Source: a virus. From it: 47,133 nucleotides of DNA. The position numbers and the translations under genes are program-made. Positions within the stretch are counted from its first letter, which is position 1. Every line of letters starts with the position of its first letter. The stretch spans positions 1-47,133 of IMG/VR virus record IMGVR_UViG_3300038954_000212; one strand, written 5' to 3'. Below, piece by piece: positions 1 to 47,133 of the stretch. The notes beneath the pieces are model-generated. The model was not told the origin of the DNA, did no database searches, and was given only the letters and a program-made list of their open reading frames with translations.

Positions 1-127
1 TGGTAGCAGCTGGTCACAATCTGGCTCTGGTTTGTCTGTTCCAGGTGGAAATACCCCCGCATTAGCAGCCTTGGATTCTAGTAATGTTGCGTTTATAGAT
101 AATACAAACGACGAACTACGGACATAC
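1..127. repeat. Left copy of 127-bp terminal direct repeat (assembly overlap)
   Basis: Bases 1-127 match 47007-47133 exactly, and also match the preceding fibre repeat at 46872-46998. A 127-base exact overlap is what a de Bruijn assembler with k=127 leaves on a circular contig, so I read it as an assembly overlap and not a packaged terminal repeat. It lies inside the tandem repeats of the fibre gene, so the number of repeat units at the junction is uncertain. Confidence 0.9.
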
Positions 128-151
128 GTTCGAGGTGCATTGCTTGTATGA
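2..151 (+). CDS. 3' end of the tail-fibre repeat protein (continues from 45748..47133)
   Basis: This is the carboxyl end of the fibre gene that leaves the window at its right end. Read in frame from base 2 it gives the last copy of the 45-residue repeat (core LAALDSSNVAFID), then a short unique tail VRGALLV and a TGA stop at 149-151. The stop overlaps the ATG of the next gene (148) as ATGA, the coupling used through much of the genome. This supports the circular join as biologically correct in frame. The very short unique end means the protein finishes almost directly on a repeat unit. How many units are really present cannot be told from this assembly. Confidence 0.85.
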   Translation, partial: GSSWSQSGSGLSVPGGNTPALAALDSSNVAFIDNTNDELRTYVRGALLV

Positions 152-1917
152 TAATAGCGGAGCTTGCAAAGTTTAACGAAATACCAGACGGAGAACCGAC
201 GCCGGTGTCTCCGTTTGTGTACGTGTATTATCCGTTTCCAAAACAAGAAGCAAGTTTTATGTCGGGCGTTTTCGGGCTAACATCCCAAGTAACAGACGAG
301 CGTACTTTTGTAAAAGGCGTTTACGTTGACGTAATAAACGCATATACAGAAACATCTTCATTGTCTCTCTGCGAGGCTCAAGCCGAGTCTTGGTTTTGGG
401 ACGACGATGCCCAGGCTCTGTATATTCACGTTGCTCATTCTGTTTACATAGACGATTCTGATTTCTCATACATATCTGTTGTCGGATTCTCAGATGAGTC
501 TGTAGTTTATATTAACGACAACAAATACTTGCCTTACATCTCAGGTTTTCCGTCGATACAAAAAAAAGCAGATTTGCAGAATTACCCAAAGCTTACTTTC
601 AATTCGGGAACGATCTCCTTAAATAACATAGCTGGCAATTTAGATTATTTGATAGACCAAAATATTAACGGCTATAATGTATGGACCTATTACCTAGAGT
701 CAGGTCATACAAGTTACTCCAGGGACGATCTAAATGCACTTGCTGTGTATGTAGTCAAAGATCTAGATATATCGACGGAGACAATAGACATACGCCTGAA
801 AGACCCCCGGGAATCACAAAACGCAGATATTTTAAACACGACATTATCACAGGCAGATTACCCAGACCTAGAGGATGAGTACAATGGAACCACGGTGCCA
901 TTGGCCTATGGCAACAACATACGTGGAGCAACAGCAATACCAGTAAATGGCGCAGCAGGGGCTGGAAACGATGTAACTTATATTGTGGCAAAAGAAGTGT
1001 CAAGTTTCGGGACGGCGCAGGTCCGCAAAAATGACGTATGGACAAATGTTACAATAACATCGAGTAATACAAGTAACGGAACATTCACTGTTGCAGAAGC
1101 AGAGTCCAGAGACTCTACGTCAGGAAACCCGCTTCAGGCAAGAGTTGTGGGGTTTAATGGAAAAACAATAACATATTTAACGGACATAATTAAAGAACTT
1201 AATAACGACATATTGGACGTCGGATATAATTCAGACAATTACGACACAACAAACTGGGCAGCAAACGAGACTACAGTAGGTACTGGGTGTGTCGTGTTTG
1301 ACCGAGAGATAAAGCTATACGAAGCAATACGAATAATTCAAGACGGTGCGCTTGTTAATTTTCGATACGATATAGACGCAGACGGAAAACGCCGACTGCT
1401 TGTGGACGATACAACAAAAGTCAGTAGTGATCATGCCTACAAAGAAGAAATATTAAACATAGACAAATTAAAGGTTCGCACTGACGATCGGTTGCTTGCT
1501 GCGATAGTTCGTTGTAAATATTCAAAAGACTACAGCTCAGGGAAGTATATAGCTGTCACAAACACAACCTACTCGACGGAGGTTCAGAAAAATTATAGGC
1601 AAAAAAAGACTGCAACGCTAGAGACTTTGCTAAACAATAAATCCGATGCTGAGACTAAAGCTCTAAATTATATTACAAGATACAAAGAGATTCCTAAGGA
1701 AATTGAGATTATTACTATGGGTTCCCGCTTTTTTTACAAAAATATATATGATATTATTACAGTAGAGATTGTGCCTGGTTTTGTAGACAGAGACGCCAGC
1801 TCAATATCCGGCCGTAATTTTTACGGGGTCTGGAAGGCGCAAATACTTGCGGTTCGGCCGGACACTAGGCAGAAAACTACACGCATAAACGTTGCGTTGT
1901 TATCAAAGGAGTTTTGA
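148..1917 (+). CDS. Tail protein, probable baseplate/hub component
   Basis: A 589-residue protein directly after the fibre repeat gene (ATGA overlap) and just upstream of another tail-fibre-like gene. No enzymatic motif is evident. The sequence is rich in beta-prone Asp/Thr/Tyr/Ile stretches, with a C-terminal segment about residues 470-580 (Arg/Lys-rich, ending VALLSKEF) resembling the tail-hub or baseplate proteins that follow distal tail genes in siphoviruses. Position, size and composition are the evidence; no family was matched with certainty. It is probably structural and placed at the tail tip. A secreted or enzymatic role is not supported. Confidence 0.5.
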   Translation: MIIAELAKFNEIPDGEPTPVSPFVYVYYPFPKQEASFMSGVFGLTSQVTDERTFVKGVYVDVINAYTETSSLSLCEAQAESWFWDDDAQALYIHVAHSVYIDDSDFSYISVVGFSDESVVYINDNKYLPYISGFPSIQKKADLQNYPKLTFNSGTISLNNIAGNLDYLIDQNINGYNVWTYYLESGHTSYSRDDLNALAVYVVKDLDISTETIDIRLKDPRESQNADILNTTLSQADYPDLEDEYNGTTVPLAYGNNIRGATAIPVNGAAGAGNDVTYIVAKEVSSFGTAQVRKNDVWTNVTITSSNTSNGTFTVAEAESRDSTSGNPLQARVVGFNGKTITYLTDIIKELNNDILDVGYNSDNYDTTNWAANETTVGTGCVVFDREIKLYEAIRIIQDGALVNFRYDIDADGKRRLLVDDTTKVSSDHAYKEEILNIDKLKVRTDDRLLAAIVRCKYSKDYSSGKYIAVTNTTYSTEVQKNYRQKKTATLETLLNNKSDAETKALNYITRYKEIPKEIEIITMGSRFFYKNIYDIITVEIVPGFVDRDASSISGRNFYGVWKAQILAVRPDTRQKTTRINVALLSKEF

Positions 1918-1918
1918 C

Positions 1919-2632
1919 ATGTCAGGAGAGAGAAAAACAATAAACGAGATTGCAAACGAAATTACAAGTTTAACTCAAAACGATTATTTCACCGGAACCC
2001 AGGGGGGTGTTAGTTTCAAAATAAAAGCAATCAATCTTTTGAAAAAAATATTTTCTGATTTGAGTTTAGCAGGGGACTTAGTTTTTACTACAAACGAAAA
2101 AGGTCTTGTTATGAATATCGGTAATTTGGCAACAACCATAGATTTGTCAGATTCAGAGGACATATCTACAGCTGATTTGATAGCAAGATTGTTCAGAAAT
2201 ACCAATACAACGGGAACATGCGAACTAATAATTTATGCTGGGGATGGTACAGACACGGAAAAACATAAACTTTCAAATAACGGAACTGCTTTGCATGCAG
2301 GAAAATTAACTGTCTCAAGCGGCGGAGCTGACATTACAGGGGATTTATATTTATCTGGGAAAAAAGACATAGATACAGACACACGATATTTACATGGCAC
2401 GTATTCAGAGGATGCGGTTTTCAACAAATTGAAAGATTACGTCCCGTCAATAGGGGACAAACTTCAGGTTAATGGCTCGTGGCAAAATTCTTCGTATATG
2501 TATACTATTTCGTACGTAGAGCGTACTGCGTCAGATGCAATAACAATCTATCATGCGATTTTAAACGGGGCCAGTGATTTTAATGTTGTAGAAAATGTTA
2601 CTGATACTAGGGTATACTCTATCTCGTGGTAA
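1919..2632 (+). CDS. Putative tail fibre/appendage protein
   Basis: A 237-residue protein starting at the ATG at 1919, which has AAGGAG six to eight bases upstream; the longer reading from 1892 lacks such a site. The N-terminal third is helical (ERKTINEIANEI, KAINLLKKIF). The middle is beta-rich with a fibre-like segment (SGGADITGDLYLSGKKDI) like the collagen-free shafts of phage fibres. It sits between the hub-like gene and the lysis-type genes. I infer a tail appendage or a fibre-assembly partner. Confidence 0.45.
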   Translation: MSGERKTINEIANEITSLTQNDYFTGTQGGVSFKIKAINLLKKIFSDLSLAGDLVFTTNEKGLVMNIGNLATTIDLSDSEDISTADLIARLFRNTNTTGTCELIIYAGDGTDTEKHKLSNNGTALHAGKLTVSSGGADITGDLYLSGKKDIDTDTRYLHGTYSEDAVFNKLKDYVPSIGDKLQVNGSWQNSSYMYTISYVERTASDAITIYHAILNGASDFNVVENVTDTRVYSISW

Positions 2633-2641
2633 GGAAAATAC

Positions 2642-2983
2642 ATGGCACCAACGAACAGTAGTAAAACATGGGAGTTGTTATTGAAACGACTAGATTCTCT
2701 GGACTCGGCAATTTCTGAAATTAAAACAATGCTATCGGATTCGGAAACCAGGCAGGCGAAAATCGCAGAAAATCTGAGGGCTGATATTATAGATATATAC
2801 GAGAGATTGAATCTGCTGGAACGACAATCGGAGGTTGTCCGGGAGCTACGATTATCTCAGCGCATCGATAAATTGGAGGACAAAACAGCTGGATTGTCCG
2901 GTGCAGGCGAGTTAATCCGATTCAGCATCCCAGTAATAATCTCGTTAATTGCTGCAACAGCCGCAATCTGGAGGGTGTTTTGA
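2642..2983 (+). CDS. Holin-like/XhlA-like coiled-coil membrane protein
   Basis: A 113-residue protein. Residues about 8-80 form a long amphipathic coiled coil (LLKRLDSLDSAISEIK, IYERLNLLERQSEVV). Residues about 90-110 form one hydrophobic helix (FSIPVIISLIAATAAIW) ending in Arg-Val-Phe. A coiled coil plus a single C-terminal membrane segment is the layout of XhlA-type lysis accessory proteins and some holins. Its place after the tail genes and before a lipase and spanin-like genes fits a lysis role. Its stop overlaps the TTG start of the next gene as TTGA. Confidence 0.5.
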   Translation: MAPTNSSKTWELLLKRLDSLDSAISEIKTMLSDSETRQAKIAENLRADIIDIYERLNLLERQSEVVRELRLSQRIDKLEDKTAGLSGAGELIRFSIPVIISLIAATAAIWRVF

Positions 2984-3591
2984 CGATACTAGAGGCGTTC
3001 GGGTTCGCATCGCTATCGCACCATAAATATAATATTTACGATGCTGAATACGACACTGAAATATTAACGTATACTATCGGGAATGTAACTCAGGTCTCCT
3101 TCAATGGTTCAGATTCCTGGACGGATTTTATTTCTAATTTGTTTTGTCTGCCGAAAAAAATAGATACTGGTATATATGTTCACTCTGGTTTTTGGGATGC
3201 ATTCCAAAACGTCCGGGAAAAACTATACAGCATGGCAGCGCGTTCAAATAGATTATTCATAACCGGGTTTTCCAGGGGGAGCGGGATTGCTATGCTATTC
3301 GCATACGATGCTATGCGAAATGGTTACTCTGTAGACCTGCGGACATTCGCGACTCCAAGGATTGGCAATAACGGTTTTTTTGACGAGTTTGTAAAATTAG
3401 AAAAAAACACTGGTAGCACAGCGCTAGCAATTAAAAACGGAAACGATGCTATCTGTAAATTACCTCCCTGGTTTTGCGAACCACCGGATGTTTTGAATAT
3501 CGGAGAGCCTACAAAATGGTGGAAATATTCGTTTTGGCAACACGACTGGAAATACTATAACGAAAATATAAACAAAATATTTAATACATGA
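2980..3591 (+). CDS. Class 3 lipase/esterase (alpha/beta hydrolase)
   Basis: A 203-residue protein with a complete class-3 lipase signature. The nucleophile elbow is GFSRG (Ser98), followed by the helix IAMLFAYDA. Next is the ATPRIGN segment (about 124-130), matching the family's GxPRVGN. Then come the acid in NGNDAICKLPP (Asp156) and the base in QHDWKYY (His188), giving a likely Ser98-Asp156-His188 triad. There is no signal peptide. The start is TTG at 2980, overlapping the previous stop as TTGA, with GGAGGG upstream. In this position it could attack host membrane lipids during lysis, or be a virion esterase that deacylates a surface glycan. The family call is firm; the role is inference. 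Confidence 0.85.
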   Translation: MTILEAFGFASLSHHKYNIYDAEYDTEILTYTIGNVTQVSFNGSDSWTDFISNLFCLPKKIDTGIYVHSGFWDAFQNVREKLYSMAARSNRLFITGFSRGSGIAMLFAYDAMRNGYSVDLRTFATPRIGNNGFFDEFVKLEKNTGSTALAIKNGNDAICKLPPWFCEPPDVLNIGEPTKWWKYSFWQHDWKYYNENINKIFNT

Positions 3592-3746
3592 GTTGTTTTT
3601 TTAAAATATTTATATTAAGATTAAAACAGGTTGCGCGCGTTGCAGCCAAGCCGCCCGCATTGCGTAGGCGGTCTATATTTAGCACCAACAGTACCCGTTA
3701 CGCCTAGCATTTTTCGGAATGACGCGGACCAGAACGGGTCTTTTTG
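3592..3746. other. Intergenic region between convergent genes, structured
   Basis: About 155 bases between the lipase gene (+) and a small leftward gene. It holds a strong hairpin at 3651-3671 (CCGCC pairing with GGCGG, with CGC/GCG stacked inside) and a longer inverted repeat with one bulge between 3661-3670 and 3701-3709. A terminator-like stem is annotated separately. The amount of secondary structure exceeds one simple terminator and could include a small RNA, but no known RNA family was recognised. Confidence 0.4.
3727..3745 (+). terminator. Rho-independent terminator after the tail/lysis operon
   Basis: Stem GACC/GGTC with loop AGAACG followed at once by TTTTT at 3741-3745. It is short but well placed to end rightward transcription after the lipase gene and before the next promoter at 3915. 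Confidence 0.5.
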
Positions 3747-3857
3747 TTATCTAGTCATAAACAAAATAATTCTATATATTAGTTGCGCTATAGCTATGCC
3801 GCCAATCAATATTGTTAGTAACATTAGTATCATACTTGCCTCATCTTTATTTTTCAT
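3747..3857 (-). CDS. 36-residue single-span membrane microprotein
   Basis: A small leftward gene: ATG at 3857 with GGAGG six bases upstream, then a charged N-terminus (MKNKDEAS) and one hydrophobic helix (ILMLLTILIGGIAIAQLIY, about residues 10-28) ending in Arg. It faces the rightward genes on either side. Strong start signals and a clean single membrane span argue that it is real. Function unknown; small phage membrane proteins of this kind include holin regulators and exclusion proteins. Confidence 0.55.
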   Translation of the reverse strand: MKNKDEASMILMLLTILIGGIAIAQLIYRIILFMTR

Positions 3858-3914
3858 AGATGCCTCCATTTTTAATTTTACTACAAACAAGACGATTTAT
3901 CAATAGAATCAGGT

Positions 3915-3943
3915 TTGACAAATCTGGTTAACGGGTGTATAGT
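3915..3943 (+). promoter_or_regulatory. Consensus sigma-70 promoter (TTGACA-N17-TATAGT)
   Basis: TTGACA at 3915-3920, 17-base spacer, TATAGT at 3938-3943. The expected start, about seven bases after the -10, is 3950, which is the A of the ATG of the next gene. It should drive the small membrane protein and the spanin-like genes. Confidence 0.8.
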
Positions 3944-3949
3944 GTTTAT

Positions 3950-4162
3950 ATGCGCGCTTCGGTGAAAAAAAATCTAGGGGTAACATGTATAGTTGTAGCA
4001 ATATATCTAACTGCATATATAGTATTTCAGATCCCTGAATTATCTATTACATTGTCCAGTATGCTGGGGTTATTATATATGTGCGGGCTAGCATTACTCG
4101 GGATCAAGTCTGCTGCTAATCTAGTCAGTAAAAACATCGACAAAAAACAGGACCAAAAATGA
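3950..4162 (+). CDS. Small two-span membrane protein, probably leaderless
   Basis: A 70-residue protein with two hydrophobic helices (VTCIVVAIYLTAYIVF and SSMLGLLYMCGLALLGI) and a charged C-tail (KNIDKKQDQK), the shape of a small class II holin. The longer reading frame from 3935 would begin inside the promoter -10, so I take the ATG at 3950, where transcription is predicted to begin. No ribosome binding site precedes it. GTG at 3962 is an alternative start. The stop overlaps the next ATG (ATGA at 4159-4162), linking it to the spanin-like genes. Confidence 0.6.
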   Translation: MRASVKKNLGVTCIVVAIYLTAYIVFQIPELSITLSSMLGLLYMCGLALLGIKSAANLVSKNIDKKQDQK

Positions 4163-4557
4163 TATGCAAAAAAATACTGTTATCTATATTGTTATTTTTA
4201 TTATTGTCGCATTCACTTTGGGGTATCGAGCCGGATGCCAGAGCGCAGGTTCTAGAGTTACTATTGCAGAACGAGATAGATATAGACAGATTGCAGCGGA
4301 AAATAATAGAATTAAAAACCAACTTGAAAACGCACGAGAAACAATTGGAAAACTCTCAAAAAATTATGCAGAAATTGAGGCAGAATATAACAATCTTAGA
4401 GAAACAATTGCAGACAGCATTGATGATACAGGAGAAATTGCAGAAACGATTAAAAAAATACGAGAACGAAACCAGGACGCAATTAATCTATTACATTAGT
4501 ATTAGCGTTGCCGCCGGGTTAGCTGCTGGGTTTGTCGCTGGGGTTTTGCTGGAATGA
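4159..4557 (+). CDS. Spanin-like protein (signal peptide, coiled coil, C-terminal TM)
   Basis: A 132-residue protein with an N-terminal hydrophobic signal-like segment (ILLSILLFLLLSHSLWG). A long coiled coil follows (about 28-108, repeated Leu/Ile heptads in RLQRKIIELKTNLK and ITILEKQLQTALMI), then a C-terminal membrane helix (SISVAAGLAAGFVAGVLL). Coiled coil plus C-terminal TM is the plan of unimolecular spanins such as phage T1 gp11, but no lipobox cysteine follows the signal. It overlaps almost completely, in another frame, the gene at 4164. It starts as ATGA on the previous stop. Disruption of the outer membrane at lysis is inferred. Confidence 0.6.
   Translation: MICKKILLSILLFLLLSHSLWGIEPDARAQVLELLLQNEIDIDRLQRKIIELKTNLKTHEKQLENSQKIMQKLRQNITILEKQLQTALMIQEKLQKRLKKYENETRTQLIYYISISVAAGLAAGFVAGVLLE
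4164..4499 (+). CDS. Rz-like inner-membrane spanin, embedded in the 4159 gene in another frame
   Basis: A 111-residue frame starting at ATG 4164, five bases after the start of the 4159 gene. It has an N-terminal membrane anchor (VIYIVIFIIVAFTLGY) and then a continuous helical coiled-coil domain (AERDRYRQIAAENNRI, ETIGKLSKNYAEIEAEY), the plan of i-spanins. Both overlapping frames stay open for over 330 bases and both encode an anchor plus coiled coil, which is hard to explain by chance. It recalls the nested Rz/Rz1 pairs. Either frame could be the sole functional one; two-protein coding is the better explanation. Confidence 0.5.
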   Translation: MQKNTVIYIVIFIIVAFTLGYRAGCQSAGSRVTIAERDRYRQIAAENNRIKNQLENARETIGKLSKNYAEIEAEYNNLRETIADSIDDTGEIAETIKKIRERNQDAINLLH

Positions 4558-4822
4558 TGTGATGTTCGATCGTTTCAAAACATTCTCTAATAGCTTGAAT
4601 TAACGATTCTGGTGCAGTCTCTTTAGAGTGCAATAGGCACCAGGAATTTACTGCATTAACACAAGCAGATTTTATAGATGTATTTTGTAGTGTTGTAATT
4701 TTACGCCCCAATTCATCTAACGACTTTTCAGTAAAATGCAATATAAAACCACTAAAATCTGCTCTATACCGCATGCCCTCCTTATATCTTAAATCACCGG
4801 GTTTAAGTTTTTCTATTTTCAT
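4502..4822 (-). CDS. Cassette 7 protein, unknown function
   Basis: A 106-residue protein, the last (promoter-distal) gene of the attC-like array. The ATG at 4822 has GGAGG upstream and lies 25 bases beyond the GTT box of site G. The sequence is mixed helical (EKSLDELGRKITTLQ, ESLIQAIRECFETIEHHI) with a basic Gln-rich tail. Its end overlaps the spanin-like gene tail-to-tail by 56 bases. No palindrome is seen after it, so the array ends here. Not recognised. Confidence 0.55.
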   Translation of the reverse strand: MKIEKLKPGDLRYKEGMRYRADFSGFILHFTEKSLDELGRKITTLQNTSIKSACVNAVNSWCLLHSKETAPESLIQAIRECFETIEHHIIPAKPQRQTQQLTRRQR

Positions 4823-4846
4823 TTATTCCTCCAAAGCTAAAATTTT

Positions 4847-4905
4847 GTACAACGTTCTGCGATTATACGCCGTTTTAATGGCGTATCAATCGCTGTTGTC
4901 TGATG
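4847..4905 (-). repeat. attC-like site G
   Basis: Imperfect palindrome read on the minus strand: ACAAC box, arm GCGATTGATACGCC, loop ATTAAAAC, arm GGCGTATAATCGC, then GAACGTTGTAC. The left arm carries one extra G, an extrahelical base as in attC stems. Its left end (CATCAGACAAC) matches the complement of the cassette's own start (GTTGTGTGAA) in most positions. Confidence 0.7.
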
Positions 4906-5051
4906 TAAGTTGGCGATTTGTAAATAATACCGTCACCACCTACACGCCCGCAACTTTCACACGGGTGTGACACATGAGACAAACACCCCATATGATCACA
5001 TGGTTGATATCTATCGAATAATATTTCTCTTGTATCTTCGTAAAACTGCAT
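4875..5051 (-). CDS. Cassette 6 protein, small Cys/His-rich
   Basis: A 58-residue protein starting at the ATG at 5051 with AGGAGG seven bases upstream; the longer upstream reading has no such site. It has a Cys/His cluster (QPCDHMGCLSHVSHPCESCG, about residues 17-36) that looks like a small zinc-binding fold. The last residues QQRLIRH are encoded by the left arm of attC-like site G, which also supplies the stop. Function unknown. Confidence 0.55.
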   Translation of the reverse strand: MQFYEDTREILFDRYQPCDHMGCLSHVSHPCESCGRVGGDGIIYKSPTYIRQQRLIRH

Positions 5052-5065
5052 ATAGCCTCCTATTT

Positions 5066-5102
5066 CACACAACGTTTTGCGATTATGCGAAGTCGTGCAA
5101 CG
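5066..5102 (-). repeat. attC-like site F (right half conserved)
   Basis: The right half TTCGCATAATCGC plus AACGTTGTGTG is conserved with site C, and GTT is followed by GTGAAATA as in other sites. The left partner is short (CGTTGC pairing with GCAAAACG with two extra A bases). It is a degenerate or differently built member of the family. Confidence 0.5.
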
Positions 5103-5301
5103 CCTCATCGATAACTTTCCGAAGCCTAAGCAATGCATCCTTACCACCGTTCATCGCAAGAACCTCCACCATAGCACGTTCTTCTGTTTCCATTACCCAT
5201 CGGTACAGATTAGCCGACAATTCAACGAGAGCTTGCTTATTAAACTCAAGCTCACCCGTGCCATCAATACCCCAGTTCACTTTCGATATTCGATTATCCA
5301 T
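5083..5301 (-). CDS. Cassette 5 protein, unknown function
   Basis: A 72-residue acidic, mainly helical protein (LVELSANLYRWVMETEERAM, ALLRLRKVIDEALHD). ATG at 5301 with AAGGAGG nine bases upstream. It begins about 50 bases after site E and its stop lies in site F. Not recognised. The good start site, lack of a promoter and palindromes on both sides fit a captured cassette. Confidence 0.55.
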   Translation of the reverse strand: MDNRISKVNWGIDGTGELEFNKQALVELSANLYRWVMETEERAMVEVLAMNGGKDALLRLRKVIDEALHDFA

Positions 5302-5349
5302 ACTTACCCTCCTTGGCAGCCAACTACAATATGGTCGGTTGACCTATTT

Positions 5350-5405
5350 CATCTAACAGCGACTATACGCCGTTTTAATGGCGTATCAATCGCTGTTGTG
5401 TGCTG
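5350..5405 (-). repeat. attC-like site E
   Basis: On the minus strand: ACAACAGCGATTGATACGCC, loop ATTAAAAC, GGCGTATAGTCGCTGTTAGATG. The right end GTTAGAT fits the integron R' consensus GTTRRRY exactly. The outer arms pair AACAGCGA with TCGCTGTT. The stop codon of the upstream cassette gene lies in the left arm. Confidence 0.75.
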
Positions 5406-5601
5406 TCTCAGCCAACTTTTTCAGTTTATCTAATATCTCACATCGTCCATTGTTTTTGTCGGGAATATACCACTCATGGTCAAAAGCCCGCCAAAAAGCA
5501 TTTGTAAAATTATCCAATATATATCTATCTATTTCAGATCTATGTTGCCCTGCTATCTCTCTAACTCTTATCCCTCCCGATGATTGGTCTACAAAAAACA
5601 T
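5386..5601 (-). CDS. Cassette 4 protein, unknown function
   Basis: A 71-residue protein, ATG at 5601 with AGGAGG seven bases upstream. It has helical stretches (SEIDRYILDNFTNAFWRAF, EILDKLKKLAETAHN). The final Asn-Ser-Asp and TGA come from the left arm of site E. Not recognised. Confidence 0.55.
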   Translation of the reverse strand: MFFVDQSSGGIRVREIAGQHRSEIDRYILDNFTNAFWRAFDHEWYIPDKNNGRCEILDKLKKLAETAHNSD

Positions 5602-5631
5602 ACATTCCTCCTGTATAATGGCTAAGGATTT

Positions 5632-5689
5632 CAGCTAACGTTTACGATTATACGCCGTTTTAATGGCGTATCAATCGTTGTTGTGTGAA
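5632..5689 (-). repeat. attC-like site D
   Basis: On the minus strand: TTCACACAAC, ACGATTGATACGCC, loop ATTAAAAC, GGCGTATAATCGT, AAACGTTAGCTG. The left end TTCACACAAC is the exact 10-base complement of GTTGTGTGAA, the first bases of the cassette it closes (site C side). This self-complementarity of cassette ends is the hallmark of integron cassettes. Confidence 0.8.
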
Positions 5690-5803
5690 TTGACGATGGG
5701 GCGAGGATTTGAACCTCGCATGTAAACGATCCACGACGCGTCGCCGTGTCGCATACGCCTGTGCACTTTCAGCATGTCTACCCATTCCATCACCCATCAT
5801 CAT
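5660..5803 (-). CDS. Possible 47-residue frame in the tRNA-like cassette
   Basis: An open frame from an ATG triplet run at 5803 reads through the tRNA-like sequence and ends QQRLIRH in site D, as cassette 6 does in site G. It is Arg-rich and has no good ribosome binding site. The shared end comes simply from the palindrome. I think the tRNA-like RNA is the likelier content of this cassette and list this frame only as a candidate. Confidence 0.2.
   Translation of the reverse strand: MMMGDGMGRHAESAQAYATRRRVVDRLHARFKSSPHRQFTQQRLIRH
5694..5799 (-). tRNA. tRNA-like gene carried in a cassette (anticodon not resolved)
   Basis: On the minus strand the 3' end is a textbook T arm, GCGAG-GTTCAAATC-CTCGC, followed by CCCATCG. 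That pairs over seven positions with TGATGGG at the 5' end (one G-T pair). The D arm, ATG-GAATGGGTAGA-CAT, closely resembles type II tRNAs such as tRNA-Leu. The element is about 106 bases, longer than a normal tRNA-Leu, and I could not fold a clean anticodon arm between the D arm and the variable region. It may be degenerate, contain an insertion, or be an unusual tRNA. No CCA is encoded. It fills most of the 174-base unit between sites C and D. Confidence 0.5.
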
Positions 5804-5861
5804 TTCACACAACATTTGCGATTATGCGAATTGCCTACCGCAATTAGGGCAATGGTTAAAG
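5804..5861 (-). repeat. attC-like site C
   Basis: The right half CGCATAATCGCAAATGTTGTGTG is shared with site F. The left partner is probably TTTAACCATTGC, pairing with GCAAATG with one extra base. The arms differ in sequence from sites B, D, E and G while the overall plan is kept. It overlaps the end of the cassette 2 gene. Confidence 0.5.
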
Positions 5862-6067
5862 TTTGGATTACGCTGTTTTTGCTCATCACATTCTATACAT
5901 TTTGCGCATTTTGCATAATCGCTGTTAGATAATGTCTTTTGGAGCTGTTCGCTATCGAGCTCCAACACTGTATTTTTTAATGTTTCCATAATTCCATCAG
6001 TGTTTACAATTCCGTAGTGTGTTACAGCCCAAACAACTTGATTTCTAAGGTCTTTATATTTATTCAT
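5822..6067 (-). CDS. Cassette 2 protein with C-terminal Cys cluster
   Basis: An 81-residue protein starting at ATG 6067 (GGAGG eight bases upstream), directly abutting the stop of the previous gene. The N-terminal half is helical. The C-terminal part has CAKCIEC and HCPNCG, a four-cysteine zinc-ribbon-like arrangement spaced by about 15 residues. The end of the gene runs into site C. Function unknown. Confidence 0.6.
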   Translation of the reverse strand: MNKYKDLRNQVVWAVTHYGIVNTDGIMETLKNTVLELDSEQLQKTLSNSDYAKCAKCIECDEQKQRNPNFNHCPNCGRQFA

Positions 6068-6304
6068 TTAATACCTCCAAAATATTTCATCTAACGTTCT
6101 GCGATTATACGCCGTTTTAATGGCGTACCAATCGCTGTTGTCAGATCGTCTTTTTGCGTCTCTTCTTAACTGATCTGTATTTAATAAATTGCAGACTCTA
6201 TAGTCTTTAGTATACCGACCGTCTTTTTTACAATTGCCCTCATCTCTGTAAACTTTATCTCTGTTAAAAAACCTGCAATCTTTACACTGTACTGGTTTTA
6301 ACAT
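6068..6304 (-). CDS. Cassette 1 zinc-finger-like protein reading through an attC-like site
   Basis: A 78-residue protein, ATG at 6304 with AGGAGA upstream. CKDCRFF, then EGNCKKDG and a later Cys (YRVCN) resemble small phage zinc-finger proteins of the CxxCxF type. Unusually, the last about 24 residues (from NSDWYAIK to the end) are encoded by the whole of attC-like site B, whose third reading phase has no stop. The TAA stop touches the next ATG (TAAATG). Confidence 0.6.
   Translation of the reverse strand: MLKPVQCKDCRFFNRDKVYRDEGNCKKDGRYTKDYRVCNLLNTDQLRRDAKRRSDNSDWYAIKTAYNRRTLDEIFWRY
6088..6145 (-). repeat. attC-like site B
   Basis: On the minus strand: TCTGACAAC, AGCGATTGGTACGCC, loop ATTAAAAC, GGCGTATAATCGC, GAACGTTAGATG. 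The left end TCTGACAAC is the exact complement of GTTGTCAGA, the start of the same cassette at site A (9 bases). The right end GTTAGAT fits GTTRRRY. Confidence 0.8.
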
Positions 6305-6327
6305 AAACTCTCCTTAGCAAAAATATG

Positions 6328-6386
6328 TCTGACAACGTTCCGAGAATAAAACGAAGTTTTAATTTTGTTTATTCTCTGTTGTACGA
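6328..6386 (-). repeat. attC-like site A with different, compensated arms
   Basis: On the minus strand: TCGTACAAC, AGAGAATAAAC, AT-rich loop, GTTTTATTCTC, GGAACGTTGTCAGA. The arms are unrelated in sequence to those of site B but pair equally well, so the structure is conserved and not the bases. The left end TCGTACAAC is the exact complement of GTTGTACGA at 6519-6527, the start of the cassette it closes. Confidence 0.8.
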
Positions 6387-6496
6387 TCGTTTATTTTTTC
6401 TGCCATAACGGTTATTACACCGTTCTTCCTTTTGTAAATAATTTCGCAAGAATAATCACCGTTTGGCGATGCTTTATCATATCCAATATAAAACAT
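6359..6496 (-). CDS. 45-residue protein of the first cassette
   Basis: ATG at 6496 preceded by AAGGAG; the protein runs FYIGYDKASPNGDYSCEII then YKRKNGVITVMAEKIND and stops in the loop of site A. It looks like a small beta-rich domain. The gene, its start site and the two complementary ends (6519-6527 and 6378-6386) make a compact cassette of about 141 bases. Function unknown. Confidence 0.5.
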   Translation of the reverse strand: MFYIGYDKASPNGDYSCEIIYKRKNGVITVMAEKINDRTTENKQN

Positions 6497-6518
6497 AAAA
6501 TCTCCTTAAAAATAAATG

Positions 6519-6527
6519 TCGTACAAC
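6519..6527 (-). other. Upstream GTT box starting the attC-like array
   Basis: GTTGTACGA on the minus strand, the 9-base complement of the left end of site A. It marks the start of the first cassette. A full palindrome is not clear upstream, though CGTAC/GTACG can pair across it, so this may be a degenerate site or the original entry point. Confidence 0.45.
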
Positions 6528-6567
6528 TCCTATTACCTGTACGCACTACATACAGATAATACCACCA

Positions 6568-6616
6568 TATTGCGTTTATGCGCAATAACACAACAATACT
6601 TGCTGGCTGTATTGTT
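6568..6616 (-). terminator. Hairpins downstream of SSB
   Basis: Two perfect inverted repeats lie in the 140-base gap after ssb: AACAATAC/GTATTGTT (6592-6599 with 6609-6616, 9-base loop) and TATTGCG/CGCAATA (6568-6574 with 6581-6587). Neither is followed by a long T run on the minus strand, so termination may be partial, letting some transcripts enter the cassette array. Confidence 0.4.
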
Positions 6617-6637
6617 TACAACCAACAAGTGATTTAA

Positions 6638-7039
6638 TTAGAACGGTATGTCAAAATCGTCGTCTTGCGACACTTCCTTCGGCTCTGGTTGTTCGCTTGC
6701 TACAGAATAATCATTTTTCAAAATCGGCGAAGCAAAACCCTGGACGACTATTTTAATTTTGCTCCTGTTCGTTCCATCCTCTGCTTGCCAGCGGTCTTGC
6801 TTTAATCGTCCATGCAATGCAACCGGCGCACCCTTATACAGCTTTTTGCTCCAGAATGAAACGTTTTTCGGCCAGAACTCGCAATCAATAAAACACGGCA
6901 CATTTTCCCATTCTCCGTTCTCACCCTTCTTGCGGTTGTCATTGTTCGCAATAGAAAACGACATTACCGTTGCCCCGTTTGCTACATTTTTAATTTCAGG
7001 GTCTCTTGTTAGGTTACCGTCTATGGCAATTACATTCAT
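6638..7039 (-). CDS. ssb: Single-stranded DNA-binding protein
   Basis: A 133-residue OB-fold SSB. The N-terminus MNVIAIDGNLTRDPEIK and the core VMSFSIANN, FIDCEFWPK and LHGRLKQDRWQ follow bacterial SSBs. The acidic tail DDDFDIPF is the standard partner-binding tip for host and phage repair proteins. It binds single-stranded DNA during replication and recombination. Its ATG (AGAGGAGG upstream) overlaps the small coiled-coil gene before it by 26 bases, in the operon with the Mre11-Rad50 fusion. Confidence 0.95.
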   Translation of the reverse strand: MNVIAIDGNLTRDPEIKNVANGATVMSFSIANNDNRKKGENGEWENVPCFIDCEFWPKNVSFWSKKLYKGAPVALHGRLKQDRWQAEDGTNRSKIKIVVQGFASPILKNDYSVASEQPEPKEVSQDDDFDIPF

Positions 7040-7175
7040 GCTTTACCTCCTCTTTAAGCATTTTTAATTCGGCTTTAACCTCAAGCAGTTTAGTGGTCAA
7101 TTTCCGATTTTCATTTTGCAATCTTGTAACCTCCTCTTCTAAAAACTCCTTTTCTAAATCGCTTGATATGTGCAT
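7014..7175 (-). CDS. 53-residue coiled-coil protein between the Mre11-Rad50 fusion and SSB
   Basis: A small gene starting at ATG 7175, overlapping the stop of the nuclease gene as TAATG, with GAGGAGG just upstream. The sequence is almost entirely one acidic/basic coiled coil (EKEFLEEEVTRLQNENRKL) with a CNCH C-terminus. Its position suggests a small partner of the nuclease or SSB; that is inference. Confidence 0.6.
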   Translation of the reverse strand: MHISSDLEKEFLEEEVTRLQNENRKLTTKLLEVKAELKMLKEEVKHECNCHRR

Positions 7176-10100
7176 TAGACCTCCTCTAATAAATTGTTTA
7201 TATCAATGTGATTCTGAATGTACTCATGGCTTTGCGGGTTATGCGTCACCGTCAGAACTTTTTGCGTCCAGTAATTATTTTGCATCGAGTAATATGCTGC
7301 AATACGATCCGGAGCAATCGGCGCGTCGGCTTCGTCAATTACAACTGGTTCATAATTTCGGTGTTGCCTGTTGTTTCGTTGTGTCACAAGCGCTTTTACG
7401 TAAGCGTCACAGAAAAACGCCTTCTCGCCGGGGCTGTGTTGCAGCAGTGATTTGCTTTGTCCGGTCTCCTTATTGTGTACAACAATATTAAACCTGTCAA
7501 CGACTCCCTTTTTCCCCTGCTCTTGTGTCTGCGTCTCGAAGGAATACTTACCAGAATCAAGCTGTGCAATTATCTTGCTTGCCTCGGAGTCAATCACGCC
7601 AAGGACCAGGTCAAGTTCAAGCGCTGGAAGCTTCGAGCTTTGCAGGTTTACTGCAATGTAATTCCAGTCAATAAGGTCGGACTCAATTTTTTTGAGCCTC
7701 GCCTTCTCTGTTTTTATTTTTGCCTCAGTCTCTTTTGCTCTGTCCAGTGCTTTTGTTTTATCGTCAATCATTGTTTTGAATTTAGTACATTTAGACAATT
7801 CTGTCTGATAGTCATTCAGAATGACCTCACGTTTGTGTTTCAGCATTTTTAATTCAGACTCAAGCCCCGGTATTCGAGATATATCGATAGTTTCAAGCTC
7901 AGCTTTTATTTTATCAATGTCAGTTTGCAAATGATGTTTTTTACTTTTAAGCTCGGTTGTTTTTTTCTCAAGCTCACGGGCTTCGAGTATTTTATTTTTA
8001 ATTTTCACAGCTTCACTTTCAAGCTCATGAATATTAAGAACAGGTTTGCTTGGCGGTTCTTTGTCCGGTAGTTCCGGGGGCAATGGCTTATCTTTCAGAT
8101 TATCACGCTCAAGCACAAGCTTGTCTATTTCAGCTTGCGTGCTGGCTTGCTTGTTTTTAAGCTCAGTTATTTTTTGCTCACGTTCCGGGTGTACCCACCC
8201 GCAATTTTCACAACCCTTTGTCATTTCGGCTATTCTGTAGTTTGCGTCGTTCTCTTTTGTTACCAGCGATTTTATTTGCAGGCTCAAGCTTTCAATTTCA
8301 GATTTACACTTTTGCCGTTCAAGCATTCGTTCCTGCTGTCTAATTTTATGCCGTTCATATTCTGTCAGTTGTTTTTCATACTCGGCCTGTTGCTTTTTTT
8401 GCTCATCAAGCTCACTGTTTACTTTCTCAAGTTCAGCTTCCAGTTTATTCACGTCCTCACCTTCGGTGAAGTGGAGCTGTTTGTCTATATTCTCAATTTC
8501 AATTTTTTTTGAATACAGCGAACAATTTAAGCTGTCGTGCCTTGTTGCCTTCTCACGCTCCTTTGTGAGGCTTGATTCAAGATTGTCAATTGAAACACGC
8601 ACGGCCTTTCCGGAAGCCTCAAGTTCCGCTGTGCCTTTTTGCGCTTCGCGGAGGCTGTTGCTCAGGCTATCAATTTCCTGTTCAAGCGCGGCTGTGTCCA
8701 GTTGAAAATCTTGTACCCCGGTTAACCATGCGTGTATTTTTTCTTTGTCTGATTTTAATTCACTACACTTGTTCAGTGCATACGTTTTTTCTTTCTCTCT
8801 GTTAATACCGGCGATGTTCTGCACTAAGTCTCTAATTTCAGTCATGCTTGCAGACATCAACGCAGACTCTTGCTTCCAACCTTGCTGTGGCTGTACATAG
8901 AACGATGTCAAAACATAATCATTCAACGAACCGTAACGATGCTCACATTCCTTCAACATTTCATCAAACGTGCCCTTGTCGAGTATCGACTTGCCATCAA
9001 CTTCAAAATAACATTCAACCTTTGGGGTTTTTGTATGCGCCGCGCGAATTGTGATATAATGCCGGTGCTGTTGTCCGTTGTATTCCAGTAGTTTTTCAAT
9101 GTACGAATCAGGCGCGTTGAAAAAGTCCTTGATTGACGACGACCGACCGGAGCTAGTTACCTTCCCGATCACAACAGGGTACGGTGAACAGAAACTCAGC
9201 ACAGAAGATTTGCCCGCGCCGTTGCTCCCGTCGATTACGTTCAGTCCGGTTGTCAGTTTGTCAATATCTATTTTCATTTTTTTATTTTTGAATAACACAC
9301 AACCTGAGACCTCGACTGATTTTATTTTTACATAAATCGGAGTCAGTTTTGTATTTTTAAGCTCAGCCGGTATTTCCGCTATTTTTTTAAGCGCAGATTT
9401 TTTCACCTTCGGATCGTAGAGCTTGAACAGGTCTTCCAGTGTTTTTGTCTGTTCATATTCTGCTTCTGTTATTCGCGACGATTCCCGGCGTTCTGCTTTG
9501 TGTGTAATTCGAGACCACGGATGTACACGGCTTGGAAACTCTTTTGTATCGTCCTCAGTCTCAAGCCAGTATGCGATATTCGGGTCAAGGTTTTCGGGTA
9601 GCTTGTTTATTTTTTTTCTTACAGGCGTATAGTAATTCTCTCTTGTAATTGTGTTATTACTCAAGTTTACAATGTTCATTGCAGGCTGAAAATCAATGTT
9701 TCCCCACGGCGAGGAGTCCACCCCGGTATACCCCGCGTACCCTGCAAATATTTTGTCAGATTCCCATGGTTTATGAATATGCCCCAAGCTCCACCGTGTA
9801 ATATCAGCACAGCTCCTGAGTCTTTCAGTGTGTATTACAAGGTCAGACATTTGCATTATCTTGTCTGTTGCGTTCTCTGGAGCAGAGTCTGTCACGTTGC
9901 CGTGGAATAAACATACAGCCGGGACGTCGGGGTGCTTCATTCGTCGCCTTGATATGTAGTCAGTTACATACTTATAGAATTGCTTGACAGTTTCTGCGTT
10001 GGCTTCCTCTGCTGACAGTCCAAGTTTTTTTTGTACCAGTTTTTTGTTCAGTTCCGGGATCCCAAATAACATACATTCAGGATTTTCGTTTGTACTTGCG

Positions 10101-10447
10101 TCAAGTCTGATCACATCACCAGAGACAAGTCCGTATGTCGTGTTTGGCTTTAGTACCGTCAATCCAATATCCCCAAGATGTTTGAGACTTCCCGGCGGTT
10201 CGTGCGATGGCGTTCCATGAATTGCAACGACAGGACATATTCCGGTAAGTCGTTTTATGCAGCTCCGCAGGAAATTAAATCCAGACTTATCGCTTGCCAT
10301 AATTCCACGGTTGTATAAATCACCGGGAAGTGCAATAAATGCGACGTCATGTTTTTTTGCAGCATCGGCAATGTTAATAATAATTTTCTCAAAATGCTCC
10401 TGCCACGATGGGTCAAAATGCAGGTCGGGAGCTTCAATATATTTCAT
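7175..10447 (-). CDS. Single-chain Mre11-Rad50 (SbcD-SbcC) nuclease-ATPase fusion
   Basis: A 1090-residue protein uniting both halves of the SbcCD/Mre11-Rad50 DNA-end nuclease. The N-terminal metallophosphoesterase has DLH (8-10), GDLYN (42-46), GTPSH (78-82), FHGN near 181 and GHIH near 222. The ATPase has Walker A GSNGAGKSS near 407, a long coiled coil with the zinc hook CENC near 744, a signature SPGEKAFF near 1004 and Walker B VVIDEADAP near 1036. The canonical GNHD is replaced by GTPSH, and GDxxD by GDLYN, so metal binding may differ. Start at ATG 10447 (GGGGAGG upstream). It probably resects or clears hairpin ends for recombination and host DNA breakdown. T4 and T5 use two separate genes. 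Confidence 0.9.
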   Translation of the reverse strand: MKYIEAPDLHFDPSWQEHFEKIIINIADAAKKHDVAFIALPGDLYNRGIMASDKSGFNFLRSCIKRLTGICPVVAIHGTPSHEPPGSLKHLGDIGLTVLKPNTTYGLVSGDVIRLDASTNENPECMLFGIPELNKKLVQKKLGLSAEEANAETVKQFYKYVTDYISRRRMKHPDVPAVCLFHGNVTDSAPENATDKIMQMSDLVIHTERLRSCADITRWSLGHIHKPWESDKIFAGYAGYTGVDSSPWGNIDFQPAMNIVNLSNNTITRENYYTPVRKKINKLPENLDPNIAYWLETEDDTKEFPSRVHPWSRITHKAERRESSRITEAEYEQTKTLEDLFKLYDPKVKKSALKKIAEIPAELKNTKLTPIYVKIKSVEVSGCVLFKNKKMKIDIDKLTTGLNVIDGSNGAGKSSVLSFCSPYPVVIGKVTSSGRSSSIKDFFNAPDSYIEKLLEYNGQQHRHYITIRAAHTKTPKVECYFEVDGKSILDKGTFDEMLKECEHRYGSLNDYVLTSFYVQPQQGWKQESALMSASMTEIRDLVQNIAGINREKEKTYALNKCSELKSDKEKIHAWLTGVQDFQLDTAALEQEIDSLSNSLREAQKGTAELEASGKAVRVSIDNLESSLTKEREKATRHDSLNCSLYSKKIEIENIDKQLHFTEGEDVNKLEAELEKVNSELDEQKKQQAEYEKQLTEYERHKIRQQERMLERQKCKSEIESLSLQIKSLVTKENDANYRIAEMTKGCENCGWVHPEREQKITELKNKQASTQAEIDKLVLERDNLKDKPLPPELPDKEPPSKPVLNIHELESEAVKIKNKILEARELEKKTTELKSKKHHLQTDIDKIKAELETIDISRIPGLESELKMLKHKREVILNDYQTELSKCTKFKTMIDDKTKALDRAKETEAKIKTEKARLKKIESDLIDWNYIAVNLQSSKLPALELDLVLGVIDSEASKIIAQLDSGKYSFETQTQEQGKKGVVDRFNIVVHNKETGQSKSLLQHSPGEKAFFCDAYVKALVTQRNNRQHRNYEPVVIDEADAPIAPDRIAAYYSMQNNYWTQKVLTVTHNPQSHEYIQNHIDINNLLEEV

Positions 10448-11546
10448 GCGAAAACCTCCCCTGCTCTGGTATTGTCGCCTCAATGTCTTTCAGTATTTTT
10501 ATGGCTTTGTTTTTTGCGGTATCATTATCCTCAAGATTGTTACCGGAAGACAACCAATCAACAATTGCACCAGCAGCGTTTTCAAACTGCTCAGGCACCA
10601 TCGACTCTGACAAATAAGACCGCAGTATATGAGTGAGTTGCTCAGACAGGCTTACCGGCTCCGGCTCTGGATTTTTTTCTGGTTCTGGCCCCGGCTTCGG
10701 TTCTGGTTCCGGGGAAAATGTAACCTGTACTGGATCGTCGGCTTGTTCTGGTTCAGGCTCAGGCTCAAATAACAGGCTTTCAGGCTCATTACCTTTGCTT
10801 ATCGCTTGCAAGCGTGCCGCGCGTTCAAGATTCAGGTCTTCTTTAGACCTTCGGACCTTCGCGAACGTGAGTTTTCCAGACTGTAAATCCTGTGTTGCAT
10901 ATCCAGTCATAAGTCCTGCAAGCTCCCGGATTGTTTTTTCATACGCTTTAGTTTCGGCTTTAGCCTGTGCGAATTTAAGCTCACCTTGAAAGTGCAGCTT
11001 GCGTTTGAATTTGTTATCGTATTTATACTTGCCATATTTCGGCGGTATTGTATACCCCTCTGTCCAGCGCTCTTCCTTGAACCAGTCCTCAAGACATCGC
11101 TCCCAAGCGTTGTACGATACTGTGCAAGGCGAGCTATACCGTTTGGTTCCATCCTCTTCTATAACATACGATTGTTTTGTTACGGTGCGACCTACAATTT
11201 TATTTCGCATTGTCGGCAACTCGTCTTCGTCGCGGCACAGCATCGGGTTAATGTCCACTTCTTCAAGGATTGGCTTTACAATAGAATTATCACAGCCTTT
11301 AATGCCTTTTGCTTCTGCAATTTTGTACATCAAGGACGGTTGCGGCATCCACGACGGAGCCTTGTCGGTTCCGCAATTGTAGAAATCCTTTGACAGATTT
11401 TTCGGATCGAAATGCACTTCCGTCACAACTGCTTCAAACTGATCTGGCATTTCATTTATTAAGTCCCAGTTTACATATGTAGATTTGTCACCTGGACCCG
11501 CATTGCGGGCCCGTGCGATTACATCTTTATTTCCAATTATTTTCAT
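10434..11546 (-). CDS. Putative recombination/annealing protein with EP-rich linker
   Basis: A 370-residue protein. Residues 1-240 are a mixed domain with WDLINEMPDQFEAVV and an FQGELKFAQAKAETKAYEKTIREL helix that recurs in phage single-strand annealing-type proteins. Then comes a flexible linker of repeated Glu-Pro units (about 265-300) and a small helical C-terminal domain (about 305-370). It is translationally coupled to the Mre11-Rad50 fusion downstream and to a coiled-coil protein upstream, where many phages carry a RecT/Redbeta-type annealing protein. The annealing role is inferred from context, not from a firm motif. Confidence 0.4.
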   Translation of the reverse strand: MKIIGNKDVIARARNAGPGDKSTYVNWDLINEMPDQFEAVVTEVHFDPKNLSKDFYNCGTDKAPSWMPQPSLMYKIAEAKGIKGCDNSIVKPILEEVDINPMLCRDEDELPTMRNKIVGRTVTKQSYVIEEDGTKRYSSPCTVSYNAWERCLEDWFKEERWTEGYTIPPKYGKYKYDNKFKRKLHFQGELKFAQAKAETKAYEKTIRELAGLMTGYATQDLQSGKLTFAKVRRSKEDLNLERAARLQAISKGNEPESLLFEPEPEPEQADDPVQVTFSPEPEPKPGPEPEKNPEPEPVSLSEQLTHILRSYLSESMVPEQFENAAGAIVDWLSSGNNLEDNDTAKNKAIKILKDIEATIPEQGRFSHEIY

Positions 11547-11968
11547 TCCGCAAGCTCCTTTTGTAGGCGCTCAAGTTTCGGAAAGGTCACTTTTGGCTGT
11601 TTAGTGATACTCACAAAGTCAAGATTAAGAGATGGTGCTGCCTTGTCGAAAGACTTCACGTCAAGGACAAGAAACATGTCTTTATCCTTTGCCCACTGCA
11701 ACACTTCGTCCGGGTTGTAAGCAATCTGAGTTATTTCGCGAATCCCAATGCCGCCAGACAGTTTTTTTTCGCCTGTAGTTTTGAATTCTGATATTGCATC
11801 AGGCTCAATCTCGCTCTTCAACCGTGCAATATAATCTCTACGATCGGCAATCGACCGAAGCAACTCGGCGTTCTCTTTGTCAAATCTTGCCTTTAAATCT
11901 TTCAGTCTGTCTTGCTGTTCTTGCAACACGGCCATAGCGCTTGCAAGATATTTAAGCTTTTCTTTCAT
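11543..11968 (-). CDS. Conserved phage recombination-operon protein (coiled coil)
   Basis: A 141-residue protein: N-terminal coiled coil (AMAVLQEQQDRLKDLKARFD) and a C-terminal domain with GGIGIREITQIAYNPDEVLQWA and KSFDKAAPSLNLDFVSI. This combination is common in uncharacterised phage proteins encoded next to recombination genes. First gene after the leftward promoter at 11997-12025, with GGAGG upstream of ATG 11968. A host-nuclease inhibitor (Gam-like) or recombination-mediator role is possible but not shown. Confidence 0.45.
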   Translation of the reverse strand: MKEKLKYLASAMAVLQEQQDRLKDLKARFDKENAELLRSIADRRDYIARLKSEIEPDAISEFKTTGEKKLSGGIGIREITQIAYNPDEVLQWAKDKDMFLVLDVKSFDKAAPSLNLDFVSITKQPKVTFPKLERLQKELAE

Positions 11969-11996
11969 ACAACAACCTCCATTGTTTGTTATCTAT

Positions 11997-12025
11997 AGTG
12001 TATACTGTTACTTAATAATTGTCAA
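11997..12025 (-). promoter_or_regulatory. Leftward promoter of the recombination operon
   Basis: On the minus strand TTGACA (12020-12025), 17-base spacer, TACACT (11997-12002). It overlaps the end of the upstream membrane protein gene and leads into the operon of the coiled-coil protein, annealing candidate, Mre11-Rad50 fusion and SSB. Confidence 0.7.
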
Positions 12026-12971
12026 CACTTATTATCTTGTTTAATGCGTTGTTTTCATTTTTCTCGATTATCCTGCCATCGTCAGCAATAACACCGGCCT
12101 TCCGCACAGTTTCAAATATCCGATTGTATTCTTGGCTGTCAAAATCTTCACTTCGGGAAATTATATAGTCCTTGTATATGTTTTTCGGTAGTATACTCTT
12201 TGACTTGTTTCGACGAATACCGATCCAGTTTATACGTATCCATTTTTTTATTTTGTCAATATCAGTTTTTACTTGCTGCTTTGTTTCCGGTTTGTGTTTT
12301 TTTTTGCGTCTCTGTTTTTTACTCTTTTTCATTACAAGCAGTATTCCGAGTGGAGCCATGAACGCTATTATTGCGGACAGTATCGTTTGAAGCACAAACT
12401 GAAACCATGCAACGCCCGCAGTCTCACCTGAAAACAAGCGCAGGTAAAAGCTGTATATCGTTAAGCTTTGTGATGATGCCTTCTGTTGCGTTTTATCGAC
12501 CAGTTTTAGATCAATAGCCTTTATCTGCTCCAAAGCCTCGTCGCGCTGATCCTCGTACTTCTGCGTTGTGTTACGCCACTCCCACATGTCGTCAAAGTCC
12601 GAGACTGAACGGTCAAGAAGTTCCACGGCTTTATTATAGTTGTTTTCCCACATTTTGCGCTGTTGTTTCAGTAGTTCAATTTCTCTGGAATGCGTTGACG
12701 TTTTTATTTCGCGTTCCTGTTCTTGCAAGCTCATAGCTTGCCCTGCCGATGTCGATATTATCGAAAATGAAATAATAATAATAATCCACACGGGAGCACC
12801 TTTTATTAGTTTGCCATTAAGTACGAGCCCGATTAAAAAAATATTTAATCCAATCCCGATAATTAGCGACAACCACAGCGGGAGTCCATCGCCGGTAAAT
12901 CTATACATGTAGTACCAGACCTCGAGAAACGATCCGATAGCAATTAAGCTTATTCCCGTAATTTTTTTCAT
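12012..12971 (-). CDS. Membrane protein with periplasmic/cytosolic coiled coil
   Basis: A 319-residue protein. There are three hydrophobic helices near the N-terminus (TGISLIAIGSFLEVWYYMY, LWLSLIIGIGLNIFLIGLVL, PVWIIIIISFSIISTSAG), then a coiled coil (about 80-170) and a fourth membrane segment (FVLQTILSAIIAFMAPLGIL). A Lys/Arg cluster and a folded C-terminal domain follow. I chose ATG 12971 because it overlaps the stop of the preceding 49-residue gene as ATGA. The role is unknown; anchoring replication at the membrane or superinfection exclusion are possibilities. Confidence 0.6.
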   Translation of the reverse strand: MKKITGISLIAIGSFLEVWYYMYRFTGDGLPLWLSLIIGIGLNIFLIGLVLNGKLIKGAPVWIIIIISFSIISTSAGQAMSLQEQEREIKTSTHSREIELLKQQRKMWENNYNKAVELLDRSVSDFDDMWEWRNTTQKYEDQRDEALEQIKAIDLKLVDKTQQKASSQSLTIYSFYLRLFSGETAGVAWFQFVLQTILSAIIAFMAPLGILLVMKKSKKQRRKKKHKPETKQQVKTDIDKIKKWIRINWIGIRRNKSKSILPKNIYKDYIISRSEDFDSQEYNRIFETVRKAGVIADDGRIIEKNENNALNKIISVDNY

Positions 12972-13117
12972 ATAGGCCGCCTGAAAAGAATTGTAAAACA
13001 GAATTTCAATCGGGCCCAAAACGGTTCTTTTTGCGTAAGCTTCACAGCTTCCAGAATTATTGCGGACTCTTGTTTTCTTATCGCCCTACGTAATTTTTTT
13101 TCAGACTTCTGACTCAC
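12968..13117 (-). CDS. 49-residue basic microprotein, doubly coupled
   Basis: A short gene with GTG start at 13117 overlapping the previous stop as GTGA, GGAAGG upstream, and TGA stop overlapping the next ATG as ATGA. It is basic at the N-terminus (SEKKLRRAIRKQ) with a short hydrophobic C-terminal stretch (FWARLKFCFTILF). Exact coupling at both ends strongly suggests a real gene. Function unknown. Confidence 0.6.
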   Translation of the reverse strand: MSQKSEKKLRRAIRKQESAIILEAVKLTQKEPFWARLKFCFTILFRRPI

Positions 13118-13413
13118 TTCAAACCTTCCTTTTGTAAAAATGTATTCAGATAATTACTGTCTTTTTTTATTCTGCGTTCATTTTTCTCATAATCGGCCGC
13201 CAGTTTTTTAGCAGCCTTTTTAAGCCGTCTTGTTACTCTAGGGTTTTTGCTCCAGTGCTCTTTGTTTTCAAGTTCAAATATTTTATACGAGTTTTTGTAC
13301 TGTGCCGGGAGTATTTTATATTTTTTTTTGTAATTTTCAAGCATTACAAAAAAATCGTGCCTGCGCTCCAGGACGTCAGCTAGTTGTTTGTACGCCTCCT
13401 CATAATATTTCAT
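13114..13413 (-). CDS. Basic helical protein, unknown function
   Basis: A 99-residue protein, start at ATG 13413 with AAGGAGG nine bases upstream; the longer frame to 13485 overlaps the nuclease gene and lacks a site. Highly basic and helical throughout (YKKKYKILPAQYKNSYKIF, RRLKKAAKKLAADYEKN). It may bind nucleic acid. It lies between a VRR-NUC-like nuclease and the membrane protein. Confidence 0.5.
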   Translation of the reverse strand: MKYYEEAYKQLADVLERRHDFFVMLENYKKKYKILPAQYKNSYKIFELENKEHWSKNPRVTRRLKKAAKKLAADYEKNERRIKKDSNYLNTFLQKEGLK

Positions 13414-13756
13414 CTTTAACAACCTCCTTAGGCTTGTAGATTTTCGATATACCACCATGCTGGAGAATAAAATTATGCCAGTCAATTTGTCCTTGTTTCA
13501 GCTTGTCACCTGGACCTTTTATTTCGACGTTTGTAAATACCGCCAGAGTCTCACCGACCATGTCCGCTGTTATTTTCACCTCAGTAAATCCGATGCGGTC
13601 ACCGCCCTTGAGCGAGTCTTTTTTTCCACGAACAGGCGGCTCGGGTATTCCAAATCGGAGAAACCGACCGTCAGCTGTTTTACAAGCTCCCCTGTTATTC
13701 CGGTATGTAAACGGATGCTCAAACCACGCCATGTCATCTAGCTGTTTTGTAGTCAT
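13400..13756 (-). CDS. VRR-NUC-like nuclease
   Basis: A 118-residue protein with the compact VRR-NUC pattern of the PD-(D/E)xK nucleases. FGIPEPPVRG is followed by DRIGFTEV, then TNVEIKGPGDKLKQGQIDWH, giving the ExK (VEIKG) and the conserved Gln and Trp of the family. HNFILQHGGISKIYK follows. Phage stand-alone VRR-NUC proteins are thought to cut branched DNA. Its ATG overlaps the stop of the SF2 helicase (ATGA), pairing nuclease with helicase. Confidence 0.75.
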   Translation of the reverse strand: MTTKQLDDMAWFEHPFTYRNNRGACKTADGRFLRFGIPEPPVRGKKDSLKGGDRIGFTEVKITADMVGETLAVFTNVEIKGPGDKLKQGQIDWHNFILQHGGISKIYKPKEVVKDEIL

Positions 13757-15180
13757 TTTTTTTGCCCCCTTGTTATTGCCTTATGATACACTGTAGTATA
13801 TTTTTTGTCAATTTTGTTTTTCAAAATATGAGTCCATATATAATATGCACCACGATGGTCAATGCCGTTCATTTTTGCAAGATTTATAGCTTGCTTTAAA
13901 TTTGTAGCCCGGCGGGCTATCTCAAGGATCAATTTGTTTTTATCAAGCTTATTTATATTTTTAATAGAAACAAGCTTACCTTCTTTCTCCTCAGGCAATT
14001 CCATTGTACCCTTGCTGAATGTCCAAACAAACCCGCAATATTCGCACTCTTTCACAGTCCGGGCAACTGGGCGCTGGCATTGCGGACAACGCTTGTATGC
14101 TGACAGCTCTTTTTTCTTTTTACGTTTACCTTTGAGGCTCCACTCTCGAAAATCGTCAGGAAGTCCATGTCGCTCCCAATTGCCGACGTGGTCAAGAATC
14201 ACGGCTCCCTGTTTGCCTTCATGTATTCTTAATACTCTACCTACCTGTTGTAGGAAGACAATCAAGCTTGCTGTCGGCCTCAGCATTATCAAACACTCAG
14301 CACCCTTTATATCGACACCCTCACCAAGAAGCTCACACTGTATAAGCAATTCGAGGTCTCCAGTTTTCAGCCCCTTTATACTGTTGTCGATATCATCTTT
14401 TGGCATTTTAGAGTGCACGGCTTTTGCTTTATACCCTGCATCAATAAATTGCTTCTCAACATGCTCGCAGTGAGCAATCGACACACAGCAAACAATCGAC
14501 GGCCTACGGTCAGCGTATTTTCTGTAATGTTCAACGGCTGACCCTGTGATATATTTTTTATCAACAAGCTCAAGCGATTGTTTTTTGTTGTAATCACCGC
14601 CGGTTTTTTTTGCACCTGACATGTCTAAGACTTGCGGAGCAAAATAATCATAATCAGACAGATAATTGCCTTCAATCAGTTCTTTTACCTGTGGACCTGT
14701 AATAAGCTCCTCTGCAATGTCATTCAATGGGCTGCCGTCAGTTCGTTCCGGGGTTGCGGTTACTCCAAGAACCCGCGCTGTCGGCCAAGCTTCAAATATT
14801 TTGCGGCTGGAATTTGCGGTTGCGTGATGGAATTCATCATATAGTATTATTTCGGGGTCTGGCAGTTTGTCAATTCTGCGTATCAATGTTTGAATACTAC
14901 ACACTTGCACCCTGTATTTTATGTACGGAAAACCGGCAGCTATAATGCCATGTTTTATACCAGCCTCTTTTATTTCGTCAGAAAGTTGTTTCACAAGTTG
15001 TTTGCGGTGTGCAACGACGTAAATTGTTTTTTTGCTGTCAAGATGATTTTCAATTACGGTCCGAAGCACACGAGTTTTTCCGGATCCAGTCGGCAACTGC
15101 AAGCACAATGATCGTTTCCCGATCTTCCAGCACTTTTCAATTGTCTCTACTGCGTTTTTTTGATGCGGCCATAAGCTCAA
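13753..15180 (-). CDS. SF2 DEAD/DEAH-type helicase with zinc ribbon
   Basis: A 475-residue helicase: Walker A LPTGSGKT (29-36), motif II YDEFHH near 114, motif III VTATPERTDG, motif V region LGEGVDIKG and motif VI QQVGRVLR. A C-terminal zinc ribbon (CPQC, CEYCG) follows near 365-385, with a further basic helical tail. This is the RadD/XPB-like layout used by phages for branched-DNA unwinding. The start is TTG at 15180, overlapping the previous stop as TTGA, with GGGGAG upstream. It lies in the replication operon. Confidence 0.9.
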   Translation of the reverse strand: MSLWPHQKNAVETIEKCWKIGKRSLCLQLPTGSGKTRVLRTVIENHLDSKKTIYVVAHRKQLVKQLSDEIKEAGIKHGIIAAGFPYIKYRVQVCSIQTLIRRIDKLPDPEIILYDEFHHATANSSRKIFEAWPTARVLGVTATPERTDGSPLNDIAEELITGPQVKELIEGNYLSDYDYFAPQVLDMSGAKKTGGDYNKKQSLELVDKKYITGSAVEHYRKYADRRPSIVCCVSIAHCEHVEKQFIDAGYKAKAVHSKMPKDDIDNSIKGLKTGDLELLIQCELLGEGVDIKGAECLIMLRPTASLIVFLQQVGRVLRIHEGKQGAVILDHVGNWERHGLPDDFREWSLKGKRKKKKELSAYKRCPQCQRPVARTVKECEYCGFVWTFSKGTMELPEEKEGKLVSIKNINKLDKNKLILEIARRATNLKQAINLAKMNGIDHRGAYYIWTHILKNKIDKKYTTVYHKAITRGQKK

Positions 15181-15428
15181 AATAACTCCCCTTGTTTTGA
15201 TGGTAAATATTTTTTAATTACAGGACGGAAATAATCATAAACCATTTTTGCCTGTGGTTTTGTCAAGTCAAGTTTGTTTAAGAACTTGCTTGCCCGCGTT
15301 GCGTACTTGCTGTAAAAACTATTAGACATTTCACCGTACAAAAAATCTTGCAACAGAAGCAATTCAAGGCGCTCACGTCCCGGCCGCCACTTATTGCAAT
15401 AGTCAATCCAGTTATTTATTATTTTCAA
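15177..15428 (-). CDS. Small replication-operon protein
   Basis: An 83-residue basic helical protein (DYCNKWRPGRERLELLLLQD, LTKPQAKMVYDYFRPVIKKY). I place the start at TTG 15428, where it overlaps the primase-helicase stop as TTGA. The longer reading to 15563 lies inside the primase gene. Its stop overlaps the helicase start in the same way. Its position between primase-helicase and helicase suggests a small replication accessory. Confidence 0.5.
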   Translation of the reverse strand: MKIINNWIDYCNKWRPGRERLELLLLQDFLYGEMSNSFYSKYATRASKFLNKLDLTKPQAKMVYDYFRPVIKKYLPSKQGELF

Positions 15429-18136
15429 AACGGCGGACCATCCAGTGCCTCGGCTGCATCTAGCTCCCTGTATCGTTTCGCTATTCCCGCAAACCGAGTC
15501 GGGCCTTTTGTCTCCGAACAAAAATCCAATCTTGCTAATATTTTCCCGTAAAAAGTACTCCATGGCGTCTCCTTTAACATTTTGCGTATTGCCGGGTGTG
15601 ACATTGCTATACGTATAACATAACCAGCATCAGTATAAGCCGGTTTTATTCCGTATTGCTCAAGCTCTTTTTTCACTTTTTTATACTCAATGCCTTTTAA
15701 TTCAATAACCTCATAACTCATGGTTGAATGTTTTGCGGCATACCAATACGAAAGCGCAGCTCCGACGGTACATCGTACAGATTGATGTTCTCCTTGCAGC
15801 TCAATACGAGAAGACAATATCTCGTCTAAACACAGCTCTTCGTCCGTTTTTTCTTCCGTCTCGCCGAAAATTGTTTTTATACCGAGCTCCTCAATCCACT
15901 GTGCAGCCTGCGCGGCTGAAATTGCATTATCATTCTGTGACATCCAGCACCCGCCAAGCAGCGCACCGATTTGGTCACCCTGCCGCTTTGTCCCGAGAAC
16001 GTCCGCGCATTGCTCAGACAGTATCATTATAGATTTTTCGATCTCGTTCCAGAGTTTCAAAGTCCGTGCGTGATACGATCGAACCCACGACGGTGTAAAT
16101 ATTTCAATTGCTTTTTCGAGTTCTCGAAACTTTTCTTGATGTTTGTCTATGTTTGTTTTCGAGTTTGCACCAAGTACAATTTCAGTAAACCTTGAGCGGT
16201 CAGCCCCATGTTTCATTGCAGCGCCGATACTTGCAAACAATGCCATCGACTGCACATACCAAGCGCGGCCTTCACCATCCACAGTGCCGTGCAGTGTTGC
16301 GGCTCCAGTGTTGCTTGATCCTTCCCGGAACATCCTCAAGTTCTGTTCTATTTTCTCGGCAAGCGCCGGATTGTCGCTTTCCATTTCGTCCATGATCGTT
16401 GCAATAGAATTATTTCCAAGAGCGTTTCTAATACCAGCAGGGCTTGAAGTACCGCGGGCAAATATACCGAAATTGTTACCAACAATTTTATTTGCAATAT
16501 TCTCCAGTGTCCACGTTTTACCAGTGCCGAGCGGACCAGTTAACCAGACATACGGCCGCCATTTCAGCAAACCTCCGAACGGGGCAAGTGTCAACCAACC
16601 GGCAAGTATTTGCGCGTATGTTTCTTTTTTCCAAGATATTTTTTTACAAACATCGGTCAGCTTTTTCGCTTCGGCCAAGTCGAGCGGATCAGTTGTCTGG
16701 TACGGAAGCTCTTTGTCGCGCTGATAAATATAATCACCTGGAGACTCGTACAATTCTCTTGTTTTGCCTTCGACAATCAATTCTTTTCCGGTATTTATTA
16801 CAATCTTGCCGCCGTCTTTCCAAGCGCCTGTACCTCGGATTTTTGAGCTGTCAAAAATTGGTTTTGCCTCTGCAATACGTGCAATTGTGTTAATTGCACA
16901 ATCCCAAGCTACGCCACCAGCCTCACGTTGGAAATATTCTGCATACTGATTTTTGTCTTGTAATTCCATCAATGTATTCTTGCTGAGCGATTTCATAGTC
17001 AGGTATGTAATTGTTTTTTTACCATGCGGGTAGAATGCAATCTTGCCTCCGGTCGTATATCCGAGTATCTCAAAATTGAACGTGCGCTCATCATCGACAA
17101 ATCCGGAGTCGACTTTGTCTTCATTTGCTTCATTTTCAATAAGATATTTTAGCTCCTCGGGTGACCAGCCGTCTTCTATTGCGTCGGCATGATCCCAGCC
17201 CTTCTTGACGTTCTGCGGTGGATATACAATATTCAGTTTTATATCATATTCACTGCATACATGTTTTATTTTTTCAATCGAGCGCCTGCCGGGTATGTCT
17301 GCATCGAAACAATACCAGATTTCGTTCCCCTGTAGCTGCTTCCAGTCCTGCTTGTCGATAGCATTTACTCCGCCATACCAGCCAAGGCATACAAACCACT
17401 CTCCGATAAAATCACGGACAGCGCTTGCAGCTTTTTGGCCCTCGTAAAGAAGTATTTTTTTATTCGGTTGCGCTTCAACCTCATCAATTCCAAACAGCGG
17501 GTACTTTCCCTGTGGCGCTTTGGCTCTCCATCGATATTTTCTCCCGTCGCTCCATAACGTAAACGGCCTGTCCTGTTTTTTGCCGTCCTGAAAAAACCTG
17601 CATACCCATAATACAATTTTATTATTTACCTTAAACGACCAGAACGCTTTTGCCTCACCCCAGTTTTTGGCATACCAAGTCACGTCAAGTTCTGGCGGTT
17701 CTGCAATACCTTCGGGGACATACTCGAAGTTTGACCAGTACCCGCCCTCTGTTTTTTTTCTTTTTGGTATTTTGAACGTGTCTTTACTCGACGGGAAGTA
17801 ATCCGGATCGTGAGCAATCAATATTTCCTTTGCTGCCTCAACCTGTAACGCACGATCCGGATTTTTATATTTTGTAGTTCTGCTTTGCAATACCGACTTG
17901 TTCAGATATGCGAACAGGCTAACAGCGTCACCGCCGCGCGCAAGATGATCGTCCGGGCAAGCAAAGTCACACCACGCCCCGGTCTCGAGATTGAAGCTGA
18001 AACTCCCTTTTTTGCTGTCTGTTCGTGTTGGATTTGTCGCAACCCACTCGTCACCCCGCTTTATTCCATCAGGAAGCCAAGCGCGCACCAAACCCATACC
18101 GAGCGCGTTCGCCCTCGGAAATAAATCCTCCGACAT
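15425..18136 (-). CDS. Primase-helicase (Toprim plus AAA+ ATPase)
   Basis: A 903-residue protein. The N-terminal part has a zinc-like or CHC2-like segment (TGAWCDFACPDDHLARGGDA near 53). A Toprim domain follows, with LLYEGQKAAS near 230 and WYCFDADIPGRRS near 275. The C-terminal half is an AAA+ helicase with Walker A LTGPLGTGKT near 530, then IMDEMESDNP. It would prime and unwind the phage origin. No DNA polymerase gene is visible in the window, so the phage appears to depend on the host replisome. ATG 18136 with AAGGAT upstream. Confidence 0.85.
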   Translation of the reverse strand: MSEDLFPRANALGMGLVRAWLPDGIKRGDEWVATNPTRTDSKKGSFSFNLETGAWCDFACPDDHLARGGDAVSLFAYLNKSVLQSRTTKYKNPDRALQVEAAKEILIAHDPDYFPSSKDTFKIPKRKKTEGGYWSNFEYVPEGIAEPPELDVTWYAKNWGEAKAFWSFKVNNKIVLWVCRFFQDGKKQDRPFTLWSDGRKYRWRAKAPQGKYPLFGIDEVEAQPNKKILLYEGQKAASAVRDFIGEWFVCLGWYGGVNAIDKQDWKQLQGNEIWYCFDADIPGRRSIEKIKHVCSEYDIKLNIVYPPQNVKKGWDHADAIEDGWSPEELKYLIENEANEDKVDSGFVDDERTFNFEILGYTTGGKIAFYPHGKKTITYLTMKSLSKNTLMELQDKNQYAEYFQREAGGVAWDCAINTIARIAEAKPIFDSSKIRGTGAWKDGGKIVINTGKELIVEGKTRELYESPGDYIYQRDKELPYQTTDPLDLAEAKKLTDVCKKISWKKETYAQILAGWLTLAPFGGLLKWRPYVWLTGPLGTGKTWTLENIANKIVGNNFGIFARGTSSPAGIRNALGNNSIATIMDEMESDNPALAEKIEQNLRMFREGSSNTGAATLHGTVDGEGRAWYVQSMALFASIGAAMKHGADRSRFTEIVLGANSKTNIDKHQEKFRELEKAIEIFTPSWVRSYHARTLKLWNEIEKSIMILSEQCADVLGTKRQGDQIGALLGGCWMSQNDNAISAAQAAQWIEELGIKTIFGETEEKTDEELCLDEILSSRIELQGEHQSVRCTVGAALSYWYAAKHSTMSYEVIELKGIEYKKVKKELEQYGIKPAYTDAGYVIRIAMSHPAIRKMLKETPWSTFYGKILARLDFCSETKGPTRFAGIAKRYRELDAAEALDGPPF

Positions 18137-18151
18137 GTTAAATCCTTTTTA

Positions 18152-18436
18152 CTATTCGTCGTTGTTTATTGCGTTTGAAAGCCTGAGATTGATAACCTCG
18201 TTTGCGTGTCGCTTTTTTGCGGCCTCCCAGATTTTAACCGCCTCGGACCTATCAAGCCCAAGTAGCAAAGCAACTTTGGCGAAGACACGGAAAGATACAA
18301 GCGCAGGAGTTTTCACAGCCCTGAAAGCATACGCGCGGTCACAACCGACCCTCTCGGCTATATCACTATAGCTAAGTTCTGATTTTTGTTTTGCTTTTGC
18401 CACTTTCATAATGTCAGTATAGTCCGTTTCTTTCAA
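18152..18436 (-). CDS. HTH DNA-binding protein
   Basis: A 94-residue protein with a helix-turn-helix (LSYSDIAERVGCDRAYAFRAV, about residues 21-41) of the XRE/phage-repressor type, followed by helices FRVFAKVALLLGLDRSEAV. TTG start at 18436, AAGGAG upstream. A candidate regulator for the palindromic operators at 20038-20073, 21661-21678 or 21745-22095; which one is not shown by the sequence. Confidence 0.7.
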   Translation of the reverse strand: MKETDYTDIMKVAKAKQKSELSYSDIAERVGCDRAYAFRAVKTPALVSFRVFAKVALLLGLDRSEAVKIWEAAKKRHANEVINLRLSNAINNDE

Positions 18437-18440
18437 ATCG

Positions 18441-18611
18441 TCAACACTCCTTTTTTAGTTTGCCAGTCCAGCCCATGCCGTAAAAGTCCTGCGGCACCGG
18501 TTCCGGGATTTTTATTTTAATTACTTCATGTCCGCAATCTTGGCATTTTTTATATTCATACATACAGCTGACACTTTTACCGCAATTATCACATCTGTAT
18601 TCTATCCTCAT
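18441..18611 (-). CDS. 56-residue zinc-ribbon protein
   Basis: A small gene: ATG 18611 with TTGGAG overlapping the end of the amidase gene. IEYRCDNCGKSVSC and KKCQDCGHE form a four-cysteine zinc ribbon resembling the FmdB family. A Pro-rich stretch and a basic C-tail follow. Role unknown; such proteins often bind nucleic acid or regulators. Confidence 0.65.
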   Translation of the reverse strand: MRIEYRCDNCGKSVSCMYEYKKCQDCGHEVIKIKIPEPVPQDFYGMGWTGKLKKEC

Positions 18612-18612
18612 T

Positions 18613-19245
18613 TTACGCACTCCAAATATTATTTTTAAACCGTTCCCACTCTTCCGGAGTTTCGACCCAAGGCGCAGGACAAATCTTTCGAGTTACATCG
18701 TAATGTCTGTATACATCTGCTGTCGTTAAATTGTATTTACTCAATAAATATTTACATAACAATTGAGCCTTGTATATTGTGTTTCGATGGAACACACCAG
18801 GACCTTTCCATTTAACGTGACACAGCTCAATTCCTATCGTGCAATCGTTCGGATACGGTCCAAGCTCCGGGGCGTAATAATCCTCAGCGCCGACATGGTA
18901 CGCCATTTCGTTTTCAGGAATCACCTGCGTCGTCGAGTTTTCGTCAATTATGAAGTGTGCCGATGCGTACCTGTTTCCAGTTTCTCCCAGGCGTTCAAAA
19001 TAACGAGCAACAGCGGTGTCGCTCTGACCCACCGCGCCAACCCAATGCAACACAATACCACGAACAGACTCAAGTTTCGTACACGGCCTGGACCATTTAT
19101 TCGGAGTTAAAAAGGCCTCAGTTATTCCATAATTTTCATAATTTTTTTGGATTCGTTTTTTAAGCCTCTCTACATCATTTTCTACATGCTCAAGATAATT
19201 ATTTACTGGCCGTTTAAAAACCCTTGCTAATTTCCATGTATTCAA
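18613..19245 (-). CDS. N-acetylmuramoyl-L-alanine amidase endolysin
   Basis: A 210-residue Amidase_2 (PGRP-type) enzyme. VRGIVLHWVG gives the first zinc His, SAHFIIDEN follows, then GIELCHVKW, and HYDVTRKICPAPW gives the second His and the catalytic-loop Cys-Pro. It cleaves between muramic acid and L-alanine. A basic helical N-terminal extension (WKLARVFKRPVNNYLEHVE) has no signal peptide, so export would need a holin. I place the start at TTG 19245, overlapping the previous stop as TTGA with GGAGG upstream. It is unusual for the endolysin to lie in the early leftward operon, far from the other lysis-type genes. Confidence 0.88.
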   Translation of the reverse strand: MNTWKLARVFKRPVNNYLEHVENDVERLKKRIQKNYENYGITEAFLTPNKWSRPCTKLESVRGIVLHWVGAVGQSDTAVARYFERLGETGNRYASAHFIIDENSTTQVIPENEMAYHVGAEDYYAPELGPYPNDCTIGIELCHVKWKGPGVFHRNTIYKAQLLCKYLLSKYNLTTADVYRHYDVTRKICPAPWVETPEEWERFKNNIWSA

Positions 19246-19592
19246 TTTTCTACCTCCCGCCTTAATCTGTCGTAACAATGCTCGACAAGCATGTCCGCAT
19301 ATATAGCAACGTCAGCCGCTTCAAGCATTGTTGCGTAATACGATACCTGCCTTCGTTCAGTCTCATCAAACAGTTCGTTCATTTCCTCGTTTATTTTTAC
19401 AAGGAGTTCGTTTAGTGTATATTTAGACCACGGGCCATGTTTTTGTCGGGCTATCATTTTACGCAGCTTGACACTTGCTGCAATCCTAAAAAGTCTCTTA
19501 TAGTTTCGCTCTGACCTCGACTCGCGGATAACGATATACAGCATAACGCCGCCAACTATAAGTAATATAATATTTGCAATCAAAAGTATCAC
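19242..19592 (-). CDS. Membrane-anchored MazG-like (all-alpha NTP pyrophosphatase-like) protein
   Basis: A 116-residue protein with an N-terminal membrane helix (LLIANIILLIVGGVMLYIVI). The cytosolic domain contains KINEEMNELFDE and, about 25 residues on, MLEAADVAIYADML. Together they give the ExxE...ExxD metal-binding pattern of MazG/HisE-type NTP pyrophosphatases. GTG at 19592 overlaps the previous stop (GTGA) and has GGAGG upstream, so I prefer it over 19610. If active it would hydrolyse a nucleotide at the membrane. The motif is clear but the domain is short, so activity is inference. Confidence 0.55.
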   Translation of the reverse strand: MILLIANIILLIVGGVMLYIVIRESRSERNYKRLFRIAASVKLRKMIARQKHGPWSKYTLNELLVKINEEMNELFDETERRQVSYYATMLEAADVAIYADMLVEHCYDRLRREVEN

Positions 19593-19783
19593 CTCTTTGC
19601 CTCCTGCCACCCAAGCCAGAAGCCTATTACCATATTTTTCGCTCCGTTGGTTGGAGCCTTGCCCTGGAGCGATTTGTAATATGCTTCAAACTCTTTCATG
19701 AATTCTTTGCAAGCGGGTTGTTTTTTTCTCGCCTTCCAGTCTGTGGTAAATAACAGATTTATTATTTTTTCGGTTTCAGTCAC
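19589..19783 (-). CDS. Small unknown protein
   Basis: A 64-residue protein with GTG start at 19783, GGAGGG eight bases upstream. A helical N-terminus (EFMKEFEAYYKSLQG) is followed by KNMVIGFWLGWQEAK, a pattern seen in small phage proteins of unknown role. It overlaps both neighbours. Confidence 0.5.
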   Translation of the reverse strand: MTETEKIINLLFTTDWKARKKQPACKEFMKEFEAYYKSLQGKAPTNGAKNMVIGFWLGWQEAKR

Positions 19784-20012
19784 ACTCAATACCCTCCAAA
19801 AAATCACTATCATATTTGTCAATAAATATATTACAAAACCATCTTATGTTTTTAATTGCATCGACCTCCTGTCTAAGTAAGTCCTCACGACAATTTTCAG
19901 GTCGCCTCAGCTGGTCGCGAACAAAGCCCGTCTGTTTTATGCTCTCAAGATCATCAAGCAGATCTTCAATATCGTTTGCAAGCCGTCTGTATTTTTTATC
20001 AGGATCATTCAT
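19776..20012 (-). CDS. First gene of the main leftward operon, unknown function
   Basis: A 78-residue acidic helical protein (RRLANDIEDLLDDLESI) with ATG at 20012 preceded by AGGGGTAGG. The in-frame extension to 20045 would begin within the promoter, so it is excluded. It is the first gene after the promoter at 20036-20064, a usual place for an autoregulator, but no DNA-binding motif is evident. Confidence 0.55.
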   Translation of the reverse strand: MNDPDKKYRRLANDIEDLLDDLESIKQTGFVRDQLRRPENCREDLLRQEVDAIKNIRWFCNIFIDKYDSDFLEGIECD

Positions 20013-20035
20013 GTAACCTACCCCTATTGCTAATA

Positions 20036-20073
20036 ATAATACCACGTTGACCCTGTGTTGTCAACGTGGTATT
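20036..20073 (-). promoter_or_regulatory. Leftward promoter buried in a 14-bp perfect palindrome
   Basis: A perfect inverted repeat (20038-20051 with 20060-20073, arm AATACCACGTTGAC, 8-base loop) contains, on the minus strand, TTGACA (20059-20064), exactly 17 bases, and TATTAT (20036-20041). A protein dimer on the palindrome would block the promoter. The same repeat also lies just after the stop of the 20079 gene and could act as its terminator hairpin, although no T run follows. Confidence 0.75.
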
Positions 20074-20078
20074 TAAGT

Positions 20079-20969
20079 TTATTTTACGATGCTGGATTTT
20101 AATTTATCAAATCCGTACGGTTTACGCTCTGCCTGCTCCATCATTTTAATTACATCGAGTACAGGCATTTTGCTGTCAGGATCAATTCCGTGCTCACTGC
20201 ACCACTGGCGTATACCTGCATAACAAGCTCCGGTCAGTCTGTGATACCGTTTCGCTGTAAGCATTTCGTCTGCGTGTATATTATTTTTTTTGTAATACCG
20301 GCGATGTTTTTTATATACACCAGTAACAGCCTTCTTGAGAGTGTCGGCGTGGTAAGTAAGCTCGCCAAGCTCGGCGACAAATCCGGCTTTTATTTTGTAA
20401 TTATATCCGCGTCCTTTTTCTAGCCACACGGCGTTGTAGACCGTAACGCCTTCTATCTGTCTGATTTTTTTACATTCAATATTGAGAAGTCCGTCAAACT
20501 CTGTCCGTTCAATGTCACGTACTCGCATGTTGTAAGGCATATTGAAAACATGGTTGTATTTTTTTATGCGGTAATTCTTATACGAACCGCCGTATGTTTC
20601 ACCATCAGTATATTGCGTATTGTGGAATGTTGGAGAAGCCTTGTCTGTTATGAGCACGACAACATCGCCATGCGCTGCAGTTTCAATGTTCTGTTCAAGA
20701 TACTCTTTCCAGTCGTTTGCAATTTTTCGTTCGAGTCGTTCCGCAAGCTCGGCGTGATAATTCTGTAAATATGGATTATCTTGCCTTGCTGCAAATTCAT
20801 CCCTAAGTTCTTTCAGCATATCGACCGCTTGTTTTTTATTCAGACCATCATTCTTGTACTTTCGGGTTTTGACATACTCAAGCATTTCCATGTCTTTTTT
20901 TGTACGATACCACCAAACTTTATTCCAGATTTGTTTTACTGCTCTTTTCTGTTGTTTTGTAAGTTCCAT
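20079..20969 (-). CDS. Unknown early protein with shared-type leader
   Basis: A 296-residue basic protein, not recognised. The N-terminal helical region (about 1-95) has many Lys/Arg/Trp (KQIWNKVWWYRTKKDMEML). The middle is beta-rich (DVVVLITDKASPTFHNTQY) and the C-terminal part has YHRLTGACYAGIRQWCSEHG with two cysteines. Its leader carries CTGGCGAG and a CGC-GGAG element like those before the genes at 21610 and 36996. ATG 20969 with AAGGAG upstream. Confidence 0.55.
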   Translation of the reverse strand: MELTKQQKRAVKQIWNKVWWYRTKKDMEMLEYVKTRKYKNDGLNKKQAVDMLKELRDEFAARQDNPYLQNYHAELAERLERKIANDWKEYLEQNIETAAHGDVVVLITDKASPTFHNTQYTDGETYGGSYKNYRIKKYNHVFNMPYNMRVRDIERTEFDGLLNIECKKIRQIEGVTVYNAVWLEKGRGYNYKIKAGFVAELGELTYHADTLKKAVTGVYKKHRRYYKKNNIHADEMLTAKRYHRLTGACYAGIRQWCSEHGIDPDSKMPVLDVIKMMEQAERKPYGFDKLKSSIVK

Positions 20970-21008
20970 AATTTTTCTCCTTGCGTTTACTCGCCAGTTT
21001 AAATATTT

Positions 21009-21037
21009 GCCGGATTAAAGGCTTCCGGCGGGCCTTT
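21009..21037. terminator. Overlapping hairpins between early genes
   Basis: Two alternative stems occupy 21009-21037: GCCGGA/TCCGGC and AAAGGC/GCCTTT. The second is followed by a T run on the plus strand, so it would stop rightward transcription. On the minus strand it gives a weak terminator after the 21044 gene. Mutually exclusive stems could also allow attenuation before the 20079 gene. Confidence 0.45.
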
Positions 21038-21043
21038 TTTTCT

Positions 21044-21610
21044 TTACGCATACCATGAACAGTAATAATCTTCCTTTCCGTCCCATCGTGAACCGATACC
21101 ATTTATATAACTTCCAGTAATCCTTTTTGTTATTACTTCTTCATTTTCTTTAAAGCTGTCTTTTACCGGTTTTACCATACTGCTCATGGAGCTTTCTGCC
21201 TTCATGGTTTCGTTATATATTTCTTTCAGTTTTATTGTCATACCTTTTTTCTCTACCACTTGTCGGCTTGTAACGTTTGTCTGATCGTAACCCCATGAAT
21301 TAACAAATATGTCTCCGACCTTTACGGTTGCCGCAAATTCATTTGCTTCTTGTTTCTGTTTTTCTTTAAGTTCTTTTTTGTAACGGATTGCATTTAAAAT
21401 GCTTTTTACTGTTTTGATGTAGTCTTCTGCTTTAAGGAATATATTATACTTATTTTTTGGCTTTGCTCCTCGACCTGAGAAGATATAACCTTTCCAGCAG
21501 GGCTTTCCGTTGTATGTATGCTGCTTGTAGTATACTCGGACATTTTCTGTCTTGTATTCAGTCTTTGTAAACCCGTCTGCCTTCATTGTGTCTTCAAGTA
21601 TAAAATTCAT
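21044..21610 (-). CDS. First leftward early protein, unknown function
   Basis: A 188-residue basic protein starting at ATG 21610 with GGAGG upstream; the longer frame to 21658 reads through the leader. The N-terminal domain (about 1-85) includes YKQHTYNGKPCWKGYIFSGR. Then come a Lys/Glu-rich helix and a small beta domain (VKVGDIFVNSWGYDQTNV) of the type found in short phage proteins with a KOW-like turn. No family recognised. Early position directly at the divergent control region suggests a host-takeover or regulatory job. Confidence 0.5.
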   Translation of the reverse strand: MNFILEDTMKADGFTKTEYKTENVRVYYKQHTYNGKPCWKGYIFSGRGAKPKNKYNIFLKAEDYIKTVKSILNAIRYKKELKEKQKQEANEFAATVKVGDIFVNSWGYDQTNVTSRQVVEKKGMTIKLKEIYNETMKAESSMSSMVKPVKDSFKENEEVITKRITGSYINGIGSRWDGKEDYYCSWYA

Positions 21611-21639
21611 AACAACCTCCGCGTTTTTGCTCGCCAGCA
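21608..21639 (-). promoter_or_regulatory. 32-base leader identical to that at 36994-37025
   Basis: The minus-strand leader from TGCTGGCGAGC through the ribosome binding site CGCGGAGG to the ATG is identical over 32 bases to the leader of the acidic protein gene at 36996. A diverged version precedes the 20969 start. Conservation of untranslated sequence while the proteins are unrelated suggests a post-transcriptional control element or duplicated expression unit. Confidence 0.7.
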
Positions 21640-21660
21640 ATTTTGATGATTTATTCAATC

Positions 21661-21702
21661 ATCTTATGTATATAAGATAATCTGTTTCTGTTTTTTTGTC
21701 AA
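21661..21702 (-). promoter_or_regulatory. Leftward early promoter with palindromic operator
   Basis: On the minus strand TTGACA (21697-21702), 17 bases, TATCTT (21674-21679). The perfect 7-4-7 palindrome ATCTTAT-GTAT-ATAAGAT (21661-21678) overlaps the -10 and transcription start, a plausible repressor site. Confidence 0.7.
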
Positions 21703-22170
21703 CACCTTTTCTTAAATTTAAGGGGTTTTTTTCTTTTTTTTTTAGTCACAAAGTGTGACTAGTCTGTGACTTGTTTTGTTGCACTTTTTTTGGAGAAAAT
21801 GGAGATATTTAATTTTTTCTAAAATCTTGTAAGTCCTTATATTATATATATTTATAACCAATATATATATATATATATATAGTCTTTTTCAAAAAGTCAC
21901 ACAAGTCACACCTTTATAAAGGGAGAGGTTTTTTTAGGGGTTTTCAGGGTAAATATTACTTATAAATATATGTAGTATATATTTCATGTAGCAACTGTAG
22001 CAAAAATAAAAAATCGCTGTAAGTCTATATATAGTAAGGAATTATTTTTCAAAAAAAGTCACAAAAGTGGTCACAAAGAAGTCACAAAGTGTGACTTTTT
22101 TTCAGTTTCTTCTATTATATAGGGTTTTGTTGTTTTTGGTTTTGTGGTTTTGTGGCTGAAATTTCGCTTG
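21703..22170. other. Divergent control region with GTCACA repeats; candidate replication origin
   Basis: About 470 AT-rich bases with no gene. Nine copies of GTCACA or its complement TGTGAC lie at 21745, 21754, 21765, 21896, 21905, 22058, 22070, 22081 and 22090. Two copies of the 15-base palindrome GTCACAAAGTGTGAC (21745-21759 and 22081-22095) bracket the region. Between them are an alternating AT tract (about 21859-21880) and repeated poly-T stretches. Iteron-like sites plus an AT-rich, easily melted segment between divergent promoters fit an origin bound by a phage protein, or a multi-operator switch. No DnaA-box search was possible. Confidence 0.6.
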
Positions 22171-22199
22171 TTGACAAGTTTGGATATACGAATTATACT
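22171..22199 (+). promoter_or_regulatory. Rightward promoter before the packaging genes
   Basis: TTGACA at 22171-22176, 17 bases, TATACT at 22194-22199. Start is expected near 22206, 15 bases before the ATG at 22221, which excludes the longer reading frame from 22152. Confidence 0.8.
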
Positions 22200-22220
22200 A
22201 TTTATCGAAAGGGGGGCGAC

Positions 22221-22652
22221 ATGAGGGGCAAGCAATTTTCGTCAACATACCAGCCGAAAAATAAAGGGCGAAAACCATCGAAGCTTAAAAAATATATTAA
22301 AGACAATAACATAGGAGCCCCGGACGTATCTTGTGTTATTAAAAATGTCTTATTCTCATATACTCAAGATCAGTTGAAAGAAGTGCTAACTGACACAAAA
22401 AAACCAATGATTGTCCGGCTGTTTATAAAAGCTTTCCTCACCGATTTTAAATACGGGAATCTTACAAACGTCGACAAGCTTTTAAACCGGGCTTTTGGTG
22501 CTCCGGACCAAAACGTAAATATGGCCGGGGACGTTGGCCTTAACATAACAAACATACCTCCTTCAGAGCGTAAGGAGCGGATCGATAAACTTATACAGGA
22601 ACGCATAAACGATAAGCGTGGTGAGGTTAAAGATGAAGAAAATATTAGTTAA
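22221..22652 (+). CDS. Putative terminase small subunit
   Basis: A 143-residue protein starting at ATG 22221 with a strong AGGGGGG. A basic N-terminus (STYQPKNKGRKPSKLKKYI) resembles the DNA-binding start of small-terminase-like phage proteins. A helical middle and LLNRAFGAPDQNV follow, a pattern often seen in proteins encoded just before the large terminase. It would recognise the packaging site and hand DNA to the large subunit. The call rests on pattern and position; two other genes separate it from the large subunit. Confidence 0.5.
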   Translation: MRGKQFSSTYQPKNKGRKPSKLKKYIKDNNIGAPDVSCVIKNVLFSYTQDQLKEVLTDTKKPMIVRLFIKAFLTDFKYGNLTNVDKLLNRAFGAPDQNVNMAGDVGLNITNIPPSERKERIDKLIQERINDKRGEVKDEENIS

Positions 22653-23298
22653 ATGCAGGGGAGCAAATACGCTGCCCATAGACAGACTGCTTGAGTTCCA
22701 GGGTGGGCTTAAAAAAATAAAAAAGAAAAATCTGGAGAAGCTTAAAAATCAAATATTAAATGTCGGGTTTATTGCTCCGATATTTGTCTGGGAGCATGAA
22801 GGAGATGAGTACATTATCGACGGCCATCAAAGACTTGCTGCCTTGTGTTCGCTCCGACAAGATGGTGTTGATATTCCCATGCTGCCGGTTGACTATATCG
22901 AGGCTGATAGCGAGAAAGACGCGAGGAAAAAACTGCTTTCGATCTCAAGCCAATATGGGGACTTTGACCTTGACGAGTTGGGAGCTTGGGTAGACGAGAT
23001 TGAGGACAGCGAGGGTTTACGGTTTTTGGAAGAAGAGATTGATATTGACGATGATGATTTTGAGATAATAGACAACCATGATGGTGGATCAGATAGTGGC
23101 GGGCATACATCCCGTTCTGGGTTGTCGTTCTGGATTTATAAACATCAAGTTTCCGAGAGTAGAAAGCCTGTAGTTGAGTTTGTAAAAAAGAATTTTGAGC
23201 AAATAAAAACCATTGATGATACTCTTTTAGTTGACAAAATATTAGAGGGTATAAATGAAATACTTCTTGCAGAGAAACAACAAAAGTCTTTACGTTGA
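22633..23298 (+). CDS. ParB/Srx-fold protein
   Basis: A 221-residue protein from ATG 22633 (GAGG upstream), overlapping the previous gene. The N-terminal ParB-like domain shows PIDRLLEF, then LKNQILNVGFIAPIFVWEH, YIIDGHQRLAAL (the DGHxR motif), and SISSQYGDFDLDELGAWV. A strongly acidic segment follows near 130-145. Phage ParB-like proteins next to terminase genes are often called nucleases or modification-linked proteins. It is chained to the radical SAM gene by a 44-base overlap. Confidence 0.8.
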   Translation: MKKILVKCRGANTLPIDRLLEFQGGLKKIKKKNLEKLKNQILNVGFIAPIFVWEHEGDEYIIDGHQRLAALCSLRQDGVDIPMLPVDYIEADSEKDARKKLLSISSQYGDFDLDELGAWVDEIEDSEGLRFLEEEIDIDDDDFEIIDNHDGGSDSGGHTSRSGLSFWIYKHQVSESRKPVVEFVKKNFEQIKTIDDTLLVDKILEGINEILLAEKQQKSLR

Positions 23299-24454
23299 AG
23301 ATTTGTTAATATCTGTCTGTATAAAAAACGGACACGCTATAACAGAGAAGCCAGACCAGGCAGACGCTATACTGTTGAGCATTGAAGATATAACACTCAT
23401 AAGCAAAATAAAAAAAACAAAACAAAACCACCCCGATAAAGTTTTGATTGTTGGAGGTCATTTGGCAAAAATAGCTGCAAAGGCTATGAGCATATATTCT
23501 GATATTGTCTGGGTGGGCCATTGTTACGAGTTTTTTGAATGCAAAACCATTGAAGAGATAAAGGCGCACAAAAGTTCTTATTGTGGGTATGGGGATGTTT
23601 TCATGTCTACGAAAATAGACTGGAATATAAATCCTGTTGTAAAAGTAAACAAAAATACATATTATTACTGGGGTGCTGTTGGGTGCAAAAACAAATGCGC
23701 TTTTTGCGTAACCTCCTGGACTGAGCAGAACGAAAAACTTGATGCAATAAATAGCCGATGTGTTAAAATTAAAAAAAAATTAAAAGAAGGGTCCGCGTTA
23801 AAAGTTATATCCAACGAATATGAAAAAACCGTCCAAGGCAGGGTTCAGTCCATGATGATGTTGGATTTTTTGAAAATGAAACGCAAGGGCCGAAATGAGT
23901 TTATCCGAATCGGGGTTGAGTTTCCTACGGCTGAACTTCGGCGCAAGTACGGTAAACCGTTTCCGGATGATTGTCTGTCGGCTTCTATCAAAAAAGCCGA
24001 GCTTGATAAATACGAATTACAATTTTTTTTAATTGCTGGCTTATGTGGCAGAGAGGATTGGGCTCGTTTCGTGGAACAAATACCGCCGTCAAGCGTAATG
24101 TCTCCTCGTATTTTTTTGAAATTTACAAATTTTGAGCCACAACCGAAAACCCCGCTATTCAAAAAATCCCAACCGATAAACCCAGAGAATTATATCAATT
24201 CGGAATTTACAACAAAAATGTATTATGACATTGCTGAAAAAAACAAAAGACTGAGAATGAACAAGATCAAATACCCCGCACATGCAATTTGGCGCTGTAT
24301 GATGACATGTGTTTTTGATGAACAGGAATATGAACGTGTTCACGCTTTAAAAAATGAAAAAAATATTGATGTTGTTTATAATGAATATTTAAAAATGGAG
24401 CCGTGGAAGAAAGATTTCACATGGCTTCACACTGGATATAACGAAATAAAATGA
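23255..24454 (+). CDS. Radical SAM protein with B12-binding-like N-terminal domain
   Basis: A 399-residue protein. Residues about 25-95 look like a Rossmann-type cobalamin-binding-like domain (AILLSIEDITLI, VLIVGGHLAKI, IVWVGH). The iron-sulfur motif is GCKNKCAFC near 144-152 (CxxxCxxC), the radical SAM signature, followed by a barrel-like region with FIRIGVEFP and LQFFLIAGLCG. The canonical B12-binding DxHxxG is not evident, so cobalamin use is uncertain. It lies between a ParB-like gene and the large terminase and ends in an ATGA overlap with terminase. It may modify DNA, tRNA or a protein. Substrate unknown. Confidence 0.8.
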   Translation: MKYFLQRNNKSLYVEDLLISVCIKNGHAITEKPDQADAILLSIEDITLISKIKKTKQNHPDKVLIVGGHLAKIAAKAMSIYSDIVWVGHCYEFFECKTIEEIKAHKSSYCGYGDVFMSTKIDWNINPVVKVNKNTYYYWGAVGCKNKCAFCVTSWTEQNEKLDAINSRCVKIKKKLKEGSALKVISNEYEKTVQGRVQSMMMLDFLKMKRKGRNEFIRIGVEFPTAELRRKYGKPFPDDCLSASIKKAELDKYELQFFLIAGLCGREDWARFVEQIPPSSVMSPRIFLKFTNFEPQPKTPLFKKSQPINPENYINSEFTTKMYYDIAEKNKRLRMNKIKYPAHAIWRCMMTCVFDEQEYERVHALKNEKNIDVVYNEYLKMEPWKKDFTWLHTGYNEIK

Positions 24455-25803
24455 ATAATAACCAAGAACAAGAGCTTTTACAATTATTACAACAAGAAGA
24501 GAAAGAGCGAGTCTCACCAAAACTCGAGGCCCTTCGGTCCGGCGTTATCGGTGGCGATTGCCCTGACGATGTTATCTTCAAAGGTACTCGGGGCGGTCGT
24601 GGTGCCGGGGCGAAGTCCTGGAGCCTTACAAGCTTGCTTGTCCAAGAAGCGCAATATACTCCGCTTCGGATTGCGTGCTTGCGCGAAGTTCAGAATTCTA
24701 TTGCCGAGTCAGTTTACGAGCTAATTGAAAAAACCGTTGACCGGCTCGGGTATTCTGGTTGGAAGTTCACAGACTCTTATATCAAGTCTCCTTGCGGTTC
24801 GCATTTTATATTCAAAGGACTTCGGACTATGCGCGCGTCCCGGAACATAAAAGGCCTTGAAGGATTTACCCGGTTTTTTATTGAAGAGGCCGCGCCGATC
24901 ACCGCCGAGTCATGGGATGTTCTCTTGCCGACATTATTCAGGAACGAAGGCGCTCAATTGTGGTTTTGCTACAATCCGGAAACGGAGGCTGATCCTGTCA
25001 CGACTCACATCTGGAATATATATAAAGATAATCCAAGAGCAAGGCTTATAGAAGTTAGGCCTGGCAAGATTGATAACCCCTGGTTTAATGATACGCTACA
25101 AGAATTATCAGACACAATGAAAAAAATTGACCCCGATCTGTGGGAGCATGTTTACGGCGGCAAGCCTCGCTCTCAGGGAGATCGGGCAATATTGCCGAGG
25201 ACGCTAGTCCGGGCAGCAATGAGTCGTAACATAAAAAACCCAGAAGGCGAGACGCAGGTTGGAGTTGACCCTGCTGATTTTGGCGACGACAAAACAGAGA
25301 TATACATCCGCAAAGGTCACAAAGTAATAAAGCACAAAGAGCTTAGAAAAATGAACGGTACATTCATTGCGAATGAAATATGGAGTATGATAAACGCAGA
25401 CGCGTCCATTCCGATTAAAGTTGATACAACTGGAATTGGAGCGTCAACCAGAGACGCACTTATTCGCCTAGGGGCAAAAGTCATATCAATTCATTTTAAC
25501 GGCTCTGCGGTAGACAGGGACAAGTATCCGAATACTATAAGCGAGATGTGGTTTAATTTTCAGTCAATACTCCCCGAGATTGATATACCTGATGATTCTG
25601 AATTGATGTCGGATTTATCGTCCCGGCTATATGATTACGACACGAAAGGCCGACGGAAAGTAGAGTCAAAAGACAATTTCAAAGAGCGGTACAGCCGGTC
25701 TCCCGATAAAGGCGATGCTTTGCTTCTTTGTTTTTATCAGGGCGGTGTTGACATCGGAAATAAACTAAGGCAGCAAATGAGGAAACGTAGAAAAGTAAAA
25801 TAG
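24451..25803 (+). CDS. terL: Terminase large subunit
   Basis: A 450-residue packaging motor. The N-terminal ATPase has a Walker A-type loop TRGGRGAGAKS near 46-55, Walker B FFIEEAA near 147 and a CYNPE coupling motif near 178. The C-terminal RNaseH-like nuclease has VGVDPADFGDDKT near 268, VDTTGIGAS near 324 and SPDKGDALLL near 424. The layout fits the PBSX/SPP1-type (Terminase_3) family. It cuts concatemers and pumps DNA into the prohead. Unlike most phages, the portal does not follow directly: the glycan-modification cassette is inserted between them. Confidence 0.95.
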   Translation: MNNNQEQELLQLLQQEEKERVSPKLEALRSGVIGGDCPDDVIFKGTRGGRGAGAKSWSLTSLLVQEAQYTPLRIACLREVQNSIAESVYELIEKTVDRLGYSGWKFTDSYIKSPCGSHFIFKGLRTMRASRNIKGLEGFTRFFIEEAAPITAESWDVLLPTLFRNEGAQLWFCYNPETEADPVTTHIWNIYKDNPRARLIEVRPGKIDNPWFNDTLQELSDTMKKIDPDLWEHVYGGKPRSQGDRAILPRTLVRAAMSRNIKNPEGETQVGVDPADFGDDKTEIYIRKGHKVIKHKELRKMNGTFIANEIWSMINADASIPIKVDTTGIGASTRDALIRLGAKVISIHFNGSAVDRDKYPNTISEMWFNFQSILPEIDIPDDSELMSDLSSRLYDYDTKGRRKVESKDNFKERYSRSPDKGDALLLCFYQGGVDIGNKLRQQMRKRRKVK

Positions 25804-25806
25804 TTG

Positions 25807-25835
25807 TTGACAGTATTGTGAATACAGTTTACACT
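25807..25835 (+). promoter_or_regulatory. Promoter of the glycan-modification cassette
   Basis: TTGACA at 25807-25812, 17 bases, TACACT at 25830-25835. A short inverted repeat GTATT-GTG-AATAC (25813-25825) lies in the spacer. It starts four bases after the terminase stop and precedes the first cassette gene, so the block can be expressed on its own. Confidence 0.65.
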
Positions 25836-25864
25836 ATAAATATAAAAATAAAAAGGGGTTTATT

Positions 25865-26734
25865 TTGGCAAAAAAATTATTCATTGGTCGCTGGGCGCCG
25901 TTCCACGATGGACACAAATACATCATTGATTCTTATGCAAATAATGGTGTGGAGGTTGTTATCGGTGTAAGAGATACGCCTATTGACAATAAAAATCCGT
26001 TTAGTGCAGAAGTCCGAAAAAAAAGAATCGAACAGATTTATGAAGACAATAAAAATGTTGAGGTTATTGTAGTCCCTGACATTGACGAGGTTTGTGTTGG
26101 CCGTGGTGTTGGATATGCAATATCCAGTGTGCCGCCGAAAATTGAAAACATATCCGGAACAAAAGAAAGAGAAAAAAAAGACCAAGATACTTTTAACTCT
26201 GGCAAGGGATCGCTTGTCTGGTTTACCGGGCCGCCATGTTCCGGGAAGACAACGCTTGCGGATGGGGTGCATGAAATGCTAAAGCAAGACGGAATCGTTT
26301 CACAGCGGCTAGATGGAGATATTATCAGAAAGTCTTTATGTGCAGACCTTGGATTTTCTCCAAAAGATCGGGCTGAAAACTTAAGGCGGGTTGCAGAGGT
26401 TGCAAAGACTCTTGTCAACCATGGCGTGGTTGTCCTTGCTTCTTTTGTGTCACCGAGCGAAGACATAAGAGAGGAGATTTTCAAAGAGTTTGAAGGCAAA
26501 GATATTGTCGTTCATGTTTCGACTCCTCAAGAAGTTTGCGAGAGGCGAGACACGAAAGGCATGTACAAACTAGCCAGGGAAGGGAAAATACAAGACTTTA
26601 CCGGGGTTCAAGCAACATATGAAAAACCGTCAAACGCTTCGTTTGCTATAGACACCTTTAAAAGGAGTGAGCAAGGAAATATAGAAAGAACGTACAATGC
26701 GGTAAAAAAAATATATGAAAATATTTACAGTTAA
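25865..26734 (+). CDS. Nucleotidyltransferase-APS kinase fusion
   Basis: A 289-residue two-domain enzyme. Residues 1-110 are an HxGH nucleotidyltransferase close to archaeal-type NMN adenylyltransferases: GRWAPFHDGH (8-17), NPFSAEVRKKRI (44-55) and ISGTKERE (96-103). Residues 117-289 are an APS kinase (CysC): P-loop GPPCSGKTT (122-130), RLDGDIIRKSL, DLGFSPKDRAENLRRVAEV, ASFVSPSEDIREEI, ERRDTKGMYKLAREG and FTGVQATYEKP. The kinase makes PAPS from adenylyl sulfate. What the first domain adenylates is unknown; supply of adenylyl sulfate is a tempting guess, since ATP sulfurylase is also an HxGH enzyme. TTG start at 25865, AAGGGG upstream. Confidence 0.88.
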   Translation: MAKKLFIGRWAPFHDGHKYIIDSYANNGVEVVIGVRDTPIDNKNPFSAEVRKKRIEQIYEDNKNVEVIVVPDIDEVCVGRGVGYAISSVPPKIENISGTKEREKKDQDTFNSGKGSLVWFTGPPCSGKTTLADGVHEMLKQDGIVSQRLDGDIIRKSLCADLGFSPKDRAENLRRVAEVAKTLVNHGVVVLASFVSPSEDIREEIFKEFEGKDIVVHVSTPQEVCERRDTKGMYKLAREGKIQDFTGVQATYEKPSNASFAIDTFKRSEQGNIERTYNAVKKIYENIYS

Positions 26735-27530
26735 CTTTGATGTTGATAAATGCAAGACGTTCTCACGACTTCTTGACGTGTTCAGGGAGTCTTTAAAAAT
26801 ACACATGCCGGATGTGGAGCTTGTAGAGCATGTAATGCAGGCACCGGAGAGTACGCACAACAGACCAAAGAACACAACATTTAATACCGCGAAACTTGCG
26901 GTCTGGATGGAATATCTTCACTCCGTCGATGATGAAATTATTTTTATTGATTCTGACATGCTATGTTTGCAGTCTGGATACCATGCGTTTGATTCTGATT
27001 TTGATTATGCGCTTACGTTCAGACCGGAAGGGTCGCAGCCACCCATGAACGGCGGTGTTGTTTTTACACGGCCGACTAAAAAAGCCCGTCGGTTTTTTCG
27101 AGATTGGTTTAATGTTAATAATGATATGTATGCAAATCCGCAGTTTCATCACAAGTGGCGTGCAAAATATCTCGGCATGAATCAGGCCGCCTTCGGTTAT
27201 ATGTATGAATCAGGCTTACTTGATTCTGGATTTAAAAAGCTACCGACTGTAATCTGGAATGCTGTGGACCAGGACTGGAAGTCGATAAATGACAAGACTG
27301 TATTTGTGCACATCAAGTCTCAGTTGCGTCGGGCGATTATGTATAATCACGAGCCGTACGGAGAATATACAAAACCAATGGACGAGTGGTATCGCATAAA
27401 CGATTATTTACACGGCGGCGAACCGATTGTCAAAAGCGAACAACCACCCAGCACAATGAACCCAGAGACTGGACGTAAGAGAAGAGCGTTTATTGTCAAG
27501 AAAGCAAAGCAACGAGGGCGTGTATTGTGA
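26715..27530 (+). CDS. GT-A glycosyltransferase 1
   Basis: A 271-residue nucleotide-sugar transferase. The Rossmann-like start is MKIFTVNFDVDKCKTF; the metal-binding DxD motif is IIFIDSDML near 75-83. An acceptor-side pattern PMNGGVVFTRPT follows near 110-121, and HHKWRAKYLGMNQAAFG near 150-166. A basic C-terminal tail (RKRRAFIVKKAKQRGR) is unique to this copy. It is paralogous to the genes at 27709 and 28412. It overlaps the APS kinase gene by 20 bases. Donor and acceptor unknown. Confidence 0.8.
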   Translation: MKIFTVNFDVDKCKTFSRLLDVFRESLKIHMPDVELVEHVMQAPESTHNRPKNTTFNTAKLAVWMEYLHSVDDEIIFIDSDMLCLQSGYHAFDSDFDYALTFRPEGSQPPMNGGVVFTRPTKKARRFFRDWFNVNNDMYANPQFHHKWRAKYLGMNQAAFGYMYESGLLDSGFKKLPTVIWNAVDQDWKSINDKTVFVHIKSQLRRAIMYNHEPYGEYTKPMDEWYRINDYLHGGEPIVKSEQPPSTMNPETGRKRRAFIVKKAKQRGRVL

Positions 27531-27712
27531 AAACAAAAAGAGCTTATATACAATGTACAAGGTGCGGACACAAAATGTATCTTGATAATTTCAAGTGTTT
27601 TAAGCGTAAGGTTTTGAACAAAAAAGATATGATGCATTTCCGTTGCCAGTCCTGCGATGTTCAAACGAAATCATGGCAGCCTGTTCGGTTTGAGGAGATT
27701 GTATCATCATGA
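27527..27712 (+). CDS. 61-residue zinc-ribbon protein
   Basis: A small protein with CTRCGHKMY and FRCQSCDVQTK, a four-cysteine zinc ribbon, and a basic centre. GTG start overlapping the previous stop (GTGA) and stop overlapping the next ATG. Its place between two glycosyltransferases suggests a cassette-specific accessory. Function unknown. Confidence 0.6.
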   Translation: MKTKRAYIQCTRCGHKMYLDNFKCFKRKVLNKKDMMHFRCQSCDVQTKSWQPVRFEEIVSS

Positions 27713-28425
27713 AAATAATAACCGTATACTTTGACTACCCTGGAACCGACAAATACAAACGTTGTCTTAATGCGTTTCGTAATTCAGTCGAGAAAACAAA
27801 TCCCGAAGCGGAGCTTGTTGTCATCGAGATCGATCCGCCTAAAATGCAGGGCGATGATCGCAATAAGATAGGCTGGGTATACAATCATGTAAAGCTTAAA
27901 AAAATGATCGGGCGCGTGTTAGTTGAGGACAGCGAGGATATAATCCTGTGCGACTGCGATACGGTTTTTCTCCGAGACGCAAGCGAGCTATTCAAGGACA
28001 ATTTTGACATTGCAATGGGAAGGCGTCCCGGATATGCGGCCGTGCCGTATAATGGCGGAGTTGTTTTGTGTCGGCCAACCTGGGAGACAAAATGTTTCAT
28101 GACGTCCTGGCTTAACACAGATACGATGATGCTAAACGATTACGAGTTGCACATGAAATGGCGAGATAAATACAACGGGCAAAACCAAGCGTCGTTTGGC
28201 TGTACTCTGGAAACAAAAAGAGGTGAAATTCATTTCAAGGAGTATCCTACGGCGCTAATGAATGCCTGTGAACAGGACTGGCCGAAATTACCAGAAGTGA
28301 TGCCAGTAATATTGCATGTACGAAAGAGATTGCTCTCAGAAGCGCAGTCTAAAAAAAGCATAGACGAAATTGACCCGGCACTTCGTGCTGCGGTAAAGGT
28401 TTGGAGGGATTTTGAAAAAGCATAA
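27709..28425 (+). CDS. GT-A glycosyltransferase 2
   Basis: A 238-residue paralogue: MKIITVYFDYPGTDKYK, DxD motif ILCDCDTVF near 80-88, VPYNGGVVLCRPT near 112-124, and HMKWRDKYNGQNQASFG near 146-162. Shared spacing of these three blocks with the 26715 gene indicates a common origin by duplication. ATGA overlap with the zinc-ribbon gene. Substrate unknown. Confidence 0.8.
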   Translation: MKIITVYFDYPGTDKYKRCLNAFRNSVEKTNPEAELVVIEIDPPKMQGDDRNKIGWVYNHVKLKKMIGRVLVEDSEDIILCDCDTVFLRDASELFKDNFDIAMGRRPGYAAVPYNGGVVLCRPTWETKCFMTSWLNTDTMMLNDYELHMKWRDKYNGQNQASFGCTLETKRGEIHFKEYPTALMNACEQDWPKLPEVMPVILHVRKRLLSEAQSKKSIDEIDPALRAAVKVWRDFEKA

Positions 28426-29173
28426 GGCAACAATAGCGTGTACCTGGTTCGACCGGCATGAAAATATAAGCCGGTACGCACAATACAGCAAAGTTTGGAA
28501 CAAGTCAGCGCTTAACGTATTCGGGGCAACAGGCGAATACAAAATAATAAACAAGCAACAATCCCCGCCGGACTTCACAGTCGATTGTCCGGTTTTTCAT
28601 AGAGGTGATAGGAAAATAGGGCCAAGCAAAACGTTGTCATGGCTTAAAAAAATTGAAACTTGGTATGATATTTTGTTTAATCATGTTGAGCATAGCAAGC
28701 CTGTTCTGTTGTGCGATGTCGATGTCATGTTTTTTAAAAACCCATTCCCGGAGATTGAGAAGTTTCGCTTTGATGTCGGGTACTGCAAACACAATACCGG
28801 AGCGGTATATTTTTCTGGAAGCGAGGCAAGCCGTGACTTTATGTACCACTGGCTGTATGCAACAAAGCTGTTATTTAACAATAAGAAGCTTTACCAAAAA
28901 TATGACAAGAAATACAAAGGTCTTGATCAGGCTTCTTTTGGATATGTTCTTGAAAACATTGACACGTCTGCAACCGTTATTGACCTTCCGCGGCGGTTTC
29001 ACTCGACGGTTTCTGAGTACGAATTGCCTTGTTATATAATGCATTATCATAGCGCTTTAAAGTCCTGCGTTTTCGGGGACAAGGATCCAGTTATTTTGCC
29101 GAGGCCGATAATCAAATATTACAAAGCATGGCAGGAGTGTTACCGTGATAGTAATAGTACTCGGATTTCATAA
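28412..29173 (+). CDS. GT-A glycosyltransferase 3 (diverged paralogue)
   Basis: A 253-residue protein. DxD motif LLCDVDVMFF near 97-106, then the NTGAVYFSGSE block and YDKKYKGLDQASFGYVLE, matching the pattern of the other two copies more loosely. TTG start at 28412 (GGAGGG upstream). It overlaps the sulfotransferase gene by 29 bases. Three copies with different central residues suggest successive additions of different sugars. Confidence 0.75.
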   Translation: MKKHKATIACTWFDRHENISRYAQYSKVWNKSALNVFGATGEYKIINKQQSPPDFTVDCPVFHRGDRKIGPSKTLSWLKKIETWYDILFNHVEHSKPVLLCDVDVMFFKNPFPEIEKFRFDVGYCKHNTGAVYFSGSEASRDFMYHWLYATKLLFNNKKLYQKYDKKYKGLDQASFGYVLENIDTSATVIDLPRRFHSTVSEYELPCYIMHYHSALKSCVFGDKDPVILPRPIIKYYKAWQECYRDSNSTRIS

Positions 29174-29708
29174 ATCTGGAACAACACTTGTTGCGCGGAC
29201 ACTGCACCACGCGGGGTATAATATGGGTATTACTCAAGAGGGCGAATATCCTCGGTGTAAATACGAAGATCCTCGGGCGTCGAGAATTGTAAAACAGATT
29301 TTATATAACGGGCAAAAACGGTTTTCATGGCAACGCCCATGGAGCTATAACAATCGGGCGGACGAGATAAAAGACTACATCAAGCACCGGTGCGAGTCGT
29401 CTGAAAATTGGGGTGTAAAAGTTCCGGACCTTACGCTATGTTATCAGAGTTGGAAAATGTACTTGCCGCCGCATAAAACCATCGGTATAAAAAGAACGCT
29501 TGAGGGTTTGTACCGGCATTACAACAGGCACCAGTTTAAAGTTAGCCCCGCCGAGCTTACAAGTATTGTTGCAAAATACAACGAGCAACTTGAAAAAAAT
29601 AAAGTGCCGACAATAACATTTGAAGACCTGCTAGCAGAAGGACCGAGGCTCATTGAAGACGTTTTGAATATAAAAAATCTACCAGATTTCCGGAGGCAAA
29701 AGAAATGA
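29145..29708 (+). CDS. PAPS-dependent sulfotransferase
   Basis: A 187-residue sulfotransferase. The 5'-phosphosulfate loop is IVLGFHKSGTTLVA (residues 4-17), and GVKVPDLTLCYQSW precedes the 3'-phosphate region KTIGIKRTLEGLYRHY. It would move sulfate from PAPS to a glycan or protein acceptor; the donor could be made by the APS kinase four genes upstream. GTG start at 29145 with AGGAG upstream. Small for the family (usually 250-300), so it may be a minimal fold. Confidence 0.82.
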   Translation: MIVIVLGFHKSGTTLVARTLHHAGYNMGITQEGEYPRCKYEDPRASRIVKQILYNGQKRFSWQRPWSYNNRADEIKDYIKHRCESSENWGVKVPDLTLCYQSWKMYLPPHKTIGIKRTLEGLYRHYNRHQFKVSPAELTSIVAKYNEQLEKNKVPTITFEDLLAEGPRLIEDVLNIKNLPDFRRQKK

Positions 29709-30469
29709 ATATTTTGATTATTGGATACGGCATCGTCGGACAAAATATGCGCAAAATATTTACAACAGCAGATATTTATGATCCGAAAAAAAGAAGAGTA
29801 AAAACAAGAAACTATTATTTCGATTTGGCGTTTGTCTGCGTGCCTACCCCTAAACTTGAAAACGGCGAATGTGACACAAGCATGGTCGAGCAGGCTATTT
29901 TAGAAAACAAGGGCCGGGTAAAAACCTTCTGCATAAAGTCTACCGTGCCTCCAGGTTTTACGGAAAATATTATTGCATCGCACCCTGAACATTCAATATG
30001 TTTTTCTCCTGAATATTTCGGAGCGACACAGCACGCAAATAATCCAGACTATAATTTTCTAATTGTCGGCGGAGATAAACGAGCTTGCGATATGACCGTG
30101 CAGGCTCACAAAGAAGTGTTTACTGGAGATCTTAAAATATTCAAAACAGATTCTACAACAGCAGAGCTTGTTAAGTACGGGGAAAATACTTGGCTTGGTT
30201 ACAAGGTTTCTTTTGTTAACGAGTTTAAGCGTATATGCGATCAATTCAATGTAGATTTCGATAACTGGCGAGAGATGTGGCTTGCCGATCCTCGTATAAA
30301 TCGCTCTCACACTTTTGTATATAATGATAAGCCGTTTTATGATTCCCATTGTTTAAATAAAGACATACCAGCGATAATATTCGCGGCAAAGAAACAAGGG
30401 TACAGGCCTGAACTTTTAGAAGCGATGGATAGATACAACAACAAACACAAGGCGGTAAAAAATGGGTAG
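29705..30469 (+). CDS. UDP-sugar dehydrogenase-like protein lacking the C-terminal domain
   Basis: A 254-residue relative of UDP-glucose/GDP-mannose dehydrogenases. It has the NAD-binding GYGIVG (7-12), AFVCVPTP (42-49), KSTVPPGFTE (78-87), FSPEY (100-104) and AELVKYGENTWLGYKVSFVNEF (153-174). The catalytic-type Cys is in DSHCLNKD (Cys216). Family members are usually 390-450 residues with a second nucleotide-binding domain, absent here. The active-site residues are kept, so an altered substrate or a partner chain is possible. A product would be a uronic acid donor, adding negative charge alongside sulfate. ATGA overlap with the sulfotransferase gene. Confidence 0.8.
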   Translation: MNILIIGYGIVGQNMRKIFTTADIYDPKKRRVKTRNYYFDLAFVCVPTPKLENGECDTSMVEQAILENKGRVKTFCIKSTVPPGFTENIIASHPEHSICFSPEYFGATQHANNPDYNFLIVGGDKRACDMTVQAHKEVFTGDLKIFKTDSTTAELVKYGENTWLGYKVSFVNEFKRICDQFNVDFDNWREMWLADPRINRSHTFVYNDKPFYDSHCLNKDIPAIIFAAKKQGYRPELLEAMDRYNNKHKAVKNG

Positions 30470-31013
30470 ACGATCAATGGAGCTCGCAAGCCGAGTGCCG
30501 AAAGACACGCCGCTGCTCGGTGTTGAAATTGGCGTTAGGTACGGCAAAAACGCAAAGCAGCTGCTTGACTTATTGCCAAAATTGAGGCTTTGGCTTGTTG
30601 ATCCCTGGGAAAAACCTCCTGCCGGCGATAGTTTTTACAACTCTGGCGATGGCATCGCAGACAGACCGCCGGGATATTGGAAAAAATGCTGGCGTGATTT
30701 TCAAAATATAATCAAACCAGTGAAAGACCGTGTTGAGGTTTTTCGGTGCCGATCACATGAAGCCGCTGAGCTTGCAAGAAAAAACAGACAAAACCACTTG
30801 TTTGATTTTGTGTTTCTTGACGGAGATCATTCATACGACGGCGTAAAAAGGGACATAATTGAATGGTATCCGCTTATAAAGAAAGGCGGTCTTATTTGCG
30901 GACACGATTACGGACATTCTCGCATTGGAGAGGTCAAAAGAGCGGTTGACGAGCAGTTCGGTGAGCGTGTACAATTAGGCAACGACATGACTTGGTTTGT
31001 GCAAGTTGTCTAA
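30462..31013 (+). CDS. Class I SAM methyltransferase
   Basis: A 183-residue methyltransferase of the Methyltransf_24 type: VEIGVRYGKNAKQLLDLL is the SAM-binding loop, LWLVDPW the acidic turn, FDFVFLDGDHSYDGV motif II and KKGGLICGHDYGH follows. Such enzymes in sugar loci O-methylate glycans. Last gene of the cassette, overlapping the dehydrogenase-like gene by eight bases. Acceptor unknown. Confidence 0.8.
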   Translation: MGRRSMELASRVPKDTPLLGVEIGVRYGKNAKQLLDLLPKLRLWLVDPWEKPPAGDSFYNSGDGIADRPPGYWKKCWRDFQNIIKPVKDRVEVFRCRSHEAAELARKNRQNHLFDFVFLDGDHSYDGVKRDIIEWYPLIKKGGLICGHDYGHSRIGEVKRAVDEQFGERVQLGNDMTWFVQVV

Positions 31014-31022
31014 GGGGCTTTT

Positions 31023-32483
31023 ATGCAGATAAACTTTTCCTTTTCAGTGGGCGGTTTCAAATGGGGCAAGAACAAATCTGAGCTTGTAAACAGAACGAAG
31101 AAGCAACCAGCAAGACCAGCACAGAAAGATTTAAGAGAATATCCGGTGGCAAATGCCGGACTTACAGAAGGGTTGTATCATAATTCTTTTCCGGGGCTCA
31201 AGCTTGCTGGTGCTATGGCTTATTCTCCAATTGCAATACCAGTTTCATTCATGGGCCTGCCGGTTGCGGTTACAGAGGACAACGACGATGTTCAGGAAAT
31301 ACTTGATGGTATACTGAAAATGTTCGCTTCAAGGATGGTTTCTATTCACACACAATGTCACCGGGAGGGGACTGTGTGGGTGTGGCCTAATTACGACGCA
31401 GGGTCGCGGCGATTACGTTGGGAGTTTATTACAGACGACACAGTCTCTGATATTATTGTTGATGTTAATACACACGAAATAATAGAACTTAGAACAGATG
31501 AAGAGATTACTGTTTCTACGGGCGAGGGTCAGTATGTCACGGCACGGCGGCGGCGAACGTTCACAAAGCAAAAAATAACAGTGCGATGGTCTGGCGAGAT
31601 TGCCGGGGCTGAGTTAAACGATGCTGTATACCGTAATCCTATAAACATGTTGCCGATACCATTTTCAAACAACGCAGACGGAGATAAAAAAAGAGGTCAC
31701 TCGGACTATGAACGTATAATCCCGGACCTTAAAGATTATCACGATATAGACCTGAACCAGTCAAACATGTTGTCAAAGTTTAAGATAAAAATGGTTCAGC
31801 ATATTTCAGATAATTTTGACCAATGGATGGACAATAATGGTTACGATAATATAACCGACATTGACATTGCAGCGACGGATTTTGTCGTTAATATGTACGA
31901 CCGTGAGAAAACAGAATATTTGTATCCTTCGAGGGCATTTGAGGCGTGGGAAGCTGCGCTTAAAAGAAAGTATCGGAAAATAGTCGAGGGTTCGGCAATG
32001 CCTGAATTCCTCTGGGGGGTTGCAACACAAGGAAACCATGCAACAAGTGAAGAGACGCTAAACACGTTCATAAATTACGTGAAAGGAAAACAGCAGCAGA
32101 AAATCGAAGCATACGAAGAATTGTTCACATCGTCACTTAGGCTATTACAAATGGCTGGCGAGATTGTTGACGTTCCTGGAATTGAAATAAAGTGGAATGA
32201 CATGTCAGCAACAAGCGAGAAGACGAAGGCTGAAATATTTGGACTTTTCGGGAAAGGAATATCTGACTTAATAAATTGTGCCGGTATCACAAAAGAACAA
32301 ATACACAATCTCTGGGAGCAGATGTACCCACAGGCTACCGAGGACGATTACGAGAGGTTTGTTGTCGCTCTTTCAAATACAGCAAAACACAAACAATATA
32401 AAGATGCTGATTACGTCACAACGATGGATATTGAACAAGGAACGCTTGAAGATGACAGCGTCGAGGAGCTGACTGACATTTAA
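31023..32483 (+). CDS. Portal protein
   Basis: A 486-residue portal. The N-terminal wing is followed by WEFITDDTVSDIIVDVNTHEI and PIPFSNNADGDKKRGHSDYE. A helical core contains the PSRAFEAWEAALKRKYRKI and GSAMPEFLWGVATQGNHAT stretches, the latter typical of portals of SPP1-like phages. It forms the dodecameric DNA channel at the prohead vertex. AGGGG upstream of ATG 31023. It follows the glycan cassette with a nine-base gap. Confidence 0.85.
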   Translation: MQINFSFSVGGFKWGKNKSELVNRTKKQPARPAQKDLREYPVANAGLTEGLYHNSFPGLKLAGAMAYSPIAIPVSFMGLPVAVTEDNDDVQEILDGILKMFASRMVSIHTQCHREGTVWVWPNYDAGSRRLRWEFITDDTVSDIIVDVNTHEIIELRTDEEITVSTGEGQYVTARRRRTFTKQKITVRWSGEIAGAELNDAVYRNPINMLPIPFSNNADGDKKRGHSDYERIIPDLKDYHDIDLNQSNMLSKFKIKMVQHISDNFDQWMDNNGYDNITDIDIAATDFVVNMYDREKTEYLYPSRAFEAWEAALKRKYRKIVEGSAMPEFLWGVATQGNHATSEETLNTFINYVKGKQQQKIEAYEELFTSSLRLLQMAGEIVDVPGIEIKWNDMSATSEKTKAEIFGLFGKGISDLINCAGITKEQIHNLWEQMYPQATEDDYERFVVALSNTAKHKQYKDADYVTTMDIEQGTLEDDSVEELTDI

Positions 32484-33460
32484 TGACGAAAGCGAAATAT
32501 GAAAAACTATATTCTAAAGCACGAGCAAAGGGTGGCAGCCTTACCCGTAAATACATGAAGGAAATAAAAAAGATTTATGAGCAAGCAGCCCGTGAAGTCG
32601 CTGCGGCAATTCGCGCGGCTGAGTTGTCAGCTCAAAGCAGCCTGACGGTTCAGTCCCTTCGGGAAATAAACAGGCAGCTTGAGCTTGGGGCAAATATGAT
32701 TAGGAATAGTGTAAACAACCAGCTGCCAAATGCGCTTGGTGACATATCAGATCAAGTGTCGAGAATTGATCAGGCGTACCTTGGGGATATAGTCCCGGCT
32801 GGGCAAACGCTTATTACAGCTGGTGGGCTTGAGCGTGTCGGTGTTCTTGTGAATGAGCGGGTGGTTCGTTCTGTTGTTAACCGTGTATTTTCAGATGGGT
32901 ATACGCTGTCTGAGCGCGTCTGGCGCGTCGGGTCTGATTACCAAGAGCAGGTTAAGCGTCTAATTTCAGCGGGGCTTGCACAGGGCCGTGATCCGGTCGA
33001 TATTGCTGCTGATTTAAACGCATATGTCAAGGGCGGGAAAACAAGGCTTGCAAGACGCTTCGGCAGACTCGCAGCCGAGACAAGGGAGTGGATGCGGCGC
33101 ATACGTAAAGACGTTGACTACAGGGCGCTCCGTCTTGTCCGTTCTGAATTATATATGGCGTTGCAAGAGGCTGGCAGGGAGTCTGGTCGGGCAAACCCTG
33201 CGGCAACAGATTATTACGAATGGATCATGGAGCCGGCGAGGCAGCAATGGAACTGTGCATGTCCAGACAATTCTGCCGGAAGCCCATACCGGTATGAGTC
33301 TGTCCCTGGATTTCCTCACCCAAACTGTCAATGCAGAGTCGAACCAATACTTAGAAGCCGAAAACAGTTTGTCGGAGACCTGAAACGATGGATCGACGGT
33401 GCTGACGTTCCATACATTGATGACTGGTATCGGGCTTACTATTTGCCAGCAAACGAATAA
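32483..33460 (+). CDS. MuF-like head morphogenesis protein
   Basis: A 325-residue protein. The long helical N-terminal part is followed by a C-terminal MuF-like zone with WNCACPDNSAGSPYRYESV and FPHPNCQCRVEPI, the Cys pairs and His typical of Mu gpF/SPP1 gp7 minor head proteins. It is usually a few copies per particle at the portal vertex. TAATG overlap with the portal gene. Confidence 0.85.
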   Translation: MTKAKYEKLYSKARAKGGSLTRKYMKEIKKIYEQAAREVAAAIRAAELSAQSSLTVQSLREINRQLELGANMIRNSVNNQLPNALGDISDQVSRIDQAYLGDIVPAGQTLITAGGLERVGVLVNERVVRSVVNRVFSDGYTLSERVWRVGSDYQEQVKRLISAGLAQGRDPVDIAADLNAYVKGGKTRLARRFGRLAAETREWMRRIRKDVDYRALRLVRSELYMALQEAGRESGRANPAATDYYEWIMEPARQQWNCACPDNSAGSPYRYESVPGFPHPNCQCRVEPILRSRKQFVGDLKRWIDGADVPYIDDWYRAYYLPANE

Positions 33461-33516
33461 TTGCCGGTTGACAGATTGGCTGTTGACCGTGCAAAATAAA
33501 ATAAGGAGCGGTTTTT

Positions 33517-34599
33517 ATGCCTACAATAGAGTTTAGCGGTTATGTTGGGATGGATATAACGCCCGAAGGCGTGAAACAAGAGCTTGAAGCTCTTGGTGGC
33601 GATGATGTTATTGTTAAGCTTAACACTCCCGGCGGGGTAGTTTTTCAGGCTCTTGAGATTTACAATACAATAATATCCTATGCAGGTAAAACAACCGTGA
33701 TAATGGGAGGGCTTGTTGCTTCTGCCGGTACTCTTATATCTCAAGCTTTTGACGAGCGGATAGCTCAAGACATAACCTCATACATGATACATAATGTAAA
33801 CACTATGACATCAGGGGATGCTGCGAAACTCAAAAAGGAAGCAGAGCAGCTTGAGCGATTAAACAAACACATGGCAGATATATTTGCAAGCAGAACCGGA
33901 AAGGATGTTAATGAGATACTTGAGCTGATGGAAGCTGAGACTTGGTATTACGGAAATGAAATTGTGAAAATAGGATTTGCAGACAAGCTGCAAAAAACAG
34001 GAAAGAAGCCTGTTAAAAAACAGGAACATGAAATAAGTATACAAGCTGCAATGAACTATTACAAACATAAAGTAGCAGCATTGCAGTTTGAAAATAAACA
34101 AACAGAGGAGAAGGAAACAGTGAACAAAGACGAACTATTAAAAGCACTTGCAACCTTTAAGCAGAACGGCGACTTGACACTCCTCGAGGCCGCAAATGCA
34201 ATGGGTTTGCAGAAACAGATTGTTTCTGCTGAGCACGAGGAAGCTTTGACGATGGTTAATACGTTCAGAAAAATGAACGTTGACGATCCGATCGCTTCAT
34301 ACAAAGCACTCGAGGCTGAAAAGAAGCAGACTGAAAAGGTCCGCAGAGAAAACGAACTCACAAACGCTTTCGGGCCGGAGAAACATGAAGACGGAAAAGA
34401 CAACCTTGTTCGCCTTCACGCTGCAACAATGTATTCTGGCAATACCACGATTGAAGACATCAAGAAAAACTTGATTACAAAGCAGTTGATGGCCTTGCGA
34501 GCCGACTACACGTCCGATGTGAACAAGGTCGGTCAGCGGGAAGAGTCTGGAGCTCAAACGTCGGAAAATGACAACGGTCCTGAGACCGTTGAATATTAA
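33517..34599 (+). CDS. ClpP-like prohead protease fused to scaffold
   Basis: A 360-residue protein. Residues 1-160 are a ClpP-type serine protease: KLNTPGGVVFQALEIYN, the Ser in MGGLVASAGTLIS and the His in SYMIHNVNTMTSGD. The C-terminal part (from about 200) is Gln/Glu-rich and helical (EEALTMVNTFRKMNVDDPI), a scaffold segment. It cleaves scaffold during head maturation. AAGGAG upstream of ATG 33517. An in-frame internal start is listed separately. Confidence 0.85.
   Translation: MPTIEFSGYVGMDITPEGVKQELEALGGDDVIVKLNTPGGVVFQALEIYNTIISYAGKTTVIMGGLVASAGTLISQAFDERIAQDITSYMIHNVNTMTSGDAAKLKKEAEQLERLNKHMADIFASRTGKDVNEILELMEAETWYYGNEIVKIGFADKLQKTGKKPVKKQEHEISIQAAMNYYKHKVAALQFENKQTEEKETVNKDELLKALATFKQNGDLTLLEAANAMGLQKQIVSAEHEEALTMVNTFRKMNVDDPIASYKALEAEKKQTEKVRRENELTNAFGPEKHEDGKDNLVRLHAATMYSGNTTIEDIKKNLITKQLMALRADYTSDVNKVGQREESGAQTSENDNGPETVEY
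34120..34599 (+). CDS. Nested scaffold protein (internal in-frame start)
   Basis: GTG at 34120 is in frame with the protease gene and has GAGGAGAAGG eight bases before it, a strong internal ribosome site. Translation from it gives 159 residues of helical scaffold without the protease, as lambda Nu3 arises inside gene C. The start begins VNKDELLKALATF, which reads like a natural N-terminus. Confidence 0.6.
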   Translation: MNKDELLKALATFKQNGDLTLLEAANAMGLQKQIVSAEHEEALTMVNTFRKMNVDDPIASYKALEAEKKQTEKVRRENELTNAFGPEKHEDGKDNLVRLHAATMYSGNTTIEDIKKNLITKQLMALRADYTSDVNKVGQREESGAQTSENDNGPETVEY

Positions 34600-34610
34600 G
34601 GGGGGCAACA

Positions 34611-34988
34611 ATGTCAGCTAATGTATATATAAGCAAAGATGTTGCAGACTCGATACGGTTTTCAAACGACACCGGTGCAGACATGTCGCAGTACGATTTT
34701 GACGTTGTCGGGCCCTGGGCCGCAATAGCCGACGAGGATGTTTCCAGCGCGGCTACCGGCGGGTTTACCGTGCGTGAAGGTATACAGTTTCAGACAACAA
34801 CACTGAAAACCGCAGAAAACACGTTCGGTACAGCGGGACAAGCTGTGTACTGGGATGCAACAAACAAACAGTTTTCGGATACAAGTACCGCAGGATATTA
34901 TCTTGTCGGTTACCTTGTCAAAACAAAAGACTCAAACGGTATGATCGTGGTTGAGAAACTTCGATATGCTGAGCTTGTTACATCGTAG
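34611..34988 (+). CDS. Head decoration protein (DUF2190-like)
   Basis: A 125-residue beta-rich protein. The N-terminal KDVADSIRFSNDTGADMSQYDFDVV and then GFTVREGIQFQTTTLKTAE, VYWDATNKQFS and YLVGYLVKTKDS follow the DUF2190/decoration fold common beside capsid genes. It stabilises the expanded capsid. AAGGGGGG upstream of ATG 34611. Confidence 0.75.
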   Translation: MSANVYISKDVADSIRFSNDTGADMSQYDFDVVGPWAAIADEDVSSAATGGFTVREGIQFQTTTLKTAENTFGTAGQAVYWDATNKQFSDTSTAGYYLVGYLVKTKDSNGMIVVEKLRYAELVTS

Positions 34989-35001
34989 GGGGTGAATTGA
35001 T

Positions 35002-36231
35002 ATGAGTATGATACGAGTAATAAATACTGAAACCATCGCTAAAGAGCGATATAAGGACGGCTACTCTACGCCCGTTAATATGTTTAAAGGTGATAAAGAG
35101 TATAATCTCATGGTTCAGGACCCTCAGAAAATTGGCAAGACAAGAATTGTCAAAATGGGGTCTGAAAAATGGCACAACTCTGTGGGCTACAATAAGCTGT
35201 GGACTGAGATTGAAGACCTGCACCGCAAAATAAATGCAGCACAGGCTCCAAGCTCTTCGGATATAACAGACCTCCTTGGCAAGCTGTTTATTGACATTAC
35301 GAGACGACAGCAGGAGTCTCCAGACCTAACCAACAGAATATGTACAGAGATTACAAATCTCAATTTTGACGAAACAATAAACCTTCGCCAGATATACAAA
35401 TACCGTGGCGAAATGCAGCAGATTGAAGGTACGGGTGATTCTGTACCATTGATAGAACAGGACACAGGCCGAGTCGAGACTGCAACTATGGCAATATATG
35501 CCCTGGGCTGGAAGACTTCTCTCAAGAATATTCTGTTCAACCGACTTCACGAAATGGAGAAAGTGACACAGGCTGCCGTTGACGCTGACACGGATTTACG
35601 AAACAGCAAAGTGATCGGCGAGATTGTAGGTTCTACATTTGACAGTTCTCAGACCGTGGCTGCTGATACTACAAGCGGCGCAACCTATGATGTCAAGATG
35701 TACAACACGTTCCGGAAAGCGATCAAAACGCTTAGAAACCTTAAAGACTATCGCGGACCTTCCGGGGAAGAGCGAAAAATAAACGCAAACCGACTGGGTA
35801 TAATTTGTAATTCCTATGACTCGTGGAGCATACAGCGGGTTATATCTGGTCAGCTTACAACCGGCGGGGCAAACGGAACGATAACTACACAGAACCTACA
35901 GGCGCTCCCGGTCGGTGAGATTGTAGAATACGATCAGGGTATTACCGATGGTTTTACATGGGGCAAGAAGACCCTGAGCTTTGACGGTGTTACGGCCGGG
36001 ACTTGTTACTTGTATGTACCGCAGGAATACGCCTGGGTATTGAACAAGCGACCGCTTACACTGGAAATGGGAACCGGCGAAGATGTTTTGTCCTTGTCTC
36101 AAGAACAGCGAGCGTGGTATCGAGTACAGACGGAATGGCTAAAGCCGTTACTGGGCTCGACATATTCAGGATTTTCAAAAGGCTCCGGGTACGGTGCCAT
36201 CGTTGAAATAACATTACCTACAGATAGCTAA
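35002..36231 (+). CDS. Major capsid protein
   Basis: A 409-residue protein at the usual place after protease and decoration genes. A helical N-arm (to about 110) is followed by TEITNLNFDETINLRQIYK and long beta/alpha segments, with WKTSLKNILFNRLHEMEKV. C-terminal AWYRVQTEWLKPLLGSTYS and IVEITLPTDS resemble HK97-fold capsids of phages with ClpP-like proteases. No cleavage site was assigned. GGGGGTG lies upstream of ATG 35002, and a strong terminator follows. Confidence 0.8.
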   Translation: MSMIRVINTETIAKERYKDGYSTPVNMFKGDKEYNLMVQDPQKIGKTRIVKMGSEKWHNSVGYNKLWTEIEDLHRKINAAQAPSSSDITDLLGKLFIDITRRQQESPDLTNRICTEITNLNFDETINLRQIYKYRGEMQQIEGTGDSVPLIEQDTGRVETATMAIYALGWKTSLKNILFNRLHEMEKVTQAAVDADTDLRNSKVIGEIVGSTFDSSQTVAADTTSGATYDVKMYNTFRKAIKTLRNLKDYRGPSGEERKINANRLGIICNSYDSWSIQRVISGQLTTGGANGTITTQNLQALPVGEIVEYDQGITDGFTWGKKTLSFDGVTAGTCYLYVPQEYAWVLNKRPLTLEMGTGEDVLSLSQEQRAWYRVQTEWLKPLLGSTYSGFSKGSGYGAIVEITLPTDS

Positions 36232-36235
36232 AAGT

Positions 36236-36259
36236 AAAGCCCCCGGCTGGGGGCTTTTT
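36236..36259 (+). terminator. Strong rho-independent terminator after the capsid gene
   Basis: Stem AAAGCCCC/GGGGCTTT with a short GC loop, followed by a run of six T. It separates capsid transcription from the inserted leftward module. Confidence 0.9.
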
Positions 36260-36324
36260 TGTTATACAAACTCAAGTAACCGCAAGAGTATAGCCACACC
36301 GGGAACACACCCGGCGTTTCGGGT

Positions 36325-36456
36325 TTATTCACAAAATCGTTTAATCGCTTGCAATGCTCTGCCGTCTGCAATTTCATCATAATCATAATCTGCTAACAGA
36401 CCCATCGCCTCAGCACGATCATGACGTTCGTCAATCAGGGTGTCAATGGTTTTCAT
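36325..36456 (-). CDS. 43-residue protein downstream of the acidic protein
   Basis: A short leftward gene, ATG 36456, sequence MKTIDTLIDERHDRAEAM then LLADYDYDEIADGRALQ and an Arg-Phe-Cys-Glu end. Acidic and helical. Its ribosome binding site is weak. It lies 18 bases after the acidic gene and before a hairpin (CCGGG/CCCGG, near 36297-36320). Possibly a partner of the acidic protein. Confidence 0.5.
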   Translation of the reverse strand: MKTIDTLIDERHDRAEAMGLLADYDYDEIADGRALQAIKRFCE

Positions 36457-36474
36457 TGAATATTGAAAAAACTT

Positions 36475-36996
36475 TTATATTTTTTCAACTAATTCCATTT
36501 CATTGTCACGTCCGTACATTCGTGCAAAATATACAGTACCATTTTCATCACAGGATTGAACAAATCTGAAATCCAGAACTTTTGCTGCACACGCTTGATA
36601 ATATTGTGTTCTCCAGCTGATTTCAGCCAAGCCTTCGGGTTCATATTCGTCTGCAAGAATTTCGTAAGGATCCTCAAAATCACATATAAAATCCCAAGCT
36701 TGTGTTTCAGAAATGCCAAATTCTTCTGCAAATTCTTCACGTATTTTCTGTAGTTCAATATTAAGCTCACTTGTAGACTCGCCGTGTTCATCAAGCTTAA
36801 AATAGTATTCATCTATATCAAGCGCTTCAATAATTTCAGTATCATCGATGTCTTTGATTTCATATCGATAATTAGCACTTCCGGGGGTATAACCGTTTGT
36901 AGAGAAGAAAAACACATCCTCAAATATTAAATTATTGCATTTAACAATTTTATTTATCTTTTCAGGACTCATATGTACTAATGTTGTTTTACTCAT
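36475..36996 (-). CDS. Very acidic protein, candidate DNA mimic (moron)
   Basis: A 173-residue protein with about 40 Asp/Glu against about 15 Lys/Arg, evenly spread (ALDIDEYYFKLDEHGEST, EFAEEFGISETQAWDFICDF). High, spread acidity is typical of DNA-mimic inhibitors such as ArdA, Ocr and some anti-CRISPRs; no specific family was recognised. It runs against the capsid and tail operon, with its own promoter (37061-37090), a leader identical to that of the early 21610 gene, and terminators on both sides. ATG 36996 with GGAGG. An early anti-defence role is inferred. Confidence 0.6.
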   Translation of the reverse strand: MSKTTLVHMSPEKINKIVKCNNLIFEDVFFFSTNGYTPGSANYRYEIKDIDDTEIIEALDIDEYYFKLDEHGESTSELNIELQKIREEFAEEFGISETQAWDFICDFEDPYEILADEYEPEGLAEISWRTQYYQACAAKVLDFRFVQSCDENGTVYFARMYGRDNEMELVEKI

Positions 36997-37025
36997 AACA
37001 ACCTCCGCGTTTTTGCTCGCCAGCA
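36994..37025 (-). promoter_or_regulatory. 32-base leader identical to that at 21608-21639
   Basis: Second copy of the leader that carries TGCTGGCGAGC, the ribosome binding site and the ATG. Upstream bases also share ATAAGATGAT-type stretches, so the promoter-leader unit appears duplicated. The protein-coding parts are unrelated. Confidence 0.7.
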
Positions 37026-37060
37026 TTTTATGATGATCATTTCTATATCATCTTATATAT

Positions 37061-37090
37061 AGTATAATGCCGTTGACTAAAAAATGTCAA
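37061..37090 (-). promoter_or_regulatory. Leftward promoter of the acidic protein gene
   Basis: On the minus strand TTGACA (37085-37090), 18 bases, TATACT (37061-37066). It resembles the early promoter at 21674-21702 in position and leader. Confidence 0.75.
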
Positions 37091-37134
37091 TAGTTTTTTC
37101 CTTTTTTTTTGTTTTTTTTGCGTTTTTTTTGCCT

Positions 37135-37158
37135 AAAAAAAGGCCCCGATCAGGGGCC
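37135..37158 (-). terminator. Strong leftward terminator shielding the acidic-gene promoter
   Basis: On the minus strand GGCCCC-TGATC-GGGGCC is followed by seven T. No leftward gene lies to its right, so it would stop antisense transcription from entering the inserted module. Confidence 0.85.
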
Positions 37159-37214
37159 AGGAGCTCGATAGTCGGAGGTTGTTAGTGAATATCAAGCCAG
37201 TGTATAAATTGTAC

Positions 37215-37244
37215 CTTGACAAATGAGTCTTGTCAAGCCATAAT
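37215..37244 (+). promoter_or_regulatory. Rightward tail promoter with operator, leaderless
   Basis: TTGACA (37216-37221), 17 bases, CATAAT (37239-37244). The expected start is 37250-37251, the ATG of the next gene. A perfect 8-base inverted repeat CTTGACAA/TTGTCAAG (37215-37222 with 37230-37237) overlaps the -35. Confidence 0.7.
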
Positions 37245-37249
37245 AAACC

Positions 37250-37741
37250 ATGGCTACGTTTGAGCAAATTGCAGAAGTCAGACTCCGTATTGACGACCCG
37301 GCAGGGTTTCAGTCTATTTTAGAAGTTGCAAATGCAGCATCGCTTCCTGCCACACCGGCTCCATATACGGCATACAAGCTAACCGACACAGGAGCCTATG
37401 TTTCTACCGAACTTGAGTCTGGGGCTTTACCCGAAAATTATGAGCGGCTTACGATCCGGGTTTCTGACAGCAAAATATCAGACTGGATTGATAGTCTGTC
37501 AGTCGATCAGGCTGAGTGTAAAGCGTTGCATGCAATCACAAAGAGGCTCGGGGCTGAACTTACACTGAAGCGCACACAGGGCGGCAGCGAGTCTTCTGAG
37601 TTTGCTTCTATTCTTGAGATGTATAATTACTACAAATCCCTTGCCAAGGAATGCGAGTCGGAATATAAAGAGGCGGCAGGCAAAACAACAGGCAGGTACG
37701 GAAAATCGGACCAGCCAGAAATAGCAGGGGGTGAAGTGTGA
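37250..37741 (+). CDS. Head-tail connector protein, probably leaderless
   Basis: A 163-residue protein following the capsid region, in the position of gp15/adaptor-type connectors. N-terminal beta/turn-rich half (SVDQAECKALHAITK) and C-terminal helical part (EFASILEMYNYYKSLAKECE). No ribosome binding site precedes ATG 37250, which coincides with the predicted transcription start. The function is inferred from position. Confidence 0.55.
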   Translation: MATFEQIAEVRLRIDDPAGFQSILEVANAASLPATPAPYTAYKLTDTGAYVSTELESGALPENYERLTIRVSDSKISDWIDSLSVDQAECKALHAITKRLGAELTLKRTQGGSESSEFASILEMYNYYKSLAKECESEYKEAAGKTTGRYGKSDQPEIAGGEV

Positions 37742-38037
37742 TAACCAGCTATACAATAACAAGCGCGGCCTGGACAGCTATAACGTCAGCAGGAGAGTCT
37801 GCGACTGCATGGCTAGACGAAGAAGGCAGCGGCACAAAAGGCACGGCAAATGTTCGGATTACACACTCTACAACAGGAACCCCCGCCGCCTCAGTTGTTA
37901 ACAATGCGAGAAAACTGCACAAACCAAGCGGAAACATTGACGTAATGACATTGTATCCAGATTCAAGCGATGACATATTTTATGCCCGATGTCCTAAATC
38001 TGGCGACCAGGCAATAATACAGGTGGACGCGTCGTGA
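37738..38037 (+). CDS. Small virion protein, unknown
   Basis: A 99-residue beta-rich protein (Thr/Ser/Ala-rich, TITSAAWTAITSAGESATAW, VRITHSTTGTPAASVV). GTG start at 37738 overlapping the previous stop (GTGA). Composition resembles phage decoration proteins. It lies between connector and head-closure candidates. Confidence 0.45.
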   Translation: MITSYTITSAAWTAITSAGESATAWLDEEGSGTKGTANVRITHSTTGTPAASVVNNARKLHKPSGNIDVMTLYPDSSDDIFYARCPKSGDQAIIQVDAS

Positions 38038-38531
38038 TAAATGGCAAAAAAAACATAGAAGGGTTTTTAAGCGACTATGTAAGCGTGCCTTACTCTTTTG
38101 GCACAAACAGCATAATGGCGCAGCTAAATACTATGTATTATCACGTTCATGGAGAAGCTTTCTTGTATCCATCTCTTGCTGATAGTGTAACACTTACAGC
38201 AGATGGCTCGTCGTGGACCCTTGGGAGTATTGTCGAGATTATTCCTGCGGACACTATTACAGGGAGCGCTTTTGATTTGCATTTTATCTCTGTTACAAAC
38301 ATAACATCGGACGGCGAATATGATATAATGTTATATTCTGGAGCTGTCGGCGAGGAGGTCATGATACCTGGCGGGGCTAGTGTGCGAAGGACCGGCGGAG
38401 CCGTGAGAAACGCTTACGTACCTATCATGGTTCCGCAGCAGCCCTCCGGAACTAGAATATCGGCAGCAGTTGCAAGCTCCGCGGGTGGCGGTTCGCTAGA
38501 CATCAAATTTCAAGGACATAAATATGCGTAA
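38034..38531 (+). CDS. Beta-rich virion protein
   Basis: A 165-residue protein with GTG start (GTGA overlap). Predicted beta-sandwich segments (DSVTLTADGSSWTLGSIVEI, FDLHFISVTNITSDGEYDI) and a Gly/Ser-rich end look like a decoration or jelly-roll domain. Not recognised with certainty. Confidence 0.45.
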   Translation: MINGKKNIEGFLSDYVSVPYSFGTNSIMAQLNTMYYHVHGEAFLYPSLADSVTLTADGSSWTLGSIVEIIPADTITGSAFDLHFISVTNITSDGEYDIMLYSGAVGEEVMIPGGASVRRTGGAVRNAYVPIMVPQQPSGTRISAAVASSAGGGSLDIKFQGHKYA

Positions 38532-38910
38532 TAGTTATTTAAGCGCAGCAAGAAAAGCGTTCACGTCAAGAGTAAATCTAAATCCATCGAGACTTACATT
38601 GACTAGACAAGCAACAACAACAGACCCTATAACAGGAAACGACGTTCAGGACCCGTCCGGTAATTATACCTATCCGATTGTTACGGCTCGAATACAACAT
38701 GAACGGGCAACGGTCCCGGAGAACGAAGACAGCCCGGCTGGATTGTCAAGCGATCTTGAACGCATGATAATGTCCGACTACAAAAACGAAATAAAAACAG
38801 ACGATGTGTTTACGTGGCAGGGCCTTAAATTTAAGATCGGCAAAGTAGACCCCGTATATCAATATAGCGGCCTTGTCGGTTATCAAGCACCGTTAATAGA
38901 GGCAGGATGA
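38524..38910 (+). CDS. Head-closure (stopper) protein
   Basis: A 128-residue protein: basic N-terminus, then beta-rich core (LTLTRQATTTDPITG, YPIVTARIQHERATV) and GLKFKIGKVDPVYQYSG, the small barrel pattern of SPP1 gp16-like head-closure proteins. It overlaps the previous gene by eight bases. Position and pattern both support it. Confidence 0.55.
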   Translation: MRNSYLSAARKAFTSRVNLNPSRLTLTRQATTTDPITGNDVQDPSGNYTYPIVTARIQHERATVPENEDSPAGLSSDLERMIMSDYKNEIKTDDVFTWQGLKFKIGKVDPVYQYSGLVGYQAPLIEAG

Positions 38911-39098
38911 TGAAACTACCAGAAGATGCAAACGACGAAAAAAAACAAGCGCCGCCCGACATGGACGAGGCCTGTATTAAAAATCCGTATTATAGCAAAG
39001 AGTTGTTAACCAGAGCAGAAGCGCTGGACGCTATAAATCTAATTTCAAGCATGCTGGTGATAGATGGCACTATTCGGAGTCAGGACAGTAGTAAATAA
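38907..39098 (+). CDS. Small unknown protein in the head-tail module
   Basis: A 63-residue protein with an acidic, Lys-rich N-terminus (LPEDANDEKKQAPPDMDEA) and a helical end (TRAEALDAINLISSMLV). ATGATG start overlapping the previous stop. It overlaps the next gene by 35 bases. Not recognised. Confidence 0.45.
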   Translation: MMKLPEDANDEKKQAPPDMDEACIKNPYYSKELLTRAEALDAINLISSMLVIDGTIRSQDSSK

Positions 39099-39423
39099 TA
39101 TCACCTCAATTTTTGAGCGAAGGAAAGCCGCTGTATACGCGCTGTCTGTTTTTTATGCTGCGAGAGCGTTGCAGGATTTCCGCTCCCGTCAGGGCGGCAA
39201 TGAGTTTTGGCAAAACAGAACAAACTCGGCAAAAAATCTTGTTTCCGCGGATGCTTACCAGCAAAAAACCATTGTCGGTTGGTTCCTGGCCCACGGAGTG
39301 CAGTACGGGGTATATCTTGAGCTTGCCAACAATCGGAAACATGAAGCGCTGCGGCCAATAATAAACAAGTGGAGTAAGCCTTTTCTTGAGGACCTTAAAA
39401 AACTATATGGAGACGCGCCATGA
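39064..39423 (+). CDS. HK97 gp10-like tail component
   Basis: A 119-residue helical protein. RRKAAVYALSVFYAARALQDF, GNEFWQNRTNSAKNLV, and VQYGVYLELANNRKHEALRP followed by WSKPFLEDLKKLY match the HK97 gp10 tail-completion family, including the YLELANNRKHEAL stretch. It helps join the tail to the head. It is followed with a four-base overlap by the tail terminator candidate. Confidence 0.8.
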   Translation: MALFGVRTVVNNITSIFERRKAAVYALSVFYAARALQDFRSRQGGNEFWQNRTNSAKNLVSADAYQQKTIVGWFLAHGVQYGVYLELANNRKHEALRPIINKWSKPFLEDLKKLYGDAP

Positions 39424-39785
39424 TAAAACCGATACTAACACAGCTTAAAACAGGATCAATCAAAAACGTCGTACAGTTTGGCGTTGATACGCTGCCAGCT
39501 CCGCCGTACGTTGTCGTCCGCAGGGAGCGAGACCCTGGGGATCGTGGGTTTCTGTTCCGGGTTATAGCTCATTTCCAGCCGAACCAGCAGGCTTGGCTAG
39601 AAGACTATATTTTTAATGAGGTTATTACATTGCTTGATAATTTTAGTGGCGAAACACGGCACGGAAACGACAACGAAGTATTTACAACGGTCGACTGGAC
39701 TGATATAATTACAAACAACGATGATGGAACTATTTCCATGGAACGCGTATTTTTGGTTCCGTCACGAACCTTTGAAGGAGTTTAA
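39420..39785 (+). CDS. Tail terminator-like protein
   Basis: A 121-residue protein between the gp10-like protein and the major tail protein, the usual place for the tail terminator. PAPPYVVVRRERDPGDRG and FRVIAHFQPNQQAWLEDYIF fit the mixed alpha/beta fold of that family. It caps the tail tube. The assignment is mainly positional. Confidence 0.6.
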   Translation: MIKPILTQLKTGSIKNVVQFGVDTLPAPPYVVVRRERDPGDRGFLFRVIAHFQPNQQAWLEDYIFNEVITLLDNFSGETRHGNDNEVFTTVDWTDIITNNDDGTISMERVFLVPSRTFEGV

Positions 39786-39787
39786 TT

Positions 39788-40735
39788 ATGAGTTTGAAAA
39801 CTAGCGCTAAGTACGAGTTTGGGTGTAAGTTTGCAAGGCTTATGCCGCTAAACGACGACAAAACCATACCAACGGTTGACCGAATGCTTGGCGGGGTTGG
39901 CCCGTTTGATTTTTCAGGGGTCACCGATAATACACAGGTGGCATTATCGATCAAACAGGACGACGGGACTGTATCGAGTATTGTTGTAGACATTTCAACC
40001 GCTTCGGATCAGTCTGCGGTGACAGTAGCCGAGGTTGTATCTGCACTGCAAACAGGATGTACTCCTGCGTTGACTACCATCGATATTACTGCATCAAGCG
40101 GGACCGGGAAAAACGGTTCGACCAGACCACAGCTTGCAACAAGTTTGACTACAAGCAAACCTTCGTATATTCAGGTTTACGGCGAGTTTGCTGAAATTGC
40201 AAAATTCGGCCAAGGCTTCGGCCTCAAGTTTGTCAAGGCCGACACCCTGACATCCATGTCTAAGTCCCCAAACATGAAGGAAGACGAAGAGTTTACCGTC
40301 ACGGATGCCGAGGGCGACGACACAGAAATAATTACCGACGGATACCTAAAGGGAATTACAGGCAACATCGTTGATACTGCGCGAGACCCGGAACTTGCCG
40401 TGCTCGTAATGGGCGGTTCGTATAATTCTACAACCGGCGTGTACGAAGCGCCGACCTCGGAGTCAACACGGTACTACTGGTTTGCCGAGATTTACAACGC
40501 GTACTATTCTCAAGGGACAAACAAAGAAGCTGATCTTGTTGGATATGTTCAGCGTCTAATCAGATCGGCAAAAGGAACCGTCGGCGATGCAACAAAAGAA
40601 CGAGCCTGGTCTTCAGGAAACTATTCTTACAACGCGACAACTTACGATGACGAAAATGGAAACAAGCTCGGTGCATATAAAGACACTTACCTGACGGCTT
40701 CGCAGTATTCTGCACTGACACTGTCTGACGTGTAG
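39788..40735 (+). CDS. Major tail protein
   Basis: A 315-residue protein before the chaperone and tape measure. GQGFGLKFVKADTLTSMSKS and EDEEFTVTDAEGDDTEIIT, then TRYYWFAEIYNAYYSQGTN, are compatible with a tail-tube monomer with an added central domain. GGAG lies upstream of ATG 39788. It polymerises to the tail tube. Confidence 0.75.
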   Translation: MSLKTSAKYEFGCKFARLMPLNDDKTIPTVDRMLGGVGPFDFSGVTDNTQVALSIKQDDGTVSSIVVDISTASDQSAVTVAEVVSALQTGCTPALTTIDITASSGTGKNGSTRPQLATSLTTSKPSYIQVYGEFAEIAKFGQGFGLKFVKADTLTSMSKSPNMKEDEEFTVTDAEGDDTEIITDGYLKGITGNIVDTARDPELAVLVMGGSYNSTTGVYEAPTSESTRYYWFAEIYNAYYSQGTNKEADLVGYVQRLIRSAKGTVGDATKERAWSSGNYSYNATTYDDENGNKLGAYKDTYLTASQYSALTLSDV

Positions 40736-40747
40736 CGGGGTGGCCTT

Positions 40748-41416
40748 GTGTCAGACCCCGACAAAAGTAAAGTCCTCGATAAAATAAAGGACGGAAAGTA
40801 TAATTTAATTATCGCGCCATTTCACGGAACACCTATTCCCGTGTTGCTGCGCTTGCTTACACAGGCGCAGCTTCGCGCTTGCGGAAGCTTCTCTGTTATC
40901 GAGACGTTTAAAGATAAAGTTAAAAGGGCTGCTGCTGAGAAAAAACCAACTCTTCAAGATTTTGTCGATTACGCAGAACGACAACACGAGATATGCAAGC
41001 GGGCTCTCGTCAAACCGACTTATGAAGAGATAATTGAGAAGCTCACAGATAAGTCTGTGCTGAATGCACAGAGCAAGCTTGTAGAATTAAAAGCAAAAGT
41101 AAAAGACACCCCGAGAGGTGAAGAGCAAAAAAGGCTCTTGCAGGAAATTGACGGGCTTACGATTTGGACAGACTTGTTACTGCCCGAAGATTTTACAGCA
41201 ACAATAACATCCTACGTTTTGGGCGTGGATAGGTCGGACATTAAAGAGTTAACAGAAGACATGCTGTACGAAGCGGCGATCCTTGCGCGGAACGGGCACG
41301 ACAACCCGGCAGACCATTTGTCCGGGAATTATCCGCGTGAGTACATGCGTGACGAGATAAACCGTCGGGCATGGAGTATTTACGGCGAGAGACAGAAGGA
41401 AGAAAATGGCGGTTGA
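40748..41416 (+). CDS. Tail assembly chaperone-like protein
   Basis: A 222-residue helical protein between the major tail protein and the tape measure. It has LRLLTQAQLRACGSF and AEKKPTLQDFVDYAERQHEI, then HDNPADHLSGNYPREYMRDE at the end. GTG start at 40748. Many siphoviruses make two chaperones here by frameshift; no second frame or slippery sequence is evident, so a single product is likely. Confidence 0.6.
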   Translation: MSDPDKSKVLDKIKDGKYNLIIAPFHGTPIPVLLRLLTQAQLRACGSFSVIETFKDKVKRAAAEKKPTLQDFVDYAERQHEICKRALVKPTYEEIIEKLTDKSVLNAQSKLVELKAKVKDTPRGEEQKRLLQEIDGLTIWTDLLLPEDFTATITSYVLGVDRSDIKELTEDMLYEAAILARNGHDNPADHLSGNYPREYMRDEINRRAWSIYGERQKEENGG

Positions 41417-44400
41417 TGCTGGGACAATTTACAGCGAGGTCAGGGTTGAACTCGACAAACTCCGCGGCGATATTCGCAAAGTAAACACAAACTTTGATAA
41501 GTTTGCAGCTAAGAACGCGAAACAATCCGGGGCGGTCGGCAAGCGCTGGACACAATCTTTCAGTGCCATGAAAATAGCCGGTGTCGCAGCTTTTGCAGCA
41601 CTCACAGCCGCAGCCGTAAAGGCCGGCAAAATATTCGGATCGTTTGAACAAGAGCTTGCAAACGTCCGGTCTGTTGCCGGTGGTTCTGATGCCGATTTTG
41701 CAAAGCTTGAGAAGGCAGCTCAAGAAGCCGGTGAGACAACACGGTTTACAGCAACACAGGCAGCAGAGGCATTGTACTCGCTGGCGTCCGCAGGATTTTC
41801 GGCAACCGAGTCCGCGGATGCGCTTAATGGCGTGTTACAATTGGCGGGTGCGACCGGTTCGGACCTCGCGTTCACATCGCAAGCATTAACAGCGATTATT
41901 TCCCAATTCGGGTACGAGGCTTCACAAGCTGGTGAAATTTCAAACGTGTTTGCTGCGGCAATTGGAAACAGCCAAGCAAATATGGAGAAGCTGACAAACG
42001 CTTTCAGGCAAGTAGGTCCGGTTGCTGCCGGTCTTGATATATCTTTAGAAGAGACTACCGGCGCATTGCAGGCGTTATTTGACGCAGGATTCCAGGGTGA
42101 ACAGGCCGGTACTGCTCTACGTAATGCTCTTGGCGCGCTTGCTAATCAGACAGACCCAACGGTTCGGAAACTTGAAGAGCTGGGCGTATCGTTTGACGAT
42201 GTAAATCCGGAAGCAAACAGTCTGACGGAGATTATCGGAAATCTTGCTGACGCTGGTCTTTCGACGGGAGAAGTGATTTCAGCTTTCGGTCGTCGTGCTG
42301 GGCCTCAGCTGCTTACGTTAATAAAGACCGGCAAGCAGGGGCTTGAAGAGTACACTGCGGCGGTGACTGGAACAAACCGGGCCGCAGAGGCTTACGCAAT
42401 TCAAAACGATACCCTTCTCGGAGATTTCGACAAGCTTAATTCTGCGCTTGAGTCGTTTGCAATAAATCTGTTTAGGCAAGTAGCTCCTGGGGTTCGCGTT
42501 GTTGTGCAGGCCGTAACGTCGGCGGTGGGATTTTTTAACAGTCTGTTTTCCGAGACAAAAAATCTTGACAGAATTACAAAAACAATAACAAAAAGCACAG
42601 CAGACTACGAACAGGCAATGAAGGACCTTAACGACGCATCGAAAAATCTTACAGACACAGAACGTGAGCGGCTTGAGACTACTGCCAGAATAGCAAGACT
42701 TGAAATAATAAAATCTCTGGAAGATGCAAACAAAGCCTACGAAGAAGCAAACAACTTGCAAGACAAGTATAATGAAAAGCTTGAAAGGCAACAGTTTGTA
42801 ATAGACACGCTGGAAAAAATTATTGCCAGCGACACAGACGCCAGAGAAGATAACATAAGAATTACAAACGAACAAAGAGAAGCGCTAGTACAGCAATCGT
42901 TAGCAAACCTTGCGATGTCAGAATCATTCACAAATTTGACGGTAGAAGGCAGGGCTTTTAACGATGTGCTTGAAGAGTTTGGACCGCTGATGCTAGACAA
43001 CAACCTGAGCGCACTAAAGCTTGAGAAGGCTTTGCTTTCTGTAAAGTCAGCACAAGCAGAGACGTCTTTAGAAGTCGAAGACGCTAAGCAGCAGTATCAG
43101 GATTATGTTAGTACCATTGCAGAGGCTATTGTCACTCTTGACCTGTCTGTATCAGAACTGGGTATTTCTACAAGACAATTGCGGGAAGACGTACAAGCGC
43201 AAGTCCAAGCATTGCAAGAACAACAGGAAGAAAACAAAGACGTTGAGCAAACAAACAAAGACTTGAATGACAGCCTTGAAGAGCAGCAAAAAAAGGTAAA
43301 GGAAACAACGAGAACTTGGCGCGATTATTTCAGAGAAATTGCCGGAGTCGCCGGGGCTGATTTTACAGGCCGAGAAGGAGCTGCCGCGTTCCTTGAGAAA
43401 ATCGCAAGACAATCCGAGGCTGCACAAAAAGCAAGCGCGGCTCTGGGCATACAGTTCGTCGGCACCGCAAGACAAGCTCAGGTTTTGCAGGCTGAGGCTG
43501 ACGCTATATCTGAAGTTTTGGAAGATTTATTTGCAATCGACCCAAGCGAAATTGACGAAGCCTTTTCAACCACGGACACGTCTGTGCGTTTGCTTGTTGC
43601 GCGATATAAAGAATTGCAACCTATAATAGAAAGAATTAACGAAAACCTTGAGGATCAAGGAGATACCGCGTCTGTAACGTCAAAACAAATACAGGATCAG
43701 ACTCAAGATTATATAGAGAAATTGCAAGAACTCAATGCGACCCAAGAAGAGCTGATGGAGTTATCGCGCGAGAGAGCTCTTGAGCGGATAGACCTTGCAA
43801 TACAAGAAGGAGAGATAACAGCAGAACAAGCGGAGATTGCAAGGGAAGCTGTTAACGAGTATTACGACGAAGCGTCAAAGGGAGCAGAAGAGTCTGAAGA
43901 GTCTGCCGAGTCGTTTCACAAACAGCTTGAAAATATTGTAGCAGAAACTGAAAAACTAATAAACGTACTTGAGTCCGGGGACATTCAAGATATTTTTGCA
44001 GAGATCGGAAACCAACTGCAGGCTATCGGAAAAGCGACAGAAAATGTTTTCCTGCAAACAGCCGGATTGATTGTGTCAACGGTATCTTCTATAGTAGACC
44101 TGTTTGCTGGGGCAGAAGAAAGAGCAAGAGAATATCAGAACCAACTACAAGACATAAGAAATGAGATCGAACGTCAAGCGCTTGACAATCGCAAAGCGCT
44201 GCTTGATCAGGAATACGACCTTGAGGTTGCAAACATAGAGCGAATACGCGATGCAAAGATAAATAGTATAAGAGATACACTAACTGAGGAGCAAGAGCTT
44301 GAGCTTGTAAATCTAGGCGTGCTAGAAGAGACGCGGTCTCAGTATTGGGATCGTCGCAGGCGCGAGGCAATTGAGTCTGCGGGGGATATAACCGCGGCGC

Positions 44401-44951
44401 AAAAACAAAATATTGTAGAAATACTAAATGCACAGGAAGCGGCAGACAAAGCATTGCGGGAAGCAGAAAAGCAATACCAAGAAGACCTTGTTGAGTTTAG
44501 ATATGACCGTGCAGTGTTTGAACGCCAAGTCGCTATACAACAGGCAGAGATTAACAAGCAAAAAGCGTTAAGTGAACTGTCCTGGTGGGATACTTTCGTG
44601 CTAAACAGGGATGATGACGTGCGAGAGTTGTGGAACGGGCTTATCGATCAAATAAGATCGGCCCCACTTCCGCCGGTGCCATCATTTCAGACAGGCGGAA
44701 TTGTGTTGCCTTCCAGTTCTGGAACAGGGGCTGGAACCGGACAAATTGTAAACGTCGCAGAGAATGGAGCGCCGGAACTCCTTCTTAACGGCGGGGCAAG
44801 CGGACAAGCGTTCTTGCAGCAGTTTGCTCAAACAATAGCTGCCGAGATCGGCGGCGTGAATAATGCTCCGGTCCAAATAGTTATAGACGGCCAGGTTTTA
44901 GCTGAGGTTGTTACGAGGCGGCAAAATGACGGGGAGGTCGTAGTAGAGTGA
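41406..44951 (+). CDS. Tape measure protein
   Basis: A 1181-residue protein, the longest in the window. The N-terminal region (VDAGTIYSEVRVELDKL) is followed by a hydrophobic stretch MKIAGVAAFAALTAAAVKAG. Then comes the TP901-type core: ELANVRSVAGGSDADF, TTRFTATQAAEALYSLASAG and AAGLDISLEETTGALQALF. Long coiled coils fill the middle (about 390-1020). A Gly/Pro-rich C-terminal region (TGGIVLPSSSGTGAGTG) precedes the end. It sets tail length and is ejected with DNA. ATG 41406 overlaps the chaperone gene. Confidence 0.92.
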   Translation: MAVDAGTIYSEVRVELDKLRGDIRKVNTNFDKFAAKNAKQSGAVGKRWTQSFSAMKIAGVAAFAALTAAAVKAGKIFGSFEQELANVRSVAGGSDADFAKLEKAAQEAGETTRFTATQAAEALYSLASAGFSATESADALNGVLQLAGATGSDLAFTSQALTAIISQFGYEASQAGEISNVFAAAIGNSQANMEKLTNAFRQVGPVAAGLDISLEETTGALQALFDAGFQGEQAGTALRNALGALANQTDPTVRKLEELGVSFDDVNPEANSLTEIIGNLADAGLSTGEVISAFGRRAGPQLLTLIKTGKQGLEEYTAAVTGTNRAAEAYAIQNDTLLGDFDKLNSALESFAINLFRQVAPGVRVVVQAVTSAVGFFNSLFSETKNLDRITKTITKSTADYEQAMKDLNDASKNLTDTERERLETTARIARLEIIKSLEDANKAYEEANNLQDKYNEKLERQQFVIDTLEKIIASDTDAREDNIRITNEQREALVQQSLANLAMSESFTNLTVEGRAFNDVLEEFGPLMLDNNLSALKLEKALLSVKSAQAETSLEVEDAKQQYQDYVSTIAEAIVTLDLSVSELGISTRQLREDVQAQVQALQEQQEENKDVEQTNKDLNDSLEEQQKKVKETTRTWRDYFREIAGVAGADFTGREGAAAFLEKIARQSEAAQKASAALGIQFVGTARQAQVLQAEADAISEVLEDLFAIDPSEIDEAFSTTDTSVRLLVARYKELQPIIERINENLEDQGDTASVTSKQIQDQTQDYIEKLQELNATQEELMELSRERALERIDLAIQEGEITAEQAEIAREAVNEYYDEASKGAEESEESAESFHKQLENIVAETEKLINVLESGDIQDIFAEIGNQLQAIGKATENVFLQTAGLIVSTVSSIVDLFAGAEERAREYQNQLQDIRNEIERQALDNRKALLDQEYDLEVANIERIRDAKINSIRDTLTEEQELELVNLGVLEETRSQYWDRRRREAIESAGDITAAQKQNIVEILNAQEAADKALREAEKQYQEDLVEFRYDRAVFERQVAIQQAEINKQKALSELSWWDTFVLNRDDDVRELWNGLIDQIRSAPLPPVPSFQTGGIVLPSSSGTGAGTGQIVNVAENGAPELLLNGGASGQAFLQQFAQTIAAEIGGVNNAPVQIVIDGQVLAEVVTRRQNDGEVVVE

Positions 44952-45748
44952 AGATTTTATTTGAAGACGTTGCAAAAAATAATTATTCAAGTATATCGAG
45001 TACATACGAGTCTGCAAATTATCCGGCAACAAATATTACTAACGATTTTGCAAAACTCCGGTATCAGATGACAGCCCCATCGGGTGATTATGATACTATT
45101 ACAATACAGCTAGACGATTATTACAAAATTAACAGTATGTATTTAAATTATTCTAATGCAAACACGTTTGTTATTCGTTTCTATGCAGACACGACGCTAC
45201 TAAACACAGAGACGATATATTCCCCAAGCTACGATTTTCTTGCCACGTCTAGCGATGATTATATTGTTACAAGCAACGATGATTATTTGATAATAAGATA
45301 CGAGCTCGGAGAAGATTGTTTGTCAGCTCATTTTACAGAAGTTATTGCAAACAAAATAGAGATAGACGTTTATGGCTCTGAGGGTACTTACCTTGGAAAG
45401 TTTGCTTGCGGCAATTCTGTAGAGTTTCCGGACCCTGTACATAGCTGGACTGAGGGCTCTCAGGATTCTTCGAGTTATATAGAATCCCCGGACGGTCAGA
45501 CTAAAAGCCGTTACTACAAACCGCTAAAAGAATATTCACTAACGTTCGCAAACATGACGAGGCAAAAAGCTAGCGACCTTAGAGATTATTTTATTAACAA
45601 CGGGACCGGCAAATTATTATTTATAGACATAACAGAAGATAATTCTGATTTTCTTGCTCCAATTTATGGCAAAATAACACAAGTAAGTGGTTTGAAAAAA
45701 AACTACAAATGGTATAATGTTACATGGACATTTAGGGAGGCTAGATAA
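44948..45748 (+). CDS. Distal tail-like protein
   Basis: A 266-residue protein. The N-terminal half is a beta-sandwich with SSTYESANYPATNITNDF. The C-terminal half has EYSLTFANMTRQKASDLRDY and WYNVTWTFREAR, similar to phage distal-tail proteins that attach the baseplate. GTG start overlapping the tape measure stop (GTGA). Confidence 0.6.
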   Translation: MKILFEDVAKNNYSSISSTYESANYPATNITNDFAKLRYQMTAPSGDYDTITIQLDDYYKINSMYLNYSNANTFVIRFYADTTLLNTETIYSPSYDFLATSSDDYIVTSNDDYLIIRYELGEDCLSAHFTEVIANKIEIDVYGSEGTYLGKFACGNSVEFPDPVHSWTEGSQDSSSYIESPDGQTKSRYYKPLKEYSLTFANMTRQKASDLRDYFINNGTGKLLFIDITEDNSDFLAPIYGKITQVSGLKKNYKWYNVTWTFREAR

Positions 45749-47133
45749 TGTCAATTGAAAAAATAGAATACCCAACGGACCCGCCAGCGGCAAACGGTGA
45801 CTGGACAAAAATAATAAATCTGATACAAGCAATGTTTTTGGATATCGAGAAGCCTATAAGGGTAGACCTTGACAGCGACCTTGTGCTAAAGGGTAGCATA
45901 TTTCAAATCGGAGACAGTGTCTACAAGGCAACAGACGATACCAGCGTGCCAGGTACATCGTCGAATTACATAAAAATCACACCGTCAGGATCAAGCGCAA
46001 CGGCGTCGTATGTATCAAGCCTGTCTGGTGTGTCATGGAACGATACATACAACGGGTACTATGATGCATCCGGAAACCTGTATGTATTTGACGAACAACA
46101 AGCTCTAAACGATGGAGTAATATCAGACGTCTACGGCAAATACGTCGGAAAGAACGCCTCTGGGGTAACGTATATCAAGACGCTGAATGCTACTACCGGG
46201 AACATAACTACCGGAAACATAACTACCGGAAACATAACTACTGGCAACATAACTACCGGGAACATAACTACTGGTAACATAACTAATATAAAAATAGGAA
46301 CCAGTCCTGTGTTTTCAAGGATTATTTATTCAAAAGATTTCAATGGACAGACCGGGTCTGGTTTATCTGTTTCAGGGGTAGGCTCTACTGCCCTGGCAGC
46401 GTTGGATTCTAGTAATGTTGCATTTATAGACGGTAGTAACGAAGAGCTGCGAACATATAGCTGGAATGGTAGCAGCTGGTCACAGACCGGGTCTGGTTTA
46501 TCTGTTTCAGGGGTAGGCTCTACTGCCCTGGCAGCGTTGGATTCTAGTAATGTTGCATTTATAGACGGTAGTAACGAAGAGCTGCGAACATACAGCTGGA
46601 ATGGTAGCAGCTGGTCACAATCTGGCTCTGGCTTGTCTGTTCCAGGTATAACGGTTGTCGCCCTGGCAGCGTTGGATTCTAGTAATGTTGCATTTATAGA
46701 CGGTAGTAACGAAGAGCTGCGAACATACAGCTGGAATGGTAGCAGCTGGTCACAATCTGGCTCTGGCTTGTCTGTTCCAGGTATAACCAATCCGGTCTTG
46801 GCAGCGTTGGATTCTAGTAATGTTGCGTTTATAGATGGGACAAACGTCGAACTACGGACATACAGCTGGAATGGTAGCAGCTGGTCACAATCTGGCTCTG
46901 GTTTGTCTGTTCCAGGTGGAAATACCCCCGCATTAGCAGCCTTGGATTCTAGTAATGTTGCGTTTATAGATAATACAAACGACGAACTACGGACATACAG
47001 CTGGAATGGTAGCAGCTGGTCACAATCTGGCTCTGGTTTGTCTGTTCCAGGTGGAAATACCCCCGCATTAGCAGCCTTGGATTCTAGTAATGTTGCGTTT
47101 ATAGATAATACAAACGACGAACTACGGACATAC
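45748..47133 (+). CDS. Tail fibre with TTGNI and 45-residue repeats (continues at 2..151)
   Basis: An open frame of 462 codons running off the right end. Residues 1-145 are a non-repeating N-terminal part (about 30-75 SDLVLKGSIFQIGDSVYKA, carbohydrate-binding-like turns). Six (TTGNI) repeats follow (46192-46281), then six tandem 45-residue units with core LAALDSSNVAFIDGSNEEL and RTYSWNGSSWSQSGSGLSV. Each looks like a propeller blade or beta-solenoid rung. Units 1-4 differ in a few linker residues (VGSTA, ITVVA, ITNPV, GGNTP); the last two are the same. ATG 45748 overlaps the previous stop as TAATG. Receptor recognition is inferred. Copy number may be underestimated. Confidence 0.8.
   Translation, partial: MSIEKIEYPTDPPAANGDWTKIINLIQAMFLDIEKPIRVDLDSDLVLKGSIFQIGDSVYKATDDTSVPGTSSNYIKITPSGSSATASYVSSLSGVSWNDTYNGYYDASGNLYVFDEQQALNDGVISDVYGKYVGKNASGVTYIKTLNATTGNITTGNITTGNITTGNITTGNITTGNITNIKIGTSPVFSRIIYSKDFNGQTGSGLSVSGVGSTALAALDSSNVAFIDGSNEELRTYSWNGSSWSQTGSGLSVSGVGSTALAALDSSNVAFIDGSNEELRTYSWNGSSWSQSGSGLSVPGITVVALAALDSSNVAFIDGSNEELRTYSWNGSSWSQSGSGLSVPGITNPVLAALDSSNVAFIDGTNVELRTYSWNGSSWSQSGSGLSVPGGNTPALAALDSSNVAFIDNTNDELRTYSWNGSSWSQSGSGLSVPGGNTPALAALDSSNVAFIDNTNDELRTY
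46192..46281 (+). repeat. Six 15-bp tandem repeats encoding TTGNI
   Basis: Six copies of a 15-base unit (ACTACCGGGAACATA and variants at two wobble positions) encode a Thr-Thr-Gly-Asn-Ile run. Because 15 is a multiple of three, gain or loss changes fibre length without breaking the frame. Third-position variation shows the units are not all very recent copies. Confidence 0.9.
46348..47133 (+). repeat. 135-bp tandem repeats of the fibre gene
   Basis: Units recur exactly every 135 bases (TGGTAGCAGC at 46467, 46602, 46737, 46872 and 47007). The core of each is nearly identical at the DNA level, indicating recent amplification or gene conversion. The last two units are identical over at least 127 bases, which ended the assembly here. 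Confidence 0.95.
47007..47133. repeat. Right copy of 127-bp terminal direct repeat
   Basis: Identical to bases 1-127; see the left copy. Remove one copy to obtain the circular genome of 47,006 bases. Confidence 0.9.

What the first reader, a model, noticed from the sequence alone, without database searches (positions are those of the whole stretch)
4847..6527. Integron-like cassette array (CALIN-like) carried by a phage
Seven imperfect palindromes (sites A-G) separate seven promoterless leftward units of about 140-285 bases, each with its own ribosome binding site. The palindromes share plan and not strict sequence: ACAAC box, arm, ATTAAAAC-type loop, complementary arm with one extra base, then AACGTT. 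Site A has completely different but compensated arms. Right ends fit or approach the integron R' box GTTRRRY (GTTAGAT in B and E). Genes end within or just before the palindrome and the next starts shortly after GTT. I know of no described phage with such a cluster; no integrase is visible, so a host IntI would be needed.
Basis: partly seen in the sequence, partly recalled or inferred. Interest (0 to 1): 0.95.

Follow-up and report, generated by a model that had tools for sequence, protein, structure and literature searches.

The report
Phage-borne spirochaete integron cassette array
This virus of a spirochaete-like host carries a string of small exchangeable gene cassettes of the kind bacteria collect in integrons, and the matching bacterial capture platforms appear to use a recombinase lacking the protein part thought essential for integrons, which makes the origin of integrons testable.

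Summary
On the minus strand, 4841-6527 is an array of cassettes bounded by attC-like sites: five compact palindromes (A, B, D, E, G), one long site (C) and one half-site (F). A covariance model trained only on other virus contigs finds four window sites at E 4e-9 to 8e-5. About a dozen other IMG/VR contigs carry the same kind of site, with different but complementary arms. Each unit's start matches the reverse complement of its own end, not the neighbouring half of its site (27 units, permutation p<5e-5; window alone p=0.011). That is the footprint of cassettes moved as circles with a G|TT crossover.

Phage CALINs are already described (Qi 2023), so the 'first of its kind' claim fails. The likely partner enzyme is the surprise. 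In spirochaete genomes, matching sites and the same GTTRTRYG core follow a tyrosine recombinase that lacks the 42-residue region holding the I2 helix of canonical IntI. That core lies downstream of 12/20 such recombinases, against 2/19 canonical IntI and a 2.5% background. The model finds nothing around 20 canonical IntI genes. The phage encodes no tyrosine recombinase. Recombination itself is untested.

The parts
6515..6615 (-). Array entry. G|TT boundary at 6527/6526 (minus strand ...AATAGGAG|TTGTACGACATTT) preceded by a leader with TTGCGCATAAACGCAAT and TGCGTACA repeats; possible attI-like docking site
   Evidence: Sequence; start matches the rc of its own unit end, 6 of 7 positions; similarity to attI leaders of insertion-less recombinases only suggestive, p=0.057
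6359..6496 (-). Cassette 1 gene, 45 aa, RBS AAGGAG
   Evidence: no family match above cut-off
6324..6387 (-). Site A, attC-like, arms unlike the other sites but complementary; R' GTTGTCAG
   Evidence: R1 1.8e-8, held out; fold
6068..6304 (-). Cassette 2 gene, 78 aa, reads through site B
6083..6146 (-). Site B, R' GTTAGAT; contains TTGGTA-16-TATAAT
   Evidence: R1 7.9e-5
5822..6067 (-). Cassette 3 gene, 81 aa, zinc-ribbon-like cysteine-rich protein
   Evidence: weak phrog_10714 match 1.9e-4
5807..5930 (-). Site C, long attC-like site, R'' ATCTAAC, arms AGCGATTATGC/GCATAATCGC, R' GTTGTGTG
   Evidence: R1 weak (0.6)
5690..5797 (-). Cassette 4, ORF-less, tRNA-like relic
   Evidence: standard ARAGORN 0 hits, no Rfam tRNA hit
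5627..5689 (-). Site D, R' GTTAGCTG; contains TTGATA-16-TATAAT
   Evidence: R1 8.5e-7
5386..5601 (-). Cassette 5 gene, 71 aa
5345..5404 (-). Site E, R' GTTAGAT; contains TTGATA-16-TATAGT
   Evidence: R1 0.047
5083..5301 (-). Cassette 6 gene, 72 aa
5068..5091 (-). Site F, right half-site only (TTCGCATAATCGCAAAACGTTGTGTG)
4875..5051 (-). Cassette 7 gene, 58 aa, C-terminus encoded by site G
4841..4904 (-). Site G, last complete attC-like site, R' GTTGTAC; contains TTGATA-16-TATAAT
   Evidence: R1 3.7e-9, held out
4502..4822 (-). Gene after the last site, 106 aa, no site of its own
6638..7039 (-). Phage SSB gene directly upstream of the array
   Evidence: Pfam SSB 3.5e-26

Best explanation
The region is an array of mobile gene cassettes with attC-type recombination sites, inserted among the early genes of a tailed phage and lacking its own recombinase (CALIN-like). 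Each cassette runs from TT(R) to the G of its own site. It was added or moved by a tyrosine recombinase acting on the folded bottom strand (the window's + strand) with crossover at G|TT. The site type belongs to spirochaete integron-like platforms. Their recombinase is related to IntI but lacks the roughly 42-residue IntI-specific region that holds the I2 helix, and their attI core is GTTRTRYG. When the phage replicates in such a host, single-stranded DNA lets the sites fold, and the host enzyme swaps cassettes between phage and host or phage and phage. The phage reads them as small early genes; in related phages these include anti-restriction genes (Lar, DNA methyltransferases). Shown by sequence: site anatomy, covariation, same type in other phages, own-end complementarity, matching platforms in bacteria, the missing insertion. 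Inferred: the spirochaete host, which enzyme acts, current mobility, and cassette benefit.
For: Same-plan arrays on other IMG/VR contigs. Model R1, trained on 23 sites from other virus contigs, hits held-out window sites at 3.7e-9 to 7.9e-5. Covariation: 64 cells changed on both sides against 23.5 expected (inflated because training sites were chosen for complementary arms). Own-end test: 27 units in 7 arrays (window and six other contigs), own start 4.96/7, same-site tail 3.81/7, shuffled 3.96 sd 0.18, p<5e-5, Wilcoxon p=0.0014; it survives leaving out each of the three largest arrays, and the window alone gives p=0.011. Bacterial counterparts: R1 hits G302 C24 and C42, G163 C22, G083, G344 and G036; L108:242-295 has the window's own loop (GCC-ATTAAAAC-GGCGTAT) and a HigA antitoxin cassette. 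Recombinase class: 100 residues between GKGxKDR and HxLRH in the 20 canonical IntI measured, 58-59 in the platform family, 63-66 in Xer. Attachment core GTTRTRYG within 300 nt after the recombinase: 12/20 insertion-less, 2/19 canonical (Fisher p=0.0015), background 2.5% (binomial 6e-15). L142, L163, L179 and L182 show recombinase, leader, G|TT, cassette, then a site whose R'' is an 8-10 nt exact rc of its own cassette start. R1 finds nothing in 74 kb around 20 canonical IntI genes.
Against: No recombination was tested, and no related phage with a changed array was found, so present-day mobility is unshown. R1 itself finds no site in 101 kb around 30 insertion-less recombinases; the bacterial first-cassette sites there were found by core motif and own-end match, and often have longer loops and bulges. 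Three window R' boxes (B, D, E) are GTTAG types like canonical sites, and four window sites keep one protruding base, so use by canonical IntI is not excluded. The window's own leader resembles the attI leaders only weakly (p=0.057) and L009's not at all. Most spirochaete genomes scanned carry few or no such sites. The host is inferred.
Confidence: 0.78

Rival explanations
1. The sites are ordinary attC sites served by a canonical host IntI (with I2); the insertion-less recombinases are coincidental neighbours.
For: 60 of 393 Spirochaetota genomes carry canonical IntI at E<=1e-50; GTTAGAT/GTTAGCT ends in window sites B, D, E; oral Treponema cassettes tolerate GTTRR(Y)R(Y)Y(R) cores (PMC4909258); other phage attC sites recombine with IntI1 (PMC9892861).
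Against: R1 finds no site around 20 canonical IntI genes. In G302 the canonical IntI on C2 sits beside classical sites that R1 does not hit, while C24/C42 carry the phage-type sites beside an insertion-less enzyme or its remnant. The GTTRTRYG core marks insertion-less platforms. Canonical G174 sites have two extrahelical bases in 7/7; most phage sites have none in the first 9 pairs.
Confidence: 0.2
2. The array is a fossil: cassettes captured once, now vertically inherited and no longer mobile.
For: Half-site F, tRNA-like relic, orphan tail unit; cassette 5 and the unit ending at site G do not match their own starts well; no recombinase in the phage.
Against: Other window units keep 5-7 of 7 own-end matches, which would decay without use; near-identical sites occur with different genes in different phages (L009:5130-5209, L080:3921-4000).
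Confidence: 0.25
3. The palindromes are RNA elements (terminators or processing sites) separating small genes of an operon.
For: Hairpins between co-directional genes; termite-gut spirochaetes have intergenic hairpins with the same ATTAAAAC loop.
Against: No attC-like site is a terminator-like hit, for want of a U-run. ORFs read through the sites. The bottom strand folds better than the transcript strand in all six. An RNA role does not explain own-end matching across a whole unit or G|TT platforms in bacteria.
Confidence: 0.03

Closest known systems
Phage-borne CALINs (Qi et al. 2023, PMC9892861)
   Same: attC clusters without integrase in phage genomes; codirectional cassettes; DNA methyltransferase cassettes
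   Different: Here a seven-unit array (more than ten sites in contig G406), on uncultivated virus contigs, with spirochaete-type sites whose matching platforms carry an insertion-less recombinase
Treponema chromosomal integrons (PMC3607928, PMC4909258)
   Same: Short 53-70 nt and long 120+ nt sites, R''/R' boxes, one protruding G in the L box, cassettes downstream of the recombinase gene
   Different: Those use canonical IntI. Sites beside canonical IntI in the G174 genome have GTTAG cores and two extrahelical bases; here mostly GTTGTRYG and 0-1 extrahelical base
Integron integrase IntI and its I2 helix (Messier and Roy 2001, cited in PMC9668308; eLife 2020 PMC7790495)
   Same: Nearest relatives of the platform recombinases in the tree; G|TT crossover logic
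   Different: Platform recombinases lack the 42-residue region and fall outside the canonical clade

Membership tests
Integron gene cassette / attC | Imperfect palindrome R''-L''-loop-L'-R' with conserved AAC and GTT | tested here: met
   site F fails (half-site)
Integron gene cassette / attC | R'' RYYYAAC and R' GTTRRRY consensus | tested here: inconclusive
   Met by GTTAGAT in B and E and ATCTAAC in C; most sites are RYACAAC/GTTGTRY
Integron gene cassette / attC | Extrahelical bases on the L'' side | tested here: inconclusive
   One protruding base in window sites B, D, E, G; absent from most other phage sites; two in canonical G174 sites
Integron gene cassette / attC | Cassette bounded by G|TT, its ends derived from one circular attC | tested here: met
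Integron gene cassette / attC | Match to published attC covariance models (IntegronFinder attC_4, HattCI) | not testable with these tools
   Models not available; own model used instead
Integron gene cassette / attC | Recombination by IntI | not testable with these tools
   Needs an in vivo assay
CALIN | At least two attC sites and no integron integrase nearby | tested here: met
Canonical integron | IntI with IntI-specific insertion, in cis | tested here: not met
   No tyrosine recombinase in the window; matching bacterial platforms have the insertion-less class
Rho-independent terminators | Hairpin followed by a U-run | tested here: not met

The most novel reading that the evidence does not exclude
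Spirochaetes hold a second integron lineage whose integrase never had, or has lost, the I2 insertion, yet captures cassettes at G|TT using attC-like folded sites with few or no extrahelical bases. Phages are carriers and exchange points of its cassettes. The enzymes branch just outside canonical IntI, so they may represent the pre-I2 state thought to be unavailable for study.
Probability: 0.55. Interest if true: 0.92.

Novelty: new variant of a known kind. Interest (0 to 1): 0.78.

Why it matters
The I2 insertion is described as the step that turned a double-strand recombinase into an integron integrase and as found in no other protein, with no ancestral sequence available (PMC7790495). A natural cassette platform with an insertion-less relative of IntI would make that step directly testable and would probably be missed by tools that require the IntI-specific domain (my inference). 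It would also mean that phages take part in cassette trade, using it as a shuffled store of small early and anti-restriction genes.

Tried and rejected
Close relatives of the phage: terminase, primase and a 33-nt site core gave none in IMG/VR; the array DNA has only short, insignificant hits in phage records; the major-capsid candidate has no match. The ATTAAAAC-loop 18-mer hits in spirochaete genomes looked like host attC sites at first but are plain intergenic hairpins. The ~400-aa recombinases of termite Treponema were first dismissed as Xer-like and taken up again after the insertion-length comparison. G302's canonical integron on C2 was considered as the source and set aside because its sites differ. 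Simple terminators, RNA families and REP-like hairpins were rejected. An attI in the phage is not claimed (p=0.057). I expected R1 to hit sites near every insertion-less recombinase; it did not.

Full report
What is there. The window is a 47,133-base virus record with tailed-phage genes: terminase, portal, ClpP-like protease, tape measure, amidase, helicase, SbcC-like nuclease, primase, SSB. On the minus strand, downstream of SSB, a series of small genes is separated by palindromes. Sites B, D, E and G share one core, A has unrelated complementary arms, C is long, and F is only a right half. The integron-integrase model, sensitive enough to ring on Xer in all 14 control genomes, finds no tyrosine recombinase in the window.

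More than chance. A strict finder gives four hits in the whole window, all in the array; shuffled windows average 0.47 with lower scores. The bottom strand (window + strand) folds better than the coding strand in all six complete sites; attC recombination is selective for the bottom strand (PMC8946536).

Other phages. The 18-mer core led to one other virus contig, L009, with about six sites of the same plan and different arms. Degenerate patterns then gave more contigs. Clear arrays or sites are on L009/G402, G403, G404, G405, G406, G408, G409, L115, L118, L119 and L120; L040 is not one. G406 has more than ten sites. Their backbones differ: SSB is shared by the window and G406 at 36% identity, and a methyltransferase by G403 and G408 at 53%. 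Model R1, from 23 spliced sites of these contigs, finds the held-out window sites. Helix 2 shows 96% paired cells with changes on both sides at 9 of 10 pairs, but training sites were picked for complementary arms, so the held-out hits are the fairer evidence.

The mobility footprint. If units are integron cassettes, the 3' part of R' at a site belongs to the next cassette, and a cassette's R'' should match its own start. Over 27 units this holds: 4.96 of 7 positions for own start, 3.81 for the same site, 3.96 for shuffled starts (p<5e-5; Wilcoxon p=0.0014). It holds without the window, without G406 and without L009, and for the window alone (p=0.011). The match comes in two blocks, +3 to +8 and +11 to +15 after GTT, split by a conserved two-base mismatch. 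A terminator or RNA-processing role does not predict this.

Bacterial counterparts. A pattern scan of 393 Spirochaetota genomes and R1 searches found isolated sites or short arrays in several genomes. In G302, contig C24 (L108) has cassettes including a HigA antitoxin. One L108 site reads ATCTAAC-AGCGTGTATATGCC-ATTAAAAC-GGCGTATACACGC-GGAAC-GTTAAAT, with the window's loop. Just upstream lies a tyrosine recombinase fragment and a leader that is 82% identical on contig C42 up to G|TT and then diverges. G302 also has a canonical IntI on C2 (412.7 bits) beside classical sites that R1 does not hit.

The enzyme. The recombinases beside phage-type sites lack the IntI-specific region. Between GKGxKDR and HxLRH there are 100 residues in the canonical IntI measured (20), 58-59 in this family and 63-66 in Xer. 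The family occurs in 52 of 393 Spirochaetota genomes at E<=1e-65; canonical IntI is in 60. In a maximum-likelihood tree canonical IntI is one clade (100/100). IntI plus insertion-less enzymes separate from Xer (97/97), and the insertion-less lineages lie outside canonical IntI (several long branches, root arbitrary). Downstream of 12 of 20 insertion-less enzymes is a leader of repeated palindromic motifs ending in G|TT[AG]TRYG; the motif occurs after 2 of 19 canonical IntI and in 2.5% of background windows. Most leaders resemble one another beyond chance. Four platforms show the first cassette closed by a site whose R'' is the exact rc of its own start over 8-10 nt: L142, L163, L179, L182. L163's next core, GTTAGCTGAAAT, is the tail of window site D. 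R1 finds nothing around 20 canonical IntI genes, though it also misses the longer bacterial sites near insertion-less enzymes.

Extrahelical bases. Sites after the canonical IntI of G174 have two extrahelical bases in 7 of 7. Phage sites found by a pattern blind to bulges mostly have none in the first nine pairs, and four window sites have one. I2 docks those bases in canonical IntI (PMC7790495), so fewer of them fits an enzyme without I2. This is inference.

How it probably works. Host recombinase, ssDNA made during phage replication, bottom-strand folding, G|TT exchange, and expression from the phage operon, perhaps helped by the promoter-like sequence inside four sites. Cassettes in related phages include Lar, N6_N4 and MT-A70 methyltransferases, which suggests counter-restriction. 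Window cassettes have no assignable function.

Known or new. Phage CALINs are known (PMC9892861). Treponema integrons are known (PMC3607928, PMC4909258). I found no report of an insertion-less integron platform in the open library, but most subscription papers are not held. Filed as a new variant of a known kind.

Limits. Host unproven; enzyme assignment by adjacency and shared core; no phage pair differing by cassettes; IMG/VR contigs are mostly fragments.

Noticed in passing
   Followed up: partly
window sites B, D, E, G (6131-6104, 5674-5647, 5389-5362, 4889-4862, minus strand): TTG[AG]TA-16-TATA[AG]T promoter-like sequence built from the two arms of the site; the protruding G completes the -35 box and the sequence points into the next cassette.
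   Followed up: partly
L013, L017, L019, L029, L033, L035: Termite-gut Spirochaetia genomes carry tandem intergenic hairpins with the loop ATTAAAAC, the same loop as in the phage sites but without attC boxes; possible REP-like elements.
   Followed up: partly
L047:1144-1206: An attC-like hairpin abuts the stop codon of a 432-aa insertion-less recombinase in genome G007, pointing the other way.
   Followed up: partly
G403 u2/u3, G406 u5, G404 u1, window 4875-5051: Cassette ORFs read through their attC, so the recombination site encodes similar C-terminal tails (e.g. SYIRKRC, RQQRLIRH).
   Followed up: no
27 units in 7 arrays: Own-end complementarity continues in a second block (+11 to +15 after GTT) past a conserved two-base mismatch, suggesting an outer stem in the circular cassette.
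   Followed up: partly
window 46326-47133: Tandem coding repeats in the last open frame, possibly a tail fibre or receptor-binding protein.
   Followed up: no
window 6638-10483 (-): SSB and an SbcC-like nuclease, both of which act on folded single strands, lie directly upstream of the array.
   Followed up: no
L086:8282-10797: In genome G163 a cassette-type site follows a DNA methyltransferase gene and a gene that looks like its restriction endonuclease partner.
   Followed up: no
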